This document shows positions 1 through 64,000 of a stretch of DNA of 64,000 nt, piece after piece (within the stretch, counting starts at the first letter, position 1; every line of letters begins with the position of its first letter). The position numbers and the translations under genes are program-made. The notes under the pieces are model-generated. The model was given only the letters and a program-made list of their open reading frames with translations, ran no database searches and was not told the DNA's origin. Location: NCBI GenBank assembly GCA_902801205.1, contig CADCHE010000005.1, positions 62,001 through 126,000 on the forward strand. Reading direction: 5' to 3'. Origin of the DNA: an uncultured Bacteroidia bacterium. Its GTDB lineage: Bacteria; Bacteroidota; Bacteroidia; Bacteroidales; UBA932.

Positions 1-380
1 CCGTCGAATTCCGTCAGGTGGAGAAGGCCGGGATACTGCGCCTCCAGTTCCGGACGGAGATTGCCATAGCCCAGCGAATTCGTCCAGACGCCCGTCTGGA
101 AGCCAGCGTCTTCGAAATAGCGGATGGCGTCGTGCAGGTGCTCCAACCGCGCTTCGCGCGCGGCGCCCGTCTGAAAGACCTCTTCCAGGGAGACCAGCAC
201 GATGTCCACGCCGCCGCGCTGCAAGTCGGCCAGATAGGTGGCCGCCGTACTGTCGTTGAAATAATCAAGCGGAACCTGCGTGATGACAAGCGGCGGTTCC
301 GCCGCGGTTCTGTCGGCGCAGCTGATGGCACCCAGGGCGGCCAGCAAGGCCGATGCAAGCAGGAGAAAAAGACTTTTCAT
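1..380 (-). CDS. Lipoprotein, N-terminal part only (runs off left edge)
   Basis: The frame opens at ATG (complement of 378-380) and is still open at base 1, so about 126 N-terminal residues are seen and the C-terminus is missing. Residues 1-21 form a lipoprotein signal peptide: Lys2, a Leu/Ala-rich core and a lipobox ending A-I-S-C at Cys21, so export and lipid anchoring are expected. The following sequence alternates short hydrophobic strands (PLVITQVP, VDIVLVSLEEVF, GFQTGVWTNS) with helices, as at the start of a TIM barrel. A glycosidase-like protein is therefore possible, but no family is recognised. A TAnnTTTG box lies 26 bases upstream. Existence is well supported; function is unknown. 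Confidence 0.75.
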   Translation of the reverse strand, partial: MKSLFLLLASALLAALGAISCADRTAAEPPLVITQVPLDYFNDSTAATYLADLQRGGVDIVLVSLEEVFQTGAAREARLEHLHDAIRYFEDAGFQTGVWTNSLGYGNLRPELEAQYPGLLHLTEFD

Positions 381-405
381 GGCGATCATTCCATTGGTTT
401 CCGGA

Positions 406-413
406 CAAATATA
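406..413 (-). promoter_or_regulatory. -7 promoter element of the left-edge lipoprotein gene
   Basis: On the minus strand the bases read TATATTTG, a full match to the Bacteroidota -7 consensus TAnnTTTG. The expected transcript start is roughly 20 bases before the ATG at 380. No well-spaced TTG -33 element is obvious. Confidence 0.55.
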
Positions 414-428
414 CATAAAAAGGACAAA

Positions 429-579
429 TGTCGCTTGAGCCCCCGGGACGGGAGTGGGGCGACAGGCAGGTTCGCCCGGAAAACCCGTGGCCGCCCGTGG
501 CCTCGTGAACGGGAGGGGCCCGCGCCGACAGGCGTGGGAGGGATGAGCGAAGCGAAGGTTTTCCAGGCGAACCTGCCTG
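429..579 (+). repeat. Structured multi-hairpin intergenic element, copy A
   Basis: This is a GC-rich non-coding block. A leading hairpin pairs 429-434 with 459-464 and carries ACGGGA at 448-453 in its loop. A long outer arm pairs 463-485 with 557-579 (23 positions, one mismatch); 463-464 could join either helix. Inside the arm are a hairpin with stem CCCGT/ACGGG around a GGCCTCGTGA loop, a second hairpin CCCGCGCC-GACA-GGCGTGGG, then the invariant GTGGGAGGGAT and a small GC-GAA-GC turn. Copy B at 40617-40764 shares the junction motifs with different but still paired arms. Strand is assigned arbitrarily as the direction in which GTGGGAGGGAT reads. It sits between a terminator and a promoter. 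Whether it acts as RNA or DNA is unknown. Confidence 0.7.
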
Positions 580-611
580 CCGCAAGAGCCGCTCCCGCCT
601 GTCAAGATACA

Positions 612-649
612 AAGAAGGCGACCCATCATCACTGATCAGTCGCCCTCTT
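612..649 (-). terminator. Intrinsic terminator of the hppA-lacI transcript
   Basis: On the minus strand an 11-bp stem (AAGAGGGCGAC with GTCGCCTTCTT, one G-T wobble) pairs bases 639-649 with 612-622 and is followed by a short T-rich stretch. It begins 24 bases after the LacI stop codon, so it should end the leftward hppA-lacI transcript. Confidence 0.65.
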
Positions 650-672
650 TTCTGATTCAGGTCGGGACGCTC

Positions 673-1737
673 CTAGAAGGATGCGGCGGTCGGCTTGGCA
701 CCGAACGGGCCGCCAAGCACCAGCTGCGCCTTCAGCGTCACCTGCTTCTCTTCCTTGGAAAGCTCCTTTTTCGCAATCATGTCCTGCAAGAGCGCGAAGG
801 ACTTGCCCGCAATCTCATCGCAAGGCTGGATGACATGCGGCACGACCGGCTTGTTGAGGTCGTACAGGTCGCTCTCGTCGAAGCAGACGAAGGAGAAGTC
901 CTTCGGGAGGGACAGCCCGAGCACATTCAGGGCGTTGAAACCGTAGATCGCCATCTTCTTCGTAGGAAGGATGAATCCCTCGCAGCCACGGGCGGCCGCA
1001 TCACGGAAGATCGTGATCACGTCCTTCTTGGCCACCTCGGCATCGTACTCGATCCGGTGAATCCGGATCTCGTCCGACAGGCCGGCCTCCTCCATCGCCT
1101 TCCGGTAACCGGTTTCACGGTCGCGGAGGGAAGTGACGCCGTTCTTGTAGGAGATCATCTCAATCTTGCCGAACCCCTGGTGGATCAAGTACTTCGCCGA
1201 CATGTAACCGGCATCGACATTGTCCACGAGCACGCGGCCGAAGTCGTCGTCGCCCTCCTGGATGTCACGGTCGAACAGGACGATCGGAACACCCATCTCG
1301 GCATACTTCTTCAGGACGGCCTCCGCCCCCAGGCAGGGAGCGACGATCAGCCCGTCGACATTGAATCCGGTCATCGTGTCCATCAGGTGGCTGAACTTCT
1401 CCACCTGCTCGTCGGAACTGGCGAAAAAGACCGTGTAGCCTTGCTGGCCGGCATAGTTCTCGATCTTCCTACAGATCTCTGCAAAGAAAGGATTGGAGAT
1501 GTCGGAAACGATGAGCGCGATGGAGTTCGAACGTCCGCTGCGGAGCGATGCCGCAGCATTGTTCCTGCGGTATCCGAGCCGGCTGGCCACCTCCAACACC
1601 CGCTTGGCGGTGTTGACGTTGACCGGGCAGTCCAAACGACCGTCGGGACGGACTTTGGCGTTCATCACGAAAGAGACGAGGGTGACGGACACCCCTGCCT
1701 CTCTCGCGACGTCTCTGATTGTGATTTTCTTTTTCAT
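673..1737 (-). CDS. LacI-family transcriptional regulator
   Basis: This 354-residue DNA-binding repressor or activator has an N-terminal LacI helix-turn-helix (residues 4-25, TIRDVAREAGVSVTLVSFVMN). The hinge helix ends near SLRSGRSNSIAL (about 65-75), and the rest is a periplasmic-binding-protein-like effector domain (VSDISNPFFAEI, DGLIVAP, VLFDRD, FVCFDESD). The HTH-to-hinge segment has an insertion of about ten residues (around KVRPDGRLDCPVN) relative to common LacI proteins. The family usually senses sugars or nucleosides. The gene starts 12 bases after hppA and is probably cotranscribed with it. The next gene downstream encodes the left-edge lipoprotein, a possible target. Effector and operator cannot be read from sequence. 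Confidence 0.93.
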   Translation of the reverse strand: MKKKITIRDVAREAGVSVTLVSFVMNAKVRPDGRLDCPVNVNTAKRVLEVASRLGYRRNNAAASLRSGRSNSIALIVSDISNPFFAEICRKIENYAGQQGYTVFFASSDEQVEKFSHLMDTMTGFNVDGLIVAPCLGAEAVLKKYAEMGVPIVLFDRDIQEGDDDFGRVLVDNVDAGYMSAKYLIHQGFGKIEMISYKNGVTSLRDRETGYRKAMEEAGLSDEIRIHRIEYDAEVAKKDVITIFRDAAARGCEGFILPTKKMAIYGFNALNVLGLSLPKDFSFVCFDESDLYDLNKPVVPHVIQPCDEIAGKSFALLQDMIAKKELSKEEKQVTLKAQLVLGGPFGAKPTAASF

Positions 1738-1749
1738 GGAAGCGATAGA

Positions 1750-3942
1750 CTAGCCATGAAGCATCACGGTGAGTCCCGCCATGACAACGGACACCATGCT
1801 CATCAGCTTGATGAGGATGTTGAGGGACGGGCCGCTGGTATCCTTGAAAGGATCGCCGACGGTATCACCGACGATGGTCGCCTTGTGCGCATCGGAGTTC
1901 TTGCCGCCCAGGTGGCCTTCCTCCACGTACTTCTTGGCATTGTCCCAGGCGCCGCCCGAGTTGGCCAGGAAGATGGCGAGGACGAAACCGGCACCCAGAC
2001 CGCCCGCGAGCAGGCCGATCACACCGGCAGGGCCGAGGAGGATACCCACGAGCATCGGGACGATGATCGCGAGCAGGGACGGGAAGATCATCTCATGCTG
2101 CGCGGCACGGGTGGAGATCCGCACGCAGGAGGTGTAGTCGGGACGCTGCTTGCCTTCGAGGATGCCCGCAATCTCGCGGAACTGGCGGCGGACTTCCACC
2201 ACCATCTTCTCGGCGGCGCGGCCGACGGCGTTCATGGTGAGACCGCAGAACAGGAAGGCCATCATGGAGCCGATGAAGATACCCACGAGGACCTTCGGGT
2301 TCATCAGGGAGATATCGTAGTAGTTCACGATGTCGGTGATGGTCGCGGAAACGGTGTCAATCACCTTGTCGCCGACCGTCAGGGTCGTCTTGCCGATGTG
2401 GGCGAAGCCGATCTTGATCTCTTCGATGTAGGCGGCGAGCAGGGCGAGGGCCGTCAGGGCGGCGGAACCGATCGCGAAGCCCTTGCCGGTCGCAGCGGTG
2501 GTATTGCCGAGGGAGTCGAGGATGTCGGTCTTCTCGCGCACGGAAGGATCGAGTTCGGACATCTGGGCGTTACCGCCGGCGTTGTCCGCGATCGGGCCGT
2601 AGGCGTCGGTCGCCAGGGTGATGCCCAGCGTGGAAAGCATGCCGACCGCAGCGATGGAGATGCCGTACAGGCCCATGCTCAGGGTCTCGGTGCTGAAGAC
2701 GAATCCGGTCGCGAAACCGTAGGCCAGCAGGATGGCGACGGCGATGGTGACCACGGGGATCGCCGTGGAGATCATACCGAGGCCGACACCGCTGATGATG
2801 ACGGTGGCGGAGCCGGTCTTCGCGCTTTCAGCCAGTTTCTGCGTCGGCTTGTAGGAATGGGAGGTGTAGTATTCCGTCACCTTGCCGATGATCACGCCGG
2901 CGAGCAGGCCGGAGAGCACGGACAGGGACATCTGCCACCAGTTGCTGAAGCCCAGCACCTTGAACACGCAGAAGGAAAGGATGGCGATAAGGACGGCGCT
3001 GAGGTTCGTACCCACGCTGAGGGACTTCAGGAGGTCCTTCAGCGAGGCGCCTTCCTTCGTACGGACGGCGTAGATACCGATGATCGACAGCACGACGCCG
3101 ATGGCCGCGATGAGCATCGGGGCGAAGATGGCGCGCATCTGGGCTTCGGTGCCGGCCGAGAAGAAGGCCGAGGCGCCGAGCGCCATCGTGGCGAGGACGG
3201 AACCGCAGTAGGACTCGTACAGGTCGGCACCCATGCCGGCGACGTCACCCACGTTGTCACCCACGTTGTCCGCGATGGTAGCAGGGTTGCGGGGATCGTC
3301 CTCAGGGATATCCTGCTCGACCTTGCCGACAATGTCGGCGCCGACGTCGGCCGCCTTGGTATAGATACCACCGCCGACACGGGCGAAGAGGGCCTGCGTG
3401 GAGGCACCCATTCCGAAGGTCAGCATCGTGGTGGTGATTACCACAAGGGTCTGGGCCTCGGACGCCTCATGGATGAAGACGTTCAGGAGGATCCACCACA
3501 GGGAGATATCGAGCAGACCGAGTCCGACGACGGTCAGACCCATGACGGCGCCGCTGCGGAACGCGACCTTCAGGCCGGCGTTCAGGGAACGCATCGTAGC
3601 ATTCGCGGTACGGGCGGAAGCGAACGTCGCCGTCTTCATGCCGATGAAGCCGGCCAGGCCGGAGAAGAAACCACCGGTCAGGAAGGCGAACGGCACCCAG
3701 CTGTTCTGCACATGGAATCCGTACGCCAGGATGGCGAAGAGGATGGCCAGAACGATGAAGACAATGACGACGACCTTGTACTGCTGTTTCAGGTACGCCA
3801 TGGCACCTTCACGCACATACTGGGCGATTTCCTGCATGGTCGGCGTTCCCTCGCTCTCTTTCTTCATCTGGTGGTAGAAGAGCCATGCGAAGAACAGTGC
3901 GACCAGGGAAGCGACCGGGACGATATAAAACAAAGTGTTCAT
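1750..3942 (-). CDS. hppA: Membrane-bound pyrophosphatase, K+-dependent type (ion pump)
   Basis: A 730-residue polytopic inner-membrane enzyme that couples pyrophosphate hydrolysis to Na+ and/or H+ export. The substrate signature is present (GGGIYTKAADVGADIVGK, then EDDPRNPATIADNVGDN), as are the C-terminal acidic motifs (NSGGAWDNAKKYVE, KATIVGDTVGDPFKDTSG). In the diagnostic segment near residue 478 the sequence reads GNTTAATGKG. Alanine at this site marks the K+-dependent class; K+-independent H+ pumps carry lysine. Known K+-dependent members are Na+ pumps or dual Na+/H+ pumps, so Na+ transport is likely but not proven. Length and start are standard. The lacI gene follows after 12 bases. 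Confidence 0.95.
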   Translation of the reverse strand: MNTLFYIVPVASLVALFFAWLFYHQMKKESEGTPTMQEIAQYVREGAMAYLKQQYKVVVIVFIVLAILFAILAYGFHVQNSWVPFAFLTGGFFSGLAGFIGMKTATFASARTANATMRSLNAGLKVAFRSGAVMGLTVVGLGLLDISLWWILLNVFIHEASEAQTLVVITTTMLTFGMGASTQALFARVGGGIYTKAADVGADIVGKVEQDIPEDDPRNPATIADNVGDNVGDVAGMGADLYESYCGSVLATMALGASAFFSAGTEAQMRAIFAPMLIAAIGVVLSIIGIYAVRTKEGASLKDLLKSLSVGTNLSAVLIAILSFCVFKVLGFSNWWQMSLSVLSGLLAGVIIGKVTEYYTSHSYKPTQKLAESAKTGSATVIISGVGLGMISTAIPVVTIAVAILLAYGFATGFVFSTETLSMGLYGISIAAVGMLSTLGITLATDAYGPIADNAGGNAQMSELDPSVREKTDILDSLGNTTAATGKGFAIGSAALTALALLAAYIEEIKIGFAHIGKTTLTVGDKVIDTVSATITDIVNYYDISLMNPKVLVGIFIGSMMAFLFCGLTMNAVGRAAEKMVVEVRRQFREIAGILEGKQRPDYTSCVRISTRAAQHEMIFPSLLAIIVPMLVGILLGPAGVIGLLAGGLGAGFVLAIFLANSGGAWDNAKKYVEEGHLGGKNSDAHKATIVGDTVGDPFKDTSGPSLNILIKLMSMVSVVMAGLTVMLHG

Positions 3943-3990
3943 AAACAGTTAATAATCTTGTGTTTCTATAACCTTTTATCTGAATGGGTT

Positions 3991-4020
3991 GAAAAATGGC
4001 GGCCTGTCCGGACCGCCATT
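3991..4020 (-). terminator. Terminator of the ribosomal operon after rplQ
   Basis: On the minus strand the stem AATGGCGG/CCGCCATT (bases 4013-4020 with 3995-4002) encloses a ten-base loop and runs into TTTTTC. It lies 12 bases past the rplQ stop codon and upstream of hppA, so it separates the ribosomal operon from the pyrophosphatase gene. Confidence 0.75.
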
Positions 4021-4032
4021 CTCCATTTCGGG

Positions 4033-4506
4033 CTACTCTTCCGCCTTGGGCGCCTCTTCTGCTGCAGGGGCCTCGGCCGCCTTCTTTGCGCGGCTGCGAC
4101 GGGTTGCCTTCTTCTCCTCTTTCTTCGGAGCCGCGGCGAGCGCAGCCTCGTTGAAGTCGACCAGTTCGATCAGCGCCATGTCGGCCGCGTCACCCTGACG
4201 GAAACCAGTGTGCAGGACACGGGTGTATCCGCCCGGACGCTCGGCGATCTTCGGAGCAATGACGCCGAAGAGTTCCTTCACGGCTTCCTTGTCCTTGAGG
4301 TAGCTGAACACGATTCGGCGGGAGTGGGTCGAATCGTCCTTGCTCTTGGTGATCAGGGGTTCGACATACACTTTGAGGGCCTTCGCCTTCGCCACGGTGG
4401 TGTTGATCCGCTTCTCCTTGATCAAGGAAGAAGCCATGTTGGCCAACAATGCTTTGCGATGGCCGCTCTTCCGGCCAAGGTGGTTGATTGCTTTATTGTG
4501 CCTCAT
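4033..4506 (-). CDS. rplQ: 50S ribosomal protein L17
   Basis: This 157-residue large-subunit protein starts with the canonical L17 sequence ([20 protein letters not shown]). The L17 core ends near residue 125 and is followed by a Lys/Ala/Glu-rich tail ([19 protein letters not shown]...), an extension common in Bacteroidota L17. It is the last gene of the ribosomal operon, two bases after rpoA, with a terminator just beyond. Identification is secure. Confidence 0.98.
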
Positions 4507-4508
4507 TG

Positions 4509-5516
4509 TTAAACTTCTTTATTCTTGGGTTCAATATTGTATTTTCTCACATCCATACCGAACTGGAGATTCATCTTGTCCACCAGCTGGTCGATCTCGT
4601 TGAGCGACTTCTTTCCGAAGTTACGGAAACGCATCAGCTCGGCCCTGGAATAGGAAACCAGGTCGGCGAAGGTGTCGATCTCCGCAGCCTTCAGGCAGTT
4701 ATATGCCCGCACGGAAAGTCCGATGTCGGAAAGCTTGGTCAGGAGGAGAAGACGCATCTTGAGCGACTCGGGATCCAGTTCCTTGGGATCGGATTCGACG
4801 GCGCTCTCGAGGGAGATCTTCTTGTCATCCGTGAACAGCTTGAAGTGGTAGATCAGGATGCTTGCCGCTTCCTGGAGCGCCACGCTCGGCGTAATGGAGC
4901 CGTCCGTGACGATCTCGAGGTTCAGCTTTTCGTAATCGGTCTTCTGCTCGACACGCCAGTTGTCCACGGTCCAGTTGACCTTGCGGATCGGCGTATAGAC
5001 GGCGTCGACGGGAATCGTCCCGATGGGCGTATTCTCGTTCCGCATCTCTTCAGCGGGCACGAAGCCACGGCCTTTGGTGATGGTCAGGGAAATCTCGAGG
5101 GTAACGGACGGTTCGAGCGAGCAGATGTGCTGCTCGGGGTTCAACACCTTGAAAGAAGACAATCCTTTGGAAATATCCTCCGCGGTAAACTCATTCTTAC
5201 CGCTGATCACGATGTTCGCCACCTCGGAGTCTACAGTCTCCACCATCCGCTTGAACCTCACTTGCTTGAGGTTCAGGATGATGTCCTGCATGCCCTCGAT
5301 CACGCCCGGCAGGGTCGCGAACTCCTGGTCCACGCCGCCGATCTTGATCTGGCTGATGGCGAAACCTTCCAGAGAGGCGAGAAGGATGCGACGGAGCGCG
5401 TTGCCGATGGTCTGTCCGTATCCGGGCTCAAGAGGCCGGAATTCGAAACGGCCGACGGTATCGGTTCCTTCGAGCATGATCACCTTGTCGGGTTTCTGAA
5501 ATGCTAAGATTGCCAT
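4509..5516 (-). CDS. rpoA: DNA-directed RNA polymerase subunit alpha
   Basis: The 335-residue alpha subunit nucleates RNA polymerase assembly. The N-terminal dimerisation domain contains the expected [21 protein letters not shown]. The C-terminal domain (from about residue 255, [19 protein letters not shown] ... [12 protein letters not shown]) has the helix-hairpin-helix that contacts UP-element DNA and activators. It sits between rpsD and rplQ, the usual place. Length and start are normal. Confidence 0.98.
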
Positions 5517-5541
5517 GATAATCTTATTTGGTGTTGTTTAA

Positions 5542-6144
5542 TTACTTGGAGTACAGGTCAACGATGAGCTGCTCATTGATGTTTTCCGGGATGTCCGTCC
5601 GGGCGGGGATGTTCAGGAACTTGCCCGAAACCGCCTTCGGATCGAACTCGATCCAGGAGTACTTGGTGGCGGAAGCGACGCTCTTCTGAACGACTTCAAG
5701 GCTCTTGGAGCGCTCCCGTACGGCAACCGTGTCTCCGGGCTTCACCATCGCGGAAGGAATGTTGCAGACGCTTCCGTTGAGGGTGATGTGGGAGTGGTTG
5801 ACGAGCTGGCGGGCGGCGGCGCGGGACGGGGCGATACCCATCCGGTACACGACGTTGTCAAGACGGGACTCGAGCAGGAAGAGGAGGTTCTCACCCCTCT
5901 GTCCGGACATGCGGGACGCCTTGAGGTACGTGTTGTGGAACTGACGCTCGAGCAGGCCGTACATGTATCTGACTTTCTGCTTCTCCTTCAGCTGGAGGCC
6001 GTACTCGCGCTGCTTCTTGCGCTTGGAGGCCAGACCATGCTGTCCGGGAGGATAGTTCCTCTTTTCGAAATCCTTGTCACTGCCGAAAATCGGTTCGCCG
6101 AACTTACGGGCGATCTTGGTGCTGGGACCGGTATATCTTGCCAT
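5542..6144 (-). CDS. rpsD: 30S ribosomal protein S4
   Basis: This 200-residue primary 16S rRNA-binding protein starts [17 protein letters not shown] and lacks the N-terminal zinc-binding cysteines found in some S4 proteins. The S4 RNA-binding domain is clear ([42 protein letters not shown]). It lies between rpsK and rpoA, as is usual for the alpha operon, where S4 is often an autoregulator. No S4-binding leader was identified here. Confidence 0.98.
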
Positions 6145-6165
6145 GGTAACTTGTTTTTTAATGGG

Positions 6166-6552
6166 TTAGACTTTACGACGGCCTTTCGGTCTGCATCCGT
6201 TGTGGGGCATCGGGGTGACGTCGACGATCTCGGTGACGACGATACCCGCGTTGTTGATGGTCCGGATCGCGGATTCACGTCCGGCGCCGGGTCCCTTGAC
6301 GAAGACCTTCACTTTGCGCAGTCCGGCGTCGTAAGCGGTCTTGGAGGCATCCTCTGCAGCCACCTGGGCGGCGTAAGGAGTGTTCTTCTTGGATCCTCTG
6401 AAGCCGCATTTTCCGGCGGAGGACCAGCTGATCACCTGACCCTGACTGTTGGTGAGGGAGACGATCACGTTGTTGAAGGTCGATGAAATATGGGCCTGGC
6501 CCGCAGCCTCAACCTTGACAACCCTTTTTGATGTTGTAGTTTTCTTTGCCAT
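6166..6552 (-). CDS. rpsK: 30S ribosomal protein S11
   Basis: A 128-residue small-subunit platform protein. The family core is intact: [41 protein letters not shown], and the C-terminal [15 protein letters not shown] that ends nearly all S11 proteins. It lies 13 bases after rpsM and 21 bases before rpsD. Confidence 0.98.
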
Positions 6553-6565
6553 AATTCATCCTGTT

Positions 6566-6943
6566 TTACTTGGTCGCTTTCTTCTTGTTGGCGACGGTCT
6601 TCTTCTTGCCCTTGCGCGTACGGGCGTTGTTCTTGGTGCTCTGTCCACGGACGGGCAGGCCGATACGGTGACGGATGCCACGGTAGCAACCCACGTCCAT
6701 GAGGCGCTTGATGTTCATCTGGACGGCGGAACGGAGCTCACCCTCGATCTTGTATTCCTCATTGATGAGGTTACGGATGGCGGCTACCTGCTCGTCGTTC
6801 CAGTCTCCGACCTTGATGTCGCGATCGATTCCGCAGTCGTCGAGGATCTTCTTCGCGCTGCTGCGGCCGATACCGTAGATGTAGGTGAGTCCGATCTCGC
6901 CTCTCTTGTTGTTCGGTAAATCAACACCGGCTATTCTTGCCAT
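6566..6943 (-). CDS. rpsM: 30S ribosomal protein S13
   Basis: This 125-residue head protein of the small subunit helps form bridges to the large subunit. It starts [19 protein letters not shown] and contains [15 protein letters not shown] and the tail motif [21 protein letters not shown], all typical of S13. It is placed between rpmJ and rpsK as in most bacteria. Confidence 0.98.
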
Positions 6944-6980
6944 AATTTATCTTTGACTTTATTTGTTTTACAAATGACGG

Positions 6981-7097
6981 TTATCCCTGACGCATCTTGA
7001 ACTTGGGGTTCTTCTTGCAGATGACGTACAGACGGCCTTTGCGTCTGACGATTTTGCAATCCTCGCTGCGCTTCTTGATGGATGTTTTGACTTTCAT
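6981..7097 (-). CDS. rpmJ: 50S ribosomal protein L36, zinc-ligand-depleted form
   Basis: A 38-codon gene lies between infA and rpsM. It starts [17 protein letters not shown] and ends [15 protein letters not shown]. The zinc-ribbon form of L36 uses three Cys and one His. Here Cys14 and Cys27 remain, position 11 is Ser and position 33 is Phe, so a complete zinc site cannot form. The extra Lys in KKNPKF is typical of zinc-independent L36 in Bacteroidota. Start at 7097 and stop TAA at 6981-6983 were read directly. Confidence 0.95.
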
Positions 7098-7110
7098 ATC
7101 TCGAATTTTT

Positions 7111-7329
7111 TTATTTGTACCTGAAGGATATTCTTCCCTTTGTCAAATCATAAGGTGAGATCTCAACCCGAACACGGTCCCCGAGAAGGATGTGGATGAA
7201 GTTCATCCGCATCTTGCCGGAGATGTTGCACAGAAGGACGTGTCCGTTCTCGAGCTCCACCTTGAACATTGCGTTAGGAAGAGTCTCGATAACTTTCCCG
7301 TCTTGTTCTATTGCTACTTGTTTGGACAT
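7111..7329 (-). CDS. infA: Translation initiation factor IF-1
   Basis: This 72-residue single-domain OB-fold protein binds the ribosomal A site during initiation. The sequence [41 protein letters not shown] and the closing [22 protein letters not shown] match IF-1 throughout. It follows map after 13 bases and precedes rpmJ by 13 bases, the conventional order. Confidence 0.98.
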
Positions 7330-7342
7330 TGATGCTTACGAT

Positions 7343-8116
7343 TTAAATATTTCCAGTACTTTCTATATATTCAAAGGTCGACAGCTGCTCGGCCCGGCCC
7401 TTCCGGACAACAACCGTAAGTTCGAAATGCGCCGCTTTCCTGTGGTCGGCGGTATGGACGGCCCAGCCATTCCTGGCCAGGTACACACCCCGTCCTCCCG
7501 CATTCACCATCGGCTCGATACAGATGACCAGTCCTTCCGGGAGGCGCGTGCCGTGCCCCTGACGCCCGTAGTTCGGGACGCCGGGATCCTCGTGCATGCT
7601 CCTGCCGATGCCGTGACCTTCCAGTTCACGGACGACTGAATATCCGTACGATTCCACATACGATTGCACCGCGTGTCCGATATCGCCGGTCCTCGCTCCC
7701 GCCACGGCCGCTTCGATCCCCTTGTACAGGGAAGCCTTGGTCACGTCCAGGAGACGCCGGGTTTCCGCGCTCACCTCCCCGACCGGGAAAGTATAGGCGG
7801 AATCCCCGTTGTACCCCTTGTAGACCGTGCCGATGTCCGCCGTCACGATATCGCCTTCCTTCAGCACATAATTGGAAGGGAAACCATGGACGACTACATC
7901 GTTGACCGAAGTGCAGATGGCATAGGGATAGCCTTCGAAGCCGAGGAAGCTCGGCACCGCACCGTGGTCGCGGATGAAAGTCTCCGCCACCTCGTTCAAC
8001 TTGGCAGTCGTAACGCCGGGGGCGACGGCTTTCCCTACTTCCGCCAGGGTCTTGGATACAAGAATGGCGTTTTCTCGAAGCAGCGCGATCTCTTCTTCTG
8101 TTCTAGGCTTGACCAT
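7343..8116 (-). CDS. map: Type I methionine aminopeptidase
   Basis: A 257-residue cytosolic dimetal enzyme that removes the initiator methionine from nascent proteins. The metal and catalytic residues sit in their usual order: His in VVHGFPSN, Asp pair in DIGTVYKGYNGDSAY, His in GHGIGRSMHEDP, Glu in VICIEPMVN and Glu in AAHFELTVVV. There is no N-terminal zinc-finger extension. It lies between secY and infA, as is common in Bacteroidota and Firmicutes spc operons. Confidence 0.97.
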   Translation of the reverse strand: MVKPRTEEEIALLRENAILVSKTLAEVGKAVAPGVTTAKLNEVAETFIRDHGAVPSFLGFEGYPYAICTSVNDVVVHGFPSNYVLKEGDIVTADIGTVYKGYNGDSAYTFPVGEVSAETRRLLDVTKASLYKGIEAAVAGARTGDIGHAVQSYVESYGYSVVRELEGHGIGRSMHEDPGVPNYGRQGHGTRLPEGLVICIEPMVNAGGRGVYLARNGWAVHTADHRKAAHFELTVVVRKGRAEQLSTFEYIESTGNI

Positions 8117-8137
8117 CGTTCTCGAATCATCAAAAAA

Positions 8138-9478
8138 TTACATTCCCGAGCGGCCGCTGAGACGTCCGGTCTTCATCAGACCGTCATAATGACGCATCAA
8201 GAGGTAGCTCTCGATCTGCTGAAGGGTGTCGAGCACGACGCCGACGAGGATCAGCAGGGACGTTCCACCATAGAAACTGGCAAACTGGTCATTGATTCCG
8301 GCAATCCGCGCGAACGCGGGCAGGATGGCGATGATGGCCAGGAAAATGGATCCCGGAAGGGTCACCTTGGACATGATGGAGTCCAGGTAGTTCACCGTGG
8401 CCTTGCCCGGCTTGACGCCCGGGATGAAACCGCCGTTCTTGCGCATCTCTTCCGCCATCATCGTCGGGTTGACGGTAACGGCCGTATAGAAATACGTGAA
8501 GATGATGACGAGGATACCGAAGATCAGGTTGTACCAGAAACCGGTATAGTTGTTCAGCGTGGCGGCAAGGCCCCGGGTCGCGTCAAAGCGCGAGAACAGG
8601 AGCGGGAAGAGCATCAGCGCCTGGGCGAAGATGATCGGCATGACGCCGGCCGCATTGATCTTGAGCGGAATATACTGGCGGACGCCGCCGTACTGACGGT
8701 TGCCGATCATCCGCTTCGCATACTGCACGGGCACCTTGCGGACACCCTGGACGAGGGCGATCGTAGCAAGCACGACGAAGAACCACACGAGGAGTTCGAC
8801 GATGAGGGCGATCGGGCCGCCGCTGGTCGTCGTTCCGAGCTTCGTACCGATTTCAGCCACGAGGGCGAACGGCAGCCGGGCCACGATACCGATCATGATG
8901 ATCAGGGAGATACCGTTGCCGATGCCGCGGTCGGTGATCCGCTCGCCGAGCCACATCACGAACATCGAACCGGCCATCAGGATGACGGTGGCCACGAGGT
9001 TGTAGGCGAACCGGCTCCATCCCAGCTGGGTCTCCGCGAGGAACGCGGCACCCGGGATCTGCTGGTGGATCTGGGCGATGTACGCCGGACCCTGCAGGCA
9101 GAGGATCAGGATGGTCAGGTAGCGGGTCAGCTGATTCATCTTCCGGCGTCCGCTCTCCCCTTCCATCTGGAGTTTACGGAAGTAGGGGACGAACATGCCC
9201 AGAAGCTGGATCACGATCGAAGCGGAGATGTAAGGCATCACGCCCAGCGCGAAGATGGACGCGTTACCGAAGGCACCTCCGGAGAACATGTTCAAGAGAC
9301 CGACAAGACCCTGCTGCGAACTGCTCTGCAGATTGGACAGCAAGGTGGTGTCGATACCGGGAAGAACGATGAAGCAACCGAGACGGTACACCAGGATCAG
9401 AGCCAAGGTGTAACCGAGGCGCTTTCTCAGTTCCTCGATCTTGAAGATGTTCTTGATGGTCTCAATAAACTTCTTCAT
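8138..9478 (-). CDS. secY: Preprotein translocase subunit SecY
   Basis: This 446-residue protein is the channel-forming subunit of the Sec translocon. About ten hydrophobic segments are visible, with SecY signatures MPYISASIVIQLLGMFVPYFRKL, a GNGISLIIMIGI loop and RMIGNRQYGGVRQYIPLKINAAGVMPIIFA. It lies between rplO and map in the standard spc order. Length and start are typical. Confidence 0.98.
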   Translation of the reverse strand: MKKFIETIKNIFKIEELRKRLGYTLALILVYRLGCFIVLPGIDTTLLSNLQSSSQQGLVGLLNMFSGGAFGNASIFALGVMPYISASIVIQLLGMFVPYFRKLQMEGESGRRKMNQLTRYLTILILCLQGPAYIAQIHQQIPGAAFLAETQLGWSRFAYNLVATVILMAGSMFVMWLGERITDRGIGNGISLIIMIGIVARLPFALVAEIGTKLGTTTSGGPIALIVELLVWFFVVLATIALVQGVRKVPVQYAKRMIGNRQYGGVRQYIPLKINAAGVMPIIFAQALMLFPLLFSRFDATRGLAATLNNYTGFWYNLIFGILVIIFTYFYTAVTVNPTMMAEEMRKNGGFIPGVKPGKATVNYLDSIMSKVTLPGSIFLAIIAILPAFARIAGINDQFASFYGGTSLLILVGVVLDTLQQIESYLLMRHYDGLMKTGRLSGRSGM

Positions 9479-9487
9479 CGTTCCGGA

Positions 9488-9940
9488 TTATTTTTCGATT
9501 ACGACGGCTTTGCCACCGGCGGCCTCGAGCTTCTGCGTCGCAGTGGCGGAGAAGGCGTTGGCGGTGATGGTCAGCGCAGCGGTAATTTCACCGACGCCGA
9601 GGATCTTCACGAGCTCCTTCTTGCCGGCGAGACCCGCCTCCTTGATGTCGTCAAGACCGAGTTCGGTCTTGCCCAAACGCTCGGAAAGCGCCTGGAGGGC
9701 GGCAAGGTTGACGGCTTTGTATTCCACGCGGGTGGGGTTCTTGAATCCGAACTTGGGGACACGGCGCTGCAGCGGCATCTGACCGCCTTCGAAACCGATC
9801 TTATGTTCGTAACCGGCGCGAGCCTGGGCACCCTTGGTACCACGGGTGGCGGTGCCGCCCTTACCGGAACCCTGTCCGCGACCAACGCGCTTGGAGGTGT
9901 GCGTCGCACCCTTTGCAGGTTTCAAATTTTCAAGTTTCAT
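9488..9940 (-). CDS. rplO: 50S ribosomal protein L15
   Basis: A 150-residue 23S rRNA-binding protein. It has the Gly/Lys-rich N-terminus (THTSKRVGRGQGSGKGGTATRG), then FEGGQMPLQRRVPKFGF and the globular C-terminal half. It lies between rpmD and secY and is complete. Confidence 0.98.
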   Translation of the reverse strand: MKLENLKPAKGATHTSKRVGRGQGSGKGGTATRGTKGAQARAGYEHKIGFEGGQMPLQRRVPKFGFKNPTRVEYKAVNLAALQALSERLGKTELGLDDIKEAGLAGKKELVKILGVGEITAALTITANAFSATATQKLEAAGGKAVVIEK

Positions 9941-9954
9941 CTCTCTCGTCCTCC

Positions 9955-10137
9955 TTAATTGATTTCTTCAACTTCCACCAGATGGAGAACCTTGGTCAAC
10001 TGACCCGAGGTGACAGGCGTCTTCTCCACCTCGACCGTATGGCCGATGCGGCGGATCCCCAGCGTGCGAAGGGTCGCAATCTGCCTCTTGGTGGATCCGT
10101 TGGTGCTTCTGACTTGCTTGATTCTGAGTTTTGCCAT
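9955..10137 (-). CDS. rpmD: 50S ribosomal protein L30
   Basis: This 60-residue protein reads MAKLRIKQVRSTNGSTKRQIATLRTLGI and then RRIGHTVEVEKTPVTSGQLTKVLHLVEVEEI. It is a normal-length bacterial L30, placed between rpsE and rplO. Confidence 0.97.
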   Translation of the reverse strand: MAKLRIKQVRSTNGSTKRQIATLRTLGIRRIGHTVEVEKTPVTSGQLTKVLHLVEVEEIN

Positions 10138-10149
10138 AACTGAAGTCTC

Positions 10150-10668
10150 CTATCCGTTAAAAACCTTGCTCATGGGGATACCGCGGAGACCGGCGACGGT
10201 GTAAGCGTCGCGCATCTCGGTGAGGGCCTTGACCGTCGCCTTGACCAGGTTGTGAGGGTTGGAAGAACCCTTGGACTTGGCCAGGACGTTCTGGATACCC
10301 GCGGACTCGAACACGGCACGCATGGCACCGCCGGCCTTCACACCGGTACCGGGGGCCGCCGGCTTCATGAAGACGACGGAACCGCCGAACTTGGATTCCT
10401 GCTCGTGCGGGATGGTGGTGTTGATGATCGGAATCTTCACCAGATTCTTCTTCGCATCCTCGACACCCTTCGCGATGGCGGAAGTGACTTCATTGGCTTT
10501 TCCAAGACCATAACCCACAACGCCGTTTTCGTCACCGACCACGACAATCGCCGCGAAACGGAAGTGACGACCACCCTTGGTGACCTTCGTCACGCGCTGG
10601 ATGGCGACCAGTCTGTCCTTCAACTCGAGGTCAGACGTCTTTACTCTTTTAACATTCGTATTTGCCAT
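10150..10668 (-). CDS. rpsE: 30S ribosomal protein S5
   Basis: A 172-residue protein that contributes to decoding fidelity. The double-stranded-RNA-binding-like domain ([40 protein letters not shown]) and the C-terminal ribosomal-S5 fold ([22 protein letters not shown]) are present. I chose the ATG at 10668 (MANTNVKRV) because family members begin there. An in-frame ATG at 10680 adds only M-E-K-T and overlaps the rplR stop codon as TAATG, so translational coupling from that codon is the alternative. Confidence 0.96.
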
Positions 10669-10679
10669 AGTCTTTTCCA

Positions 10680-11042
10680 TTAGAAAATGAGACCGCCTTC
10701 ACGGGCAGCTTCAGCCAAACTTTTCACTCTGCCGTGATACAGGTAACCTCCACGGTCGAAAGCGACGGTGGTGATGCCCTTCTCCTGGGCGCGGGCGGCG
10801 ATGGCCTTGCCCACGATTGCGGCGGTTTCGATGCCGTTCTTGCCCTTGCACTCGGCCACGAGACCCTTGTCATTGGAAGCGGCGGCGGCGAGGGTCACAC
10901 CCTTCTCGTCGTCCACGACCTGGACATAGATCTGCTTGTTGCTTCTGAAGACAACCATCCGGGGCCGCTCAGCCGTACCATTCACGTGCTTGCGGATGCG
11001 GTAGTGGATTCTTCTTCTTCTTTCAACTCTATTCAATGCCAT
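10680..11042 (-). CDS. rplR: 50S ribosomal protein L18
   Basis: This 120-residue 5S rRNA-binding protein starts [20 protein letters not shown] and contains [19 protein letters not shown] and the closing [20 protein letters not shown], which are L18 signatures. It sits between rplF and rpsE. Confidence 0.98.
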
Positions 11043-11059
11043 AATCTGGGTCCTCCTAA

Positions 11060-11620
11060 TTATTTAGCCGAAGCAGTCTTGCCGGCCTTGCGGCGCAGCT
11101 GTTCACCGGCGAACTTGATACCCTTGCCCTTGTACGGCTCAGGCTTACGCAACGAACGGACTTTCGCAGCCACCTGTCCGAGGAGCTGCTTGTCGTGACT
11201 CTTGAGAATCAAGATCGGGTTCTCACCCTTCTTGACATTCGGGACCTCAGCCTTCACCTCGGGAGCGAGCATCAGCTGGATCGCGTGGGAATAGCCCAGG
11301 GAGAACGTGAGGAGCTGGCCTTCGGCAGCGACACGGTAACCGACGCCGACGAATTCCTGCTTGATCTCGAATCCCTTGGAGACACCCTCCACCATGTTGT
11401 GCACCAGGGCGCGGTACAGACCGTGCATGGAACGGTGACGAGGCTGGTTGGTGGGGCGCTCGAACTTGATCTGATTATCCTCGATGGTGACTTTGATATC
11501 CGGGTCCACTTTCTGGGACAGCTCACCAAGAGGTCCTTTAACCTTCAGCACGTTGCCAGGGAGAACTTCGACGCTCACCTTGTCCGGAAGGCTTACAGGC
11601 AATTTACCAATTCTTGACAT
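11060..11620 (-). CDS. rplF: 50S ribosomal protein L6
   Basis: A 186-residue protein with two tandem L6 folds near the GTPase-associated centre. It starts [19 protein letters not shown] and has the second-repeat signature [23 protein letters not shown] at the C-terminus. It is placed between rpsH and rplR. Confidence 0.98.
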
Positions 11621-11637
11621 TATTCGAAGATTTTACA

Positions 11638-12033
11638 TTAATAAACATAGCAAACCACCTCGCCGCCGACGTTCAGCTCCTTGGCTTCCTTGTCGGTGAT
11701 GATGCCCTTCGAGGTAGAGAGGACGGCGATGCCCAGTCCGTTGAGGACGCGCGGCAGGTTGTCCACGTCAGCATACACCCGCATACCCGGAGTGGACACA
11801 CGCTGGATCTTCTTCACCGCGGCCATCTTGGTCTGGGGATGATACTTGAGGGCGATTTTCAGGGTGTTGTAAGGCGTACCCTCGACCACCTTGTAGCTGA
11901 GGATGTAGCCCTTTTCGCAGAGGATCTTGGTGATGGCCTCTTTCATCTTGGAGGAAGGCATCTCGACGACTTTCTTCCCGGCAAGATACGCATTGCGAAT
12001 CCTGGTCAAATAATCTGCAATAGGATCAGTCAT
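11638..12033 (-). CDS. rpsH: 30S ribosomal protein S8
   Basis: This 131-residue assembly protein binds 16S helix 21. It starts MTDPIADYLTRIRNAYLAGK and ends GGEVVCYVY, with the RNA-binding STSKGIITDKEAK segment. In enterobacteria S8 also represses the spc operon by binding its mRNA. A GC-rich hairpin lies just upstream of this gene (12052-12078), but S8 binding there is untested. Confidence 0.98.
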   Translation of the reverse strand: MTDPIADYLTRIRNAYLAGKKVVEMPSSKMKEAITKILCEKGYILSYKVVEGTPYNTLKIALKYHPQTKMAAVKKIQRVSTPGMRVYADVDNLPRVLNGLGIAVLSTSKGIITDKEAKELNVGGEVVCYVY

Positions 12034-12051
12034 TGTTTTTTGATTTTTAAA

Positions 12052-12078
12052 CCGACGCCGCCCGTGGGCGGACGCCCG
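12052..12078 (-). other. GC-rich hairpin in the rpsN-rpsH spacer
   Basis: The 73-base spacer between rpsN and rpsH is otherwise AT-rich but holds a perfect CCGCCC/GGGCGG inverted repeat (12058-12063 with 12066-12071), flanked by further G+C. Most other spacers in this operon are 2-25 bases. It also shares GCCGCCCGTGG with structured element copy A (491-501). It could be a translational control hairpin for S8 or a remnant of that repeat. Confidence 0.4.
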
Positions 12079-12106
12079 ATATCCTTATGTTAATAAATAA
12101 TAATTG

Positions 12107-12376
12107 TCACCAGCTGGCTTTCTTCACGCCGGGGATCAGGCCGTTGCTGGCCATTTCCCGGAACTGGATCCTGCTCAGACCGAACGCTCTCATGTAGCCC
12201 TTGGGACGGCCGGTGATGGAGCAACGGTTGTGCAGACGCACGGCGGAGGAGTTCTTGGGGAGCTTGTCGAGGGCTGCCCAGTCTCCGGCCTCTTTCAGTG
12301 CCTGCCTCTTGGCGGCATACTTGGCAACCAGTTTCGCGCGCTTGACTTCGCGGGCCTTCATTGATTCTTTTGCCAT
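12107..12376 (-). CDS. rpsN: 30S ribosomal protein S14 (zinc-independent form)
   Basis: The 89-residue long form of S14 starts [20 protein letters not shown]. The C-terminal rRNA-binding part ([38 protein letters not shown]) lacks the paired CxxC motifs of zinc-binding S14. It lies between rplE and rpsH. Confidence 0.98.
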
Positions 12377-12382
12377 ATGCTA

Positions 12383-12982
12383 TTAGTTGTTATGTTTCTT
12401 GAAAGGCAGGCCGAACGCAGCGAGGAGGGCATGCGCCTCTTCGTCCGTCTTGGCCGTCGTGACGAAAGTGATCTCCATTCCATGGATCCGGGGGTTCTTG
12501 TCGATGTCCACCTCGGGGAAGATGATCTGCTCCTTGAGACCGAGCGTGTAGTTGCCGCGGCCGTCCATCTTCTCGGCGATACCGTTGAAGTCACGGATAC
12601 GCGGGAGGGAGATGCTGACAAGACGCTCGAGGAACTCGTACATCTTGACGTCGCGGAGGGTGACCTTCACGCCGATGGGCATCCCCTTGCGGAGACGGAA
12701 GTTGGAAACGTCCTTCTTGGAGTAAGTGATGATGGCCTTCTGACCGACGATCTTCGCGAGTTCCTCAGCGGCCTCCTCGACGACCTTCTTGTCCTGCGTG
12801 CCTTCACCGATGCCCTCGTTGATGGTGATCTTGACGAGCTTCGGGACCTGCATCACGGTGGTATAGGAGAACTGCTTGGTCAGCTTCTCGATGATCTCCT
12901 CTTTGTACACCTTCTTCAGGGAAGGGACATATCCCTTGGGAAGCGCCTGGGCTTCTGCGGGCTTGTTTGCTTTCTTTGCCAT
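12383..12982 (-). CDS. rplE: 50S ribosomal protein L5
   Basis: A 199-residue 5S rRNA-binding protein with an N-terminal extension of about 15 residues ([17 protein letters not shown]) before the conserved core. Core motifs are [33 protein letters not shown] and [20 protein letters not shown]. It starts two bases after the rplX stop. Confidence 0.98.
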
Positions 12983-12984
12983 AA

Positions 12985-13302
12985 TTACTTGATCTCCTCT
13001 CCAGATTTCTTGGCGAAGCGGATCTTCTTTCCGTCTTCGAACTTATAGCCGACGCGGGTGGGCTTGCCGCTCTGCGGGTCGATCAGCTGGACGTTGGAGA
13101 TGTGGATCCCCGCTTCCTGCTTGATGATGCCGCCCTGGGGCTGCTTGCTGTTCGGCTTGGTGTGCTTGCTGATCACGTTGACGCCTTCCACGATGACCCT
13201 GTCCTTGGCGGGCAGCACGGTCAGGACCTTACCGGTCTTGCCCTTGTCGTTACCGGCGTTCACATACACGGTGTCACCTTTCTTGATATGTAACTTTTTC
13301 AT
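12985..13302 (-). CDS. rplX: 50S ribosomal protein L24
   Basis: This 105-residue assembly-initiator protein of the large subunit has a KOW motif near the N-terminus ([20 protein letters not shown]) and the family segment [21 protein letters not shown]. It is placed between rplN and rplE. Confidence 0.98.
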
Positions 13303-13314
13303 GATGCGATGGGA

Positions 13315-13680
13315 TTAAAGGACCTCGGGAGCCAGTGAAACAATCTTCATGTAGTTCTCGCGGAGCTCACGGGCGACGGGGCCGAAAATACGGGTGCCGC
13401 GGAGTTCTCCGGCGTTGTTCAGGAGAACGCAGGCGTTGTCATCGAAACGGATGTAGGATCCGTCCTGCCTGCGGATTTCTTTCTTGGTGCGGACGACGAC
13501 AGCCTTGGTGACGGTGCCTTTCTTGGCATCGCCGCCGGGGATGGCGCTCTTCACTGCGACGACGATCTGGTCGCCGACGGTCGCATATCTGTGGTGCGTG
13601 CCGCCAAGGACGCGGATGCACAGGACTTCCTTCGCACCGCTGTTGTCGGCCACCTGTAAACGTGTTTCCTGCTGTATCAT
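13315..13680 (-). CDS. rplN: 50S ribosomal protein L14
   Basis: A 121-residue, highly conserved protein: [20 protein letters not shown], then [32 protein letters not shown]. It is placed between rpsQ and rplX, with two bases separating it from rpsQ. Confidence 0.98.
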
Positions 13681-13682
13681 AT

Positions 13683-13937
13683 TTACTTGACTTTTTCTAC
13701 GATTTCAACTAATCTCCACCTCTTGGTCTTGCTCAGGGGGCGGGTTTCCATGATGCGGACGGTGTCGCCTTCGCTGCACTCGTTCTTTTCATCTTCAGCG
13801 ACGAACTTGGTGGTCTGCTTGATGAATTTTCCGTAGAGGGGATGCGCCTTCTTGGTTTCCACCGAAACGACGATGGTCTTGTCCATCTTGTTGCTGACCA
13901 CGACGCCGATTCTTTCCTTACGAAGATTTCTTTCCAT
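13683..13937 (-). CDS. rpsQ: 30S ribosomal protein S17
   Basis: This 84-residue OB-fold 16S rRNA-binding protein starts [20 protein letters not shown] and has the signature [22 protein letters not shown] near the end. It lies between rpmC and rplN. Confidence 0.98.
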
Positions 13938-13949
13938 AGGATTTCCTTA

Positions 13950-14147
13950 TTATTTCTGTTCTTTTTCCTTTTCAGCGAGGATCGTGATCATGCGAGCGAT
14001 ATCCTTTCTGACTTTCTTGAATTCCGACGTGTTCTCCAGCGGGGAGACGGAATGGTTGAGCTTCATGGTGTCGAGGTGATTCTTCTCGACGGCGATGCGG
14101 TCCTTCAGGTCGGCGATGGACATCTCGCGTACTTCAGTAGTCTTCAT
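13950..14147 (-). CDS. rpmC: 50S ribosomal protein L29
   Basis: A 65-residue two-helix protein at the exit tunnel. I chose the ATG at 14147 (MKTTEVREMSIADLKDRI) by family alignment. An in-frame ATG at 14162 would add M-E-K-T-N and begin six bases after the rplP stop. The segment NHSVSPLENTSEFKKVRKDIAR is typical of Bacteroidota L29. Confidence 0.95.
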   Translation of the reverse strand: MKTTEVREMSIADLKDRIAVEKNHLDTMKLNHSVSPLENTSEFKKVRKDIARMITILAEKEKEQK

Positions 14148-14168
14148 ATTAGTCTTCTCCACTGTTTA

Positions 14169-14588
14169 TTATTCAACATAATCCCTGCGGACCACGAACT
14201 TGGTCGCCACGGGAAGCTTGTGCGCGGCCAGGCGCATGGCTTCCTTCGCAACCTGGAGCGAAACGCCTTCCGCCTCGAAGAGGATGCGGCCGGGCGTCAC
14301 GGGAGCGACATAACCCTGGACATCACCCTTACCTTTACCCATACGGGTATCGAGCGGCTTCTTGGTGAACGGCTTCACGGGGAAGATCCGGATCCAGATC
14401 TGTCCCTCACGGTTCATATGACGTGAAATAGCCTGACGCGCAGACTCGATTTGCTGCGCAGTGATCCAGCAGTTTTCGAGGGTCTTAAGACCGAAGGAAC
14501 CGAACGCGAGCTGGTTGCCACGCTGGGCCATGCCCTTCATCACGTTCTTTTGCTCCCTTCTGTACTTTGTTCTTTTGGGTTGTAACAT
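14169..14588 (-). CDS. rplP: 50S ribosomal protein L16, first gene of this ribosomal operon
   Basis: This 139-residue protein shapes the A-site and peptidyl-transferase region. It is complete from [20 protein letters not shown] to the C-terminus and contains [22 protein letters not shown]. In nearly all bacteria rplP follows rpsC inside the S10 operon. Here no rpsC or other S10-operon gene is upstream: a 301-base gap with divergent promoters separates rplP from an oppositely oriented DUF4294 gene. The 21 genes downstream keep the standard order with spacers of a few bases. Translation starts about 80 bases after the predicted promoter. Confidence 0.97.
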
Positions 14589-14675
14589 TGCTGTATAACT
14601 TTAAAAAAATTATCAACTATTGTAAATCCTTGATTTTCAGCACCTTCGGCTTCAAATGGCCGGATTTTGGGACTG

Positions 14676-14705
14676 CAAATTTACGAAAAAATCCTGAATT
14701 ACAAA
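14676..14705 (-). promoter_or_regulatory. Promoter of the rplP-rplQ ribosomal operon
   Basis: On the minus strand TTTG (complement of 14702-14705) is followed after 18 bases by TAAATTTG (complement of 14676-14683). This is a close match to the Bacteroidota TTTG-N19-TAnnTTTG promoter and gives a leader of roughly 80 bases before rplP. The rest of the AT-rich 14589-14889 gap holds only the opposing promoter at 14847; no coding sequence was seen. Confidence 0.75.
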
Positions 14706-14846
14706 GAATATTTCAAAAATTTTCCATCTTTTTCGACACGATAAATGAAAAGTCAAACTGATTATTTTCAGGCATTTATATTTTCCACGGAATTTTTTTT
14801 CCACGCAGTTTCGACACGGAGCACACACCCTGTGGCGGAGAAAATG

Positions 14847-14854
14847 TATATTTG
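14847..14854 (+). promoter_or_regulatory. -7 promoter element of the DUF4294 gene
   Basis: The bases TATATTTG followed by C match the Bacteroidota -7 consensus and lie 35 bases before the ATG at 14890. No TTG was found at the ideal -33 spacing. Confidence 0.55.
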
Positions 14855-14889
14855 CATCCGGGCGCCCCGGAAGCGCCCGCCGGAAAACG

Positions 14890-15570
14890 ATGAAGAAGAC
14901 CTTGCTCGCCCTTTTGCTCTGCCTCGCCGCAGGATGGGCCGCGTCCGCCCGCGACGTGGTGGACACGGTGGCCGTACAGCGCCTGTCCGGACAGCTGCTC
15001 GCCTACCGGGCCGAGCAGGGCGACACCCTCTTCTACGACTACCTGCCCCCCGTCTGGGTCTTCCCGCGCCACGCGCGCCAGAAGAGCGCCGACATGCGCA
15101 AGTACTACCGGCTCGTGTACAACTTCAACAAAGTCTACCCCTACGCCCTCGCCGCCCGGCACCTGTCGCAGGGCGTCGACGCCTACATCGCCGCCAACAA
15201 CCTCAAGGGCATCAAGCGCGACAAGTACATCAACGAGAAGCAGAAAGAACTGATGGGGGTCTTCGAAAAACCCCTGCGCAACATGAGCATCTCGCAGGGC
15301 AAACTGCTCATCCGCCTGTGCGACCGCGAGATGGGCATGGCCTCCTATTCCGTGATCAAGGACTACAAGAACGGCATCGCCGCCGGCTTCTGGCAGGGCA
15401 TCGCCAAGATGTTCGGCCACAACCTCAAGGACCGTTACGACCCTGCCGGCGCGGACAAGATGACGGAATACCTGGTGGAAAAATGGAATTCGGGGGAGTT
15501 CCCCGCCCTGTATTACTCGATATTCTTCGAAGAGCCGAAACCGACGGACATCCCGTTGCAGTACAGGTAA
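14890..15570 (+). CDS. DUF4294 family secreted protein
   Basis: A 226-residue protein with a cleavable signal peptide (about residues 1-20, MKKTLLALLLCLAAGWAASA). The DUF4294 signature is GDTLFYDYLPPVWVFPRHAR, with the conserved RLVYNFNKVYPYA segment after it. The family is Bacteroidota-specific and has no assigned activity; basic and aromatic residues dominate the conserved core. It is transcribed divergently from the ribosomal operon. Its last 58 bases overlap antisense with the 3' end of the LpxH-like gene. Confidence 0.9.
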   Translation: MKKTLLALLLCLAAGWAASARDVVDTVAVQRLSGQLLAYRAEQGDTLFYDYLPPVWVFPRHARQKSADMRKYYRLVYNFNKVYPYALAARHLSQGVDAYIAANNLKGIKRDKYINEKQKELMGVFEKPLRNMSISQGKLLIRLCDREMGMASYSVIKDYKNGIAAGFWQGIAKMFGHNLKDRYDPAGADKMTEYLVEKWNSGEFPALYYSIFFEEPKPTDIPLQYR

Positions 15571-16268
15571 GGCATGCTGCCGGGCGCCATCCAGTCCTTC
15601 AGGACAAAGAGGCGCGCCCCGCCCGGGACCTCCATGTCGACCTGCACGTGGAAGTGCCCGAACACATAGAAGTCGACCGGATGCGCCTTCTGGCTCGCGG
15701 CCGCCCACTGGAACAGCGGCTCCTCCGCTCCCTTGAAGACATATTCGCGGCGCCGGGCCACGCGGCTCTTCTTCGACCAGCCCGTCCCCAGCCGGAAAGC
15801 CAGCCACGGATGCAGCATGCTGAACAGGCGCTGCAGCACGCGGTTCTTGAAGCACTTCCGCATCACCTTGTACCAGAAATGACCGGGGCCGAGGCCGTCA
15901 CCGTGTCCCAGGCAGAACACCTTGCCGCCGATCTCGACCCGGAAGGGCTGCGGAAGGATCCGCATCCCCATGTCCTCGAAATAGTGATAGCACCAGATGT
16001 CGTGATTCCCGGGGAAGAAGTACACCGCCACGCCTGCATCCATCAGGTCCATCAGCGCGGCAAAGACGCGCACGCTCCCCTTCGGGACGACGTCACGGTA
16101 TTCATACCAGAAATCCCAGATGTCGCCCAGCAGGTAGAGCGCCGCCGTCCGGTCTTTCGGGATGCCCCGCAGGAAACGGACGAAGCGCGCCTCCCGGTCG
16201 GCGGGATCCGCGACATCCAGCCCCAGATGCACGTCGGAAACAAAGTATGTCAGCGTACGCTCCTCCAT
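15513..16268 (-). CDS. lpxH: UDP-2,3-diacylglucosamine diphosphatase (LpxH-like)
   Basis: This 251-residue calcineurin-fold hydrolase probably removes UMP from UDP-2,3-diacylglucosamine in lipid A synthesis at the inner-membrane face. The metal-site motifs are in order: SDVHLG, LLGDIWDFW, PGNHDIW, GHGDGLGPGHFWY and FGHFHV. The upstream extension of the open frame (to 16349) lies inside uppP and lacks family similarity, so I chose the ATG at 16268. It starts four bases after the uppP stop, suggesting one operon with ftsX, DUF3098 and uppP. Some Bacteroidota homologues are annotated only as metallophosphatases, so the substrate is inferred. Confidence 0.87.
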   Translation of the reverse strand: MEERTLTYFVSDVHLGLDVADPADREARFVRFLRGIPKDRTAALYLLGDIWDFWYEYRDVVPKGSVRVFAALMDLMDAGVAVYFFPGNHDIWCYHYFEDMGMRILPQPFRVEIGGKVFCLGHGDGLGPGHFWYKVMRKCFKNRVLQRLFSMLHPWLAFRLGTGWSKKSRVARRREYVFKGAEEPLFQWAAASQKAHPVDFYVFGHFHVQVDMEVPGGARLFVLKDWMAPGSMPYLYCNGMSVGFGSSKNIE

Positions 16269-16272
16269 GGCC

Positions 16273-17103
16273 TCAAGCGAAGAGGAAGATGAGGATGGCG
16301 ACCGCCACGCAGTAGACGGAGAACCAGGAGAGCCGGGCCTTCTTGACAAGGGCGATCATGGCGCGGCAGGCCAGCAGGCCGGAGAAGAAGGCGGCCAGGA
16401 AGCCGAGCGCCAGGCAGAACGGACCGGCTCCGCCGCCCGCAGGGGCGGTGCCGCCGAGGCCTTTGACGATGTCCAGCAGCTGTTCCCCGAGGATCGGAGC
16501 CAGCACCATCAGGAAGGAAAACTGTGCCATCGCCTCGCGTTTCACCCCGCAGAGGAGGCCGGTGGCGATGGTCGTGCCGGAACGCGACAGGCCGGGCGCC
16601 ACGGCGCAGGCCTGCCCCACACCGACGGCCAGCGCCTGCCAGTAGGAGATGCCGTTCCGGGCAGCCGGCAGGCCGGGCTGCGCGGGAAGGGCCCGCCGGC
16701 GTCCGGCAAAGTCGGAGAACGCCAGCAGGAAGGCCGTCACCAGCAGGCAGACGGCCACGGTCGTGAGTGAGTCGCCGAAGAGTCCTTCGACCTTGTCCTT
16801 GAAGAAAAGACCGACGATCCCGACCGGGATCATCGAGACGACCAGCTTGGCGACATAGTCGGTCTCATCGTTCCAGCGGAAGCGGAACAGGCCCCGGAGC
16901 AGGGCCACGATCTCCTTCCAGAAGACGACGACCGTACTGAGGACCGTCGCCACATGTACGGTCACCACGAAATCGAGGAACCCCTCGGGATCCGCCCCGA
17001 GCAGGGACTTGAAGATCATCAGATGCCCGCTTGAACTGACCGGGAGGAATTCCGTCAGCCCCTGGACGATGCCCAGCAGGAGCGCTTGCCACCACGACAT
17101 CAT
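16273..17103 (-). CDS. uppP: Undecaprenyl-diphosphatase
   Basis: A 276-residue inner-membrane enzyme that recycles undecaprenyl pyrophosphate to the monophosphate carrier for cell-wall synthesis. The two family signatures are present: GLTEFLPVSSSGHL near residues 15-28 and GLSRSGTTIATGL in the middle. About eight hydrophobic segments follow. Its start codon overlaps the DUF3098 stop by four bases (ATGA type), a coupling kept in many Bacteroidota. Confidence 0.97.
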   Translation of the reverse strand: MMSWWQALLLGIVQGLTEFLPVSSSGHLMIFKSLLGADPEGFLDFVVTVHVATVLSTVVVFWKEIVALLRGLFRFRWNDETDYVAKLVVSMIPVGIVGLFFKDKVEGLFGDSLTTVAVCLLVTAFLLAFSDFAGRRRALPAQPGLPAARNGISYWQALAVGVGQACAVAPGLSRSGTTIATGLLCGVKREAMAQFSFLMVLAPILGEQLLDIVKGLGGTAPAGGGAGPFCLALGFLAAFFSGLLACRAMIALVKKARLSWFSVYCVAVAILIFLFA

Positions 17104-17363
17104 TTCCCGGACGCGTTATCCTCCTCCGAACCGCCTTTCGGGCGCCGCATGATCGCGATCACGTCGATCACCAGGCCGCAGACGATGACGAGGGGAGCGG
17201 CGACCAGGCGCCGGAAGTCGAACATCGCTTCATTGAAATGGTCCGGATCCTTCATCCCGCCTCCGGTGAGGAGGATGAAGCCGGCCGCCATGACGAGCAC
17301 GCCGATCAACAGGGTCCGCAGACCCTTCGACGTCGTCGCCATATCCTTGTTTTCCTTATCCAT
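17100..17363 (-). CDS. DUF3098 small membrane protein
   Basis: This 87-residue protein has two predicted transmembrane helices (GLRTLLIGVLVMAAGFILLTGGG and VAAPLVIVCGLVIDVIAIMRRP). The GGxMKDPxxFNEAMFDFRR loop between them is typical of DUF3098. The family sits between ftsX and uppP in Bacteroidota, as here, which suggests a role in envelope or division, but no activity is known. Confidence 0.92.
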   Translation of the reverse strand: MDKENKDMATTSKGLRTLLIGVLVMAAGFILLTGGGMKDPDHFNEAMFDFRRLVAAPLVIVCGLVIDVIAIMRRPKGGSEEDNASGK

Positions 17364-17369
17364 GCGAAA

Positions 17370-18248
17370 TCAGTAATAGAGTTGGTCCTTCGACAGGGAG
17401 ACGAGCCTCCCCACGACGATGTACGTGCTTGCCACGCAGATCACGACGCCGCTGGCCACGATGATGCCGATCACCCACAGCAGCAGTTCCAGGCTGAAGA
17501 TCTCGAACAGCTGCCGGAACTCGTTGCGCACGAAGAAGAGCACGCCCAGCAGGAGGATCGTGGCGATCAGCGCGGAAAAGAGCCCCTGGAAGACCGCCTG
17601 CACGAGGAACGGTCCGCGGATGAAGGACTTCGTCGCCCCCACCAGCTTCATCGTATGGATCGTGAAGCGCTTCGAGAAGACGTTCAGCCGGATCGTATTG
17701 CCGATCAGGACGAACGAGATGAACAGCAGCAGGGCGATGAAGACCGCCAGCACGAAGGAGATCTTCTGGAGATTCGCACTCAGCCGCTCCAGCAGGGACT
17801 GCTGGTAGACGACCTCGTCCACCTCGGGGAAGGCGGCGATCGCGTCGCGGACCACCGAAAGGCTGTCCGGGAAGACATACCCCGCCTTCAGGGTGACGTC
17901 GACGCTCACCGGGACCGGCGCCGACTCGAAGACGCTCAGGAAATCCTCCCCGAGCATCTCGGACATCTCCCGGATCCCCTGCTCCTTGGTGACCAGGCGG
18001 GTGCTCTTGACGAAAACCATCGAATCCAGCACGGCCTGGAAACGTGCGCCGTCTTCGTCCTCGACCTCCTGGCGGAGCAGGACGGAGACCTGCATGTTCT
18101 CCTTGAAATAGTCGGCCACGCCGCGGGCATTGACGAGCAGGAGGCTCGCAACGCCGATCAGCAGCAGGACGAGGCTGATACTGATGACCGTGGACAGCCA
18201 CGAACCGACCAGCCGCCGGCGGATGATTCTGTTCTCACCTTCTGCCAT
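17370..18248 (-). CDS. ftsX: Cell division protein FtsX (permease-like)
   Basis: A 292-residue four-helix membrane protein, partner of the FtsE ATPase in regulating division-site peptidoglycan hydrolases. There is an N-terminal transmembrane helix (WLSTVISISLVLLLIGVASLLLV), an extracytoplasmic domain, and three C-terminal helices around LVGATKSFIRGPFLVQA, the FtsX signature. I chose the ATG at 18248 (MAEGENRIIRRRL). The ATG at 18266 lies only nine bases past the -7 box, so it would be nearly leaderless. ftsE is not adjacent. Confidence 0.94.
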   Translation of the reverse strand: MAEGENRIIRRRLVGSWLSTVISISLVLLLIGVASLLLVNARGVADYFKENMQVSVLLRQEVEDEDGARFQAVLDSMVFVKSTRLVTKEQGIREMSEMLGEDFLSVFESAPVPVSVDVTLKAGYVFPDSLSVVRDAIAAFPEVDEVVYQQSLLERLSANLQKISFVLAVFIALLLFISFVLIGNTIRLNVFSKRFTIHTMKLVGATKSFIRGPFLVQAVFQGLFSALIATILLLGVLFFVRNEFRQLFEIFSLELLLWVIGIIVASGVVICVASTYIVVGRLVSLSKDQLYY

Positions 18249-18274
18249 GATTGCACAATACACCAAATTCGGTT

Positions 18275-18282
18275 CAAAGATA
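18275..18282 (-). promoter_or_regulatory. -7 promoter element of ftsX
   Basis: On the minus strand this reads TATCTTTG, matching TAnnTTTG. It drives the ftsX-DUF3098-uppP-lpxH genes and is divergent from the element at 18313, 30 bases away. Confidence 0.6.
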
Positions 18283-18312
18283 GTGAAATATCGAAAATTG
18301 AAAAAAAATTCT

Positions 18313-18320
18313 TACCTTTG
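18313..18320 (+). promoter_or_regulatory. -7 promoter element of the glycogen-synthase-like gene
   Basis: TACCTTTG matches the Bacteroidota -7 consensus and lies 34 bases before the ATG at 18355. The run of A residues upstream may act as an UP-like element. Confidence 0.6.
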
Positions 18321-18354
18321 TAAGGTATACAAATTATTAAGAGCGGCGCGCAAT

Positions 18355-19173
18355 ATGGCTAATTCTGTCAAGAGAGTTCTATTCATCCACTCGGAGATCT
18401 TTCCGTTCCTTCCGGAGAGCCCCCTCTCCACGATCGGGCGGAAACTGCCCCAGGGCATCATGGAGCGCGGCCGTGAGATCCGTATCTTCATGCCCCGTTA
18501 CGGCTGCATCAACGAAAGGAAGAACCAGTTGCACGAGGTCATCCGACTCTCCGGCCTGAACATCATCATCGGCGACCTCGACCGGCCGCTGATCATCAAG
18601 GTCGCCTCGGTATCCTCCGCCCGCATGCAGGTTTATTTCATCGACAACGAAGACTACTTCAAACGCCGCCAACTCTCCTTCGACGAGAACGGCAAGTTCT
18701 TCGAAGACAACGACCAACGGGCCATCTTCTTCGCCCGCGGCGTGCTGGAGACCGTGAAAAAGCTGCGCTGGGCCCCCGACATCGTCCATTGCCAGGGGTG
18801 GATCTCCCACCTCGTCCCCCTGTACCTGAAGAAGCTCTATGCGGGCGATCCGATCTTCACCGACTGCAAGGTCGTCACGACCCTGTACGACGAGATCGCC
18901 GGAGAATCCTTCGCTCCCTCCTTCGCTTCGCTGGCCCAGTCGGGCGGCATACAGCCCGCCGACCTCGACCTGCTCGCACAGCCCGATGGCATAACTCTTG
19001 CAGAAACCGCAGCCCGGTACTCCGACGGTATCATCTTCGGATCCGACACCCTAGACCCCCGGCTGACGGACTACTGCAAGGGGCTGAAGGTCCCGGTCCT
19101 TCCGTACGATGCCGCCGCGATGGCGGACGGAAGCTACATCGCGGGGTACGACGCATTTTATGAACAACTGTAG
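18355..19173 (+). CDS. Stand-alone GT5 glycogen/starch synthase N-terminal domain protein
   Basis: This 272-residue protein resembles only the N-lobe of glycogen synthase: VLFIHSEIFPFL, LPQGIMERGREIRIFMPRYG, then DIVHCQGWISHLVPLYLKK and TLYDE. The C-terminal lobe that binds the nucleotide part of ADP-glucose is absent, so the canonical two-lobe active site cannot form. The usual N-terminal KTGGL-type glucan-binding loop is replaced by SPLSTIGRKL. This short form is conserved in Bacteroidota next to a DUF4270 gene, as here (three-base spacing). A non-catalytic or different role is likely; the function is unknown. The open frame extends upstream to 18130, but the promoter at 18313 supports the ATG chosen. 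Confidence 0.88.
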   Translation: MANSVKRVLFIHSEIFPFLPESPLSTIGRKLPQGIMERGREIRIFMPRYGCINERKNQLHEVIRLSGLNIIIGDLDRPLIIKVASVSSARMQVYFIDNEDYFKRRQLSFDENGKFFEDNDQRAIFFARGVLETVKKLRWAPDIVHCQGWISHLVPLYLKKLYAGDPIFTDCKVVTTLYDEIAGESFAPSFASLAQSGGIQPADLDLLAQPDGITLAETAARYSDGIIFGSDTLDPRLTDYCKGLKVPVLPYDAAAMADGSYIAGYDAFYEQL

Positions 19174-19176
19174 GCA

Positions 19177-20793
19177 ATGAAGAAACTCCTTTGTGCGGCG
19201 ATCCTGGCAGCGGGGCTCTGGTCCTGCGTAGAAGTCAACCAGGAGATCGGCGGCGATTTCATCGCCACCAACCAGCAGTACGACATATACACCGCGGAAT
19301 TCGACCTCGAAGACGTCCGGATGGGCAAGATCGACAGCCTCTCGGGCTACTCTTCCAAGCGGATCACGATCGGAGCCGTCCGCGACGACACCTTCGGCCT
19401 CTACCGCCGGGGATGCGCCCTGTCGCTCGTCCCGGTGCTGGACACCTTCGACTTCGGCCGGAACCCGGTCTTCCAGCGCTTCACCTTCCGCGCGGCGCTC
19501 GACTCCACCTCCGTCCCGGACGAGTCGCAGCGCAACATCCTGCAGAACGTTCGCGTCTATCCGCTGACCGAGCCGCTCGACTACAAGAAGAACTTCGCCC
19601 GCACGAAGGTGCCGCATGGCCCGCAGGCCATCTCCAAGGGCGTCCCCGTGACCAACGGAAAGGACTCCCTGGAATTCGACTTCACGGAAGCCTTCGGCAA
19701 GCAGTACCTGAACATCACCCAGCATGACCTGACGGACTTCGATTCCTACATGGCGAAGTTCCCCGGCATCTACATGGAAACCGACGTGCCGCAAGGCGAA
19801 GGCGGACGCATCGACATGTTCCAGATGGACATCCTCCGGCTGAACGGCAACGCGATGCTGCGTACCGACAACTACGCCATCCTCCGCTTCAACGCGGAAT
19901 ACGAGGGGGCCCGCAAGGACACCGCTCTCATCTTCTATTTCAGCCCGATCGCCTTCCAGGACCTCGACTCCCTGGCGAACAACAAGGCCACGCCGTCGCA
20001 GTATGTCTTCAACGTGGATTCCCACGAGACGGACGGCATGATCGGCCCCGCGGACGAGCAGCTGTACATCGAGGGCGGCAGCGGCCTGAAGCCCTACATC
20101 CCCGCGACGGAGATCCGGCGCCTGATCGAAGGGGAAGTGCGCAAGCACGGCGGCACCCTCGCCAACACCGTCATCTCCAAGGCCACCGTCGAACTGCCCT
20201 TCGAGTTCCCGGAGAACAAGGCCCAGATCGACCGGTATCCGAAGATCCTCAGCCCGACCGTCCGCATGCAGACGGACACGACGATGAACTTCGCCGGCCT
20301 GACCGACGCGTCCGTCTCGACAGAGAACCAGGGCGAGATCGACCGGTCACGGCTTGTCTACGCGCCCGACATCACGCACCACGCCCAGCAGCTCATCCGC
20401 CAGGACGATCCGGAGAAGATCCGGGACTACGATGTCTGGTTCTTGGTCATGTGGTATGAGGTGAAGACGACCACGAACGAAAGCGCGGCCCAGCTGGCCG
20501 AATACTACCAGCAGATGGCCTACTACGAGTACTACAACCAGCTCTACGGCGGCGGATACGGCTACGGCAGCTACTATGGCGGCATGGGCGGCGGATACGG
20601 CTACAACAGCTACTACAGCAACTACTACAGCTACGCGATGATGGCCCAGAGCGCCTCGGCGGCGGCGACGAGCACCTCCACCAGTACCGAACTGGACAAG
20701 GACCGCTACTACCGCGCCGTGCTCAACGGCCCGAACGCCCCGGACGGCCGCCGGCCCAAGCTGAAAGTGACCTACGCGATTCCGAAGCGATAA
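19177..20793 (+). CDS. DUF4270 family lipoprotein
   Basis: A 538-residue surface or periplasmic lipoprotein. The signal peptide ends at the lipobox G-L-W-S-C (Cys17). The DUF4270 core follows: GGDFIATNQQYDIYTAEFDL, DSLSGYSSKRITIGAVRDDTFGLY. The family is widespread in Bacteroidota and has no defined activity. Near residues 440-510 there is a striking low-complexity insertion of Tyr and Gly (YYEYYNQLYGGGYGYGSYYG) followed by Ala/Ser/Thr repeats, just before the conserved C-terminal KLKVTYAIPKR. It is cotranscribed with the GT5-like gene. Confidence 0.92.
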   Translation: MKKLLCAAILAAGLWSCVEVNQEIGGDFIATNQQYDIYTAEFDLEDVRMGKIDSLSGYSSKRITIGAVRDDTFGLYRRGCALSLVPVLDTFDFGRNPVFQRFTFRAALDSTSVPDESQRNILQNVRVYPLTEPLDYKKNFARTKVPHGPQAISKGVPVTNGKDSLEFDFTEAFGKQYLNITQHDLTDFDSYMAKFPGIYMETDVPQGEGGRIDMFQMDILRLNGNAMLRTDNYAILRFNAEYEGARKDTALIFYFSPIAFQDLDSLANNKATPSQYVFNVDSHETDGMIGPADEQLYIEGGSGLKPYIPATEIRRLIEGEVRKHGGTLANTVISKATVELPFEFPENKAQIDRYPKILSPTVRMQTDTTMNFAGLTDASVSTENQGEIDRSRLVYAPDITHHAQQLIRQDDPEKIRDYDVWFLVMWYEVKTTTNESAAQLAEYYQQMAYYEYYNQLYGGGYGYGSYYGGMGGGYGYNSYYSNYYSYAMMAQSASAAATSTSTSTELDKDRYYRAVLNGPNAPDGRRPKLKVTYAIPKR

Positions 20794-20819
20794 TCCCGCG
20801 GCAGGATACAAAACAAAAA

Positions 20820-20849
20820 GAGACCACCTTGACGGCGGTCTCCTTTTTT
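20820..20849. terminator. Bidirectional intrinsic terminator
   Basis: GAGACCACC (20820-20828) pairs with GGCGGTCTC (20834-20842), followed on the plus strand by CTTTTTT. The A-rich run just left of the stem gives CTTTTTGTTTT on the minus strand. It lies between the convergent DUF4270 and acpP genes and should serve both. Confidence 0.85.
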
Positions 20850-20862
20850 AATGTAACAAGTC

Positions 20863-21117
20863 TTAGGCCTCTTTTGCCTCGAGCTTCTCCGTGACTTTCG
20901 CGACAGCGTCAGCGACCGTTGCGATGGTGCTGGTCTCCTCGTCCGGAATCTTGATGCCGAAAACACGCTCGAACTCCATAAGCAGCTCGACGGTATCGAG
21001 GGAATCAGCTCCCAGATCATTGGTGAAATTGGCGGTTTCGGTCACCTCGGACTCCTCGACGCCAAGCTTGTCGACGATGATAGCCGTGACTTGCTTTACG
21101 ATTTCTTCATGAGTCAT
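20863..21117 (-). CDS. acpP: Acyl carrier protein
   Basis: An 84-residue acidic helical protein that carries acyl chains on phosphopantetheine during fatty-acid synthesis. The attachment site is Ser39 in [15 protein letters not shown], and [10 protein letters not shown] precedes it as usual. I took the ATG at 21117 ([10 protein letters not shown]). In-frame ATGs at 21120 and 21162 would add one or 15 residues that have no family support. It stands alone rather than next to fabF. No clear promoter was found upstream. Confidence 0.96.
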
Positions 21118-21251
21118 CATTGCAGTAGTAAAATTAGTATTGTTCAATATATCATTATCCATGCCAAAACGGCAACAACCGTTCTCTGCCTAGTGGGGCA
21201 GAATAACTTCGCAAAATAAATAAAAAAACGACAATTCTCCAAATATATGTT

Positions 21252-21259
21252 TATATTTG
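21252..21259 (+). promoter_or_regulatory. -7 promoter element of the GH78 gene
   Basis: TATATTTG followed by T matches TAnnTTTG, 30 bases before the ATG at 21290. The upstream frame start at 21257 lies inside this element, which favours the later start codon. Confidence 0.6.
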
Positions 21260-21289
21260 TCAAAGAACCACCTTTCTAGCAATAACGAA

Positions 21290-23953
21290 ATGAAGAACAT
21301 CTTGAACCTCTTCCTGGCCGCCCTGCTGGCCGTTTTCCCCCTCGCGGGGAAGACCCAGGGCGTATCGCTGAATGTCGTCGGCACGCAAGCCGAATACCAG
21401 AACAATCCCATCGGCATCGACTACGCTCCCCAGCTGAGCTGGCGGATCGAAAGTCCGGACCGGAACGTCCTCCAGACAGCCTGGCGTGTCCTGGTCGCGA
21501 GCTCTCCCGAACGGCTTGCCGCGGACGAGGGGGACATCTGGGACAGCGGCAAGGTCGCTTCCGCCCAGTCGACCTGCATCTCCACGTCGCACATCCCGCT
21601 GACCAGCCGGACGCGTTATTACTGGAAAGTAAAAGTGTGGCAGGACGAGGCCGTTTCCGCCTGGTCCGAACCCGCATTCTTTGAAACGGGCCTGCTGAAG
21701 GCCTCCGACTGGCGGGGCGGCTGGATCGGCTACGTGCCCGGCATCGCCGGCCGTGTCCTGTATTTCAAGGCATCCGCCCATGTCGGCAAACCCGTCGCCT
21801 ACGCCCGCGCCTATGTCGCCGGCATCGGCTACCACAGCCTGTATGTCAACCGCAAGAAGGTGGGCGACCACGTGCTGGACCCGGCCCAGAGCACCTACAG
21901 CAAACGGGTTTATTATGAGACCTATGATATAGGCCCCTACCTGCAGGAAGGCGGCAACAGCTTCGTGGTCCCCGTCGCCCCGGGCTGGCTGGGCACGCCC
22001 CGGCTCCGCGCCCAGGTCGAGATCGTCTTCACCGACGGCACGTTCGCCGTCCTGAACAGCGACGCATTCCGGCACGTCATCGCCGGCCCGACCCTGTATT
22101 CCACCGTCTTCGACGGAGAGGCCTATGACGCCCGGGAGGACAGCGACGACATCTGGGCCTTCGCCACGCCGCCCGGCCTGATGGATGACCGATGGGCCTG
22201 GGCCCACAACACCGACGACCCCGTCGGGGAACTGCACGCCGCCCGCGTAGAGCCCATCCGCGTGGTGGAAGAACTCCGCCCGACCCTCGTCGGAGAGCCC
22301 CGGCCGGGCGTCTATGTCTTCGACGCTGGCCGCAACCTGGCCGGCTGGGTCGCCCTCAAGGTCCGCGGCAAGGCCGGCGACACCATCCGGCTGTATTTCG
22401 CCGAGACCCTCCGCGACGACGGTTCCGTCAACCAGGACAACCTCCGCAACGCCAAGTCGACCGACGCGTACACCTGCGCCGGCACCGGCGAAGAGTGCTG
22501 GGAGCCTTCATTCACCTACCATGGCTTCCGCTTCTTCCAGGTGGAAGGGCTGCCGTACAAGCCCGCCGACAGCGACTTCACCGTGAAGGTGGTCCGCACG
22601 GATGTCCAGACCATCGGGCAGTTCACCTGCGCGAACGACCTGGTGAACCGCATCCACCGGATGGTCGTGAACACCGAGTCCAGCAACCTCCACAGCGTCC
22701 CGACCGACTGTCCACAGCGCGACGAACGCATGGGCTGGCTCAACGACCTGACCGTCAGCCACGAAATCGCCGCCTACAACTTCAACATGGCGCGCTTCTT
22801 CCCGAAGTTCGCCCAGGATATCACCGACACCCAGGACGAAGCCGGCACCATCACCTGCGTGGCCCCGTTCCGGTTCGGCATGCGGCCGGCCGACCCCGTC
22901 TGCGCCAGCTACCTCCTGCTGCCCGCCCGGGCCTATGAGTTCTACGGAAACCGCCAGGCCATCGCCGACCAGTTCGACGGCATGAAGGCCTGGACCGACT
23001 ACCTCGCCTCCCGGACGGAAAACGGCATCGTGAATTACAGCTACTATGGCGACTGGTGCCCGCCGCGCGCCTTCCTGCTCGACCCGAACGGATCCGGCGT
23101 CTCCCGCGACACCCCCGGCACGATGATTTCGACGGGCTACCTGTTCCTGTGCCAGCGCCTGATCTCCAAGATGGCGGAGGTGCTGGGGAAGGATGACGTC
23201 GCCGCAGCTTACAAGACCCTGGCCGAAGGCACCCGTGCCGCCTTCCACCGCACCTTCTGGAACGAAGAGAAGGGCGGATACGCCTCGAACAACCAGGCCT
23301 CCAACGCCTTCGCGCTCTGGCTCGGCATCCCGGAAGGGAAGGATGCCGAACGCGCCCTGGATAACCTCGTGGCGGACGTCCGTGCGCAGGACTACCATCT
23401 GACGACCGGAAACCTCTGCACCAAGTACCTGCTGGACGTGCTCGCCGACGGCGGCCACGTCGAAGAAGCCTGGCGGATCGTCACCCAGGAGACCTATCCC
23501 AGCTGGGGATACATGCTCTCCAAGGGAGCGACCACCGTCTGGGAGCGCTGGGAATACCTCACCGGCGGTGCGATGAACTCGCACAACCATCCGATGATGG
23601 GCACCGTCGACGCCTGGTTCTACCGCCATCTGCTGGGCATCGCGCCCGACTTCGCGCATCCCGGCTTCGAGCGCTTCACCCTCAAGCCCAGCCTGCCGGA
23701 AGACCTCGCCTGGGCGGAAGGCTCGCTGGAAACCGTCAAGGGGACCATCCGTTCCTCCTGGCGCCAGGAGAAAGGACGCCTCGTCTGGGAAGTGGATGTC
23801 CCTGCCAATACCACGGCCGAAGTGCATGTGCCCGCCCGCGGCGGAAAGGGTGTCTCCTGCAACGGAAAGTCCGTCCGCACGACGCCGGAGGGCGACTATG
23901 CCGTCCTCTCCGTCGGTTCAGGACATTACGTGTTCAAGAGCCGGGTCCGATGA
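21290..23953 (+). CDS. Alpha-L-rhamnosidase, GH78
   Basis: This 887-residue secreted enzyme removes terminal alpha-L-rhamnose from plant or microbial glycans. The signal peptide is residues 1-24 (MKNILNLFLAALLAVFPLAG). N-terminal beta-sandwich domains follow (PQLSWRIESPDRNVLQTAWRV, ARAYVAGIGYHSLYVNRKKVGD). The GH78 catalytic six-hairpin barrel contains VPTDCPQRDERMGWLND (about residues 470-485, with the catalytic acid region) and GATTVWERWEYLTGGAMNSHNH. A C-terminal beta domain closes the protein. Its stop overlaps the start of the next gene by four bases, so the two form an operon. Confidence 0.95.
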   Translation: MKNILNLFLAALLAVFPLAGKTQGVSLNVVGTQAEYQNNPIGIDYAPQLSWRIESPDRNVLQTAWRVLVASSPERLAADEGDIWDSGKVASAQSTCISTSHIPLTSRTRYYWKVKVWQDEAVSAWSEPAFFETGLLKASDWRGGWIGYVPGIAGRVLYFKASAHVGKPVAYARAYVAGIGYHSLYVNRKKVGDHVLDPAQSTYSKRVYYETYDIGPYLQEGGNSFVVPVAPGWLGTPRLRAQVEIVFTDGTFAVLNSDAFRHVIAGPTLYSTVFDGEAYDAREDSDDIWAFATPPGLMDDRWAWAHNTDDPVGELHAARVEPIRVVEELRPTLVGEPRPGVYVFDAGRNLAGWVALKVRGKAGDTIRLYFAETLRDDGSVNQDNLRNAKSTDAYTCAGTGEECWEPSFTYHGFRFFQVEGLPYKPADSDFTVKVVRTDVQTIGQFTCANDLVNRIHRMVVNTESSNLHSVPTDCPQRDERMGWLNDLTVSHEIAAYNFNMARFFPKFAQDITDTQDEAGTITCVAPFRFGMRPADPVCASYLLLPARAYEFYGNRQAIADQFDGMKAWTDYLASRTENGIVNYSYYGDWCPPRAFLLDPNGSGVSRDTPGTMISTGYLFLCQRLISKMAEVLGKDDVAAAYKTLAEGTRAAFHRTFWNEEKGGYASNNQASNAFALWLGIPEGKDAERALDNLVADVRAQDYHLTTGNLCTKYLLDVLADGGHVEEAWRIVTQETYPSWGYMLSKGATTVWERWEYLTGGAMNSHNHPMMGTVDAWFYRHLLGIAPDFAHPGFERFTLKPSLPEDLAWAEGSLETVKGTIRSSWRQEKGRLVWEVDVPANTTAEVHVPARGGKGVSCNGKSVRTTPEGDYAVLSVGSGHYVFKSRVR

Positions 23954-25764
23954 GAGCGGCCGGGTGGCTGCCCCTGGCGGCGGCCCTGCTGTCCATCCTC
24001 CTTTCCGCCGCTCCCTGCCCGCAGGCGGACCTGGTAGGCGTGGACGCGTTCGGAAGGGCCTTCGGCCCGGTGGACAGCCTGCGCAGCGACCGGCAGGTCG
24101 GCCTCTTCTACTGGCCCTGGATCGGGCAGCCCCATGCGACCGGTGTCTACGACGCCACCAAGATCCTCGCCCTCCCCGACGGGCTCCGGCTGCTGACCGA
24201 CCCGTCCTTCCAGGACGAGCAGGTGAGCCCGAACCGGCAGGCGCACTGGTGGGGTGAACCGTTGTGGGGGTACTACAACTCCGACGACGAATGGGTCATC
24301 CGCAAGCAGATGCAGATGATCACGCTGGCCGGCGTCGACTTCATCTTCTTCGACCATACCAACGCCGTCATCTACGGCGACGTGGTGCTGAAAGTCTGCA
24401 AAGTGATCCGCGAAATGCAGCAGGAAGGGTGGAATCCGCCCCGGATCGCCAGTTACACGCATTCCCGCTCCTTCCAGACGGTCCGCGCCCTGTACGACCT
24501 GCTGTACCGGGACGGGCGCTACGCGGAGACCTGGTACCGCGTGGACGGCAAGCCGCTGATCATCGCCTACACCGACCCGGCCGACGACCGGGCGGAGGCG
24601 GCTTCACGGGGAGACACCGCCTACGACCCCGGGACGTTGAGCCCCGAAATCCGCTCCTGCTTCCACTTCTTCAAGCCCGACTGGCCTTCCGACCCGACGT
24701 ATCCCGACGGATTCACTTGGATCGAGTGGAAGTTCCCGCAGCCGTACCACACGGAATCCGGGATGATGAACGTCACCGTGGCCAGCCACCCGATGGTGCC
24801 GATGTCCTTCTCGCTGACCCGGGAGAACTGGACGAACTGGGGACGCGGCTGGGACCCCGCCACGCAGCGCAACGTGGCGGAAGACGTCGACAGGGGGACC
24901 TTCTTCCAGGCGCAATGGGACGAGGCGCTGAAAGCGGACCCGCCCATGGTTTCGGTCGGGGGGTGGAACGAATGGATCGCGTACAAGCAGCCCTGGGACG
25001 GGGAGTACATGCTCTGCGACGCCGCCACAAAAGAGTATTCCCGCGACATCGAGCCGATGAAAGGCGGGTACGAAGACGCTTTCTACCTGCAGCTGATCCG
25101 CAACATCCTCCGGTACAAGGGCGCGGGCGACGGCCGGGGCGCCGTCCCTGCGCACCGCATCCGGTGGCGGAACGCTTCCGCCGGTTGGGAGGGGGCACCG
25201 TATGCCGTGCGGAACACCGATGCGGCGTTCCTCCCGCGCGACGCGTTCGGCAATGCGAAGACCGTGCGCTACACCGCGCCCGCGCCGGCACGCAAGCTGG
25301 TGGAAGTGCGGGTCGCCCACGACCGGAAGCACCTGTATTTCCGCATCGAGGCGAAAGAGGACTTCGGCAGGCTGTCCGGAGAGGAACTGACGCTCCTCAT
25401 CGGCTGCGGCCAGCCCGGGCCGCGGGCGTGGGAATGCTACGATTACGTGGTGGGCCGCCGGATCCGCGGCAGGAAAGCGTCCATCGAACGGCTGGCGGGC
25501 GGCCGGGACGTCCTCCCCGCCGGGAAAGCCGCCCTGGTCCTGGACGGCAATGTCCTGCAAATCCGGATCCCCCGCCGGAGCATCGGCTTGAAGGCGGCGG
25601 ACCGTTTCTACTTCAAGGTGGCGTCGGACGTGCCGCTCCCGGGCGACATCATGGACACCTATCTCGCGGGCAGCGCGATTCCGATGGGCCGCCTGAGCTA
25701 CCTGTATGTCATGCAGGATCCTGCCCGGCAGACAGGCGGCTGCGCCAGATCCGGAGACCGTTGA
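23950..25764 (+). CDS. GH99/GH71-like secreted glycosidase candidate
   Basis: A 604-residue protein with an N-terminal signal peptide (hydrophobic 5-20). Residues 45-390 look like a TIM barrel of the GH99/GH71-like type: VGLFYWPWIGQPHATGVYD, YYNSDDEWVIRKQMQM, GVDFIFFDHTN, KPLIIAYTDP, VSVGGWNEWIAYKQP. Residues from about 405 resemble a CBM9-like or DOMON-like beta-sandwich (RVAHDRKHLYFRIEAKEDF, YFKVASDVPLPGDIMDTYL). Catalytic residues are not assigned. The ATGA overlap with the GH78 gene suggests joint action on a rhamnose-capped glycan. The last 56 bases overlap antisense with pnuC. Confidence 0.75.
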   Translation: MRAAGWLPLAAALLSILLSAAPCPQADLVGVDAFGRAFGPVDSLRSDRQVGLFYWPWIGQPHATGVYDATKILALPDGLRLLTDPSFQDEQVSPNRQAHWWGEPLWGYYNSDDEWVIRKQMQMITLAGVDFIFFDHTNAVIYGDVVLKVCKVIREMQQEGWNPPRIASYTHSRSFQTVRALYDLLYRDGRYAETWYRVDGKPLIIAYTDPADDRAEAASRGDTAYDPGTLSPEIRSCFHFFKPDWPSDPTYPDGFTWIEWKFPQPYHTESGMMNVTVASHPMVPMSFSLTRENWTNWGRGWDPATQRNVAEDVDRGTFFQAQWDEALKADPPMVSVGGWNEWIAYKQPWDGEYMLCDAATKEYSRDIEPMKGGYEDAFYLQLIRNILRYKGAGDGRGAVPAHRIRWRNASAGWEGAPYAVRNTDAAFLPRDAFGNAKTVRYTAPAPARKLVEVRVAHDRKHLYFRIEAKEDFGRLSGEELTLLIGCGQPGPRAWECYDYVVGRRIRGRKASIERLAGGRDVLPAGKAALVLDGNVLQIRIPRRSIGLKAADRFYFKVASDVPLPGDIMDTYLAGSAIPMGRLSYLYVMQDPARQTGGCARSGDR

Positions 25765-26482
25765 GCGAGTTGAGCAGGTAGAAAATATACTTGATCAGCA
25801 TGACCACGGCGCCCTCGCCGGCGTCGGGACCGGCCAGCCGCACCGACCAGAGCAGGATGGAGGTGATGTTCACCAGGATCCAGATGTACCACTGCTCCGT
25901 GAAGGCCAGCGACAGGAGGATCTGTCCGGCGATGTTGAGCGTCATCACCACCGCATCCAGCAGGACCTTCGGATGATCCAGCGACCCGCCCGTGCCCAGT
26001 TTGGCCCGGTCCACGGCCGCGAGGATGAAATAGAGCACCGTAGCGGCGACGAGGATGCCGCCCGCAAGCGCGAACCACTCCTTCCGCGAAAGGCGCCGCG
26101 AACGCACCTTCGCCCCTTCCGTTCCGGAAGAGGCCACCTTCGCACCGCGCCGCCGCCACTGCCAGAATCCGACGAACTGCATCGGCAGGAAGTAGAAGGC
26201 ATGCAGGGCGAAGTTCCCCATGATGCCGTTGTCCAGGTAGACAATCGTGCCGATCAGAACATCCAGGAAACCGAAGACGAAGGTGAGGATGTTGCCGTTC
26301 GCCGACATCACCGTGTTGATCACGCCCATCAGCGAACCGAAGGCCGCCAGCAGCAGCATGAACGTCTTCACGCCAGGCTGCTGCAGCTTCAGGGCCGTCG
26401 TAATGACCAGCGCCACCACCATCCCCGTAACGAGGAACAGGTTGAACGCCAGGTTGAATTTCTTTTCGCGGTCCGGTGTCAT
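25709..26482 (-). CDS. pnuC: PnuC-family nicotinamide riboside/vitamin transporter
   Basis: This 257-residue inner-membrane protein has about seven hydrophobic segments. The PnuC/SWEET-like signature region is NIAGQILLSLAFTEQWYIWILVNITSILLW, and an earlier QFVGFWQWRRRG helix end also fits. The family takes up nicotinamide riboside or a related vitamin precursor, trapped by phosphorylation; specificity is not readable. I chose the ATG at 26482 (MTPDREKKFNLAF), because the longer frame to 26578 runs into murA and is not membrane-like. It lies ten bases after murA. Confidence 0.88.
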   Translation of the reverse strand: MTPDREKKFNLAFNLFLVTGMVVALVITTALKLQQPGVKTFMLLLAAFGSLMGVINTVMSANGNILTFVFGFLDVLIGTIVYLDNGIMGNFALHAFYFLPMQFVGFWQWRRRGAKVASSGTEGAKVRSRRLSRKEWFALAGGILVAATVLYFILAAVDRAKLGTGGSLDHPKVLLDAVVMTLNIAGQILLSLAFTEQWYIWILVNITSILLWSVRLAGPDAGEGAVVMLIKYIFYLLNSLNGLRIWRSRLSAGQDPA

Positions 26483-26492
26483 GGCGAAAGGC

Positions 26493-27800
26493 TTATTCAC
26501 GGGTGATCCGAGCCCCGATGGCGCCGAGACGTTCTTCGATGGCCTCGTAGCCCCGGTCGATCTGCTCGATGTTCTCAATGACGGAGGTGCCGCGGGCGCT
26601 CATGGCGGCCAGCAGCATGGCGATACCGGCCCGGATGTCCGGAGAGACCATCCGGGCGCCGCTCAGGCTGATGCGGTGGTCGTGGCCGATGACGACGGCC
26701 CGGTGCGGGTCGCACAGGATGATCTGCGCCCCCATGTCGATCAGCCGGTCCACGAAGAACAGGCGGCTCTCGAACATCTTCTGGTGGATGAGCACGCTGC
26801 CGCGGCACTGCGTGGCGACGACCAGCAGCACGCTCAGCAGGTCCGGTGTCAGGCCGGGCCACGGCGCATCGGCCAGGGTCATGATGGACCCGTCCAGGAA
26901 GGACTCGATCTCGTAACTGTCGCGCCGCTCCACGAGCAGGTCATCGCCCTGCTGCGTGACAGGCACCCCGAGGCGGCGGAAGGCCGTCGGGATGATGCCC
27001 AGGTCGGCCCCGCTCACATCCTTGATCGTCAGTTCGCTCCGGCAGATCGCAGCCATGCCGATGAAGGAACCCACCTCGATCATGTCGGGCTGGATGCGGT
27101 GTTCCGTCCCGTGCAGCTCCTCCACGCCGTGGATCCGCAGCAGGTTGGAACCCAAGCCCTCGATCCGGGCGCCCATCCCCGTAAGCATGCGGCACAGCTG
27201 CTGCACGTAGGGCTCGCACGCCGCATTGTAGAGGGTCGTCGTGCCCTCCGCGAGCGCCGCCGCCATCACGAGGTTGGCCGTACCGGTGACAGAGGCCTCT
27301 TCCAGAAGCATGTATGTGCCTTTCAGGCGGCCCCGGACGACCAGGTGATAAGCTTTCCGAGCAGCGTCGTACGTCCGCTCGGCCCCCAGGGCGGACATGC
27401 CGTCCAGGTGGGTGTCCACGCGCCTGCGGCCGATCTTGTCGCCGCCCGGCTTGGGGAACCACGCGCTGCCGAAACGGGCGAGCATCGGCCCCGACAGCAT
27501 CACGGAGCCGCGCAGCAGGGCGCAGCGCTGGACAAAGGCGTCGCTGCCGACATACCCGGCGTCGAGTTCCGCCGCCCGGAAGGTGTAGTCGCCCTTGGCA
27601 TGACGGGTCACTTCCACGCCCATGCCTTTCAGCAACTCGATCAGATTGACGACATCGAGGATCTCCGGGATGTTCGAAATCCGGACCGGTTCAGCGGTCA
27701 ACAGCACGGCGCTGATTACCTCCAAGGCCTCGTTCTTTGCCCCCTGCGGTGTGATGGACCCCTGCAGCGGGTGTCCTCCTTCAATAATGAATCTACTCAT
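26493..27800 (-). CDS. murA: UDP-N-acetylglucosamine 1-carboxyvinyltransferase, Asp-type
   Basis: The 435-residue cytosolic enzyme transfers enolpyruvate from PEP to UDP-GlcNAc, the first committed peptidoglycan step. It has the conserved Lys22 motif QGAKNEAL, the ARFGSAWFPKPGG segment and the RIxEN-like tail. At the catalytic-loop position that holds Cys115 in E. coli, this protein has Asp121 (PGGDKIGRRR). Asp at this site is known to keep activity and prevent alkylation by fosfomycin. The ATG at 27800 (MSRFIIEGG) is chosen; the frame extending to 27905 overlaps murB. murA overlaps the murB stop by eight bases. Confidence 0.96.
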   Translation of the reverse strand: MSRFIIEGGHPLQGSITPQGAKNEALEVISAVLLTAEPVRISNIPEILDVVNLIELLKGMGVEVTRHAKGDYTFRAAELDAGYVGSDAFVQRCALLRGSVMLSGPMLARFGSAWFPKPGGDKIGRRRVDTHLDGMSALGAERTYDAARKAYHLVVRGRLKGTYMLLEEASVTGTANLVMAAALAEGTTTLYNAACEPYVQQLCRMLTGMGARIEGLGSNLLRIHGVEELHGTEHRIQPDMIEVGSFIGMAAICRSELTIKDVSGADLGIIPTAFRRLGVPVTQQGDDLLVERRDSYEIESFLDGSIMTLADAPWPGLTPDLLSVLLVVATQCRGSVLIHQKMFESRLFFVDRLIDMGAQIILCDPHRAVVIGHDHRISLSGARMVSPDIRAGIAMLLAAMSARGTSVIENIEQIDRGYEAIEERLGAIGARITRE

Positions 27801-28833
27801 TTCCAATATGTTCCACTTCCGGATGCAAACAGATACCGAAGCGCTGCCGCACCGTTTCAATGATTTCGTCTTCCAGGGCAAGCACGTCCTCCGGGGCCGC
27901 GTCACCCGTCGCGTTGACCAGCACGAGCGGCTGCGTGGGAAAGACCTGGGCCCCGCCCCGCCGGCGTCCTTTCAGCCCGCAGCGGTCGATGAGCCAGGCG
28001 GCCGGGACCTTCACGTGCCCGCCCAGGTCGAAGTGCGGGATCTCGCCGAAAGCGGCTCGCTCCCGCTCCTGCAGGGCGTCGAAGTCTTCCCGAGGGAGCA
28101 CCGGATTCTTGAAGAAACTGCCGGCGCTGCCGGTTTCCGCCGGATCGGGCAGCTTTTCCCGCCGGATGCCGATGACCGCCTCGCGCACGGCCTGTGGAGT
28201 CAGGGTCGCGGGATCGCCCGCCCAGCCGTTGCGCTGCAGGGCCTCGCGGATGCCCCGGTAACCGAGTTGCGGAGACGGGTCGCGGCGCAGGCGGAAGGCT
28301 GCCCCGGTGACGACGAACCGGCCCGGTTCCCGCTTGAAACGCGAATCCCGGTACCCATAGCCGCAATCGGCCGCCGCCAGCGTGACATGCCCGGCCGCCT
28401 GCCGGTCGTAGGCTTCCACCCGGACGAGCACGTCCTTTACTTCCACCCCGTAGGCCCCGATGTTCTGCACGACCGCACCGCCCGTTTCGCCGGGAATGAG
28501 GCTGAGGTTTTCCAGCCCCCAGAGCCCCCGGCGGGCCACCTGGTCACAGAGACCGTCGAAGGGTTCCCCGGCCCCGGCCTCGAGCAGGAGGGTACCGTCC
28601 GGCGCATCGGTAAAACGGACGCCGCGGACGGCCGCATGCAGGAGCGTTCCGGGGAAGTCGCCCGTGAAGAGGAGGTTGCTGCCGCCGCCGATCACCTTCA
28701 CAGGCGCGGGCAGGACACCCCAGTCGAGGACGTCCAGGTCGGCCGCCTCGGTGAACTCCAGCAGGCGGGCGCAGCGCACCTTCATTCCGAAGGTATTCCG
28801 GCGCGAAAGATCGGTGGGAAGGTTTCTGATCAT
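27793..28833 (-). CDS. murB: UDP-N-acetylenolpyruvoylglucosamine reductase
   Basis: A 346-residue FAD enzyme that makes UDP-N-acetylmuramate with NADPH, the step after MurA. Motifs are NTFGMKV, PVKVIGGGSNLL, GLENLSLIPGETGGAVVQNIGAYG, the catalytic Ser region GSAGSFFKNPV and AAWLIDRCGLKG. It is the long type I form. The ATG at 28833 is preferred over an upstream TTG at 28869. A TATCTTTA sequence (28839-28846) lies only five bases before this ATG, so a nearly leaderless transcript is possible. It is coupled to murA. Confidence 0.96.
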   Translation of the reverse strand: MIRNLPTDLSRRNTFGMKVRCARLLEFTEAADLDVLDWGVLPAPVKVIGGGSNLLFTGDFPGTLLHAAVRGVRFTDAPDGTLLLEAGAGEPFDGLCDQVARRGLWGLENLSLIPGETGGAVVQNIGAYGVEVKDVLVRVEAYDRQAAGHVTLAAADCGYGYRDSRFKREPGRFVVTGAAFRLRRDPSPQLGYRGIREALQRNGWAGDPATLTPQAVREAVIGIRREKLPDPAETGSAGSFFKNPVLPREDFDALQERERAAFGEIPHFDLGGHVKVPAAWLIDRCGLKGRRRGGAQVFPTQPLVLVNATGDAAPEDVLALEDEIIETVRQRFGICLHPEVEHIGNE

Positions 28834-28876
28834 TTCCGTAAAGATAGTGAACTGCGGCGGAACTTGCAAGGAGGAA

Positions 28877-31435
28877 TCACCGGACGTCGAGTTCCGCCAC
28901 GGACATCAGCCCGCAGGGAAGGCCGCCCTCCGCCGAGACGCGGACATACCGCGCCGAAACGGCGGGCAGGCGGATGGACTGCCACTCCGCGTGGGAAGGC
29001 CGCTCGGTGGGCGGGACGGGGCGGGCCGTCCGGAGGGCGGGCACCGTCGCCACGGGCCTGAAATGCTGCCCATCGGAAGAAACGCTCACGACGGCGGACC
29101 GGGGCGATTCGACCTTCCCGTCCGCCGAACCCCAGGCGATCCGGCATTCCCGCAGCTTCCGTTTCCGCCCCAGGTCGACGCAGATCCAGGGCGCGGCGTC
29201 GTCCGGGGCGCAGACCCAGCGGGTCCGTTCGGCGCCGTCGGTCGCAAAGACGGGCATCCGGCCTCCGTGATGGACCGACGTCTGGCTCGAAGCCGTGACC
29301 GGCGCCTCGAACGCGAAGCCGGGGGCACGGTCCAGGACGTTCCAGCGCCGTTCGGAGCAGGTCCCGTCCGGCAATGTGGCGGTCAGCAGCAGCGGTCCCC
29401 GAGCGCGCCGGGGAACAGGGATGCGCAACCGCTCAGCAGCCCGGCTGTGCGCCGGGGCCGACAGGCGAAAGACCCGCTCGAAAACCACCGCGCCGTCCGG
29501 ACGGGCCAGCCGGACGCAGACTTCGGTCGATACCGCAAGGCGGCCAGGTCTTTCATTCAGGAGGACGACGTCCAGCTCCGGCGCCGTTCCGGCGAGGACT
29601 TCCTCCCGATAGTCGTCCAGCACCACGGTGATCGGCGCGAAGGCGCTCCGGAACCGGGTGACGACCTCGGGACGGATGACCGGGACGGTCAGGTCCGGGC
29701 AGAGCACGTCGCCGGTATAGGCGACGTCCGGATCGTCGAAGGAATACGTCAGGGCCGTAAAGTGAAGGATCCCGGCGATGTCGCTCCGGACGCGCCAGTA
29801 TTCCGTCAGCATGCCCACGCTCCAGGCGTAATAGTCGCGCCGGTCCTCCCGCGTGGCGGCGGCCGGCAGGTTCCAGTGATAATTCTGCCGCCCCAGGAGC
29901 GTCGCGTCGCCGTTCCGGTTGAGCCAGTCCCAACCGTACTCGTTGATGATCTTGGTCAGGCCGTCGTCCTGCCCGCCGGGATACAGGTCCATCGACCCGT
30001 CCGTCACGGCGCCGTCGTACCCGTTCAGGTAGCCCGGCGTGAAGTCGTTCCGGATGTAGAAGTAAGGATGGTATTCGCGGACGTCGCTGCTGTCCGGATT
30101 GGGGGAAGTCCAGCCGATTTCAAACGGACGCTGCTGGAAATCCAGCGGCTTCAGGGCGGCCGCCAGGTCACGGAACCACCCCTGGTAACTTTCATTCTGC
30201 AGGTCGATGATGACGACGGACGGGTGCGTGCCCCGGTCGCGGAGCCAGTCGCGGTACTCCGGAAGGAGCATCTCGGCGCTCCACGGGCACGGGTAGAGAT
30301 GGGGACGCGGACCGTAGACCCAGAAGGGGTATTCGTCCTGGATCATCAGCCCCATCTCGTCGCAGAGGTCGTACCATCGCTCGGGCGCCGCGGAGATGCA
30401 GTTGCGGAAGGTGTCCCAGCCGATGTCCTTGAAAGCGGAGAAAAGGGCCCGCATCCAGGTTTCGTCCCAGGGCTTGCCGCCGCACTGCGGATCGTCGAAG
30501 AACCGGAACAGGTCGGTGTTGGTCCCGGCCAGGAAGCGCTTATGCCCGTTCAGCAGGAAGCACTTGTAGTACGGATTGACCTCGAAGGTGCGCATGCCGA
30601 ACCGCCGGGAGGGGTCGTCTCCCCGGGTGACGGCCGTCAGCGTATAGAGCCGGGGATGCTCCGGTGTCCAGGCATCGCGGTCGCGGTCGAAGTCCGGGAC
30701 CGGCACCTCCGCCGTGACCTGCCGCGTTTCCCCCGCGGCCAGCGGCGCCCCTTCCACACCCTTGCGGGCGCGGTCGACCAAGAACGTGACCGAGCCGCTC
30801 ACCGGCGCATCGCCGCCATTGTACAAGGTCGCCCGGACGATGACGAGGCCGCGGTCGAGGTCGGCCCGGGTCTCCAGGTCCGTGACCGCCGGCCAGCCGG
30901 ACAGGATCAGGGTCACATCGTCATAGATGCCCGGATAGTAGTGGAGCCGCTCATAATCGCCGCCGTTGTGCGCGGCCGGAGAACCGTCGGACAGGACGTC
31001 CGCCACCGACTTGACACGAACGACGATCTCGTTGTCCTCCCCCGGCTTCAAGTAGGGCCGGATGTCCGTCTCGCTTGCGCTGAAATTGTACGGATAGAAA
31101 TCCGCCTTGACGCCGTTGACGAAGACGGTGCGGCCGAACGCCGCCTTGGCGATCCGCAGCACGGCGCGGGGCGGCAGGTCCCGGGGCGCCCGCCACCGGG
31201 TGCGATACCACAGGGCGCCGTGAGGGCTGTACGCTTCTTCCGGCGTCATCAGAGGCCAGTGTCCCGGCACGGGGATCCGATGACCGAACACCTCCGGGAT
31301 CCGGTCGGAATCCGCATCCTTCACGGGCGCCGCCTCCCACTCGCCGTTCAGGGAGATGGTCTGCCGGGTTTCCCCGGCGGAGGAGACGGCCAGGAGAAAG
31401 AAAAGGAAGGCAAACAGGAGAAACTGTCGTTTCAT
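28877..31435 (-). CDS. GH2-family glycosidase with C-terminal F5/8-type domain
   Basis: An 852-residue secreted enzyme. The signal peptide is residues 1-20 (MKRQFLLFAFLFFLLAVSSA). Next come a GH2 sugar-binding jelly roll (ISLNGEWEAAP, LWYRTRWRAP), an immunoglobulin-like domain and a TIM barrel with candidate acid/base Glu415 (IIDLQNES) and nucleophile Glu499 (KIINEYGWDW). Residues from about 720 form a discoidin-like F5/8-type C domain (TASSQTSVHHGGRMPVFATD, RYVRVSAEGG), probably a carbohydrate-binding module. The family includes beta-galactosidases, mannosidases and glucuronidases; substrate is not resolved. The ATG at 31435 is chosen because it begins the signal peptide and follows the promoter. 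Confidence 0.88.
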   Translation of the reverse strand: MKRQFLLFAFLFFLLAVSSAGETRQTISLNGEWEAAPVKDADSDRIPEVFGHRIPVPGHWPLMTPEEAYSPHGALWYRTRWRAPRDLPPRAVLRIAKAAFGRTVFVNGVKADFYPYNFSASETDIRPYLKPGEDNEIVVRVKSVADVLSDGSPAAHNGGDYERLHYYPGIYDDVTLILSGWPAVTDLETRADLDRGLVIVRATLYNGGDAPVSGSVTFLVDRARKGVEGAPLAAGETRQVTAEVPVPDFDRDRDAWTPEHPRLYTLTAVTRGDDPSRRFGMRTFEVNPYYKCFLLNGHKRFLAGTNTDLFRFFDDPQCGGKPWDETWMRALFSAFKDIGWDTFRNCISAAPERWYDLCDEMGLMIQDEYPFWVYGPRPHLYPCPWSAEMLLPEYRDWLRDRGTHPSVVIIDLQNESYQGWFRDLAAALKPLDFQQRPFEIGWTSPNPDSSDVREYHPYFYIRNDFTPGYLNGYDGAVTDGSMDLYPGGQDDGLTKIINEYGWDWLNRNGDATLLGRQNYHWNLPAAATREDRRDYYAWSVGMLTEYWRVRSDIAGILHFTALTYSFDDPDVAYTGDVLCPDLTVPVIRPEVVTRFRSAFAPITVVLDDYREEVLAGTAPELDVVLLNERPGRLAVSTEVCVRLARPDGAVVFERVFRLSAPAHSRAAERLRIPVPRRARGPLLLTATLPDGTCSERRWNVLDRAPGFAFEAPVTASSQTSVHHGGRMPVFATDGAERTRWVCAPDDAAPWICVDLGRKRKLRECRIAWGSADGKVESPRSAVVSVSSDGQHFRPVATVPALRTARPVPPTERPSHAEWQSIRLPAVSARYVRVSAEGGLPCGLMSVAELDVR

Positions 31436-31460
31436 AGGCGTGTTCCGTGTTGAATCTTGA

Positions 31461-31468
31461 CAAAAATA
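31461..31468 (-). promoter_or_regulatory. -7 promoter element of the GH2 gene
   Basis: On the minus strand this reads TATTTTTG, 25 bases before the ATG at 31435. Only three bases separate it from the opposing metY -7 element, so the two promoters share DNA. Confidence 0.6.
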
Positions 31469-31471
31469 AAC

Positions 31472-31479
31472 TATTTTTG
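31472..31479 (+). promoter_or_regulatory. -7 promoter element of the metY-like gene
   Basis: TATTTTTG is preceded by TTG at 31450-31452 with exactly 19 bases between, a good match to the Bacteroidota two-part promoter. The leader to the ATG at 31502 is about 15 bases, too short for a riboswitch. Confidence 0.65.
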
Positions 31480-31501
31480 CCAAGAATAAAACGAACGACA
31501 C

Positions 31502-32788
31502 ATGGAAAAGAAAAAAGGCATCGGCACCCTGTGCGTACAGGCGGGGTACAAACCCGGGAGGGGCGAATCAAGGCAGATTCCGATCATCCAGAGCACGACT
31601 TTCAAGTACGAGACCTCCGACCAGATGGGACGTCTCTTCGACCTGGAAGACAGCGGCTACTTCTACACCCGCCTCCAGAACCCGACGGACGACCTGGTCG
31701 CGGCCAAGATCACGGCCCTGGAAGGCGGTTTCGCCGGCATGCTCACCTCCTCGGGCCAGGCGGCCAACTGGTTCGCATGCTTGAACATCTGCCAGGCGGG
31801 CGACCACATCGTCAGCACCAACAACATCTACGGCGGCTCCTTCAACCTGCTGGGCACATCCTTCCGGAAACTCGGCATCGACGTGACCTTCATCCACGCC
31901 GATTCCTCCGAAGAGGAGATCCGCGCCGCGCTGCGTCCCAATACGAAGCTCATCTTCGCGGAGGTGCTCTCCAACCCCTCCGTGGAAGTGCTCGACATCG
32001 AGCGGTACGCCCGCGTAGCCCACGCGTTCGGCGTGCCGCTGATCGTGGACAACACCTTCGCCACACCCGTCAACTGCCGGCCGATCGAGTTCGGAGCCGA
32101 TATCGTCACCCACTCCACGACCAAGTACATGGACGGACACGGCGTGGCCGTGGGCGGCGCCATCGTGGACAGCGGCAACTTCCCCTGGTCCGACTGGCCC
32201 GAACGCTTCCCGGGCCTGTGCACCCCGGATGCTTCCTACCACGGCCTCGTCTACACGCAGGCCTTCGGCAAAGGCGCCTTCATCACCAAGGCCGTGAGCC
32301 AGCTGATGCGCGATTTCGGCGCACAGCAGGGGCCCCAGAACGCCTTCTATCTCAACCTGGGGCTGCAGAGCCTCCATGTGCGGATGCAGCGCCATTGTGA
32401 AAGCGCCATGCAGGTCGCCCGGTTCCTCCAGGGGCATCCCGACGTGGCTTGGGTCCGTTATCCCGGGTTGGAGAGCGACCCGTACCATGCCCTGGCGCAG
32501 AAATACATGCCCGGCGGGACCTGCGGTGTGATGTGCATCGGCCTGAAGGGCGGACGCGACTTCGACAACCGCTTCATGGACGCCCTGCAGCTCATCACCA
32601 TCGAGACGCACGTGGCCGACTGCTACTCCTGCATCCTGCATCCCGCCTCCCACACCCATCGCCAACTTTCCGACGAACAGTTGCGCGAAGCCGGCATCGA
32701 TCCGGGCCTCATGCGGCTCTCGATCGGCCTGGAGGACGCTGCAGACATCATCGACGACCTCGACCAGGCCCTGCGCGCCGCCCACTGA
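31502..32788 (+). CDS. metY: O-acetylhomoserine sulfhydrylase-type PLP enzyme
   Basis: This 428-residue cytosolic enzyme belongs to the Cys/Met-metabolism PLP family and most likely makes homocysteine from O-acetylhomoserine and sulfide. Key sites are FYTRLQNPTDDLVAAKITALEGG (phosphate-binding Tyr-x-Arg), IVDNTFATP, and Lys208 in THSTTKYMDGHG, the PLP Schiff-base lysine. The length and the insertion after the lysine (WSDWPERFPGLCTPD) fit the MetY group better than cystathionine lyases, though those remain possible. It starts from its own promoter, back to back with the GH2 gene. Confidence 0.88.
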   Translation: MEKKKGIGTLCVQAGYKPGRGESRQIPIIQSTTFKYETSDQMGRLFDLEDSGYFYTRLQNPTDDLVAAKITALEGGFAGMLTSSGQAANWFACLNICQAGDHIVSTNNIYGGSFNLLGTSFRKLGIDVTFIHADSSEEEIRAALRPNTKLIFAEVLSNPSVEVLDIERYARVAHAFGVPLIVDNTFATPVNCRPIEFGADIVTHSTTKYMDGHGVAVGGAIVDSGNFPWSDWPERFPGLCTPDASYHGLVYTQAFGKGAFITKAVSQLMRDFGAQQGPQNAFYLNLGLQSLHVRMQRHCESAMQVARFLQGHPDVAWVRYPGLESDPYHALAQKYMPGGTCGVMCIGLKGGRDFDNRFMDALQLITIETHVADCYSCILHPASHTHRQLSDEQLREAGIDPGLMRLSIGLEDAADIIDDLDQALRAAH

Positions 32789-32820
32789 CGGACGCACCCG
32801 GCAAACAAAAGCCAGACCCC

Positions 32821-33819
32821 ATGACTCGAACTTACTTTTCTTTTCTGACCGCATCCCTGCTGGCGACCGCCCTCTTCCTGGGCGCCTGCAGCAAGCCGGC
32901 GGCGAAAGAGCAGACCCCCGCACCCGAGGATGAAAGACCGGAGGAAGAGGCTGCTCCCAAAGAGGTTTCCTTCGACCTGCGGCTGATGAGTTTCAACATC
33001 CTCCAGTCCAAAGACGAGGCGGAAGGCCACGCCTGGGCGGAATACCGGGCGGAGCCCTGCAGGAAGATGTTCCAGGAGGCCGCTCCCGACATCATCTGCC
33101 TGCAGGAATGCCGCCGCACGCAGCTGAACTTCATGAAGGACAACTTCAAGGAATACAGTTATTTCTCCTATGCGAAAGACGGCGTCAAGAAGGCGGGACG
33201 CGAACAGGAGGAATCCTGCGAGGACGACGCCCTCTTCAAGAACGGCGGGCAGCGCAACGTCATCGCCCTGCGCACGGACCGCTTCTCCCTGGTCTCCTGG
33301 GGGCGGTACTGGTTCAGCGACACGCCGGACGTGAGTTCTTACGCGGGTGACCTGTTCAAGGACGGCGGGACCCCCAAACTGACACTCTGGCTGAAAGTCA
33401 AGGAAAAGAAGACCGGCCTGCAGTTCTATGTATGGGACACCCACTTCTTCCCGCACGGGGACCTCGGACGGAAGCAGTGCGGCCTGATGAGCGTGAAGCG
33501 GATGAAGGACATCTGCGGCGAAACGGCGACCGTCTTCTTCTGCGGCGACCTCAACCGCGACTTGAACCATGCGGACCTGGAGCCGCTGCGCGGTTGGATG
33601 AAGCATGCCCGCACGGTGGCTCCCAAGACGGACGACAGCCCCACCTACACGGGTTTCCGGACCGACCGGAACACCTGGACCTGGATCGACCACATCTTCT
33701 TCCGGAATGCGGAAGTGTCTCTGTACAAAGTAATCAGCGAACCTGTCAGCGGCGGGACCTCGGTCGTTTCGGACCATTTCCCGACCTATGCCGATTTCAC
33801 GGTCCGCGGAACGGTCTGA
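32821..33819 (+). CDS. Endonuclease/exonuclease/phosphatase-fold lipoprotein
   Basis: A 332-residue exported hydrolase. The lipobox is L-G-A-C at Cys22 and is followed by an acidic Pro/Glu linker (PAPEDERPEEEAAPKE). The EEP catalytic set is visible: MSFNILQ (Asn), ICLQECR (Glu), DTHFFPHG (His), FFCGDLNRD (Asp/Asn), WIDHIFF and SDHFPTYADF (Asp-His). The family hydrolyses phosphodiesters or phosphomonoesters; the substrate is unknown. The ATG at 32821, 32 bases after metY, begins the signal peptide. The gene converges on the M24 peptidase gene. Confidence 0.87.
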   Translation: MTRTYFSFLTASLLATALFLGACSKPAAKEQTPAPEDERPEEEAAPKEVSFDLRLMSFNILQSKDEAEGHAWAEYRAEPCRKMFQEAAPDIICLQECRRTQLNFMKDNFKEYSYFSYAKDGVKKAGREQEESCEDDALFKNGGQRNVIALRTDRFSLVSWGRYWFSDTPDVSSYAGDLFKDGGTPKLTLWLKVKEKKTGLQFYVWDTHFFPHGDLGRKQCGLMSVKRMKDICGETATVFFCGDLNRDLNHADLEPLRGWMKHARTVAPKTDDSPTYTGFRTDRNTWTWIDHIFFRNAEVSLYKVISEPVSGGTSVVSDHFPTYADFTVRGTV

Positions 33820-33844
33820 CGATGCCCCGGAACGGGGCCGTCAG
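33816..33844. terminator. Stem-loop spanning two convergent stop codons
   Basis: CTGACG (33816-33821) pairs with CGTCAG (33839-33844) and GCCCCG (33824-33829) with CGGGGC (33833-33838), with an AT bulge and a GAA loop. Both stop codons, of the EEP gene (33817-33819) and the M24 gene (33841-33843), lie inside the stem. There is no T-run, so it may be a transcript 3'-end stabiliser or collision site rather than a classical terminator. Confidence 0.5.
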
Positions 33845-35679
33845 CGGGTGACCGGGGCGGTCTTGTCGCGGAGCCAGCGGGCGGCGGGCCCGGAAAGCCG
33901 CGGCGAGAGTTTCTCGTATACGCGCTTATGGTAGGCGTTCAGCCAGGCGATCTCGCTCTCGTCCAGCAGGCCGACCAGCAGGGCCGACGTATCGAACGGA
34001 CACAGGGTCAGGGGCTCGAACCGGCTCCAGGCACCGAACTCGTTGGTGCCCGCATCCACCGTCAGCAGCAGGTTTTCGTGCCGGACGCCGTGCCGGCCTT
34101 CCCGGTAGATACCCGGCTCGTCGGAAGTGATCATCCCGGCGAGCAGCGGCTGGCGGTTGAAATTCTGCCGGATGTCCTGCGGCCCCTCGTGGACGCCCAG
34201 GAAGAAGCCGACCCCATGGCCGGTGCCGTGGCCGAAATTCCGGAGGGACGCCCAAAGGGGCGCCCGCGCCAGGGCATCGAGCTGGCAGCCGGCCGTTCCG
34301 CGCGGGAACACGGCCTTGGCCAGGTCGATGTGTCCTTTCAGGACGAGGGTGTAGTCTTCTTTCTCCAGCTGCGTACAGGGCCCCAGCGGCACCGTCCGGG
34401 TGATGTCCGTCGTCCCGAAGATGTACTGCCCGCCGGAATCGCACAGGTACAGGCCCTGGGGAAACAGCACGCGGGAACCGGTCTCCGGGGTTACATAATG
34501 GGGCAGCGCAGCGGAAGGGCCGTAGGCGGAGATGGTCTCGAAACTCTCCCCGCGGAAGCCCGGAATCCGGCTCCGGCAGTCGTGCAGGTAGCAGGCCGCC
34601 TCGTATTCGTCGATGCTTTCTCCGGCGGCGAGCGACTGCTCGAGCCAGAAGAGGAACTGGACCATCGCCAGGCCGTCTTCCAGATGGGCTTCCCGCATCT
34701 GGGCGATTTCGATCTCGTTCTTCACGGCCTTCCGCAGGCCCACCGGCGTGCGGCCCGCCTCGATCTCGCAGCGCGGCGCGCTTTCCTTCAACAGCTGGTA
34801 CAGGTCGTAGTTGAGCGTGGACGCATCCACGAAGAGCCGGTGGATGAACTCGCCGTCCAGCATGCCGGAGAGGACGAGTCCGATCTCGTCATAGTCCTGG
34901 ATGCTGACCCCGTCGGCCGTCAATTCATAAAAGCTGTCCTCGGTTTCGTGGTCTTCCGGCGGCAGGGGCCCCTTGCGGACGAACCACAGGCAGTCCGTAG
35001 GCGTCACCAGCAGGTAGGAGATGACCAGCGGATTGTACGCGATGTCTTCGCCGCGGACGTTGAGCAGCCAGGCGATTTCGTCCAGGGCGGAGAGCAGGAT
35101 GCCGTCGAAGCCGCCCTCCGACAGCCACCGGCGGAGCCACGAGAGTTTCTGGGTGCGGGACCATCCGGCCAATTCGGCGCCGAGGGTGATCACCGGGGTC
35201 TGCGGCACCGCGGGGCGGTCGGTCCAAAGGGGCTGCAGCAGGTCGGGGATGCTGACGACGGTCAGGGCATCCTCCGCCCCGAAAGCCGTACGCAGCGTCG
35301 TGACTTCGGTGGCGCTGATGCAGCGCCCGTCCACGGCCACCACCGTTTCGCTCCCTCCGGCGAAATGGCGGGCCAGCCACTGGGGCACGGGCACTTCGTC
35401 GGGCACACGCGTCTTGTGCAGCTGCACGCCCGTTCCCTCCAGCTGCGCATTCGCCTGGATGAAATAGCGGCTGTCCGTCCACAGGCCGGCATGGTCGGCC
35501 GTCACGACGAGGTCGCCCTCGCCCGTGTAGCCAGAAGCCCATTCCACCGCATGGTAACGCGGTGCGGAATACTCGCTCCGGTGCGGATCGGTCCCCGTCA
35601 GGATGACGGCATCCCAGCCGTGGGCGGCCATCATCCGGCGGAGCTGGTCCAACCGTTCCCTGATCACTGAAAGTTCCAT
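33841..35679 (-). CDS. Xaa-Pro aminopeptidase-type M24 peptidase
   Basis: This 612-residue cytosolic metallopeptidase is of the large aminopeptidase P type, with two creatinase-like N-terminal domains (residues 1-310) and a C-terminal pita-bread domain. Metal ligands can be placed: LCDSGGQYIFGTTDITRT (two Asp), GHGTGHGVGFFLGVHEGP (His), MITSDEPGIYREG (Glu) and GVRHENLLL (Glu). It releases N-terminal residues before proline in this family. The ATG at 35679 (MELSVIRERLDQL) starts the domain. The open frame reaches 37038, but that part is antisense to two other genes. Confidence 0.94.
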   Translation of the reverse strand: MELSVIRERLDQLRRMMAAHGWDAVILTGTDPHRSEYSAPRYHAVEWASGYTGEGDLVVTADHAGLWTDSRYFIQANAQLEGTGVQLHKTRVPDEVPVPQWLARHFAGGSETVVAVDGRCISATEVTTLRTAFGAEDALTVVSIPDLLQPLWTDRPAVPQTPVITLGAELAGWSRTQKLSWLRRWLSEGGFDGILLSALDEIAWLLNVRGEDIAYNPLVISYLLVTPTDCLWFVRKGPLPPEDHETEDSFYELTADGVSIQDYDEIGLVLSGMLDGEFIHRLFVDASTLNYDLYQLLKESAPRCEIEAGRTPVGLRKAVKNEIEIAQMREAHLEDGLAMVQFLFWLEQSLAAGESIDEYEAACYLHDCRSRIPGFRGESFETISAYGPSAALPHYVTPETGSRVLFPQGLYLCDSGGQYIFGTTDITRTVPLGPCTQLEKEDYTLVLKGHIDLAKAVFPRGTAGCQLDALARAPLWASLRNFGHGTGHGVGFFLGVHEGPQDIRQNFNRQPLLAGMITSDEPGIYREGRHGVRHENLLLTVDAGTNEFGAWSRFEPLTLCPFDTSALLVGLLDESEIAWLNAYHKRVYEKLSPRLSGPAARWLRDKTAPVTR

Positions 35680-35703
35680 GGCGATCGTCCTTATAGTCCA
35701 TGA

Positions 35704-35734
35704 CAAAAATAATATACTCGCACCGGATTTGCAA
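35704..35734 (-). promoter_or_regulatory. Promoter of the M24 peptidase gene
   Basis: On the minus strand TTG (complement of 35732-35734) is followed after 20 bases by TATTTTTG (complement of 35704-35711). The ATG is 25 bases downstream of the -7 box. This also excludes the long upstream frame extension. Confidence 0.65.
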
Positions 35735-35777
35735 TAAGGGCGCTCGCACGAGTTTTGCATTTTTCCGGAGGATTCGG

Positions 35778-35785
35778 TATCTTTC
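35778..35785 (+). promoter_or_regulatory. Probable -7 element of the paralogous-lipoprotein/miaA operon
   Basis: TATCTTTC differs from TAnnTTTG only at the last base and lies nine bases before the ATG at 35794, so the leader would be very short. Confidence 0.4.
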
Positions 35786-35793
35786 GCAAGGAA

Positions 35794-36459
35794 ATGAAAA
35801 CGAGAATGAAATATCCCTTCTTCGACAGGAGCGCCGCCCGGGCCTGTGCGGCGGTCCTCCTGCTGCTGGGCGCCGTCTCCTGCGCCGCACCGCGCTTCAC
35901 CGCAGCCTTGCCCGACCTGCAGCGGGAAGGAGCCACCGCCATCGCCTTCGACGCGAAGGTCAGCGAACCCGTGGCCGGAACGAAAACCGTGCGCCCGGAC
36001 GACGAACTGGGCCGGCAGGGCGACCGGAACATCGCCGACGCCCTGCTGGACAACGGATTCTTCCCGGTCGACACCGTGCGGCGGATGTCCACCCTGCCGG
36101 GAACCCTCGCCGGGGCCGTCCGGATGGTCTTCACCGGCTCCTTCAATACCCCCAAGCGCAAACTGCACACCGTCATCGTCCCGGAACGCCTGCAGGAGGA
36201 GGCCCGCCTGACGGGCCGGCGCTTCCTGGTGATCGCCCGCCCCCTGGGGACCTTCCGGGAGCGGGAAGACAAATACGACCTGGAACACTCGGAAGCCATC
36301 CTGTCCCTGGTCGTGGTGGACCTGCAGAAAAAACAGGTGCTCTACCGGGGGAAAAACCGGATGAGCATCGATCCCCTCTGGCCGGAAAACGCCCGGACGC
36401 AGGTCCGGATCCTTCTCGGCGACCTGTTCGCAGGCCGCATCACCGATGCTATTGATTGA
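35794..36459 (+). CDS. Lipoprotein of unknown function (paralogue of the next gene)
   Basis: A 221-residue exported lipoprotein with lipobox G-A-V-S-C (Cys30, or Cys26 if translation begins at the second ATG, 35806). No Pfam-type family is recognised. The mature protein is mixed alpha/beta with LHTVIVPERLQEEARLTGRRFLVIARPLG and VVVDLQKKQVLYRGKNRMSIDP. The last motif closely resembles VDTKKECVLFAKESMENRDP in the following gene, so the two look like diverged tandem copies. The three genes to miaA are tightly packed (six-base gap, then ATGA overlap). Confidence 0.8.
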   Translation: MKTRMKYPFFDRSAARACAAVLLLLGAVSCAAPRFTAALPDLQREGATAIAFDAKVSEPVAGTKTVRPDDELGRQGDRNIADALLDNGFFPVDTVRRMSTLPGTLAGAVRMVFTGSFNTPKRKLHTVIVPERLQEEARLTGRRFLVIARPLGTFREREDKYDLEHSEAILSLVVVDLQKKQVLYRGKNRMSIDPLWPENARTQVRILLGDLFAGRITDAID

Positions 36460-36465
36460 GAAAAC

Positions 36466-37167
36466 ATGGATACGATGAAAAAGTTGTTTCGCTTCGGGTT
36501 GGGCATCGCCTTGCTGGCGGCAGGCTTCTCCGCCTGCAGTCCCGCCCGTACCGCCACGCAGGACGGCGTGGACAAGGTGACCGTCCTGATGACCGACTCG
36601 CAGGTGAGCCGGATCGAGACGGGCGACCAGCCCCTGTACAATGAGCAGGGCAGTCTCGACGCCTCGGTCAACTTCGCACGCGCCATGCAGCACAACGGCA
36701 TGGTCGGCATCCAAGCCCATGTGCGCGCGGAATCCGACAAGGCCCTGAATGACGCCGCCTTCCACTTGCTGGAAGAGGCTTTTGCCGTCCGAAGCTGGCA
36801 GTTGCACCGCGTCGCCGTACCCCGGGAAATCGTGGAATGGGGAGAGCGGACAGGCGCCCGCTTCATCCTGATCACGGCCCATGACGGCTATGTCCGGACG
36901 GAGCAGAATTTCATCTCCCGTTCCGCGGCCGCGAACGGGGCCGGTGCCTACGCCGAGATGAGCATGACCGCGATGACCCACACGCGGGCCACCTACGTAC
37001 GCCCCAGCACCCCCGTCAAGGAATTCTCCGACTTCCATGTCGCCCTGGTGGACACGAAGAAAGAATGCGTCCTCTTCGCCAAGGAATCGATGGAGAACCG
37101 CGATCCTGCGCTGAATACAACGGCCGTGAAGCAGGTCCAGGACGCTTTGATGGAGTATTTCCGATGA
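36466..37167 (+). CDS. Lipoprotein of unknown function (tandem paralogue)
   Basis: This 233-residue lipoprotein has a signal peptide ending F-S-A-C. An alternative start at 36475 removes three residues. The mature part contains VARAMQHNGMV-like helices, FILITAHDGYVRTEQNF and the C-terminal VDTKKECVLFAKESMENRDP shared in pattern with the previous gene. No enzymatic motif is visible. The pair could be periplasmic partners. Its stop codon overlaps the miaA start codon (ATGA). Confidence 0.8.
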   Translation: MDTMKKLFRFGLGIALLAAGFSACSPARTATQDGVDKVTVLMTDSQVSRIETGDQPLYNEQGSLDASVNFARAMQHNGMVGIQAHVRAESDKALNDAAFHLLEEAFAVRSWQLHRVAVPREIVEWGERTGARFILITAHDGYVRTEQNFISRSAAANGAGAYAEMSMTAMTHTRATYVRPSTPVKEFSDFHVALVDTKKECVLFAKESMENRDPALNTTAVKQVQDALMEYFR

Positions 37168-38180
37168 CGCGTCGGAACCGTTCGCGCGAACCGATCCCGA
37201 TTCCCCCGCCCGCCCCGCTGCCGGAACCGGAGGAAATCGACATCCCCGCCTTGTTGGAGCAGTACCGTGCCGGGTCGGTCGACCTGGTCGTCGTCCTCGG
37301 CCCCACCGCTTCCGGCAAGACGCGGTACGCCGTGTCCCTGGCCCGCCGGCTGAACGCGCTCTGCGGTGCCCCCATGGGGGAGATCCTGTCGGCCGACTCG
37401 CGGCAGGTGTACCAGGGCATGGACATCGGCACCGGCAAGGACCTGGCCGAATACGGAGAGATTCCCTATCATCTGATCGACCTCGTGCCGGCCGGCACGC
37501 GTTATGACCTGTTCACCTGGCAGGCGGCTTTCGAAGCGGCCTGGCGGGAGGTCCGCAGCCGCGGCGGTATCCCGATCCTCTGCGGAGGCACCGGCCTGTA
37601 CATCCAGGCGGCCACCTGCGGCTACCGGCTGCCCCAGATCCCCCCGGACGAGGAACTGCGCGCCGGGCTGGAAGAGTGCGGTATCAAGGAACTGCGCGGG
37701 ATGCTCCTCGCCCTGCGGGCGGTCGCGGCACCCGGGGAAGAACCGGCGGACCGGCACACCGTTCCGTCCTCGGTCCTGGAGTCGAAACGGCGGATCATCC
37801 GCGCCATCGAGGTGGCCCGGTACGAAGACACCCATCCGGTACAGTACACGGATTACCTGCCCAAGCACCCCTACCTGATCGGCACGCTGGTTGACCGCGA
37901 AGAACGCAACCGGCGGATCGACGAACGGCTGGATGCACGCCTGCAGGAGGGCTTGGTGGAGGAAGTGAAAGGGCTGCTCTCTTCGGGCATTGCCCCGGAA
38001 GACCTGGTGTACTACGGACTGGAGTATAAATTCGTAACCCAGTATGTGCTCGGCATCCTCTCGCAGGAGGAGATGCGCCTGCTGCTCGCCAATGCCATCC
38101 ATCAGTTCGCCAAGCGGCAGATGACATGGTTCCGCGGCATGGAGCGGAGTGGTTTTTCCATTCATTGGACGACCGTATGA
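37164..38180 (+). CDS. miaA: tRNA dimethylallyltransferase
   Basis: A 338-residue enzyme that prenylates A37 of tRNAs reading UNN codons. The P-loop is LGPTASGKT (residues 45-53), followed by ILSADSRQVYQGMDIGTGK, HLIDL, ILCGGTGLYIQA and the C-terminal ANAIHQFAKRQMTWFRG. The first 40 residues are a Pro/Glu-rich extension (PIPIPPPAPLPEPEE) not usual for MiaA. A later start would cut into the domain, and the ATG at 37164 overlaps the upstream stop, supporting it. The frame upstream to 37065 belongs to the preceding gene region. Confidence 0.95.
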   Translation: MTRRNRSREPIPIPPPAPLPEPEEIDIPALLEQYRAGSVDLVVVLGPTASGKTRYAVSLARRLNALCGAPMGEILSADSRQVYQGMDIGTGKDLAEYGEIPYHLIDLVPAGTRYDLFTWQAAFEAAWREVRSRGGIPILCGGTGLYIQAATCGYRLPQIPPDEELRAGLEECGIKELRGMLLALRAVAAPGEEPADRHTVPSSVLESKRRIIRAIEVARYEDTHPVQYTDYLPKHPYLIGTLVDREERNRRIDERLDARLQEGLVEEVKGLLSSGIAPEDLVYYGLEYKFVTQYVLGILSQEEMRLLLANAIHQFAKRQMTWFRGMERSGFSIHWTTV

Positions 38181-38203
38181 GGAACAACTTCGCGGATTTT
38201 TTG

Positions 38204-38211
38204 TAACTTTG
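38204..38211 (+). promoter_or_regulatory. -7 promoter element of purE-gdhA
   Basis: TAACTTTG fits TAnnTTTG. The expected leader to the purE ATG at 38290 is about 70 bases and contains two AT-rich hairpins. Confidence 0.55.
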
Positions 38212-38220
38212 TTACTGGAG

Positions 38221-38264
38221 AACAGTAAAATAACACTGTTTTTTCAAGCGCAAAATATTGCTTG
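38221..38264 (+). other. Two consecutive hairpins in the purE leader
   Basis: AACAGT (38221-38226) pairs with ACTGTT (38235-38240), directly followed by TTTT; then CAAGC (38245-38249) pairs with GCTTG (38260-38264). The first also has a competing partner, TTACTG (38212-38217) with CAGTAA (38223-38228). It may be the miaA terminator placed after the purE promoter, or an attenuator of purE. No known riboswitch class is recognised. Confidence 0.4.
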
Positions 38265-38289
38265 ACAATAATTTATAGCGATTTATAAA

Positions 38290-38757
38290 ATGAAAGTCAG
38301 TATCATCATGGGTTCCACGAGCGACTACGACACGATGTCGGGGGCGGAGCAGATGCTCGCCGCGTTCGGCGTGGAATATGAGACGAAAGTGATCAGCGCC
38401 CACCGGACGCCGGACCTGATGTTCGAGTACACGCGCGGACTCAGGGAGCGTGGCTTCGGGGTCGTCATTGCGGGTGCGGGCGGCGCCGCCCACCTGGCCG
38501 GCGTGGCTGCCGGGCTCACCACCCTTCCGGTCATCGCCGTTCCCATGCCGACCAAGCACTTGGGCGGACTCGACTCCCTCCTTTCGATGGTGCAGATGCC
38601 CACCGGAATCCCCGTCGCCACGGTGGCCATCGGCGGCGCGAAAAACGCCGGGATCCTGGCCGCCGAGATCCTCGCACTGGGCGACGAAGCCCTCGCCGCG
38701 AAACTCGACGCCTACCGGCAGGAACAGGCGGACAAGATCCGCAACACCGTTATATAG
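38290..38757 (+). CDS. purE: N5-carboxyaminoimidazole ribonucleotide mutase
   Basis: This 155-residue class I PurE converts N5-CAIR to CAIR in purine synthesis. The active-site strings are [22 protein letters not shown] and [16 protein letters not shown], with the catalytic His in the second. No other purine gene, including purK, is adjacent. gdhA follows after 29 bases with no promoter seen between them. Confidence 0.97.
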
Positions 38758-38786
38758 AAAAACTTACTTAACAAATATTCAGCATT

Positions 38787-40142
38787 ATGGACAAATTTAC
38801 CGAGAACTATGTCAAGTCCTTCATGGCAGGGCTTGTCGCCCGGAACCCGGGCGAGGTCGAGTTCCACCAGGCCGTCGGCGAGGTGGTTAACAACGTGGCG
38901 TCCTATGTCGTCGCCAACCCGCACCTCATGGACCAGAAGATCCTCGAGCGGATGGTCGAACCCGAGCGCGTGATCATGTTCCGCGTTCCGTGGGTGGACG
39001 ATGCCGGCAACATCCAGATCAACAAAGGTTACCGGGTCCAGATGAACAGCGCGATCGGCCCGTACAAGGGCGGCATCCGCTTCCACGCCAGCGTGAACCT
39101 CAGCATCCTGAAGTTCCTCGCCTTCGAGCAGACGTTCAAGAACAGCCTCACGACGCTGCCCATGGGCGGCGGCAAGGGCGGTTCCGATTTCAGCCCGCGC
39201 GGCAAGTCCGACGCGGAGGTGATGCGTTTCTGCCAGAGCTTCATGACGGAACTGTGCCGTCACATCGGCCAGGACACGGACGTGCCGGCCGGCGACATCG
39301 GTGTCGGCGGACGTGAGGTCGGCTACCTCTTCGGCCAGTACAAGCGCCTGCGCAATGAATTTACCGGCACCCTCACCGGCAAAGGCCTGAGCTGGGGCGG
39401 CAGCCTGCTGCGCCCGGAGGCCACCGGTTTCGGCGCCTGCTATTTCGCCCAAGAGATGCTCGCCACCCGCGGCAAATCCTTCGAAGGCCAGACCGTGCTC
39501 ATTTCGGGCGCCGGCAACGTGGCCCAGTACGCCTGCAAGAAGGCGACCGAGCTCGGTGCCAAGGTCGTGACGCTTTCCGACTCCGACGGCTTCATCTACG
39601 ATCCGGACGGTATCGACGAGGAGAAGTGGCAGTATGTCATGCACCTGAAGAACGTGCTCCGCGGCCGTATCCGTGAATATGCCGAGAAGTACCCCACCGC
39701 ACAGTATTTCCCGGGCGAACGCCCCTGGAAGATCCCTTGCGACATCGCCATGCCTTGCGCGACGCAGAACGAGATCGAAGAGGCCGACGCGAAGAACCTC
39801 GTGAAGGGCGGCTGCTACTGCGTGACGGAGGGGGCGAACATGCCCACGACGCCCGCGGCGATCGAAGTCTTCCAGCACGCCGGACTGCTCTATTCCCCGG
39901 GCAAGGCGTCCAACGCCGGCGGCGTGGCCACTTCCGGCCTGGAGATGAGCCAGAACTCGATGCGCCAGCACTGGACGAAGGAAGACGTGGATGTGCAGCT
40001 GCACCGGATCATGTCCGACATCCACGCGGCCTGCGCCAAGTACGGCACGCGTCCGGACGGCACGATCGATTATGTCAAGGGCGCCAACCTGGCCGGCTTC
40101 ATCAAGGTTGCCGACGCCATGCTGGCCCAGGGCCTGGTTTAA
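38787..40142 (+). CDS. gdhA: Glutamate dehydrogenase (hexameric, NADP-type)
   Basis: A 451-residue cytosolic enzyme for ammonia assimilation by reductive amination of 2-oxoglutarate. The substrate-binding half has GYRVQMNSAIGPYKGGIRFH and the catalytic LPMGGGKGGSDF and PAGDIGVGGREVGY. The nucleotide half has LISGAGNVAQYA. The C-terminal EGANMPTTPAA and GKASNAGGVATSGLEMSQN are standard. Bacteroidales commonly rely on GDH for nitrogen assimilation at high ammonia. Confidence 0.97.
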   Translation: MDKFTENYVKSFMAGLVARNPGEVEFHQAVGEVVNNVASYVVANPHLMDQKILERMVEPERVIMFRVPWVDDAGNIQINKGYRVQMNSAIGPYKGGIRFHASVNLSILKFLAFEQTFKNSLTTLPMGGGKGGSDFSPRGKSDAEVMRFCQSFMTELCRHIGQDTDVPAGDIGVGGREVGYLFGQYKRLRNEFTGTLTGKGLSWGGSLLRPEATGFGACYFAQEMLATRGKSFEGQTVLISGAGNVAQYACKKATELGAKVVTLSDSDGFIYDPDGIDEEKWQYVMHLKNVLRGRIREYAEKYPTAQYFPGERPWKIPCDIAMPCATQNEIEEADAKNLVKGGCYCVTEGANMPTTPAAIEVFQHAGLLYSPGKASNAGGVATSGLEMSQNSMRQHWTKEDVDVQLHRIMSDIHAACAKYGTRPDGTIDYVKGANLAGFIKVADAMLAQGLV

Positions 40143-40152
40143 GCGTCAAAAG

Positions 40153-40539
40153 ATGATCGAACCGGGGATCCAGGGCCGCCGCGAATGGACGGTGACCGAA
40201 GAGATGACGGCAACGCACATCGGCAGCGGGCCGGTGCGGGTATTCGCCACGGCGATGATGATCGCGCTCATGGAGAAGGCCTGCATGAGTTCCGTAGAGC
40301 CCTTCCTGGAAGAAGGGCAGCAGACCGTGGGCACGCATGTGGACGTGTCCCATGTCTCTGCGACGCCGGTCGGGATGAAGGTCTGGAGCGAAAGCACGCT
40401 CGTGGAGGTAGACCGCCGGAAGCTCGTCTTCCGGGTGGCCGCCTATGACGAGAAGGGCCTCATCGGAGAAGGCGTGCACGAGCGTTTCCTCATCGACACC
40501 GCGAAGTTCCTCGCCAAGACCGGTGCGAAGAACGGCTGA
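40153..40539 (+). CDS. FlK-like hot-dog thioesterase
   Basis: This 128-residue single hot-dog protein resembles fluoroacetyl-CoA thioesterase-type enzymes: FATAMMIALMEKACMSSVEPFL (with a conserved Glu), GTHVDVSHVSATPVGMKVW (His) and GLIGEGVHERFLID. The family hydrolyses small acyl-CoAs; fluoroacetyl-CoA itself is unlikely here, and the physiological substrate is unknown. It begins ten bases after gdhA and ends just before a strong terminator. Confidence 0.85.
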   Translation: MIEPGIQGRREWTVTEEMTATHIGSGPVRVFATAMMIALMEKACMSSVEPFLEEGQQTVGTHVDVSHVSATPVGMKVWSESTLVEVDRRKLVFRVAAYDEKGLIGEGVHERFLIDTAKFLAKTGAKNG

Positions 40540-40560
40540 GATTCCCCGTAACCTATAAAA

Positions 40561-40601
40561 GATGGCCCCACGTCGCGTTGACGCTGGGGCCATCCTTTTT
40601 T
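40561..40601 (+). terminator. Strong intrinsic terminator after the thioesterase gene
   Basis: GATGGCCCCA (40561-40570) pairs perfectly with TGGGGCCATC (40585-40594), followed by seven T residues. It ends the purE-gdhA-thioesterase transcript 21 bases past the stop codon. Confidence 0.92.
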
Positions 40602-40616
40602 CGGCCTGTTGCCATG

Positions 40617-40764
40617 CCCGGCCGGAGACGGGAATCTCGGGCCGACGGACCGGGATGGGCTTCGGACGGCGTAGCCGCCCGCGGCTCGTGAGCGGGTGGG
40701 GCCCACAAGCGAAGCGCAGTGGGAGGGATAGCCCCGAAGGGGCGTACCGTCCGAGCCCACCCGG
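40617..40764 (+). repeat. Structured multi-hairpin intergenic element, copy B
   Basis: The second member of the family at 429-579. A leading hairpin (GGCCGGAGA at 40620-40628 with TCTCGGGCC at 40635-40643) contains ACGGGA. The outer arm pairs 40650-40669 with 40747-40764. Inside are hairpin CCGCCCGC/GCGGGTGG around GGCTCGTGA, hairpin CCCAC/GTGGG with an AAGCGAAGCGCA loop, the invariant GTGGGAGGGAT, then AGCCCC-GAA-GGGGC. Compared with copy A, junction motifs are conserved while arms differ yet stay paired. It lies between the terminator and the converging M16 gene. Confidence 0.7.
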
Positions 40765-40774
40765 CCGGGGCGGA

Positions 40775-43681
40775 TCAATACCCGAAGATATCCTCGAGGG
40801 TCAGGAAGGTGACGGGGCCGAGGGTGGAGACGAAGTCCATGTCGAAGTCCTCCGCATCGCCCAGGAAGCCGTAGGCATACGTGCGGCCGGCGATCCACTG
40901 CCGCTGCACCGCCTTGACATCCTCCAGCGTCATGTCCTGCACCTGCTCGAAGACCGCTTTGTTACGGTCCTCCGTCAGCCCGAGGTCCTCCAGGTCGAGC
41001 CAGGCGTACAAGACATCCAGGCCGGTCGTCCGGTTCGTACGCAGGGTGGAGACCAGGCCGGACTTCGCCACCTGGAACGCCTCCTCCGAAGCGGGCATCT
41101 GCTCGATGATCTCGTCGAAGCCCTCCACGGCCGCCTTCAGCTTGTCGTTCTGCGACGCGATGAACGCCGTGAAGATATAGTCGTCATCCTTGTAATCGGG
41201 CGTCCGCAGCAGGGCGGAAGCGGAATAGGCCAGGGCGCGGGCCTCGCGCATCTCCTGGAAGACGATACCGTTCATGCCGGCGCCGAAATACTGGTTGAAC
41301 AGCATCGTGGCAGCATCGTGGCGGACATCGAACTTCTCGCCGCGGTCGGAATACTGCATGTAGTAGAACTGGTTGGCCTTGTAAGGTGCCAGATAGACCG
41401 CCGGCGCGTCGACCCTGCGGTGGACGGGAATCGTCTTCTGCAGGGGCTGCGGGTGCTGCGCGCGGTCATGCACCTTGTCCAGGAGGCCCTCCACCGACGC
41501 CTGGGCCGACGGACCGTAATAGAGGACGTTGTGCTGCTTGTAGTAGAGGTCGCGCACCAGCGAGAGAAGTTCCTCGGAGGTGAGTGCGCGCACCTGGTCG
41601 TCGGTAAGGGTGGTGCGGGCGATGTACTCCGGGCCGTAGGTCAGGTATCGGCTCAGGGCCGCGTAGCAGGAGCGCTGCGAGAGCTTCTCGTCGGCGCGTT
41701 CCTTGAGGATGTCGCGCTTGAGGGAGGCGAGAACCTGCTCGTCGCCGACGGCATGGAGAACCAGGTCCTCCAGGATGCCGAACGCCTCGCCGACATGCTC
41801 GTCCAGGCCGGTGACGGAGAAGTGCGACTGGGTCGCGCCGGCGGTCAGGCGCCAGTTGCAGGCCAGCGCGTACATCTGCGCGGCGATCTGTTCAGCCGTA
41901 CGGGACGGCGTACCGAGGTAACCCAGGTAGCGGAACGCCAGGTTCAGCCGGGGATCCTCCTGCGTGCCGAGGTCATAGGAGCAGCCGAGGGTGGCGATGT
42001 CGTTGATACCGTTGCGTTTGTACAGCAGGCGCACGCCTTCGCCGAGGGCGGCGGTGGAGAGATCCTGCGAAAAATCGAGGAAGACCGGGTCGATCGGCAC
42101 CACTTCTGACTGCTGGATTTCCGTGAGGAAAGCGCTCTGTTTCTGGCGGTTGGTTTCGATGGGCGTGATGGCCGGAGCGGCGATCTTCTCAATGTTCGGA
42201 TCCGGGCCGATGTGCTTGAACGCAGCCACGTAGCTGTCGGCCCCCAGGAACTCGGAGGCCCAATCCGCCACCTGCCGGGCATCCACTTTCTCGAGGCGCT
42301 CCATCTGCAGGGCATCGTCCTTCCAGTCGTGTCCGGCGATGAAGGAGTTGACATACGACATCGCACGGCTGCGGTTCTGCTCCAGCTGCCGCATCCGGCC
42401 CAGCTTGAGGTTGTTGACGGACGCGCGCACAAGGCTGTCACCGAAGTCGCCCTTCCGCAGGCGTTCCACCTCGCCGAGCAGCAAGTCGCGGACCTCCTCC
42501 AGGGTCTGTCCCTCACGCGGGTAGCCGACCATCAGGAATTCCCCGTAGTCGGGACGGGTGTAGTTGAAGGCGTAGAAGTCACCGATTTTCTGCGACTTGA
42601 CCAGGTCGAGGTCGACCAGGCCGGCCTTGCCGTTGTAGAGGACGGCGCTGACGATGTCGCCCACTTCGCTGCGGCGGAAATCCTTCCCGCCCGGCGTCCG
42701 CCAGCCGATCATCACGAATTCCGCGTCGAGTCCGTACACGTCCTTGCGGACAGGCGCCGTCACCGGATCCTCCGGTTCGTATTCCAGCATCTTGATGTCC
42801 GGGTTCGGCTCCCAGTCCCCGAAGTATTTTTCGATGGCAGCCACGAAGGCATCCGGATCGAGGTCGCCGGAAGCACAGATCGCGATGTTGTTGGGCACAT
42901 AGAAGTTGCTCCGGTAGTTCTCGATGTTCACGATCGAAGGGTTCTTCAAGTGCTCCTGCGTGCCCAGGGTGGTCTGCAGCCCGTAGGGATGGCGGGCGAA
43001 CAGCACCGAGTCGATCGCCTCCATCGCCTTGGAGTCATCCTCCGTCAACGACATGTTCTTCTCTTCGTACACCGCTTCCAGTTCCGTGTGGAACCCGCGG
43101 ATCACCGGGTGACGGAAACGGTCGGCCTGGATGCGCGCCCAGTCGTCGACCCGGTTGGCCGGGATGTCCTCCGTATAGACCGTCATGTCGTTGGAAGTGA
43201 ACGCGTTGGTCCCTTCTGCGCCGATGATGGACATCAGTTTGTCATACTCGTTGGGGATGGCGATCTTGGACGCTTCGTAGCTGACCGAGTCGATCCGGTG
43301 ATAGAGCGCCGCGCGCTCCCCTTCGTCCGTCAGGGTGCGGTAGGTCTCGAACAGGGCCCGGATGGTGTCCAGCAGCGGTTTCTCGGCAGCGTAGTCCGAG
43401 GTGCCGAAATGCTCGGTGCCCTTGAACATCAGATGCTCCAGATAATGGGCCAGGCCCGTGGTCTCGTGGGGATCGTTCTTGCTGCCCACGCGGACAGCGA
43501 TGAAGGTCTGCAGGCGGGGCGTTTCCTTGTTGACGCTCATGTACACCTTCAGCCCGTTGTCCAGGGTATAGATCTTCGTGCCGAGCGGGTCGCCCTTCAC
43601 CGTTTCGTACCGGTACTTCCCGCAGGAGACGGCCGCCGTCGCCACCAAGGCGAAGAGGGCCCATGTCAAGATTCGTTTCAT
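40775..43681 (-). CDS. M16-family zinc peptidase lipoprotein (insulinase-like, two-domain)
   Basis: A 968-residue periplasmic or surface lipoprotein with lipobox T-A-A-V-S-C at Cys20. The inverted zinc motif is H79-Y-L-E82-H83 in [18 protein letters not shown], and the distal Glu region is [12 protein letters not shown]. Two tandem M16 halves are present; the second half (from about 520) lacks the metal ligands, as usual. Such enzymes degrade peptides inside a clam-shell chamber. The ATG at 43681 is preferred over 43687 (M-F-M). It converges on repeat copy B. Confidence 0.94.
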
Positions 43682-43708
43682 AAACATTTATGTACTTGTT
43701 TCTTTGGA

Positions 43709-43716
43709 CAAACCTA
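43709..43716 (-). promoter_or_regulatory. -7 promoter element of the M16 peptidase gene
   Basis: On the minus strand this reads TAGGTTTG, matching TAnnTTTG, 28 bases before the start codon. It is divergent from the smpB promoter 33 bases away. Confidence 0.55.
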
Positions 43717-43748
43717 CGCATTTTCGGTCGCTTGCGCAAGAAAATCGC

Positions 43749-43756
43749 TATATTTG
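43749..43756 (+). promoter_or_regulatory. -7 promoter element of smpB
   Basis: TATATTTG followed by C matches the consensus and lies only ten bases before the smpB ATG at 43767, predicting an unusually short 5' untranslated region. Confidence 0.6.
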
Positions 43757-43766
43757 CAGTCCCATC

Positions 43767-44222
43767 ATGGCGAAACAGAAGGAACATAAGGTGGAAATCC
43801 GCAACAAGAGGGCCTCGTTCGACTACGAGTTCCTGGAGACCTACGTGGCCGGCATCGTGCTCGTCGGGACGGAGATCAAGTCGATCCGCGCGGGCAAGGC
43901 CTCGCTCGTCGACGCCTATTGCTACTTCGTCGGGAACGAACTGTTCGTCAAGGGGATGAACGTCGCCACCTACTTCTGGGGATCCTGGGGGCAGCACGAA
44001 CCGCTGCGTGACCGCAAGCTGCTGCTGACCCGCCGGGAACTGCGCCACCTCCATCAGTCCGTCAAAGAGAAAGGCCTCACCATCGTCGCGACGAAACTGT
44101 TCATCAGCGACGAAGGCTATGCCAAGCTGGTGGTCGCCCTGGCACGGGGCAAGAAAGAATTCGACAAGCGCCACACGATCAAGGAAAAAGACATGCGCCG
44201 GGAAATGGACCGCGGCGAATGA
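43767..44222 (+). CDS. smpB: SsrA-binding protein SmpB
   Basis: This 151-residue tmRNA-binding protein is needed for rescue of stalled ribosomes. It has [31 protein letters not shown], then SLVDAYCYF and the C-terminal basic tail ([21 protein letters not shown]) that enters the mRNA channel. The frame is open upstream to 43578, but the promoter and family alignment support 43767. ssrA itself was not seen in the window. Confidence 0.97.
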
Positions 44223-44237
44223 TAATACCACATAGAA

Positions 44238-45611
44238 ATGATAACGATTCTCCATCGAGTGGCGGCCGTCGCCGTCCTCTTCGCCCTCGTTGGCTGCGAC
44301 GGCGGGCATTCTGATATCGTCAGGCCCAACAAGGTCCAGCGCGACTGGGCCGAAGCCGAGATCGGCGTACTGATCCATTATGACATGCAGGTTTTCCGGC
44401 CGGATTATGTCTGGCGGAGGTACGGCTCGCATCCCGACCCGTCCGCCTTCAACCCCACCGACCTGGACACCGACCAGTGGATGGAAGCCGCCGCCGCCCT
44501 GGGCGCCCGATACGCCGTCCTGGTGGCCAAGCACGGAAGCGGATTCAGCCTGTGGCCCACGGAGGCCCACGCATACAGCGTCAAGAACAGCCCGTGGAAG
44601 GACGGCAAGGGAGACATCGTGGCCGACTTCGTGGCCTCCTGCCGCAAATACGGCATCCGGCCGGGCATCTATGCGAACACCAATGCCAACGGCTACCTCC
44701 ACACCGACCGCGGCATCGTCCGGGAAGGCGGGCCCGTCACCCAGAAGGAGTACAACGCCGTCGTGGCGAAGCAGCTGACGGAACTTTGGAGCAACTACGG
44801 CGACCTCTTCGAGATCTGGTTCGACGGCGGCGTCCTCACGCCCAGGGAAGGCGGGGCGGACGTGCTTCCCCTCGTGCGGAAGCTGCAGCCCGACGCAATC
44901 GCCTTCCAGGGTCCGTACGGACACGAGAACCTGATCCGCTGGGTCGGCAACGAGCAGGGAACGGCGCCGGACCCCTGCTGGGCCACGGCCGATTCCACCA
45001 CGACCTCCGACGGCATCCTCGCCGTCAGCGGCCTCCACGGACGCCCGGACGCCCCCTTCTGGTGCCCCGGAGAATCCGATTTCACCCTGCGCTACAATTC
45101 CTCCTTCGAGGGCGGATGGTTCTGGCACGAAGGGGAGGACAGCCTGATGTTCTCCGTTGAACAGCTGATGGAAAAATACGAGACCAGCGTCGGACGCAAC
45201 ACCAACATGCTGCTCGGCATCGTCATCGACACGGCAGGGAGGGTCCCCCAAGCCGACTTCCGGCGGATTTCGGAATTCGGAGCGGCCATCCGGGAGCGCT
45301 ACGGCCACCCGGACCTCTGCACGTCAGGAAGGGGGAAAAGGCTTTCCCTGAAGGCCCGCCGGCCCCTGAATGTCGACCGCATCGTCCTGCAGGAAGACAT
45401 CGCCCGGGGGGAACGCGTCCTCTCCTGGCACGTGGAAGGCTTGCTGTCCGACGGATCCGTCCGCACCCTCTGCGAGGGCACCAACATCGGCCACAAGCGG
45501 ATCGCCCGCTTCGGGCCCGTCGAAGTCACGGCCCTGCGCTTCGTCGCCGACGGATACAAGGCGAGGCCCCGCATCCGCACCTTCGCGGCATACGGGGCCC
45601 CGGAAAACTGA
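44238..45611 (+). CDS. Alpha-L-fucosidase, GH29
   Basis: A 457-residue exported lipoprotein (lipobox A-L-V-G-C). The GH29 barrel follows: EIGVLIHYDMQVF, AKHGSGFSLWPT (His), and nucleophile Asp196 in LFEIWFDGG. A C-terminal beta-sandwich starts near residue 355 (LSLKARRPLNVDRIVLQEDI). GH29 enzymes release alpha-linked fucose; the domain plan resembles subfamily B, which prefers branched 1,3/1,4-linked fucose, but this is an inference. It starts 15 bases after smpB and may be read from the same promoter. Confidence 0.92.
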   Translation: MITILHRVAAVAVLFALVGCDGGHSDIVRPNKVQRDWAEAEIGVLIHYDMQVFRPDYVWRRYGSHPDPSAFNPTDLDTDQWMEAAAALGARYAVLVAKHGSGFSLWPTEAHAYSVKNSPWKDGKGDIVADFVASCRKYGIRPGIYANTNANGYLHTDRGIVREGGPVTQKEYNAVVAKQLTELWSNYGDLFEIWFDGGVLTPREGGADVLPLVRKLQPDAIAFQGPYGHENLIRWVGNEQGTAPDPCWATADSTTTSDGILAVSGLHGRPDAPFWCPGESDFTLRYNSSFEGGWFWHEGEDSLMFSVEQLMEKYETSVGRNTNMLLGIVIDTAGRVPQADFRRISEFGAAIRERYGHPDLCTSGRGKRLSLKARRPLNVDRIVLQEDIARGERVLSWHVEGLLSDGSVRTLCEGTNIGHKRIARFGPVEVTALRFVADGYKARPRIRTFAAYGAPEN

Positions 45612-45616
45612 CAGGG

Positions 45617-46963
45617 CTACAGCCCGAACGCTTCGCGGATCCGCGCGACGTCGTCGAGTTTCTCCCAGCCGAAGAACTGCACCGTCTCTTCCACTTCCTT
45701 TCCGCCGCGGACCAGCTTCATCTTCTTACAGTACGGCTTGCGGCCGAAATGGCCGTAGGCGGCCGTGGGTGCATAGATCGGGTTCTTCAGGGCGAATCGC
45801 TCGACGATGGCGGCTGGGCGCAGGTCGAACAGCTCCTCCGCCTTCCGGGCGATGAACGTGTCGACTTCCGCGGGGGAAAGCCCCTTCAAGGCCTCGCAAT
45901 CGCGGTTCGCCGTCCCGTACGTATCCACGAAGAAGCTGACCGGACGGGCCACGCCGATGGCGTAGGCCACCTGCACGAGCATTTCCTGTGCGACGCCGGC
46001 GGCCACCATGTTCTTGGCGATGTGCCGGGCGGCGTAGGCCGCACTGCGGTCGACCTTCGACGGGTCCTTGCCGGAGAAGCAGCCGCCCCCGTGGGCGCCT
46101 TTCCCGCCGTAGGTATCGACGATGATCTTCCGGCCGGTCAGGCCCGTGTCGCCGTTCGGACCGCCGATCACGAACTTGCCCGTCGGGTTGACATGCAGGA
46201 TGAAATCATCCTGGAACAAGGCGGCGGTCTGCGCCGGGAGGGCCGCTTTCACCCGGGGCAGGAGGATCTTCCGGACGTCGCGCTCGATCTGCGCGCGCAT
46301 CGCCGCGTCGGCCTCCTCCGCGCCGAGGCGCGCCACGGCTTCCGCATAGGTGCGGACGCCCGTTTCCGGCGCCGCGAATTCATCGTGCTGGGTGGAGAGG
46401 ACGATCGTATGGATGCGCACCGGGCGGTGGTTGCCGTCGTACTCGACGGTGTACTGGGACTTGGCGTCGGGGCGCAGGTAAGGCATGAGCTGCGGTTCGT
46501 TGTGGCGGATGTCGGCCAGGATGCGGAGCGTCAGGTGCGACAGGTACAGCGGCAGGGGCATGTAGTCTTCCGTATCGCGGCAGGCATAGCCGAACATCAT
46601 GCCCTGGTCGCCGGCGCCCTGGTCCTCGGGCTTTTCGCGGCGGACGCCGCGGCCGATGTCGCCGCTCTGCTCGTGGATGGCGGAAAGCACACCGCACGAA
46701 TTGCCGTCGAACATGTATTCCGCCTTGTCGTAGCCGATACGCTTGATGGTGTCGCGCACGACGGTCTGGATGTCGACATAGGCATCTTCCGTGCTGACTT
46801 CGCCGCCGACGACCACCAGTCCGGTGGAGCAGAAGGTTTCACAGGCAACGTGTGCGTCAGGGTCCTGGCGGAGGAATTCGTCAAGGATGGCGTCTGAGAT
46901 CTGGTCGGCCACTTTGTCCGGGTGGCCCTCGGAAACGGATTCCGAAGTAAAGAGGTAGTTCAT
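45617..46963 (-). CDS. metK: S-adenosylmethionine synthetase
   Basis: This 448-residue enzyme makes SAM from ATP and methionine. Signatures are [32 protein letters not shown] and [25 protein letters not shown]. It is somewhat longer than E. coli MetK, with an insertion near residues 195-260 ([20 protein letters not shown]...) often seen in Bacteroidota. A SAM-II-type riboswitch directly abuts its start codon, implying feedback by its product. The gene is transcribed away from the phosphoesterase gene. Confidence 0.97.
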
Positions 46964-47015
46964 ATTTTTAGCATTTTTTTAGACTGAGGTTGCAAGCAGG
47001 CAAATCCATCCTCAG
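46964..47015 (-). ncRNA. SAM-II (SAM-alpha) type riboswitch in the metK leader
   Basis: On the minus strand a 6-bp P1 stem CTGAGG/CCTCAG (47010-47015 with 46984-46989) encloses a loop with GGATTTGCC and CTTGCAA. It is followed by TCTAAAAAAAT and GCTAAAAAT. The invariant SAM-II bases (GATTTGCC, GCTTGCA before P1 closes, GCTAAAA) occur in the right order, and the 11-base spacing from P1 to GCTAAAA equals my recollection of the crystallised SAM-II RNA. The element ends immediately before the metK ATG. SAM-II aptamers sequester the ribosome site when SAM is bound; here there is no Shine-Dalgarno sequence to hide, so the start codon itself would be masked. Confidence 0.88.
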
Positions 47016-47028
47016 ATGTTAGCGGGGG

Positions 47029-47036
47029 CAAAGGTA
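47029..47036 (-). promoter_or_regulatory. -7 promoter element of metK
   Basis: On the minus strand this reads TACCTTTG followed by C, matching TAnnTTTG. The predicted transcript begins within a few bases of the P1 stem, so the leader consists almost entirely of the riboswitch. Confidence 0.65.
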
Positions 47037-47068
47037 GGTGGAAAAATTTCAAAATGCAAAATATTGTG

Positions 47069-47076
47069 TATCTTTG
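47069..47076 (+). promoter_or_regulatory. -7 promoter element of the phosphoesterase gene
   Basis: TATCTTTG fits the consensus, 28 bases before the ATG at 47104 and divergent from the metK promoter. Confidence 0.6.
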
Positions 47077-47103
47077 AAGATTAAACAAGCCTTCATGTGT
47101 GAA

Positions 47104-48867
47104 ATGAAAAAATACCCGTACTGGATATTAGCAGCAGCCCTGCTGGTGCTCACAGTGGCCTGCGGCCCTGCCAACAAGGTGGAGGATCCGGCCAAGACCG
47201 ACCCCAAGGAGGAGCAGACGCCCGTGCCGCCGCAGGAAGAAGACGGCGAGAAGATCGAGGGAACCGTCATCCTCCCGGAGAACAACGGCGCCGGTTTCGT
47301 CTCCGACGCAAAGACGGGCAAGGGCATCGCCGGCGTCACCGTCACGGACGGCTACACCTGCGTGCAGACGGACAAGAACGGTGTCTACCAGCTGAAATTC
47401 AACAGCTACGCGCGTGTCGTCTATGTCAGCGTCCCCGCTGCGTACAAGATTCCCCTTGACGAGCAGCGCCACTATCCGCAGATGTACAAGGCGCTTCCCG
47501 TGGGCAAGAGCCGGCTCGTCCGGAACGACTTCGTGCTGGAGCCGCTCGACAAGCCGGAAAAGCAGTTTACGATGATCATGATCGGTGACCCGCAGTGCAA
47601 GTCTTCCGCGCACGTCAACCGCTACCGCAACGAAACCATCGAAGACATCAAGGCGACGATCGCCGCCGGCCAGAAAGACGGCCGCTGGCTGCGTCCGTAC
47701 GCGATGACCCTGGGCGACATCGTACACGACAAGCCGAACCTCTGGAGCGACATGCGGAACTCCATGGCCAACGTCAAGGTGAACGACGAATACCTTCCGT
47801 TCTTCCAGTGCATCGGCAACCACGACCACAACGCAACGCGCACCGCCTCCGACTATGATGCCACGACGGACTTCGTGACCAACTTCGGGCCCGCGGACTA
47901 CTCCTTCGACCGCGGCGACGTCCACATCGTCGTGATGGACAACATCGTCGCAACGTCCTCGTCCGGCTCCACCTGGAGCTACGGCGCCGGATTCTCCGAC
48001 GCGCAGTACGAATGGCTGAAGCAGGACCTCGCCCTGGTTTCGGACAAGGACAAGAGGATGGTCTTCCTCTGCTGCCACATCCCCTTCCGCAGCGGCGCAG
48101 CTTCCGGCAGCGGCTCTTCGGTGAACAAGGACAAGCACTACGAGGACGTCCTCAAACTGCTGACGGCCTTCCACGAGGCGCACATCATGATCGGCCATAC
48201 GCACTATGCGCAGAACTGGATCCACACGGACTACGCCTGCAAGGGCGGACAGCCCGTCTACGAGCACATCCACCAGGCCGCCTGCGGCGCATGGTGGTCG
48301 GCCAATTCCAGTGTGTCCGGCGCCCCCAACGGCTACAACATCTATGAGATCGACGGGGCCTCCGTCGTGGATTGGGTGAACAAGGGCACCGGCCGGCCGC
48401 TCGACTACCAGCTGCGCGTCTACGACGGCAACCAGCTCTATTCGGGGACCAACGGATACAACTACAACTGGTTCCTGGCGTCCAACATCGGCGGAGAGGC
48501 CGGTATCAGCGCCCCGGGCTCCCCCCTGCTGAAAAACTGCTTCATCGCCGAGGTCTGGGACGATGACAGCCGGAACGTCACGGTCGAACTGTGGCAGGGC
48601 GGCAAGAAGCGGGGCGACTTCACGCGCCTGGACAACGGCACGATCGCAAACATCGCCCTCGCTTCCTTCTGGTTCAACGAGAAGAACAAGAACACCGCCA
48701 CCTACGCCAGCAAGACGGCCAGCCACTACTGGTTCTACAAGCCGGAGACCGGCGTCCCCACGGACGTCAAGGACTGGGAGGTGCGCGTCACGCGCCGGAT
48801 CCCTTCCAGCGGGAAGACGCACCTGTACACCCGCGGCGACTTCACCGTGGATTATTCTGAATTCTGA
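47104..48867 (+). CDS. Calcineurin-like phosphoesterase lipoprotein with N- and C-terminal accessory domains
   Basis: A 587-residue exported protein with lipobox T-V-A-C (Cys20) and an acidic linker (DPKEEQTPVPPQEEDGEK). Residues 60-160 form a carboxypeptidase-regulatory-like beta domain (GKGIAGVTVTDGYTCVQTDK). The metallophosphoesterase core has MIGDPQ, LGDIVHD, IGNHDHN, CCHIPF and IGHTHY. A beta-rich C-terminal domain follows from about residue 430. This three-part layout matches Metallophos_N/Metallophos/Metallophos_C proteins common in Bacteroidota; the substrate is unknown. The ATG at 47095 (three residues longer) is an alternative. Its stop overlaps the next start (TGATG). Confidence 0.9.
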   Translation: MKKYPYWILAAALLVLTVACGPANKVEDPAKTDPKEEQTPVPPQEEDGEKIEGTVILPENNGAGFVSDAKTGKGIAGVTVTDGYTCVQTDKNGVYQLKFNSYARVVYVSVPAAYKIPLDEQRHYPQMYKALPVGKSRLVRNDFVLEPLDKPEKQFTMIMIGDPQCKSSAHVNRYRNETIEDIKATIAAGQKDGRWLRPYAMTLGDIVHDKPNLWSDMRNSMANVKVNDEYLPFFQCIGNHDHNATRTASDYDATTDFVTNFGPADYSFDRGDVHIVVMDNIVATSSSGSTWSYGAGFSDAQYEWLKQDLALVSDKDKRMVFLCCHIPFRSGAASGSGSSVNKDKHYEDVLKLLTAFHEAHIMIGHTHYAQNWIHTDYACKGGQPVYEHIHQAACGAWWSANSSVSGAPNGYNIYEIDGASVVDWVNKGTGRPLDYQLRVYDGNQLYSGTNGYNYNWFLASNIGGEAGISAPGSPLLKNCFIAEVWDDDSRNVTVELWQGGKKRGDFTRLDNGTIANIALASFWFNEKNKNTATYASKTASHYWFYKPETGVPTDVKDWEVRVTRRIPSSGKTHLYTRGDFTVDYSEF

Positions 48868-49946
48868 TGAAAAAGTTCGCCCTTCACCTGCTGGCGCTGC
48901 TATGCGCCCTCTCCTGCGCGGAAGCCGGGTCTTCCGCCATTCCCGACGGCTATGTCATCGGGTTCTACAACGTGGAGAACCTCTTCGACGCCGCGCACGA
49001 CAAGGGGAAGAACGACTACGACTTCCTGCCCGACGGCGCCAACGGCTGGACGGCGGAACGCTATGCCCGCAAACGGGAGAACATCGCGTCCGTCATCCGT
49101 GCGATGAAGGAGGAGAACGGAGCCTGGCACACCCTCCTCGGACTTGCCGAGGTGGAGAACGACCAGGTGCTCGAAGACCTCCTGCAGGAGCCTTCCGTCG
49201 CCGAGGCCGGGTATGAATATGTCCACTTCGAAGGGCCGGACCGCCGCGGCATCGATTGCGCCCTCCTCTACCGTCCGCAAGAATTCACGCTCCTGGAGAA
49301 GCGCAGCATCCCCTACGACTTCGACTCGCCCGGCATCCGGTTCGAGATGACGCGTGACGAGATGCGCAACTTCCGCACGCGGGACGTCCTGATGGTCCGC
49401 GGGAAGATCGCCGGGGAGATGGTCGCCGTCTTCGTGGCGCACCTGCCCTCGCGCAAGGGAGAGAAAGCGGAGGAAACGCGCGCCCGCGGAGCGGAAATCA
49501 TCCATGAGAACGCCCTGGCGCTGATGCAGAAGCATCCAGGCATCAAGATCGTCGTGATGGGCGACATGAACGACGACCCTGAAGACCGGAGCCAGACGGA
49601 GTACCTCCACGCGAAGGCGACGAAAGAAGAGACGGGGGCGGCGGATTTCTATTCGCCGTTCATCTCCACCCTGCGGCGGGGCATCGGAACGCTCACCTAC
49701 CGCGGAGACTGGAACCTCTTCGACATCATCCTGGTGAACCAGGCCCTGGCGGATGCACCGGCGGGGTCGCTGCACATCGTACCGTGTGTCGCCGGGAAGT
49801 ACGACGGTTGCGTCTTCAAGAAGCCGTTCATGACCCAGCAGGAGGGGAAGTACAAAGGGTCGCCCAAGCGGACCTTCTCCGGCGAGACATTCCTGGACGG
49901 CTATTCCGACCATTATCCCACCTACATCGTCATTTCCAACAAGTAA
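48867..49946 (+). CDS. Endonuclease/exonuclease/phosphatase-fold exported protein
   Basis: This 359-residue protein has a signal peptide with a possible lipobox (CALSC at Cys17). EEP motifs are FYNVENLFD (Asn), GLAEVENDQVL (Glu), RRGIDCALLYRP, VAHLPSRKGE (His), VVMGDMNDDP (Asp/Asn) and YSDHYPTYIV (Asp-His). It differs from the EEP lipoprotein at 32821 and resembles Bacteroidota extracellular nuclease/phosphatase-like proteins. The start overlaps the preceding stop by one base, so both phosphohydrolases are probably made together, perhaps for phosphate scavenging. Confidence 0.87.
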   Translation: MKKFALHLLALLCALSCAEAGSSAIPDGYVIGFYNVENLFDAAHDKGKNDYDFLPDGANGWTAERYARKRENIASVIRAMKEENGAWHTLLGLAEVENDQVLEDLLQEPSVAEAGYEYVHFEGPDRRGIDCALLYRPQEFTLLEKRSIPYDFDSPGIRFEMTRDEMRNFRTRDVLMVRGKIAGEMVAVFVAHLPSRKGEKAEETRARGAEIIHENALALMQKHPGIKIVVMGDMNDDPEDRSQTEYLHAKATKEETGAADFYSPFISTLRRGIGTLTYRGDWNLFDIILVNQALADAPAGSLHIVPCVAGKYDGCVFKKPFMTQQEGKYKGSPKRTFSGETFLDGYSDHYPTYIVISNK

Positions 49947-49952
49947 ACGCCC

Positions 49953-51998
49953 ATGAAAAGACAAGTTTTGATTGCAATGGGAGCAGCAGCCATGATGATA
50001 TCCTGCACGAACAACAGCAATCCGCTCCTGCAGGAGTGGAACACGCCCTATGGGATCCCGCCTTTCGACGAGATCGCGCTGACGGACTACATCCCCGCGG
50101 TGAAACAGGGCATCAAGGAACAGAAAAAAGAACTCGAGGCCATCCTGGCCAACCCCGACACACCGACCTTCGAGAACACGGTGGCAGCCTGGGAACTGTC
50201 CGGGAAGACGCTGGACCGCGTTTCGGGCCTGCTTTTCAACCTCTGCGAGACCGAAGCCGACGACGCGATGAACGCCGTCGTCGAGGAAGCGACCGCCCTG
50301 ATCACCGAGCATGAGGACGATATCGCGATGAACCAGGCCTTCTTCGAACGCGTGAAGGCCGTCCACGACGCCGACCAGAGCCGCCTCACCCGGGAGCAGC
50401 AGATGGTGCTGAAGAAACTGTACCAGAGCTTCACACGCTCCGGCGTCGGGCTGGACGAGGCCTCGCAGGCGCGCCTGCGTGAAATCAACCAGACCCTCGC
50501 CGCCGCACAGCAGAAATTCGGAAACCGCCTGCTGGCGGAGAACAACGCGTTCAAAGAAAAATTCGGGATCCCCGTCTCGGCCTACACCTCCGAGATGACG
50601 ACCTGCGCCGACCGGGCGCGCCGCGAGGAGATGTTCCGCGCCTATTCCTCGCGCGGCAACAACGGAGACGGGAACGACACCAAGGCGCTCTGCCTGGAAA
50701 TCCTGCGCCTGCGGGCCGAGAAGGCACGCATGCTGGGCTTTGATACCTTCGCGGCCTACCAGCTGGATGACAAGATGGCGCACGATCCGGCGACGGTGGA
50801 CGCTTTTCTGGAGCAGATCATCGGCCCGGCCACCCGCAAGGCCAAGCAGGAGATCTACGACATGCAGAAGGTCATGAACCGCGACATCGCCGCAGGAACA
50901 CTGCCCGCCGGCGCACAGATCGAGCCCTGGGACTGGTTCTACTATGCGGAGAAAGTCCGGATGGAGAAATACGCCCTCGACGAGAACCTGACCAAGCCCT
51001 ATTTCCGGATGGAGAACGTCCGGAAGGGCATCTTCGAGGCAGCGAACATCCTCTACGGGGTGAAAGTGGAGCCGCTGGACGGGGTGCCGGTCTACAACCC
51101 GGCGGTGGAAGCCTTCAAGGTCTCCGACGCCGACGGCACGCTGCTGGGCATCTTCATGACGGACTACTTCCCGCGCAGCACCAAGCGCGGCGGCGCCTGG
51201 ATGACAAACTTCCGGGAGCAGTACGTGGATGCCGAGGGTAACGACGTACGCCCGATCATCATCAATGTCGGCAACATGACGGCGCCGACCGACTCACTGC
51301 CGGCGCTCCTGACGATCGACGAAGTGGAAACGGTCTTCCACGAATTCGGCCATGCCCTGCACGGCCTGCTGACACGCTGCCATTACCCGTCCGTGAGCGG
51401 CACCAACGTCGCCCGCGACTTCGTGGAGACGTTCTCGCAGTTCAACGAGAACTGGGCCTTCCAGAAGGAAATCCTCTCCCGCTACGCCCACCACTACGAG
51501 ACCGGCGCGGAGATTCCGGATTCGCTGGTTGCAAAGATAACCGCCGCCCGGAAGTTCAACCAGGGATTCATGACGAGCGAGCTCTGCGCCGCGTCCATCC
51601 TGGACATGAAGTGGCATGAACTCACCCTGGAAGAGCTGGAGGAGATGAGCAAGGGGGACCAGGGGGCGAATGTCGCCGCCTTCGAGCAGAAAGTCTGCAA
51701 AGAGATGGGCCTGCCGGACGAGATCATCCCCCGCTACCGGACCACCTACTTCAACCACATCTTCAACAGCGGCTACAGCGCCGGTTACTACAGCTACCTG
51801 TGGGCCGAAGTCCTGGACAAAGACGCCTTCGCCTACTTCCGGCAGCAGGGCCTCTTCACACGCGCCGTGTCGGAGAAATTCCGCAAGACCTTCCTGGAGC
51901 GGGGTGGCAGCGAAGAACCGATGGTGCTCTACGAGATGTTCCGCGGCGCGCCGCCTACCACGGACGCCCTCCTCGAAGCGCGCGGCCTGAAAGATTGA
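49953..51998 (+). CDS. M3-family peptidyl-dipeptidase / oligopeptidase
   Basis: A 681-residue exported zinc peptidase with lipobox M-I-S-C near residue 18. The gluzincin motif is H463-E-F-G-H467 in VFHEFGHALHGLLT, with the downstream Glu in FVETFSQFNENW and the substrate-binding YYSYLWAEVLDKDAF near the C-terminus. It resembles Dcp, which removes C-terminal dipeptides, more than oligopeptidase A, but this is not certain. It starts six bases after the EEP gene. Confidence 0.94.
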   Translation: MKRQVLIAMGAAAMMISCTNNSNPLLQEWNTPYGIPPFDEIALTDYIPAVKQGIKEQKKELEAILANPDTPTFENTVAAWELSGKTLDRVSGLLFNLCETEADDAMNAVVEEATALITEHEDDIAMNQAFFERVKAVHDADQSRLTREQQMVLKKLYQSFTRSGVGLDEASQARLREINQTLAAAQQKFGNRLLAENNAFKEKFGIPVSAYTSEMTTCADRARREEMFRAYSSRGNNGDGNDTKALCLEILRLRAEKARMLGFDTFAAYQLDDKMAHDPATVDAFLEQIIGPATRKAKQEIYDMQKVMNRDIAAGTLPAGAQIEPWDWFYYAEKVRMEKYALDENLTKPYFRMENVRKGIFEAANILYGVKVEPLDGVPVYNPAVEAFKVSDADGTLLGIFMTDYFPRSTKRGGAWMTNFREQYVDAEGNDVRPIIINVGNMTAPTDSLPALLTIDEVETVFHEFGHALHGLLTRCHYPSVSGTNVARDFVETFSQFNENWAFQKEILSRYAHHYETGAEIPDSLVAKITAARKFNQGFMTSELCAASILDMKWHELTLEELEEMSKGDQGANVAAFEQKVCKEMGLPDEIIPRYRTTYFNHIFNSGYSAGYYSYLWAEVLDKDAFAYFRQQGLFTRAVSEKFRKTFLERGGSEEPMVLYEMFRGAPPTTDALLEARGLKD

Positions 51999-52027
51999 TC
52001 ATAAATAATCATAAACCCTACACAGAA

Positions 52028-52621
52028 ATGAAAAAATTGACATTCCTCTTGGCGGCGGCAGCCGTCCTGATGCTCTCCACGCCGGCTTCCGCGCAGTGGG
52101 GTGCCGGTTTCGGGTTCTCCCAGTTCACCCATTCGGGCAGCGACAAGGTGCTCGACGAGGCGATCCCCGGATTCTATTTCGGCATCAAGTACGACTTCAA
52201 CTTCTCGACGCTCGAGGGGCTTTCCTTCGAGCCGGGCGTGAACATCGTCCACTACGGTAAAACCTATTCCTACCTGGGTTTCGGCGAGAAGGAGTACCGT
52301 GCGAACTACCTTTCGATTCCGCTGAACATCAAGTACACGGTCGAGGCGGGCGATGACTTCACCCTCTCCGGCTTCACGGGCCCGCGGTTCAACCTGGGTC
52401 TCGGCGGCAACATGTTCAGCCGCGGGGAAACGTATCCCGGGCTCAAGGCGCATGACGCGCAGTGGGGATTCGGCGTGGCCGGCACCTACTCCGACGCGAT
52501 CCAGCTCCGCCTGGGCTATGATTTCGGCCTGACGAAATCCATCAAGGGTGTCAAGGGTGCCGATGTCAGCCCCAAGGTCTTCCGCAACGCGCTGAACTTC
52601 GGCATCGCCTTCCTGTTCTAG
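52028..52621 (+). CDS. Small outer-membrane beta-barrel protein
   Basis: This 197-residue protein has a cleavable signal peptide (residues 1-22, ending PASAQ). The rest is alternating-hydrophobicity beta strands with frequent aromatic residues (FGFSQFTHSG, GFYFGIKYDFNF, YLSIPLNIKYTVEAG, LSGFTGPRFNLGLGG) and a C-terminal ...NFGIAFLF strand ending in Phe. It fits the PorT/OmpA-like beta-barrel families of Bacteroidota. A specific role is unknown. It lies 29 bases after the M3 peptidase gene. Confidence 0.85.
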   Translation: MKKLTFLLAAAAVLMLSTPASAQWGAGFGFSQFTHSGSDKVLDEAIPGFYFGIKYDFNFSTLEGLSFEPGVNIVHYGKTYSYLGFGEKEYRANYLSIPLNIKYTVEAGDDFTLSGFTGPRFNLGLGGNMFSRGETYPGLKAHDAQWGFGVAGTYSDAIQLRLGYDFGLTKSIKGVKGADVSPKVFRNALNFGIAFLF

Positions 52622-52624
52622 GCC

Positions 52625-54877
52625 ATGAAACACCACCCCCGCTTTGCGTGGGGCATCGTCCTTACGACCCTCCTGCTCACGGCGCTCCCGCTGTCCGGCA
52701 GGAGGGTCGATATGGATCTGCTCCCCTGGGAGAACGCCTCCGGAGAGGCCGTTCCCGCCTGTCTGTACCTCGAAGGCGGCTTCCTCACGACGGACAAAGG
52801 CTGTCCGGACTGGGGCACCGCAGATCCGTCCAAGGCCGTGTTCCTGGGCGACCGGCTCGGTGACGTCGTCGTGACCTACGCTTCCGGAAAGACGGACAGG
52901 ATTCCGCTGGTACTCGGCTATACCGTCTGGATGCACGGCATCTGGATGGAGCATCCCGCACCCTTCAAGGGAGATGCGGCGGACAAGGACCTGGCGGACC
53001 TGCTGGAACGGGCCCTCTGCCTGGCCGGCGGGTTCGAAGGGAAGGAGAAAGGGCTGCTGAAGATCGTGCTGCCCCGCGGGGACGTCCGGAGCGTCGCCAT
53101 CGAGAAGAATCCCGCCAAGGAGGCTGCGCCGGTCTTCACCGGCGGCTGGTTCTCCGATGAAAACGACGCCGCGGATTTCTTCGCCACACATGCCGTCAAG
53201 GCCGGCAAAGGGATACCCCGCGACGTAAAGACGGCGCTGAAGACCCTGAGCCGCGCCCTGCACACCTTCGAGAGCGACTTCAAGGGCCCCCTGGTCCCGC
53301 ATGAGACGGCCGCCGAAGCCGGCATCCGGTTCGATGGCAACGCCCTGGCCCGGATCGCCACGGCCGTCGTCCAGTGCAACATCGACAAGCTCACGGACAG
53401 GACGGACGCGGACGGCTTCATCCATACGTCCTATCGGGACGCGCCTTCGTGGCGCTACGACGGGTTCGGCCCCTATGTCGCCAAGGCCAATTCCTACTTC
53501 GACTCCTTCTATTCCAGGGATGCGGGACGGGCGATCATGACGCTGAACGGCTTCCACAAGACCGCGGCGGCCGACAGCGCCTGCCGGTTCGGGAACCGGT
53601 GGATGATGTATTACCCGGAGCACGGCCTGACCCTGGGAGGCAAGCCGGTGCCGGGCCATTTCAGCGTCATCCCGAACAAGCCGCTGATCTATTCCCAGCT
53701 GCTTACCCACCACGGGTGGCCCACCCGGTACACGCGGGAGCGTTTCGGCGAGGGATTCGAGAACCTCGGGAACCAGGAGACCGACGGACACGGCCTGATG
53801 ATGATGGCCAACTGGATGACCTGGAAGAACCAGGGCGGCGGCCGCAGCTATGTCCAGGACAACTGGAAGTACCTGTGCGAAGCGGCCGAATGGATCCTCT
53901 GGTGCTTTGACAATCCGGACCTTTCCTTTGTCCGGGACGGCCTGCTCTACGGAGAGACCGAAGCGGCGATGAACGATTATACGCTCTACGCCAACCTGCC
54001 GTGCTATCTCGGGCTGCTGTGCTATGCCGAGATGGCCGCATCCGTCGGAGAGACGGCCGCATCAGACCGCTGGCTCGCCTGCGCGGAAAAGATTCGGCAG
54101 GGCATTGATGCCGGGCTGACCACCGACAACGGCGCCGCCTGGGACAAGAAGCATTTCGGCTTCTTCCACGACCCGGTGCCGACGATGTTCGCGGATGTCT
54201 GCGGCTATGGGTTGGACGGCCTGCCGGAAGCCTGGCGCGCCCGCTCCGAGGCGGCTTTCGACGAAGACCTCGCGGGGACGGCCGGGAGCGGCTGGTTCGG
54301 CGCGGCGGGCGGCATCGGATACAACCATTCCATGATCACGCAGAACGCACTCCTGCTCGACCGGACCGAAGCGGCCGGCCGCCTGCTGGAGGCGCTTTCC
54401 AAGATCTGCTATGCTCCGCGGCTTCCGGAGCCGTACCTGGTCCCGGAAGGGTTTACCGCAGACGCCGCGCAGGGCATCTACCGCCGGCAGGGCGACCTGG
54501 GCAACCTCGTGCAGCAGGCCGAGGCCCTGAAATGCTACCTGCTGGCCGTCGGGATCTCCCCGGTCCGCGACCGGGTGCTCAAGCTGATGCCGAGGCTGCC
54601 GGAAGGATGGAGCGCCACGGTAACGGATTTCCCGGTCCAGAATACGGCGGCGACCCTCTCCCTGAAGGTCGGGAAACCGAAGGGAGGCCGCCAGCGCATC
54701 GACTGGCATCTGTCTTCGACGGAGGACATCGACCGGGTCGAGGTGCGGTTCGGTCCGTTCAAGGCCGGACGCAGCAAAGCCCGGGTGAAACTCAACGGCA
54801 GGAAATACACAATCGCCCTCGAACGCGCGGGCGATGCCGCGTGGGGCTGGGTCCCGCTTCAGACCGGCGGGGATTAA
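52625..54877 (+). CDS. Secreted six-hairpin-glycosidase-like protein, family not recognised
   Basis: A 750-residue protein with a signal peptide (residues 1-25). The N-terminal third is a beta-rich domain (DLLPWENASGEAVPACLYLEGGFL, DRIPLVLGYTVWMHG). The centre (about 230-640) is helical with paired aromatic repeats, like an alpha/alpha barrel: YRDAPSWRYDGFGPYVAKAN, GNQETDGHGLMMMANWMTWK, GGIGYNHSMITQNALLLD. A small C-terminal beta domain follows (VRFGPFKAGRSKARVKLNG). Candidate acids are not assignable. It starts three bases after the beta-barrel gene. Its stop shares TTAA with the opposing manA stop. Confidence 0.7.
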   Translation: MKHHPRFAWGIVLTTLLLTALPLSGRRVDMDLLPWENASGEAVPACLYLEGGFLTTDKGCPDWGTADPSKAVFLGDRLGDVVVTYASGKTDRIPLVLGYTVWMHGIWMEHPAPFKGDAADKDLADLLERALCLAGGFEGKEKGLLKIVLPRGDVRSVAIEKNPAKEAAPVFTGGWFSDENDAADFFATHAVKAGKGIPRDVKTALKTLSRALHTFESDFKGPLVPHETAAEAGIRFDGNALARIATAVVQCNIDKLTDRTDADGFIHTSYRDAPSWRYDGFGPYVAKANSYFDSFYSRDAGRAIMTLNGFHKTAAADSACRFGNRWMMYYPEHGLTLGGKPVPGHFSVIPNKPLIYSQLLTHHGWPTRYTRERFGEGFENLGNQETDGHGLMMMANWMTWKNQGGGRSYVQDNWKYLCEAAEWILWCFDNPDLSFVRDGLLYGETEAAMNDYTLYANLPCYLGLLCYAEMAASVGETAASDRWLACAEKIRQGIDAGLTTDNGAAWDKKHFGFFHDPVPTMFADVCGYGLDGLPEAWRARSEAAFDEDLAGTAGSGWFGAAGGIGYNHSMITQNALLLDRTEAAGRLLEALSKICYAPRLPEPYLVPEGFTADAAQGIYRRQGDLGNLVQQAEALKCYLLAVGISPVRDRVLKLMPRLPEGWSATVTDFPVQNTAATLSLKVGKPKGGRQRIDWHLSSTEDIDRVEVRFGPFKAGRSKARVKLNGRKYTIALERAGDAAWGWVPLQTGGD

Positions 54878-55878
54878 GCCTGTTCCACGAAGCTGGAAAG
54901 CAGGGTGAGCGGACTTTGCGCCAGGGGCTGGAGGGTGATGCCCTCCGTGCAGGCCGGAAGCAGAAGGGAGACGCCGGGACGGAGCGGCAGCGTATGCTCC
55001 GATCCGTCCGCCATGCGTGCGCACAGGGTTCCCTCGCCCTTCACGCAGAGCATTGTCACGAAGGCGTCCTGCGCCGTAAGATCCTTGCAGAAAGGCCCGT
55101 CCGGGGTCAGGAGCGTCGTCGTGAAATACGGGCTGCGGACTAGCGTGACCTCGCCGCCGGGCACGGGCACGTAGCGGGTCCGATAATCGTCATATACCTG
55201 GAAATCAAGCGCTTCCAACGCTTCTGCCACATGCAGCGGCCGCGGTTTCCCGTCCAGGCCGGCACGACCGTAGTCGAAGACCCGGTAGGTGATGTCGGAG
55301 GATTGCTGGATTTCGGCGACGAAGGCGCCCCGGCAGATGGCATGGATCCGCCCGGCGGGCAGGAAGAACACGTCGCCGGGCCGGATGGCGTGACGGGCCA
55401 GGACCTCGACGATCGACCCGTCCTGCGCGCGGCGGAGACACTCTTCCGGCGTGATCCGGCGGGAAAAACCCACCAGCAGGGAAGCATCCGGCGCCGCATC
55501 GACGACATACCACATTTCCGTCTTGCCACGCGCACCGCTGCGGGCCGCCAGGACATCGTTCGGATGTACCTGCACCGACAGGTCGCCCGCCGCGTCGATG
55601 AACTTGAGCAGCAGGGGGAATTCCCCGCCAAACCGCTCCTGAAAACCGTTTCCGAGCAGGGCGGCACCGTATTCCTCCACCAGGGAAGCAAGGGTCCGGC
55701 CGGCAAGCGGCCCTCCCGCGACGACGGATTCCTTCCCGGGGACGGCGGAAATCTCCCAGCTCTCGCCGACGGGGCGGTCCGTGGAGGGCAGGCCCTTGAA
55801 GGCTTCGATGCGGTGGCCGCCCCACACCTTTTCATGGAGGGAGGGACGGAAAGACAGGGGATAAAGCGCTGTTTTCAT
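54874..55878 (-). CDS. manA: Mannose-6-phosphate isomerase, class I
   Basis: This 334-residue cupin enzyme interconverts mannose-6-phosphate and fructose-6-phosphate. It starts with MKTALYPLSFRPSLHEKVWGGHRIEAF and contains the zinc ligands in LSVQVHPND and KTEMWYVVDA (Gln, His, Glu), then FFLPAGRIHAI (His) and the active-site YRVFDYGR. In-frame ATGs at 55881 and 55911 are less likely because the second lies inside the promoter region. It overlaps the preceding gene tail to tail by four bases. Confidence 0.95.
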   Translation of the reverse strand: MKTALYPLSFRPSLHEKVWGGHRIEAFKGLPSTDRPVGESWEISAVPGKESVVAGGPLAGRTLASLVEEYGAALLGNGFQERFGGEFPLLLKFIDAAGDLSVQVHPNDVLAARSGARGKTEMWYVVDAAPDASLLVGFSRRITPEECLRRAQDGSIVEVLARHAIRPGDVFFLPAGRIHAICRGAFVAEIQQSSDITYRVFDYGRAGLDGKPRPLHVAEALEALDFQVYDDYRTRYVPVPGGEVTLVRSPYFTTTLLTPDGPFCKDLTAQDAFVTMLCVKGEGTLCARMADGSEHTLPLRPGVSLLLPACTEGITLQPLAQSPLTLLSSFVEQA

Positions 55879-55898
55879 CATACGTAAGTACTTGCGGG

Positions 55899-55906
55899 CA
55901 AAGATA
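55899..55906 (-). promoter_or_regulatory. -7 promoter element of manA
   Basis: On the minus strand this reads TATCTTTG followed by C, 20 bases before the ATG at 55878 and 14 bases from the divergent rnr element. Confidence 0.6.
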
Positions 55907-55920
55907 ATCATTAAATGTTG

Positions 55921-55928
55921 TATCTTTG
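55921..55928 (+). promoter_or_regulatory. -7 promoter element of rnr
   Basis: TATCTTTG followed by C matches TAnnTTTG, 22 bases before the ATG at 55951. It faces away from the manA element, so the two polymerases compete for the same short stretch. Confidence 0.6.
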
Positions 55929-55950
55929 CAGTGATTTAAGTTAAGGTACA

Positions 55951-58209
55951 ATGACAAAAGAAAACAAACGCCGCACGGATGGAAAGAACAAGCGGCAGGG
56001 ACATTCCCGGGAAAAGCACTTCGGAAAACGCAACGGTGCGCCGAAGAAGACTTTCCCGCAAGTGGAAGGGATAGTCCAGATGACCCGGGACGGATATGTC
56101 TTCGTGATTGTCCCGGAAGACCCCGAACACGACATCTTCGTCAAGGCGTCGAAGACGCGCGGGGCATTGAACGGCGACCGTGTCAAGGTGGCCGTCACAC
56201 GGGAGGCAACCGAGAAGAAAGGCCGCGGCCAGGGCACCAAGCGCCGCGAAGGCGAGATCGTCGAGATCCTCGAGCGCAGCCACAAGCCCTTCGTCGGCTT
56301 CCTGCACATCGTCGGACGGCAGGCCTGGGTGCTGATGCAGTCCAAGAACATGCCCTATGACATCGCCGTCGACGTGATCGGCGCGCAGGAGGCCGCCGGA
56401 GCGGATCTCCCCGCCGGCATGCTCGTCGCCGGAGAGAACAAGGAATACACCGTCACCGGCCTCTACGAGACGGTGGACGGACAGGCCAGCCCGCTCAAGG
56501 CCCGCAAGGGCATGAAGGTGGCCGTCTGCATCGACCGCTGGGACCGGGGAGAGCCCACTCCGCACGGCTACCTGGTGGACGTCCTGGGCGAGCCCGGTGC
56601 GAACGACACCGAGATGCATGCCATCCTGGCGGAATACGGACTGCCGTACCGCTTCGAACCGGAAGTGGAGAACGCCGCCGACGCCATCTCGGACGCCATC
56701 ACGGCCGAGGACCTCAAGGAACGCCGCGACTTCCGCGACACCCTCACCTTCACAATCGACCCGGCGGACGCAAAGGACTACGACGACGCCCTGTCGTTCC
56801 GCAAGCTGGAGAACGGGAACTACGAAGTCGGCATCCATATCGCCGACGTGTCGTGGTACGTCCGGCCCGGCGACATCGTGGACAAGGAAGCCCAGGCGCG
56901 CGGCACGTCCGTCTACCTGGTGGACCGCACCGTGCCGATGCTCCCGGAAAAACTGTCGAACAAGCTCTGCTCGCTCCGGCCGAACGAGGACAAGCTCACC
57001 TTCTCGGCCGTCTTCGAACTGACGCCGCTGGCCGCCATCGTGAACCGCTGGTTCGGCCGTACGGTCATCCGCTCCGACTACCGCTTCGCCTACGAAACGG
57101 CCCAGCAGGTCATCGATGCGGGCAGTGACGCCCTTGAGATGGAACTGCGCGGCGGCACCGACGGCAAGGAAGCGCGTGAAGGAGACGAATCCGCCATGGG
57201 ACAGGGCGCCCTGGAAGGCTGCCTGATTCCGCGGGAAACGAAAGAGGCCATCCTCACCTTGCACCACCTGGCCACGACACTGCGCAAGCGCCGCTTCGCA
57301 GCGGGCGCCATCAGTTTCGACCGGCCCGAAATGAAGGTGGAGGTGGATGCGGCCGGCCATCCGGTCAATGTCTACGAAAAGATCTCCAAGGAAGCCAACT
57401 GGCTGATCGAGGAGTTCATGCTGCTGGCCAACCGGTCCGTCGCGGAACTGATCGCCACGGGCGGCAAGATGAACGGAAAGGCCGACAAGAAGGCCAAGAC
57501 CTTCGTCTATCGTGTGCACGACGAACCCAACGGCGAGAAGATCGCTTCCCTGAAGGAGTTCGTAGGCAATTTCGGATACAAGATGGGCTCGACGGAAAAC
57601 GGACGCGAGACGGCCAAGTCGCTCAATTCCCTGCTGAATTCCGCGAAGGGCAAGCCCGAAGCGGACGCGTTCCAGATGATCGCCCTGCGGGCGATGGCGA
57701 AAGCCGTCTATACGACCGAGAACATCGGCCATTACGGCCTGGCGTTCAAGTTCTACACGCATTTCACCTCCCCGATCCGCCGGTATCCCGACACGATGGT
57801 CCACCGCCTGCTCGCGATGTACCTGAAAGGCGCCGAGAGCCAGGACAAAGCCTATTATGAAGAGCAGTGCATCCACGCTTCGGAGCGCGAGCAGATCGCC
57901 GCGAACGCCGAGCGCGACAGCATCAAGTACAAGCTCATCGAATACATGCAGGACAAGATCGGGCAGGAGTTCGAAGGCACGATCTCCGGCCTGACCGAAT
58001 GGGGCATGTACGTGGAAGTCAAGCCGACGATGATCGAGGGTATGGTCGCCCTGCGCGACATCCGCACCGACTTCTTCGATTTCGACGAGGAACACTACTG
58101 CATCCGCGGCAAGCGCACCGGCAAGACCTTCCGTCTGGGCGACGCCGTGAAGATCCGCGTCAAAGCCGCCAACCTGGAGCAGCGGCTGCTCGACTACGAA
58201 CTGATCTGA
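55951..58209 (+). CDS. rnr: Ribonuclease R
   Basis: A 752-residue 3'-to-5' exoribonuclease. Order: a basic N-terminal tail, cold-shock-like OB domains (GIVQMTRDGYVFVIVPEDPEHDIFVK-type), the RNB catalytic domain with the acidic cluster FTIDPADAKDYDDALSF, and a C-terminal S1 domain (EFEGTISGLTEWGMYVEV). Between FAYETAQQVIDAGSD and ILTLHHLATTLR an insertion of about 35 residues (RGGTDGKEAREGDESAMGQG...) interrupts the RNB domain; typical RNase R has only a few residues here. A Lys-rich tail after S1 is absent. Confidence 0.96.
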   Translation: MTKENKRRTDGKNKRQGHSREKHFGKRNGAPKKTFPQVEGIVQMTRDGYVFVIVPEDPEHDIFVKASKTRGALNGDRVKVAVTREATEKKGRGQGTKRREGEIVEILERSHKPFVGFLHIVGRQAWVLMQSKNMPYDIAVDVIGAQEAAGADLPAGMLVAGENKEYTVTGLYETVDGQASPLKARKGMKVAVCIDRWDRGEPTPHGYLVDVLGEPGANDTEMHAILAEYGLPYRFEPEVENAADAISDAITAEDLKERRDFRDTLTFTIDPADAKDYDDALSFRKLENGNYEVGIHIADVSWYVRPGDIVDKEAQARGTSVYLVDRTVPMLPEKLSNKLCSLRPNEDKLTFSAVFELTPLAAIVNRWFGRTVIRSDYRFAYETAQQVIDAGSDALEMELRGGTDGKEAREGDESAMGQGALEGCLIPRETKEAILTLHHLATTLRKRRFAAGAISFDRPEMKVEVDAAGHPVNVYEKISKEANWLIEEFMLLANRSVAELIATGGKMNGKADKKAKTFVYRVHDEPNGEKIASLKEFVGNFGYKMGSTENGRETAKSLNSLLNSAKGKPEADAFQMIALRAMAKAVYTTENIGHYGLAFKFYTHFTSPIRRYPDTMVHRLLAMYLKGAESQDKAYYEEQCIHASEREQIAANAERDSIKYKLIEYMQDKIGQEFEGTISGLTEWGMYVEVKPTMIEGMVALRDIRTDFFDFDEEHYCIRGKRTGKTFRLGDAVKIRVKAANLEQRLLDYELI

Positions 58210-58219
58210 TACAACTGCG

Positions 58220-60904
58220 ATGAAAAGGCTCACTTTCCTATCCTGCCTGTTGCTGACGCTGGTGCTTCCGGTCCGGCTGGGCGCCTTCGAAATTGAATGG
58301 AAAGCCCTGGGCGGCGAGGTCGGCATCCAGGCCGAAAACGGCTCGGTGTCGGGCGTAACCGTCCTCAAGGGCAAAGGCCGCGTCAAGGGTGGTACCGTCA
58401 AGACCGGAAAGCCGGCCTGCGTACGGATCCGCTGCGATGTCCGGGATGCCGTCACATCCCCGGGACCGGACGCCACCGTCGTCTCGGTCCTCCATGGGCC
58501 GGAATCTTTCTCCTTCTTCCTGCGCGACGTCAACGCGACATCCCCGATCTGGATCCCCGAATTCCAGGTCGTGGTGCTGCCGGACGGCGTTTCCCTGTCT
58601 TATGACGAGGCGGTGGCACTCATCCGGTCCCGCCATCTCGTTTCCAAGATGGACCGGATCGAGCAGGCGGAGGAGGCTTCGTTCGAAGCGGCGGAACAGG
58701 TCACCCGGAAGATGAGCGCTCCGATCTGGCTGGGCATCAGCCGGGACATCCGCCGGTTCGAAATCAGCGAGGAACTTCCGGACGCGCTGTCCACCTACCA
58801 GACCGACAAGCGGATCGTGCCGACGATGGCCTGCACTGCGCTCATCGAATCGGACCTCTCCCCCCATGCGCTCAGTTACAACTACAGTTTCAGCCGCGGG
58901 GTGGGGGCATACGACAACATCACCCGGGGTCTGGAGGACGGTGTCCTCCCCATCTATCTGTCTGAAATGACGGACGATGACGTCGTCTACCGGTCGAAGA
59001 GTTTCGTGACGCTGGAAAAATCCGTCCTCGCCGAGGAGAATGTCAAGGGTACGCATTTCATGATTTCGGACAGCTATTCCGGCGGACGCATCTGGACGGA
59101 AACACAGCGGAAACAATTGGAAGAAGTCCTTGCGGCGACGCCCCCGGCGGAGGAAGAGACCGTCCTGGTCATCCATACGGCCATCACCAATACGGGAGCC
59201 GTCCCGCGCTACGCCTGGATGAAGATTCCTTATGCCTCCTTCCCCGGCGGCACGTACACCTACGACCCCGCCACCGGCTTCTCCTCGTTCAAGGACGGCC
59301 GGGTTTTCTGCGTCAGCCGCATCGGCGGACAGCCCGTGCCGAACGAAGAGACGGCGGTGCTCCTCCAGCCCGGCGAGACCCTGGACGTGGATTACCTCCT
59401 TCCCCACCGGCCCATCGCCGCCGACCGGGCCAAGGTGCTGGCGGAAAGGCCTTACGAGGCCTTGCACGAGCAGTGCAAAGCCTTCTGGCAGAAGAAGTTG
59501 CAAGCGGCTGCGAAAATCCATGTCCCCGAAGGGAGGATCGACAACATGCTTCAAGCCGGCCTCCTGCACCTGGACCTGATCACCTTCGGTGACCGCGACC
59601 AGGGAACGCTGGCCCCCAACGTCGGCGTCTATTCCCCGATCGGGACGGAAAGCGCCCCCATCATCCAGTTCTACGCATCCATGGGCTTGACGGACCAGGC
59701 CCGCCGCTGCCTGCAGTATTTCCTCGACACGCAGCAGGAAGACGGGCGGATCGTCAACTACTTCGGTTATACGATCGAGACCGGCGCCGTCCTCTGGTCC
59801 ATCGGGGAATACTACCGCTACACGCGGGACCGGCAGTGGATCGGGCAGGCGAAACCGCAGGTCCTGAAGGCATGCGCCTACCTGCTGGAATGGCGCAGGC
59901 AGAACCTCCGGGAGGAACTCCGTGGGCGCGGTTACGGGATGATCGACGGCAAGGTCGCCGACCCCGAGGACTCGTTCCACCAGTTCATGCTGAACGGCTA
60001 TTCCTACCTGGGCCTGAAGCGGATCTGCGAGGTGCTGGAAGACATCGGCGCCGCGGAGGCGGCTTCCCTCACGGCGGAGGCGAATGCCTGGCGGCAGGAC
60101 ATCCTGGATTCGTTCCACGCGTGCCTGGCATCGTCGCCGGTCGTCCCCATTTCGGACGGATCCTGGTGCCCGACGTGCTCGCCGTGGGCCGAATCCAAGA
60201 CGGCGCGTTTCCTGCTCCAGACAGCGGAGAACTACCGTTCCCACGGGACGGTCATGACGGCGGACGGGCTGCTCGGTCCGATCCACCTCCTTTTCACGGA
60301 GGTCATCGATCCAGAGAGCAGGGAAGGCGCGTTCATCCTGAAGTACTACCGCGATGTCATCTGCCAGGGGAACACGCTCTTCAGCCAGCCGTATTATGGC
60401 AAGCACAACATCATCCAGGCCCGGCTCGGCCAGGTCAAACCCTTCCTGAACACGTACTACTACACGGTCGCGCCCCACTTCGACCATGAGACCGGCACGT
60501 TCTGGGAGCATTATTTCAAAGTCAGCGCCCATAAGACGCACGAGGAGGGCAACTTCCTGATGGAGACACGGCAGATGCTGTACCTGGAGGCGGGCGACAC
60601 GCTCAGGCTGCTCAGCGTGATTCCGCGCCGGTGGATGGAGGACGGCAAGCAGATCGTCCTGGATTCCGTGCGCAGCTATTTCGGGCGCGTCGACCTGGAG
60701 GTAACGTCCCATGTCGCCGAGGGTGAAATCCGTGCACATGTCTCCTGCCCCGATGCCAGGAGGCCTTCGACTGTGACGGTGCGCCTGCCGCATCCGGACG
60801 GACGGAAGGCCGTGAAGGTCAGCGGCGGGTCGTATGATCCCGCCTCGGAGACGGTGACCGTCTCGGACTTCTCCGGCTTGGCCGATATCGTGCTGACGTT
60901 CTGA
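58220..60904 (+). CDS. Secreted six-hairpin glycosidase candidate
   Basis: This 894-residue protein has a signal peptide (residues 1-22, MKRLTFLSCLLLTLVLPVRL). The N-terminal half is beta-rich (VVVLPDGVSLSYDEAV ...). From about residue 400 it is an alpha/alpha barrel: NMLQAGLLHLDLITFGDRDQ, VGVYSPIGTESAPIIQFYASMG, GRIVNYFGYTIETGAVLWSIGEYYRYT, EDSFHQFMLNGYSYLGLK. A short beta domain ends the protein. The layout is that of six-hairpin glycosidases (GH63/GH78/GH95-type folds), but I cannot name a family. It follows rnr after ten bases. The general plan is similar to the 750-residue protein at 52625. Confidence 0.72.
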   Translation: MKRLTFLSCLLLTLVLPVRLGAFEIEWKALGGEVGIQAENGSVSGVTVLKGKGRVKGGTVKTGKPACVRIRCDVRDAVTSPGPDATVVSVLHGPESFSFFLRDVNATSPIWIPEFQVVVLPDGVSLSYDEAVALIRSRHLVSKMDRIEQAEEASFEAAEQVTRKMSAPIWLGISRDIRRFEISEELPDALSTYQTDKRIVPTMACTALIESDLSPHALSYNYSFSRGVGAYDNITRGLEDGVLPIYLSEMTDDDVVYRSKSFVTLEKSVLAEENVKGTHFMISDSYSGGRIWTETQRKQLEEVLAATPPAEEETVLVIHTAITNTGAVPRYAWMKIPYASFPGGTYTYDPATGFSSFKDGRVFCVSRIGGQPVPNEETAVLLQPGETLDVDYLLPHRPIAADRAKVLAERPYEALHEQCKAFWQKKLQAAAKIHVPEGRIDNMLQAGLLHLDLITFGDRDQGTLAPNVGVYSPIGTESAPIIQFYASMGLTDQARRCLQYFLDTQQEDGRIVNYFGYTIETGAVLWSIGEYYRYTRDRQWIGQAKPQVLKACAYLLEWRRQNLREELRGRGYGMIDGKVADPEDSFHQFMLNGYSYLGLKRICEVLEDIGAAEAASLTAEANAWRQDILDSFHACLASSPVVPISDGSWCPTCSPWAESKTARFLLQTAENYRSHGTVMTADGLLGPIHLLFTEVIDPESREGAFILKYYRDVICQGNTLFSQPYYGKHNIIQARLGQVKPFLNTYYYTVAPHFDHETGTFWEHYFKVSAHKTHEEGNFLMETRQMLYLEAGDTLRLLSVIPRRWMEDGKQIVLDSVRSYFGRVDLEVTSHVAEGEIRAHVSCPDARRPSTVTVRLPHPDGRKAVKVSGGSYDPASETVTVSDFSGLADIVLTF

Positions 60905-60907
60905 CCG

Positions 60908-61384
60908 TCACTCCTGCGTCCAGGAAGAGAAGGGGTGGACGACGAGCCGGGCGTTGTAATAACGGCGGTCACCGGTGACTTCCTCGCCCAGCCAGGCGGG
61001 TTTTTCGAACGGCTCGTCCGGGGCAGAGAGCTCCACCTCCGCCACGACCAGGCCCTCGTTCGCCCCGTGGAATGCATCCACTTCGAAGACATGGCCTCCG
61101 AAAGGCACCAGATGGCGCGTCTTGTCGATATAGCCGTCCTCACAAAGCGGCAGCAGGGCGCGGGCGTCCTCCACGGAAATCTCCTTTTCCCACTCGAAGC
61201 GGCTCAGCCCGCCGTCGGCCGAAGGGCCCTTGATCGTCAGGTAAGCCTTTTCGTCGCGGATGCGCACACGGACGGTGCGGCCGCTGCCGCGGGCGATGTA
61301 TCCCTGCACGATGTGCGAACGGTCGGAGACAAAGGGCATGAAGTCGCCCCGGACCAGGAATTTTCTTTCGATTTCAAATGCCAT
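60908..61384 (-). CDS. CYTH-domain triphosphatase-like protein
   Basis: A 158-residue single-domain protein with the N-terminal ExExK signature (FEIERKFLV). Alternating charged beta-strand residues of the CYTH tunnel follow: RTVRVRIRDEKAYLTIKG, FEWEKEIS, IDKTRHLV, VFEVDAFHG, VVAEVELS. Small bacterial CYTH proteins hydrolyse inorganic triphosphate or nucleoside triphosphates; a few are adenylate cyclases. It lies four bases after the MBOAT gene on the same strand. Confidence 0.92.
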   Translation of the reverse strand: MAFEIERKFLVRGDFMPFVSDRSHIVQGYIARGSGRTVRVRIRDEKAYLTIKGPSADGGLSRFEWEKEISVEDARALLPLCEDGYIDKTRHLVPFGGHVFEVDAFHGANEGLVVAEVELSAPDEPFEKPAWLGEEVTGDRRYYNARLVVHPFSSWTQE

Positions 61385-61388
61385 ACGG

Positions 61389-63257
61389 TCAGAATTGGAA
61401 ATAGATGAAACTTTGCAGGTCGGCCGTCACGAACTGGTAGATGATGAAGACGGCGAGCAGGCACAGGAGCAGCATCACCGGAACGGGCAGCGATGCGAAG
61501 ACGATGCGGTACCGGCGCTTGAAGCGGTCCGGCAGCCAGTGGATGAGCAATCCGGCGAGGATAAGCAGGAGGATGGCAGCGTGCTGGCGGACCATCGCAG
61601 GCAAGAGCGACAGGTCCCAGGCGCCGCCGATCTGGCCGACCATGTTGCGCGCTGTCTCCCAGGCCACCTCGTTGGCCTCCGCCGGATCGAGGTTGGAGCC
61701 GCTCCGGAAGAAGAGCCGGGTGAACGTGATGAAAATGAAGGTCATCAGCACCGCCCAACCGGTCTCCAGCCACTTGAATTCCCCTTTCAGGCGCGTCAGG
61801 TGATAGAGCATCCGCACCACGGCGCCGAAAGTGATGATGGCCGTCCACACGAAGAACAGGTTCCACACCGGCGCCGGGGCATAGGTCTTCAGGACCCAGC
61901 AGGCGAGGCAGGCCGCCCCGGAGACAACGACCCGGTAATAGACGTTCGTCGCATGCCAGAAGCGGTAGATGAGGATTCCCAGGCCGTTGAGCCCGCCCCA
62001 GATCATGAAATTCCAGCTGGCGCCGTGCCACAGGCCGCCCAGGAGCATCGTGTCCATCCGGTTGATGTCGGAAACCAGTTCGCGGCGCTGCTTCTTCCAG
62101 AAGAGGATGAGCAGGCCGAGCACCAGGGTGAGGCCGCCCGTGACCGCCAGGACGATGTAGTTCCTGGCCAGGGCGGACGCCAGGAAAGCGATGCCCAGCA
62201 GAATGGCGTACGAAGCGAAGGTGCCGTTCCGGTTGCCGCCGAGCGGGATGTAGAGATAGTCCTGCAGCCACTTGGACAAGGAGATGTGCCAGCGCTTCCA
62301 GAATTCCGCGGCATTGCGCGCCTTGTACGGAGCGTTGAAGTTCTTGGGCAGGTAGAAGCCCATCAGCATCGCCACGCCGATGGCGATGTCTGTATAGCCG
62401 GAGAAGTCGGCATAGACCTGCAGGGAATAGCCGAACAGGGCCGTCAGGTTCTCGAAGCCCGTGTACAGGAGCGGGTTCGCGAACACCCGGTCACAGAAGT
62501 TGACGGCCAGGTAGTCGCTCAGGATCAGTTTCTTGGCCAGGCCGTTCAAGATCCAGAACACGGCGATGCCGAACTGGCGGCGGCCCAGGAAGAAGGGCTT
62601 GTGCAGCTGCGGGATGAACTCGCTGGCACGCACGATCGGGCCCGCGACCAACTGGGGGAAGAAACTCAGGTAGAAGCCGAAATCCAGGAAGTTCCGCACC
62701 GGCGCGATCCGCCCGCGGTAGATGTCGACCACGTAGCTGACCGCCTGGAAGATGAAGAACGAGATGCCCACCGGCAGGAAGATCGCATCCACGCTGAACG
62801 CTTGCGTGCCCGCGATGGCATTGCCGGCCTCTGCGACCCAGTCATGAACGGCAAAGGACGTCCCCAGCAGGTTGTTCACCACGTCGGTGATGAAGTAGGC
62901 GTACTTGTAATAGCACAGCAGCGAAAGGTCCACCACCACGCTCAGTACCAGCAGGAGACGGCGTATCCACGTCTGCTTTCGCCCATGCAGGCAGAAGCCC
63001 GTGAAGTAATTGAATGCGATCACGAAGACGAGCAGCATCAAGAAGAGACCGCTGGTCTTGTAATAGAAGAACAGGCTGGCGAGGAACAGGAAGGCATTGC
63101 GCAGCAGGATCCGGTCGCGCAGCAGGCACAGGAAGGCGAGCACGATGGCCAGGAACGCCCAGAAATAGAACTGGGTGAACAACAGCGGATGCGCCTGGTC
63201 GAAAGCGAACAGGTTGCCCAGGAAATCCTTTGCCACTGCCATCAGTCCATCCATCAC
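61389..63257 (-). CDS. MBOAT-family membrane O-acyltransferase (AlgI-like)
   Basis: This 622-residue polytopic protein with about a dozen hydrophobic segments carries the MBOAT hallmarks: FPQLVAGPIVRASEFIPQ, GYTDIAIGVAMLMGF, FWKRWHISLSKWLQDYLYIPLGGNR, and catalytic His411 in LLGGLWHGASWNF. AlgI-type proteins move acyl groups across the inner membrane for O-acetylation of alginate, peptidoglycan or other exported polymers. The next gene upstream encodes an SGNH hydrolase-fold protein whose stop overlaps this start by four bases, the usual partner for the final transfer. Confidence 0.93.
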   Translation of the reverse strand: MMDGLMAVAKDFLGNLFAFDQAHPLLFTQFYFWAFLAIVLAFLCLLRDRILLRNAFLFLASLFFYYKTSGLFLMLLVFVIAFNYFTGFCLHGRKQTWIRRLLLVLSVVVDLSLLCYYKYAYFITDVVNNLLGTSFAVHDWVAEAGNAIAGTQAFSVDAIFLPVGISFFIFQAVSYVVDIYRGRIAPVRNFLDFGFYLSFFPQLVAGPIVRASEFIPQLHKPFFLGRRQFGIAVFWILNGLAKKLILSDYLAVNFCDRVFANPLLYTGFENLTALFGYSLQVYADFSGYTDIAIGVAMLMGFYLPKNFNAPYKARNAAEFWKRWHISLSKWLQDYLYIPLGGNRNGTFASYAILLGIAFLASALARNYIVLAVTGGLTLVLGLLILFWKKQRRELVSDINRMDTMLLGGLWHGASWNFMIWGGLNGLGILIYRFWHATNVYYRVVVSGAACLACWVLKTYAPAPVWNLFFVWTAIITFGAVVRMLYHLTRLKGEFKWLETGWAVLMTFIFITFTRLFFRSGSNLDPAEANEVAWETARNMVGQIGGAWDLSLLPAMVRQHAAILLLILAGLLIHWLPDRFKRRYRIVFASLPVPVMLLLCLLAVFIIYQFVTADLQSFIYFQF

Positions 63258-64000
63258 CGATCCGATTTCAAATGTTCCACATACAAGTCCGTCAACGCGT
63301 TGAAGAGCAGGTCGCCCAACAGTTCATATCCTGCGTCCGTAAAATGGACCTTGTCTTTCTTGGCCAGCCCTGCAGCCTCCCACTGTTTCATCGATCCGGC
63401 ACCGCCCATGATGTCGAACAAGTCCCAGACCCCGGCGCCGGGTTCCTTCCCGAGCGAAAGGAAGGCCTGCTCGGCTTTCTCGCCGTTGGGATTGACGCTG
63501 TACCCCCTCCGGCGGACATAACGGAAAGTATCGTTGTTCGAAACGAAGAGGAAGGCGCAGTCCGGACACGCCGAGCGCACCCGTGCAAGCAAGGCCTTGT
63601 AGCGGGCCGTAAACTCTTCGGCACTGAAGGAGGCAGGCACGGCGTCGTTGACTCCGATCGCGAAGATCACCAGGTCCGGCGCCACGGCCGCAAGGTCCCT
63701 CTCCAAGTCCGCGCATTTCGCATAGGAAGCGAGGGATGCGCCGTTGACCCCGATGCCCGTGACGGAGATGCCCGGAAAAGGATTGTCGAGGAGGACGCCG
63801 GTAAGGGTCCACTCTCCCCGTCCGCGGCGGGCGATCCGCACCGAATCGCAGAGCGCGGGCAGACGGAAATCCCAGCCGCTCCCGTCCGCCGCGAGGCTGC
63901 CTTCCAGGGAATCTCCCGGATGCAACACGACGACCGGCTGCACATCGCCCTGCACGGCACCCAGTACACGGATGCGGTCGAAGCGGAACGTCGGGTCGCC
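63254..64000 (-). CDS. SGNH/GDSL-type hydrolase or acetyltransferase, C-terminal part
   Basis: The frame is open from the right edge, so the N-terminus is missing and about 248 residues are seen. A short beta-rich lead (VVVLHPGDSLEGSL) is followed by SGNH blocks: GIGVNGASLASYAK, VIFAIGVNDAVPASFS (GxND), and the Asp-His pair in KKDKVHFTDAGYELLGD. The nucleophilic Ser block (GDS-type) is not evident in the visible part and may lie beyond the edge. Paired with the MBOAT gene by an ATGA overlap, it probably transfers or removes acetyl groups on an exported glycan. A GTG at 63955 is not the real start because coding continues upstream. Confidence 0.85.
   Translation of the reverse strand, partial: GDPTFRFDRIRVLGAVQGDVQPVVVLHPGDSLEGSLAADGSGWDFRLPALCDSVRIARRGRGEWTLTGVLLDNPFPGISVTGIGVNGASLASYAKCADLERDLAAVAPDLVIFAIGVNDAVPASFSAEEFTARYKALLARVRSACPDCAFLFVSNNDTFRYVRRRGYSVNPNGEKAEQAFLSLGKEPGAGVWDLFDIMGGAGSMKQWEAAGLAKKDKVHFTDAGYELLGDLLFNALTDLYVEHLKSDR

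Follow-up and report, generated by a model that had tools for sequence, protein, structure and literature searches.

A dispersed palindromic repeat with a covarying core and locus-specific arms in a gut Bacteroidales genus

The DNA analysed here (the window) is a 64,000-nucleotide stretch of an uncultured Bacteroidia genome and contains two copies of a structured repeat, copies A and B. Copy A lies between two minus-strand ORFs, one at 673-1737 and one ending near 380, and copy B is flanked by a plus-strand ORF that ends at 40539 and by a minus-strand ORF at 40775-43687. Reading the sequence directly, both copies were found where the initial annotation had placed them, and in RNA folding (z = -4.62 for A and -4.26 for B) each copy folded better than 200 of 200 dinucleotide shuffles. 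When shorter stretches were folded with DNA parameters, copy B reached z = -3.54 with 1 of 200 shuffles as good, and copy A was unexceptional (z = -1.16; 27 of 200 shuffles as good). In the list below, core coordinates are covariance model (CM) match positions converted to the window, and arms were read off the sequence.

461..485, plus strand: copy A, 5' arm of the long outer stem (sequence read; paired with 557-581 in the RNA fold)
486..544, plus strand: copy A, conserved core (best CM match in the genome; core helices covary)
545..556, plus strand: copy A, short GAGCGAAGCGAA stretch, the optional last hairpin (sequence read)
557..581, plus strand: copy A, 3' arm of the outer stem (sequence read; paired in the RNA fold)
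40650..40669, plus strand: copy B, 5' arm (sequence read; paired in RNA and DNA-parameter folds)
40670..40729, plus strand: copy B, conserved core of the CGTAGCC subfamily (CM match, 75.1 bits, E = 7.4e-13)
40730..40746, plus strand: copy B, last hairpin AGCCCCGAAGGGGCGTA (sequence read; paired in RNA and DNA-parameter folds)
40747..40768, plus strand: copy B, 3' arm (sequence read; paired in RNA and DNA-parameter folds)

The core of copy A consists of the hairpin CGTGGCC/GGCCTCG, the loop CCCGT pairing with ACGGG, the hairpin CCCGCGCC/GGCGTGGG and AGGGAT. It has the top CM score in the genome (85.8 bits, E = 3.6e-15), a value that is not independent as copy A is one of the sequences from which the model was built; copy B is also among them. 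A leading ACGGGA hairpin, previously listed as a block common to the two copies, was not seen in the other copies printed and looks like chance. No Rfam family matched copy A or B at gathering score in a scan of the window, nor any of 16 further element loci, and at E ≤ 10 the matches were weak and unrelated. The window does contain a SAM-II riboswitch at 46958-47019 on the minus strand (58.5 bits, gathering score 44).

Across the 2.47-Mb genome there are 17 occurrences of the motif GTGGGAGGGAT and 0 of its reversed form. A core covariance model (R1) built from 12 copies gave 24 matches in this genome at E ≤ 0.1, the weakest at 0.005 and some of them truncated. With stricter filters, which may miss weak matches, R1 found the element in 30 of 36 relatives of the same genus, in none of 24 genomes from the order's other families and, at E ≤ 1e-4, in 0 of 246 other genomes drawn from the phylum. 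The covariance-model search proposed in the initial annotation has therefore turned up further copies in both the genome and the genus, and its suggestion of an interspersed element or mobile palindrome is supported in the main part. Among named genomes the exact core pattern occurs in at least 116 stretches, and all 116 listed belong to Bacteroidales or Bacteroidia metagenome bins, including Candidatus Cryptobacteroides and Candidatus Merdivivens; the genomes compared are metagenome assemblies. No gene is recognisable within the element, and the exact core pattern was found in 0 viral contigs. A phage origin and a plasmid origin were each rejected on one queried copy, copy B having no match in a phage collection and copy A none in a plasmid collection. 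No earlier description of the repeat was present among the literature matches listed.

A recently spread subfamily in the same genome (L002, L005, L006, L014, L015, L017 and L028) is adjoined by terminator-like hairpins, of a AAGGCGACTAATAAGTGATTATTGGTCG...TTTTTTT type and one other. Several of its copies end early near GCGAAGCG. A second long palindrome with CGCTGACCG-like ends adjoins a RAYT-like Y1 gene at about 909-1842 of L018 (G000:C8) and also stands beside three element copies (L010, L013 and L016).

Between its long arms the element has a core of about 58 nt, with a range of 51-103 nt, arms excluded, in the set of copies whose arms were compared. Helix 1 is the hairpin X1X2-T-RGCC/GGCY-N-X2'X1', helix 2 is formed by the hairpin loop CCCGY and a downstream RCGGG, and a third hairpin (CCCRC..GYGGG) and an optional fourth are variable in length. 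Covariation was assessed on 39 distinct 32-nt core segments, a set without 9 of the 47 distinct segments (lengths 31, 33 or 42) and with the off-pattern L072 added by hand. Here, 98.1% of 429 cells were paired in the two core helices, 66 cells were changed on both sides versus 19.0 in shuffles, and the covariation score was 0.421 versus 0.170 in shuffles (0 of 500 as high), with slid versions reaching at most 0.142. The covariation test that the initial annotation had called for is thus positive, although further pair types (13 versus 12.5 in shuffles; 250 of 500) did not stand out and the pairs changed on both sides (6 versus 4.4; 8 of 500) were counted as not standing out.

Helix 1 starts with CG, CA, CC, TC or TG and correspondingly ends with CG, TG, GG, GA or CA. 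The inner-stem difference between A and B, CCCGT/ACGGG versus CCCGC/GCGGG, had been read as compensatory, and the loop stem indeed recurs in other copies as CCCAT/ATGGG, CCCAC/GTGGG and CCCTC/GAGGG. An A-T versus G-C swap in the core was also seen at the matched site of L099 and L141. As the loop of the CGTGGCC/GGCCACG-type helix provides one strand of the CCCGT/ACGGG stem, the core could be pseudoknot-like or comprise two alternative helices, and the three linker bases beside a seven-pair stem are sterically tight, so the two helices may be alternatives. Of the multi-branched fold proposed earlier, the structured and covarying core stands, but its architecture is that of a pseudoknot or of alternative helices, and the CGTGGCC/GGCCACG-type helix had been overlooked. 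In the core of L041, GCCGCCCGTG is directly duplicated inside the hairpin.

Among 174 distinct copies, the outer arms of 166 are complementary (score ≥ 24; median reach, 29 nt), versus 3 of 174 when the 3' arm was taken from another copy, so that arms which differ yet pair, as described for A and B, are the rule among the copies. They are locus-specific: L078 and L079, from one genome, have an identical core and last hairpin and different arms. Arm mismatches read on the core strand are more often G.U (143) than A.C (75; binomial p = 5e-6), and G.U-rich copies outnumber A.C-rich ones by 69 to 24 (p = 3e-6), both p-values being optimistic because the copies are related. Within three genomes the G.U:A.C counts were 22:13 in copies antisense to a gene, 9:4 in sense copies and 24:6 in the rest. 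The excess may mean that the element acts as one particular single strand, perhaps as RNA.

Copies A and B themselves lie between ORFs, and in close relatives the element is also inserted in frame within genes, which, like the inverted cores described below and the likeness to Rickettsia palindromic elements (RPEs), goes beyond the reading of the initial annotation. From the close genomes G175, G176 and G177, where many of the copies are genic, 61 of 65 matches were fetched. A codon model was applied to all sets, in which 168 copies were classifiable and 11 of 179 too short. Its strict threshold, which missed for example murE, left 22 of the 168 in which the coding sequences flanking the element agree in strand and frame, and the reading frame is open through the element in all 22. 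The remaining copies had the same strand in another frame (7), opposed frames (4), coding sequence on one side (59) or on neither (76). Among the 29 stretches whose translation was shown, 25 were stop-free and four contained stops, one of the four being the trmB copy L319, whose in-frame stop is located downstream of the element. All 14 interrupted open frames tested matched known families, namely murE, dapF, truB, ribF (two loci), trmB, uvrA, metG, murB, YggS, tilS, Radical_SAM_N, Thump_like and Pterin_bind, where the UvrA and MetG frames are cut by stretch ends and fall below full-length cut-offs, the MetG C-terminal domain is above its own cut-off, and RibF passes via Pfam alone. Within these housekeeping genes the in-frame element is found in both orientations. 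In L068 (G023), the copy at 1827-1930 lies within a long frame with a TrmB-like start, beside low-complexity repeats of the same frame.

The same gene position often has different content in related genomes. The murE loop reads CEHIPEGVDTTGIEVEVVEN in L361, a relative free of the element; G176, G177 (inverted core, other arms) and G252 have the element there, and G149 (L337) has an unrelated repeat instead. In metG, the element is present in G175, a short GC palindrome in G177, G178 and G180, a hybrid in G176 and other insertions in G149 and G179. In murB, one form occurs in G177, another of opposite orientation in G176 and G149, and none in G178, G179 and G180. The repeat in L337 (murE) and L373 (metG) is of a different, GTCATCCTGAG...GAACGAAG type, read as CHPEERSD and in frame at element sites, and short GC palindromes (CATCCCCGGCCCCGACCGGGGATC; GATTCCCGGTCGGGGCCGGGAATGACGG) occupy relatives' element sites in L366, L368, L371 (metG), L420, L421 and L427.

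Twenty stretches, picked for contiguous matches with split ones excluded, were read for further sites, and of the 12 further sites the element was absent from the counterparts at nine and replaced by another palindrome in at least one relative at two. At site 55 a relative retains TTCCGGAGGCCTCCGGAA, a perfect 18-bp palindrome exactly at the insertion place, as expected from deletion of a hairpin tip. The clearest gains are sites 29 and 34 in G176. G176 carries the element at both. At site 29, four of the five other genomes searched are empty and one shows a 61-base gap, and at site 34 all five others are contiguous; four empty counterparts at site 29 and one at site 34 were read as sequence. 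Sites 0, 30, 38, 40, 46 and 56 have split matches in other genomes, so that either gain or loss may have occurred there. Short flanking direct repeats were seen by eye at murB (GTGT), site 38 (AAGCGA) and site 30 (TGAAA), with none clear at site 56, and no constant target-site duplication was seen by eye at the sites read. For copy B, the nearest neighbouring-gene identity in relatives is 74%, too distant for an empty-site comparison.

Opposite core orientation was observed in 14 of 38 matched pairs, which are non-independent, and in 10 of the 24 pairs with a flank identity of at least 85%. In the latter set mean identities were 90.7% for flanks, 82.7% for cores and 76.6% for the 24-nt arm (random arms, 47.1%). 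In L152/L153 versus L192 the core is identical but reversed and the arms are 92-96% identical, which is a true in-place inversion. At murE and dapF, where arms and core are very different, a separate insertion or a replacement at a tolerant site is as likely. The core is conserved at the long-shared sites L057/L110/L140, whose flanks are 80-86% identical, and this would also fit a host function. The idea that arms are, as a general rule, wholly copied from the target was rejected, since neither site 29 nor site 34 shows the 24-25 bp arms in the empty relatives. Target copying may still play a partial role in arm formation, as the outermost 8 bases of one murB arm are native sequence that recurs in inverted form on the opposite side.

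We consider it likely that A and B are copies of a non-autonomous selfish palindromic element of about 120-150 bp that works like RPEs. Sites that are occupied in one genome but vacant in close relatives speak for its movement. The element would have multiplied across genomes of one gut Bacteroidales genus, and would persist between genes and, in some species, inside genes tolerating a short extra in-frame peptide, the genic copies presumably being simply transcribed and translated along with the host gene. It would be selfish rather than useful, its folded single strand bearing the core may be recognised by an enzyme acting in trans, and arm complementarity may be kept by template switching or arm-arm conversion plus selection.

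More tentatively, and with less confidence, the repeat might represent a new class of tiny mobile elements, mobilised in the form of a folded single strand that could be RNA. The trans-acting enzyme would then recognise a compact pseudoknot-like core, and the long arms would be rebuilt or altered during or following every insertion, in part with adjacent sequence as the template, which would give every copy a private palindrome. The core could flip between the arms, and the element may exit via hairpin-tip deletion. Hints in this direction are the strand-specific G.U excess irrespective of gene direction, the identical cores with unrelated arms in L078/L079, the faster change of arms than of flanks at matched sites, the inverted 8 native bases in murB and the perfect palindrome at site 55.

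Other explanations are less likely. That the repeat is a multi-copy structured RNA with a host function (e.g., in mRNA 3' ends, processing or stability), under site-wise selection and with dispersal secondary, is unlikely. The strong covariation of the core, also within matched sites such as L099/L141, and the location of many set-1 copies outside recognisable coding sequence favour such an RNA, and the preference for G.U over A.C fits an RNA of the core strand, but the G.U excess is found whether the core is antisense or sense to the gene and is thus independent of the host mRNA. Moreover, both orientations occur at the same site, a cis RNA role is hard to see for in-frame copies lying both ways in housekeeping genes, and many sites lack a copy in close relatives.

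A REP/BIME-type repeat moved by a RAYT (HUH, tyrosine) transposase would account for the hairpin-rich structure, high copy number and mainly non-coding placement, and RAYT-like (Y1_Tnp) genes are found more often in genomes of the genus that bear the element (25 of 31) than in those that lack it (2 of 6). We nevertheless find this origin improbable. The genome of the window has one RAYT-like gene only, a weak Y1_Tnp match; no R1 match at E ≤ 1 lay near any of 21 RAYT-like loci (20 from the genus and this one), several stretches of which ended at contig ends, and of the 14 loci in which the frame was recognised, 9 have other repeats on their flanks. Six of the 31 element-bearing genomes are without a Y1_Tnp match, including G013, G022 and G030, which are 95-97% complete and carry 11, 3 and 3 element copies. 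The REP/RAYT comparison proposed in the initial annotation therefore yields no linkage to RAYTs. In A and B an alternative core hairpin does have GT[AG]G at its base, as GTGG or GTAG, but in other copies this motif is replaced by ATGG, CTGG or GTTG-type variants and its pairing partner changes too. Least probable, to the point of being nearly discounted, is a small intron-like or translationally bypassed element within genes: the location in essential genes and the structured, possibly pseudoknotted core would suit it, but removal or bypass would not need a frame that is open in 22 of 22 copies and in both orientations.

If the repeat is a selfish element of the RPE kind, in-frame palindromes in proteins, until now a Rickettsia curiosity, extend to a large and common gut genus, whose many close genomes offer a natural before-and-after comparison in pairs of a gene that has the insert in one genome and lacks it in another. 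Such pairs make movement, loss, inversion and protein effects testable. Annotators should be aware that several essential proteins in these genomes would contain a presumably selfish peptide some 40 residues long, and that the same protein loops take up unrelated palindromes in sister species.

RPE-related elements also occur in Wolbachia. In the available parts of the published accounts, RPEs are described as palindromic elements of about 150 bp with several dozen copies per genome and no known transposase, many of them in frame in protein genes of unrelated function (PMC10969869, PMC3733652, PMC6649704, PMC2635572). The present element shares with them a palindromic structure of about 100-150 bp, a dispersed multi-copy occurrence and in-frame insertion in genes of unrelated function, a likeness drawn from descriptions and not from sequence comparison. 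It differs in belonging to another phylum, in having a core with two covarying helices and in having inverted cores at matching sites, and its arms vary between copies yet remain paired, whereas RPEs are said, in the part of PMC6649704 available, to lose repeat identity with time.

REPs, given as 21-65 nt long in the available part of PMC6006769 (REP/RAYT background also in that of PMC3733652), are likewise dispersed hairpin repeats with possible single-stranded DNA action, but the present element is larger, does not conserve the GT[AG]G guide family-wide and is not linked to a RAYT. With MITEs it has in common being short, non-autonomous, palindromic and mobile; unlike them, it has no terminal inverted repeat common to its copies, as the swapped arms demonstrate, and a constant target duplication was not seen by eye. 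The coding palindromes of Nematomorpha mitochondria are, in the available part of PMC6649704, inverted repeats in translated genes whose arms change in concert and for which template switching was proposed; as described there, both arms encode conserved native protein and no common core is involved, whereas here a dispersed element with a core is inserted. We hold that the repeat is a new family of the RPE kind, with a covarying core, private arms and flipping as its own traits.
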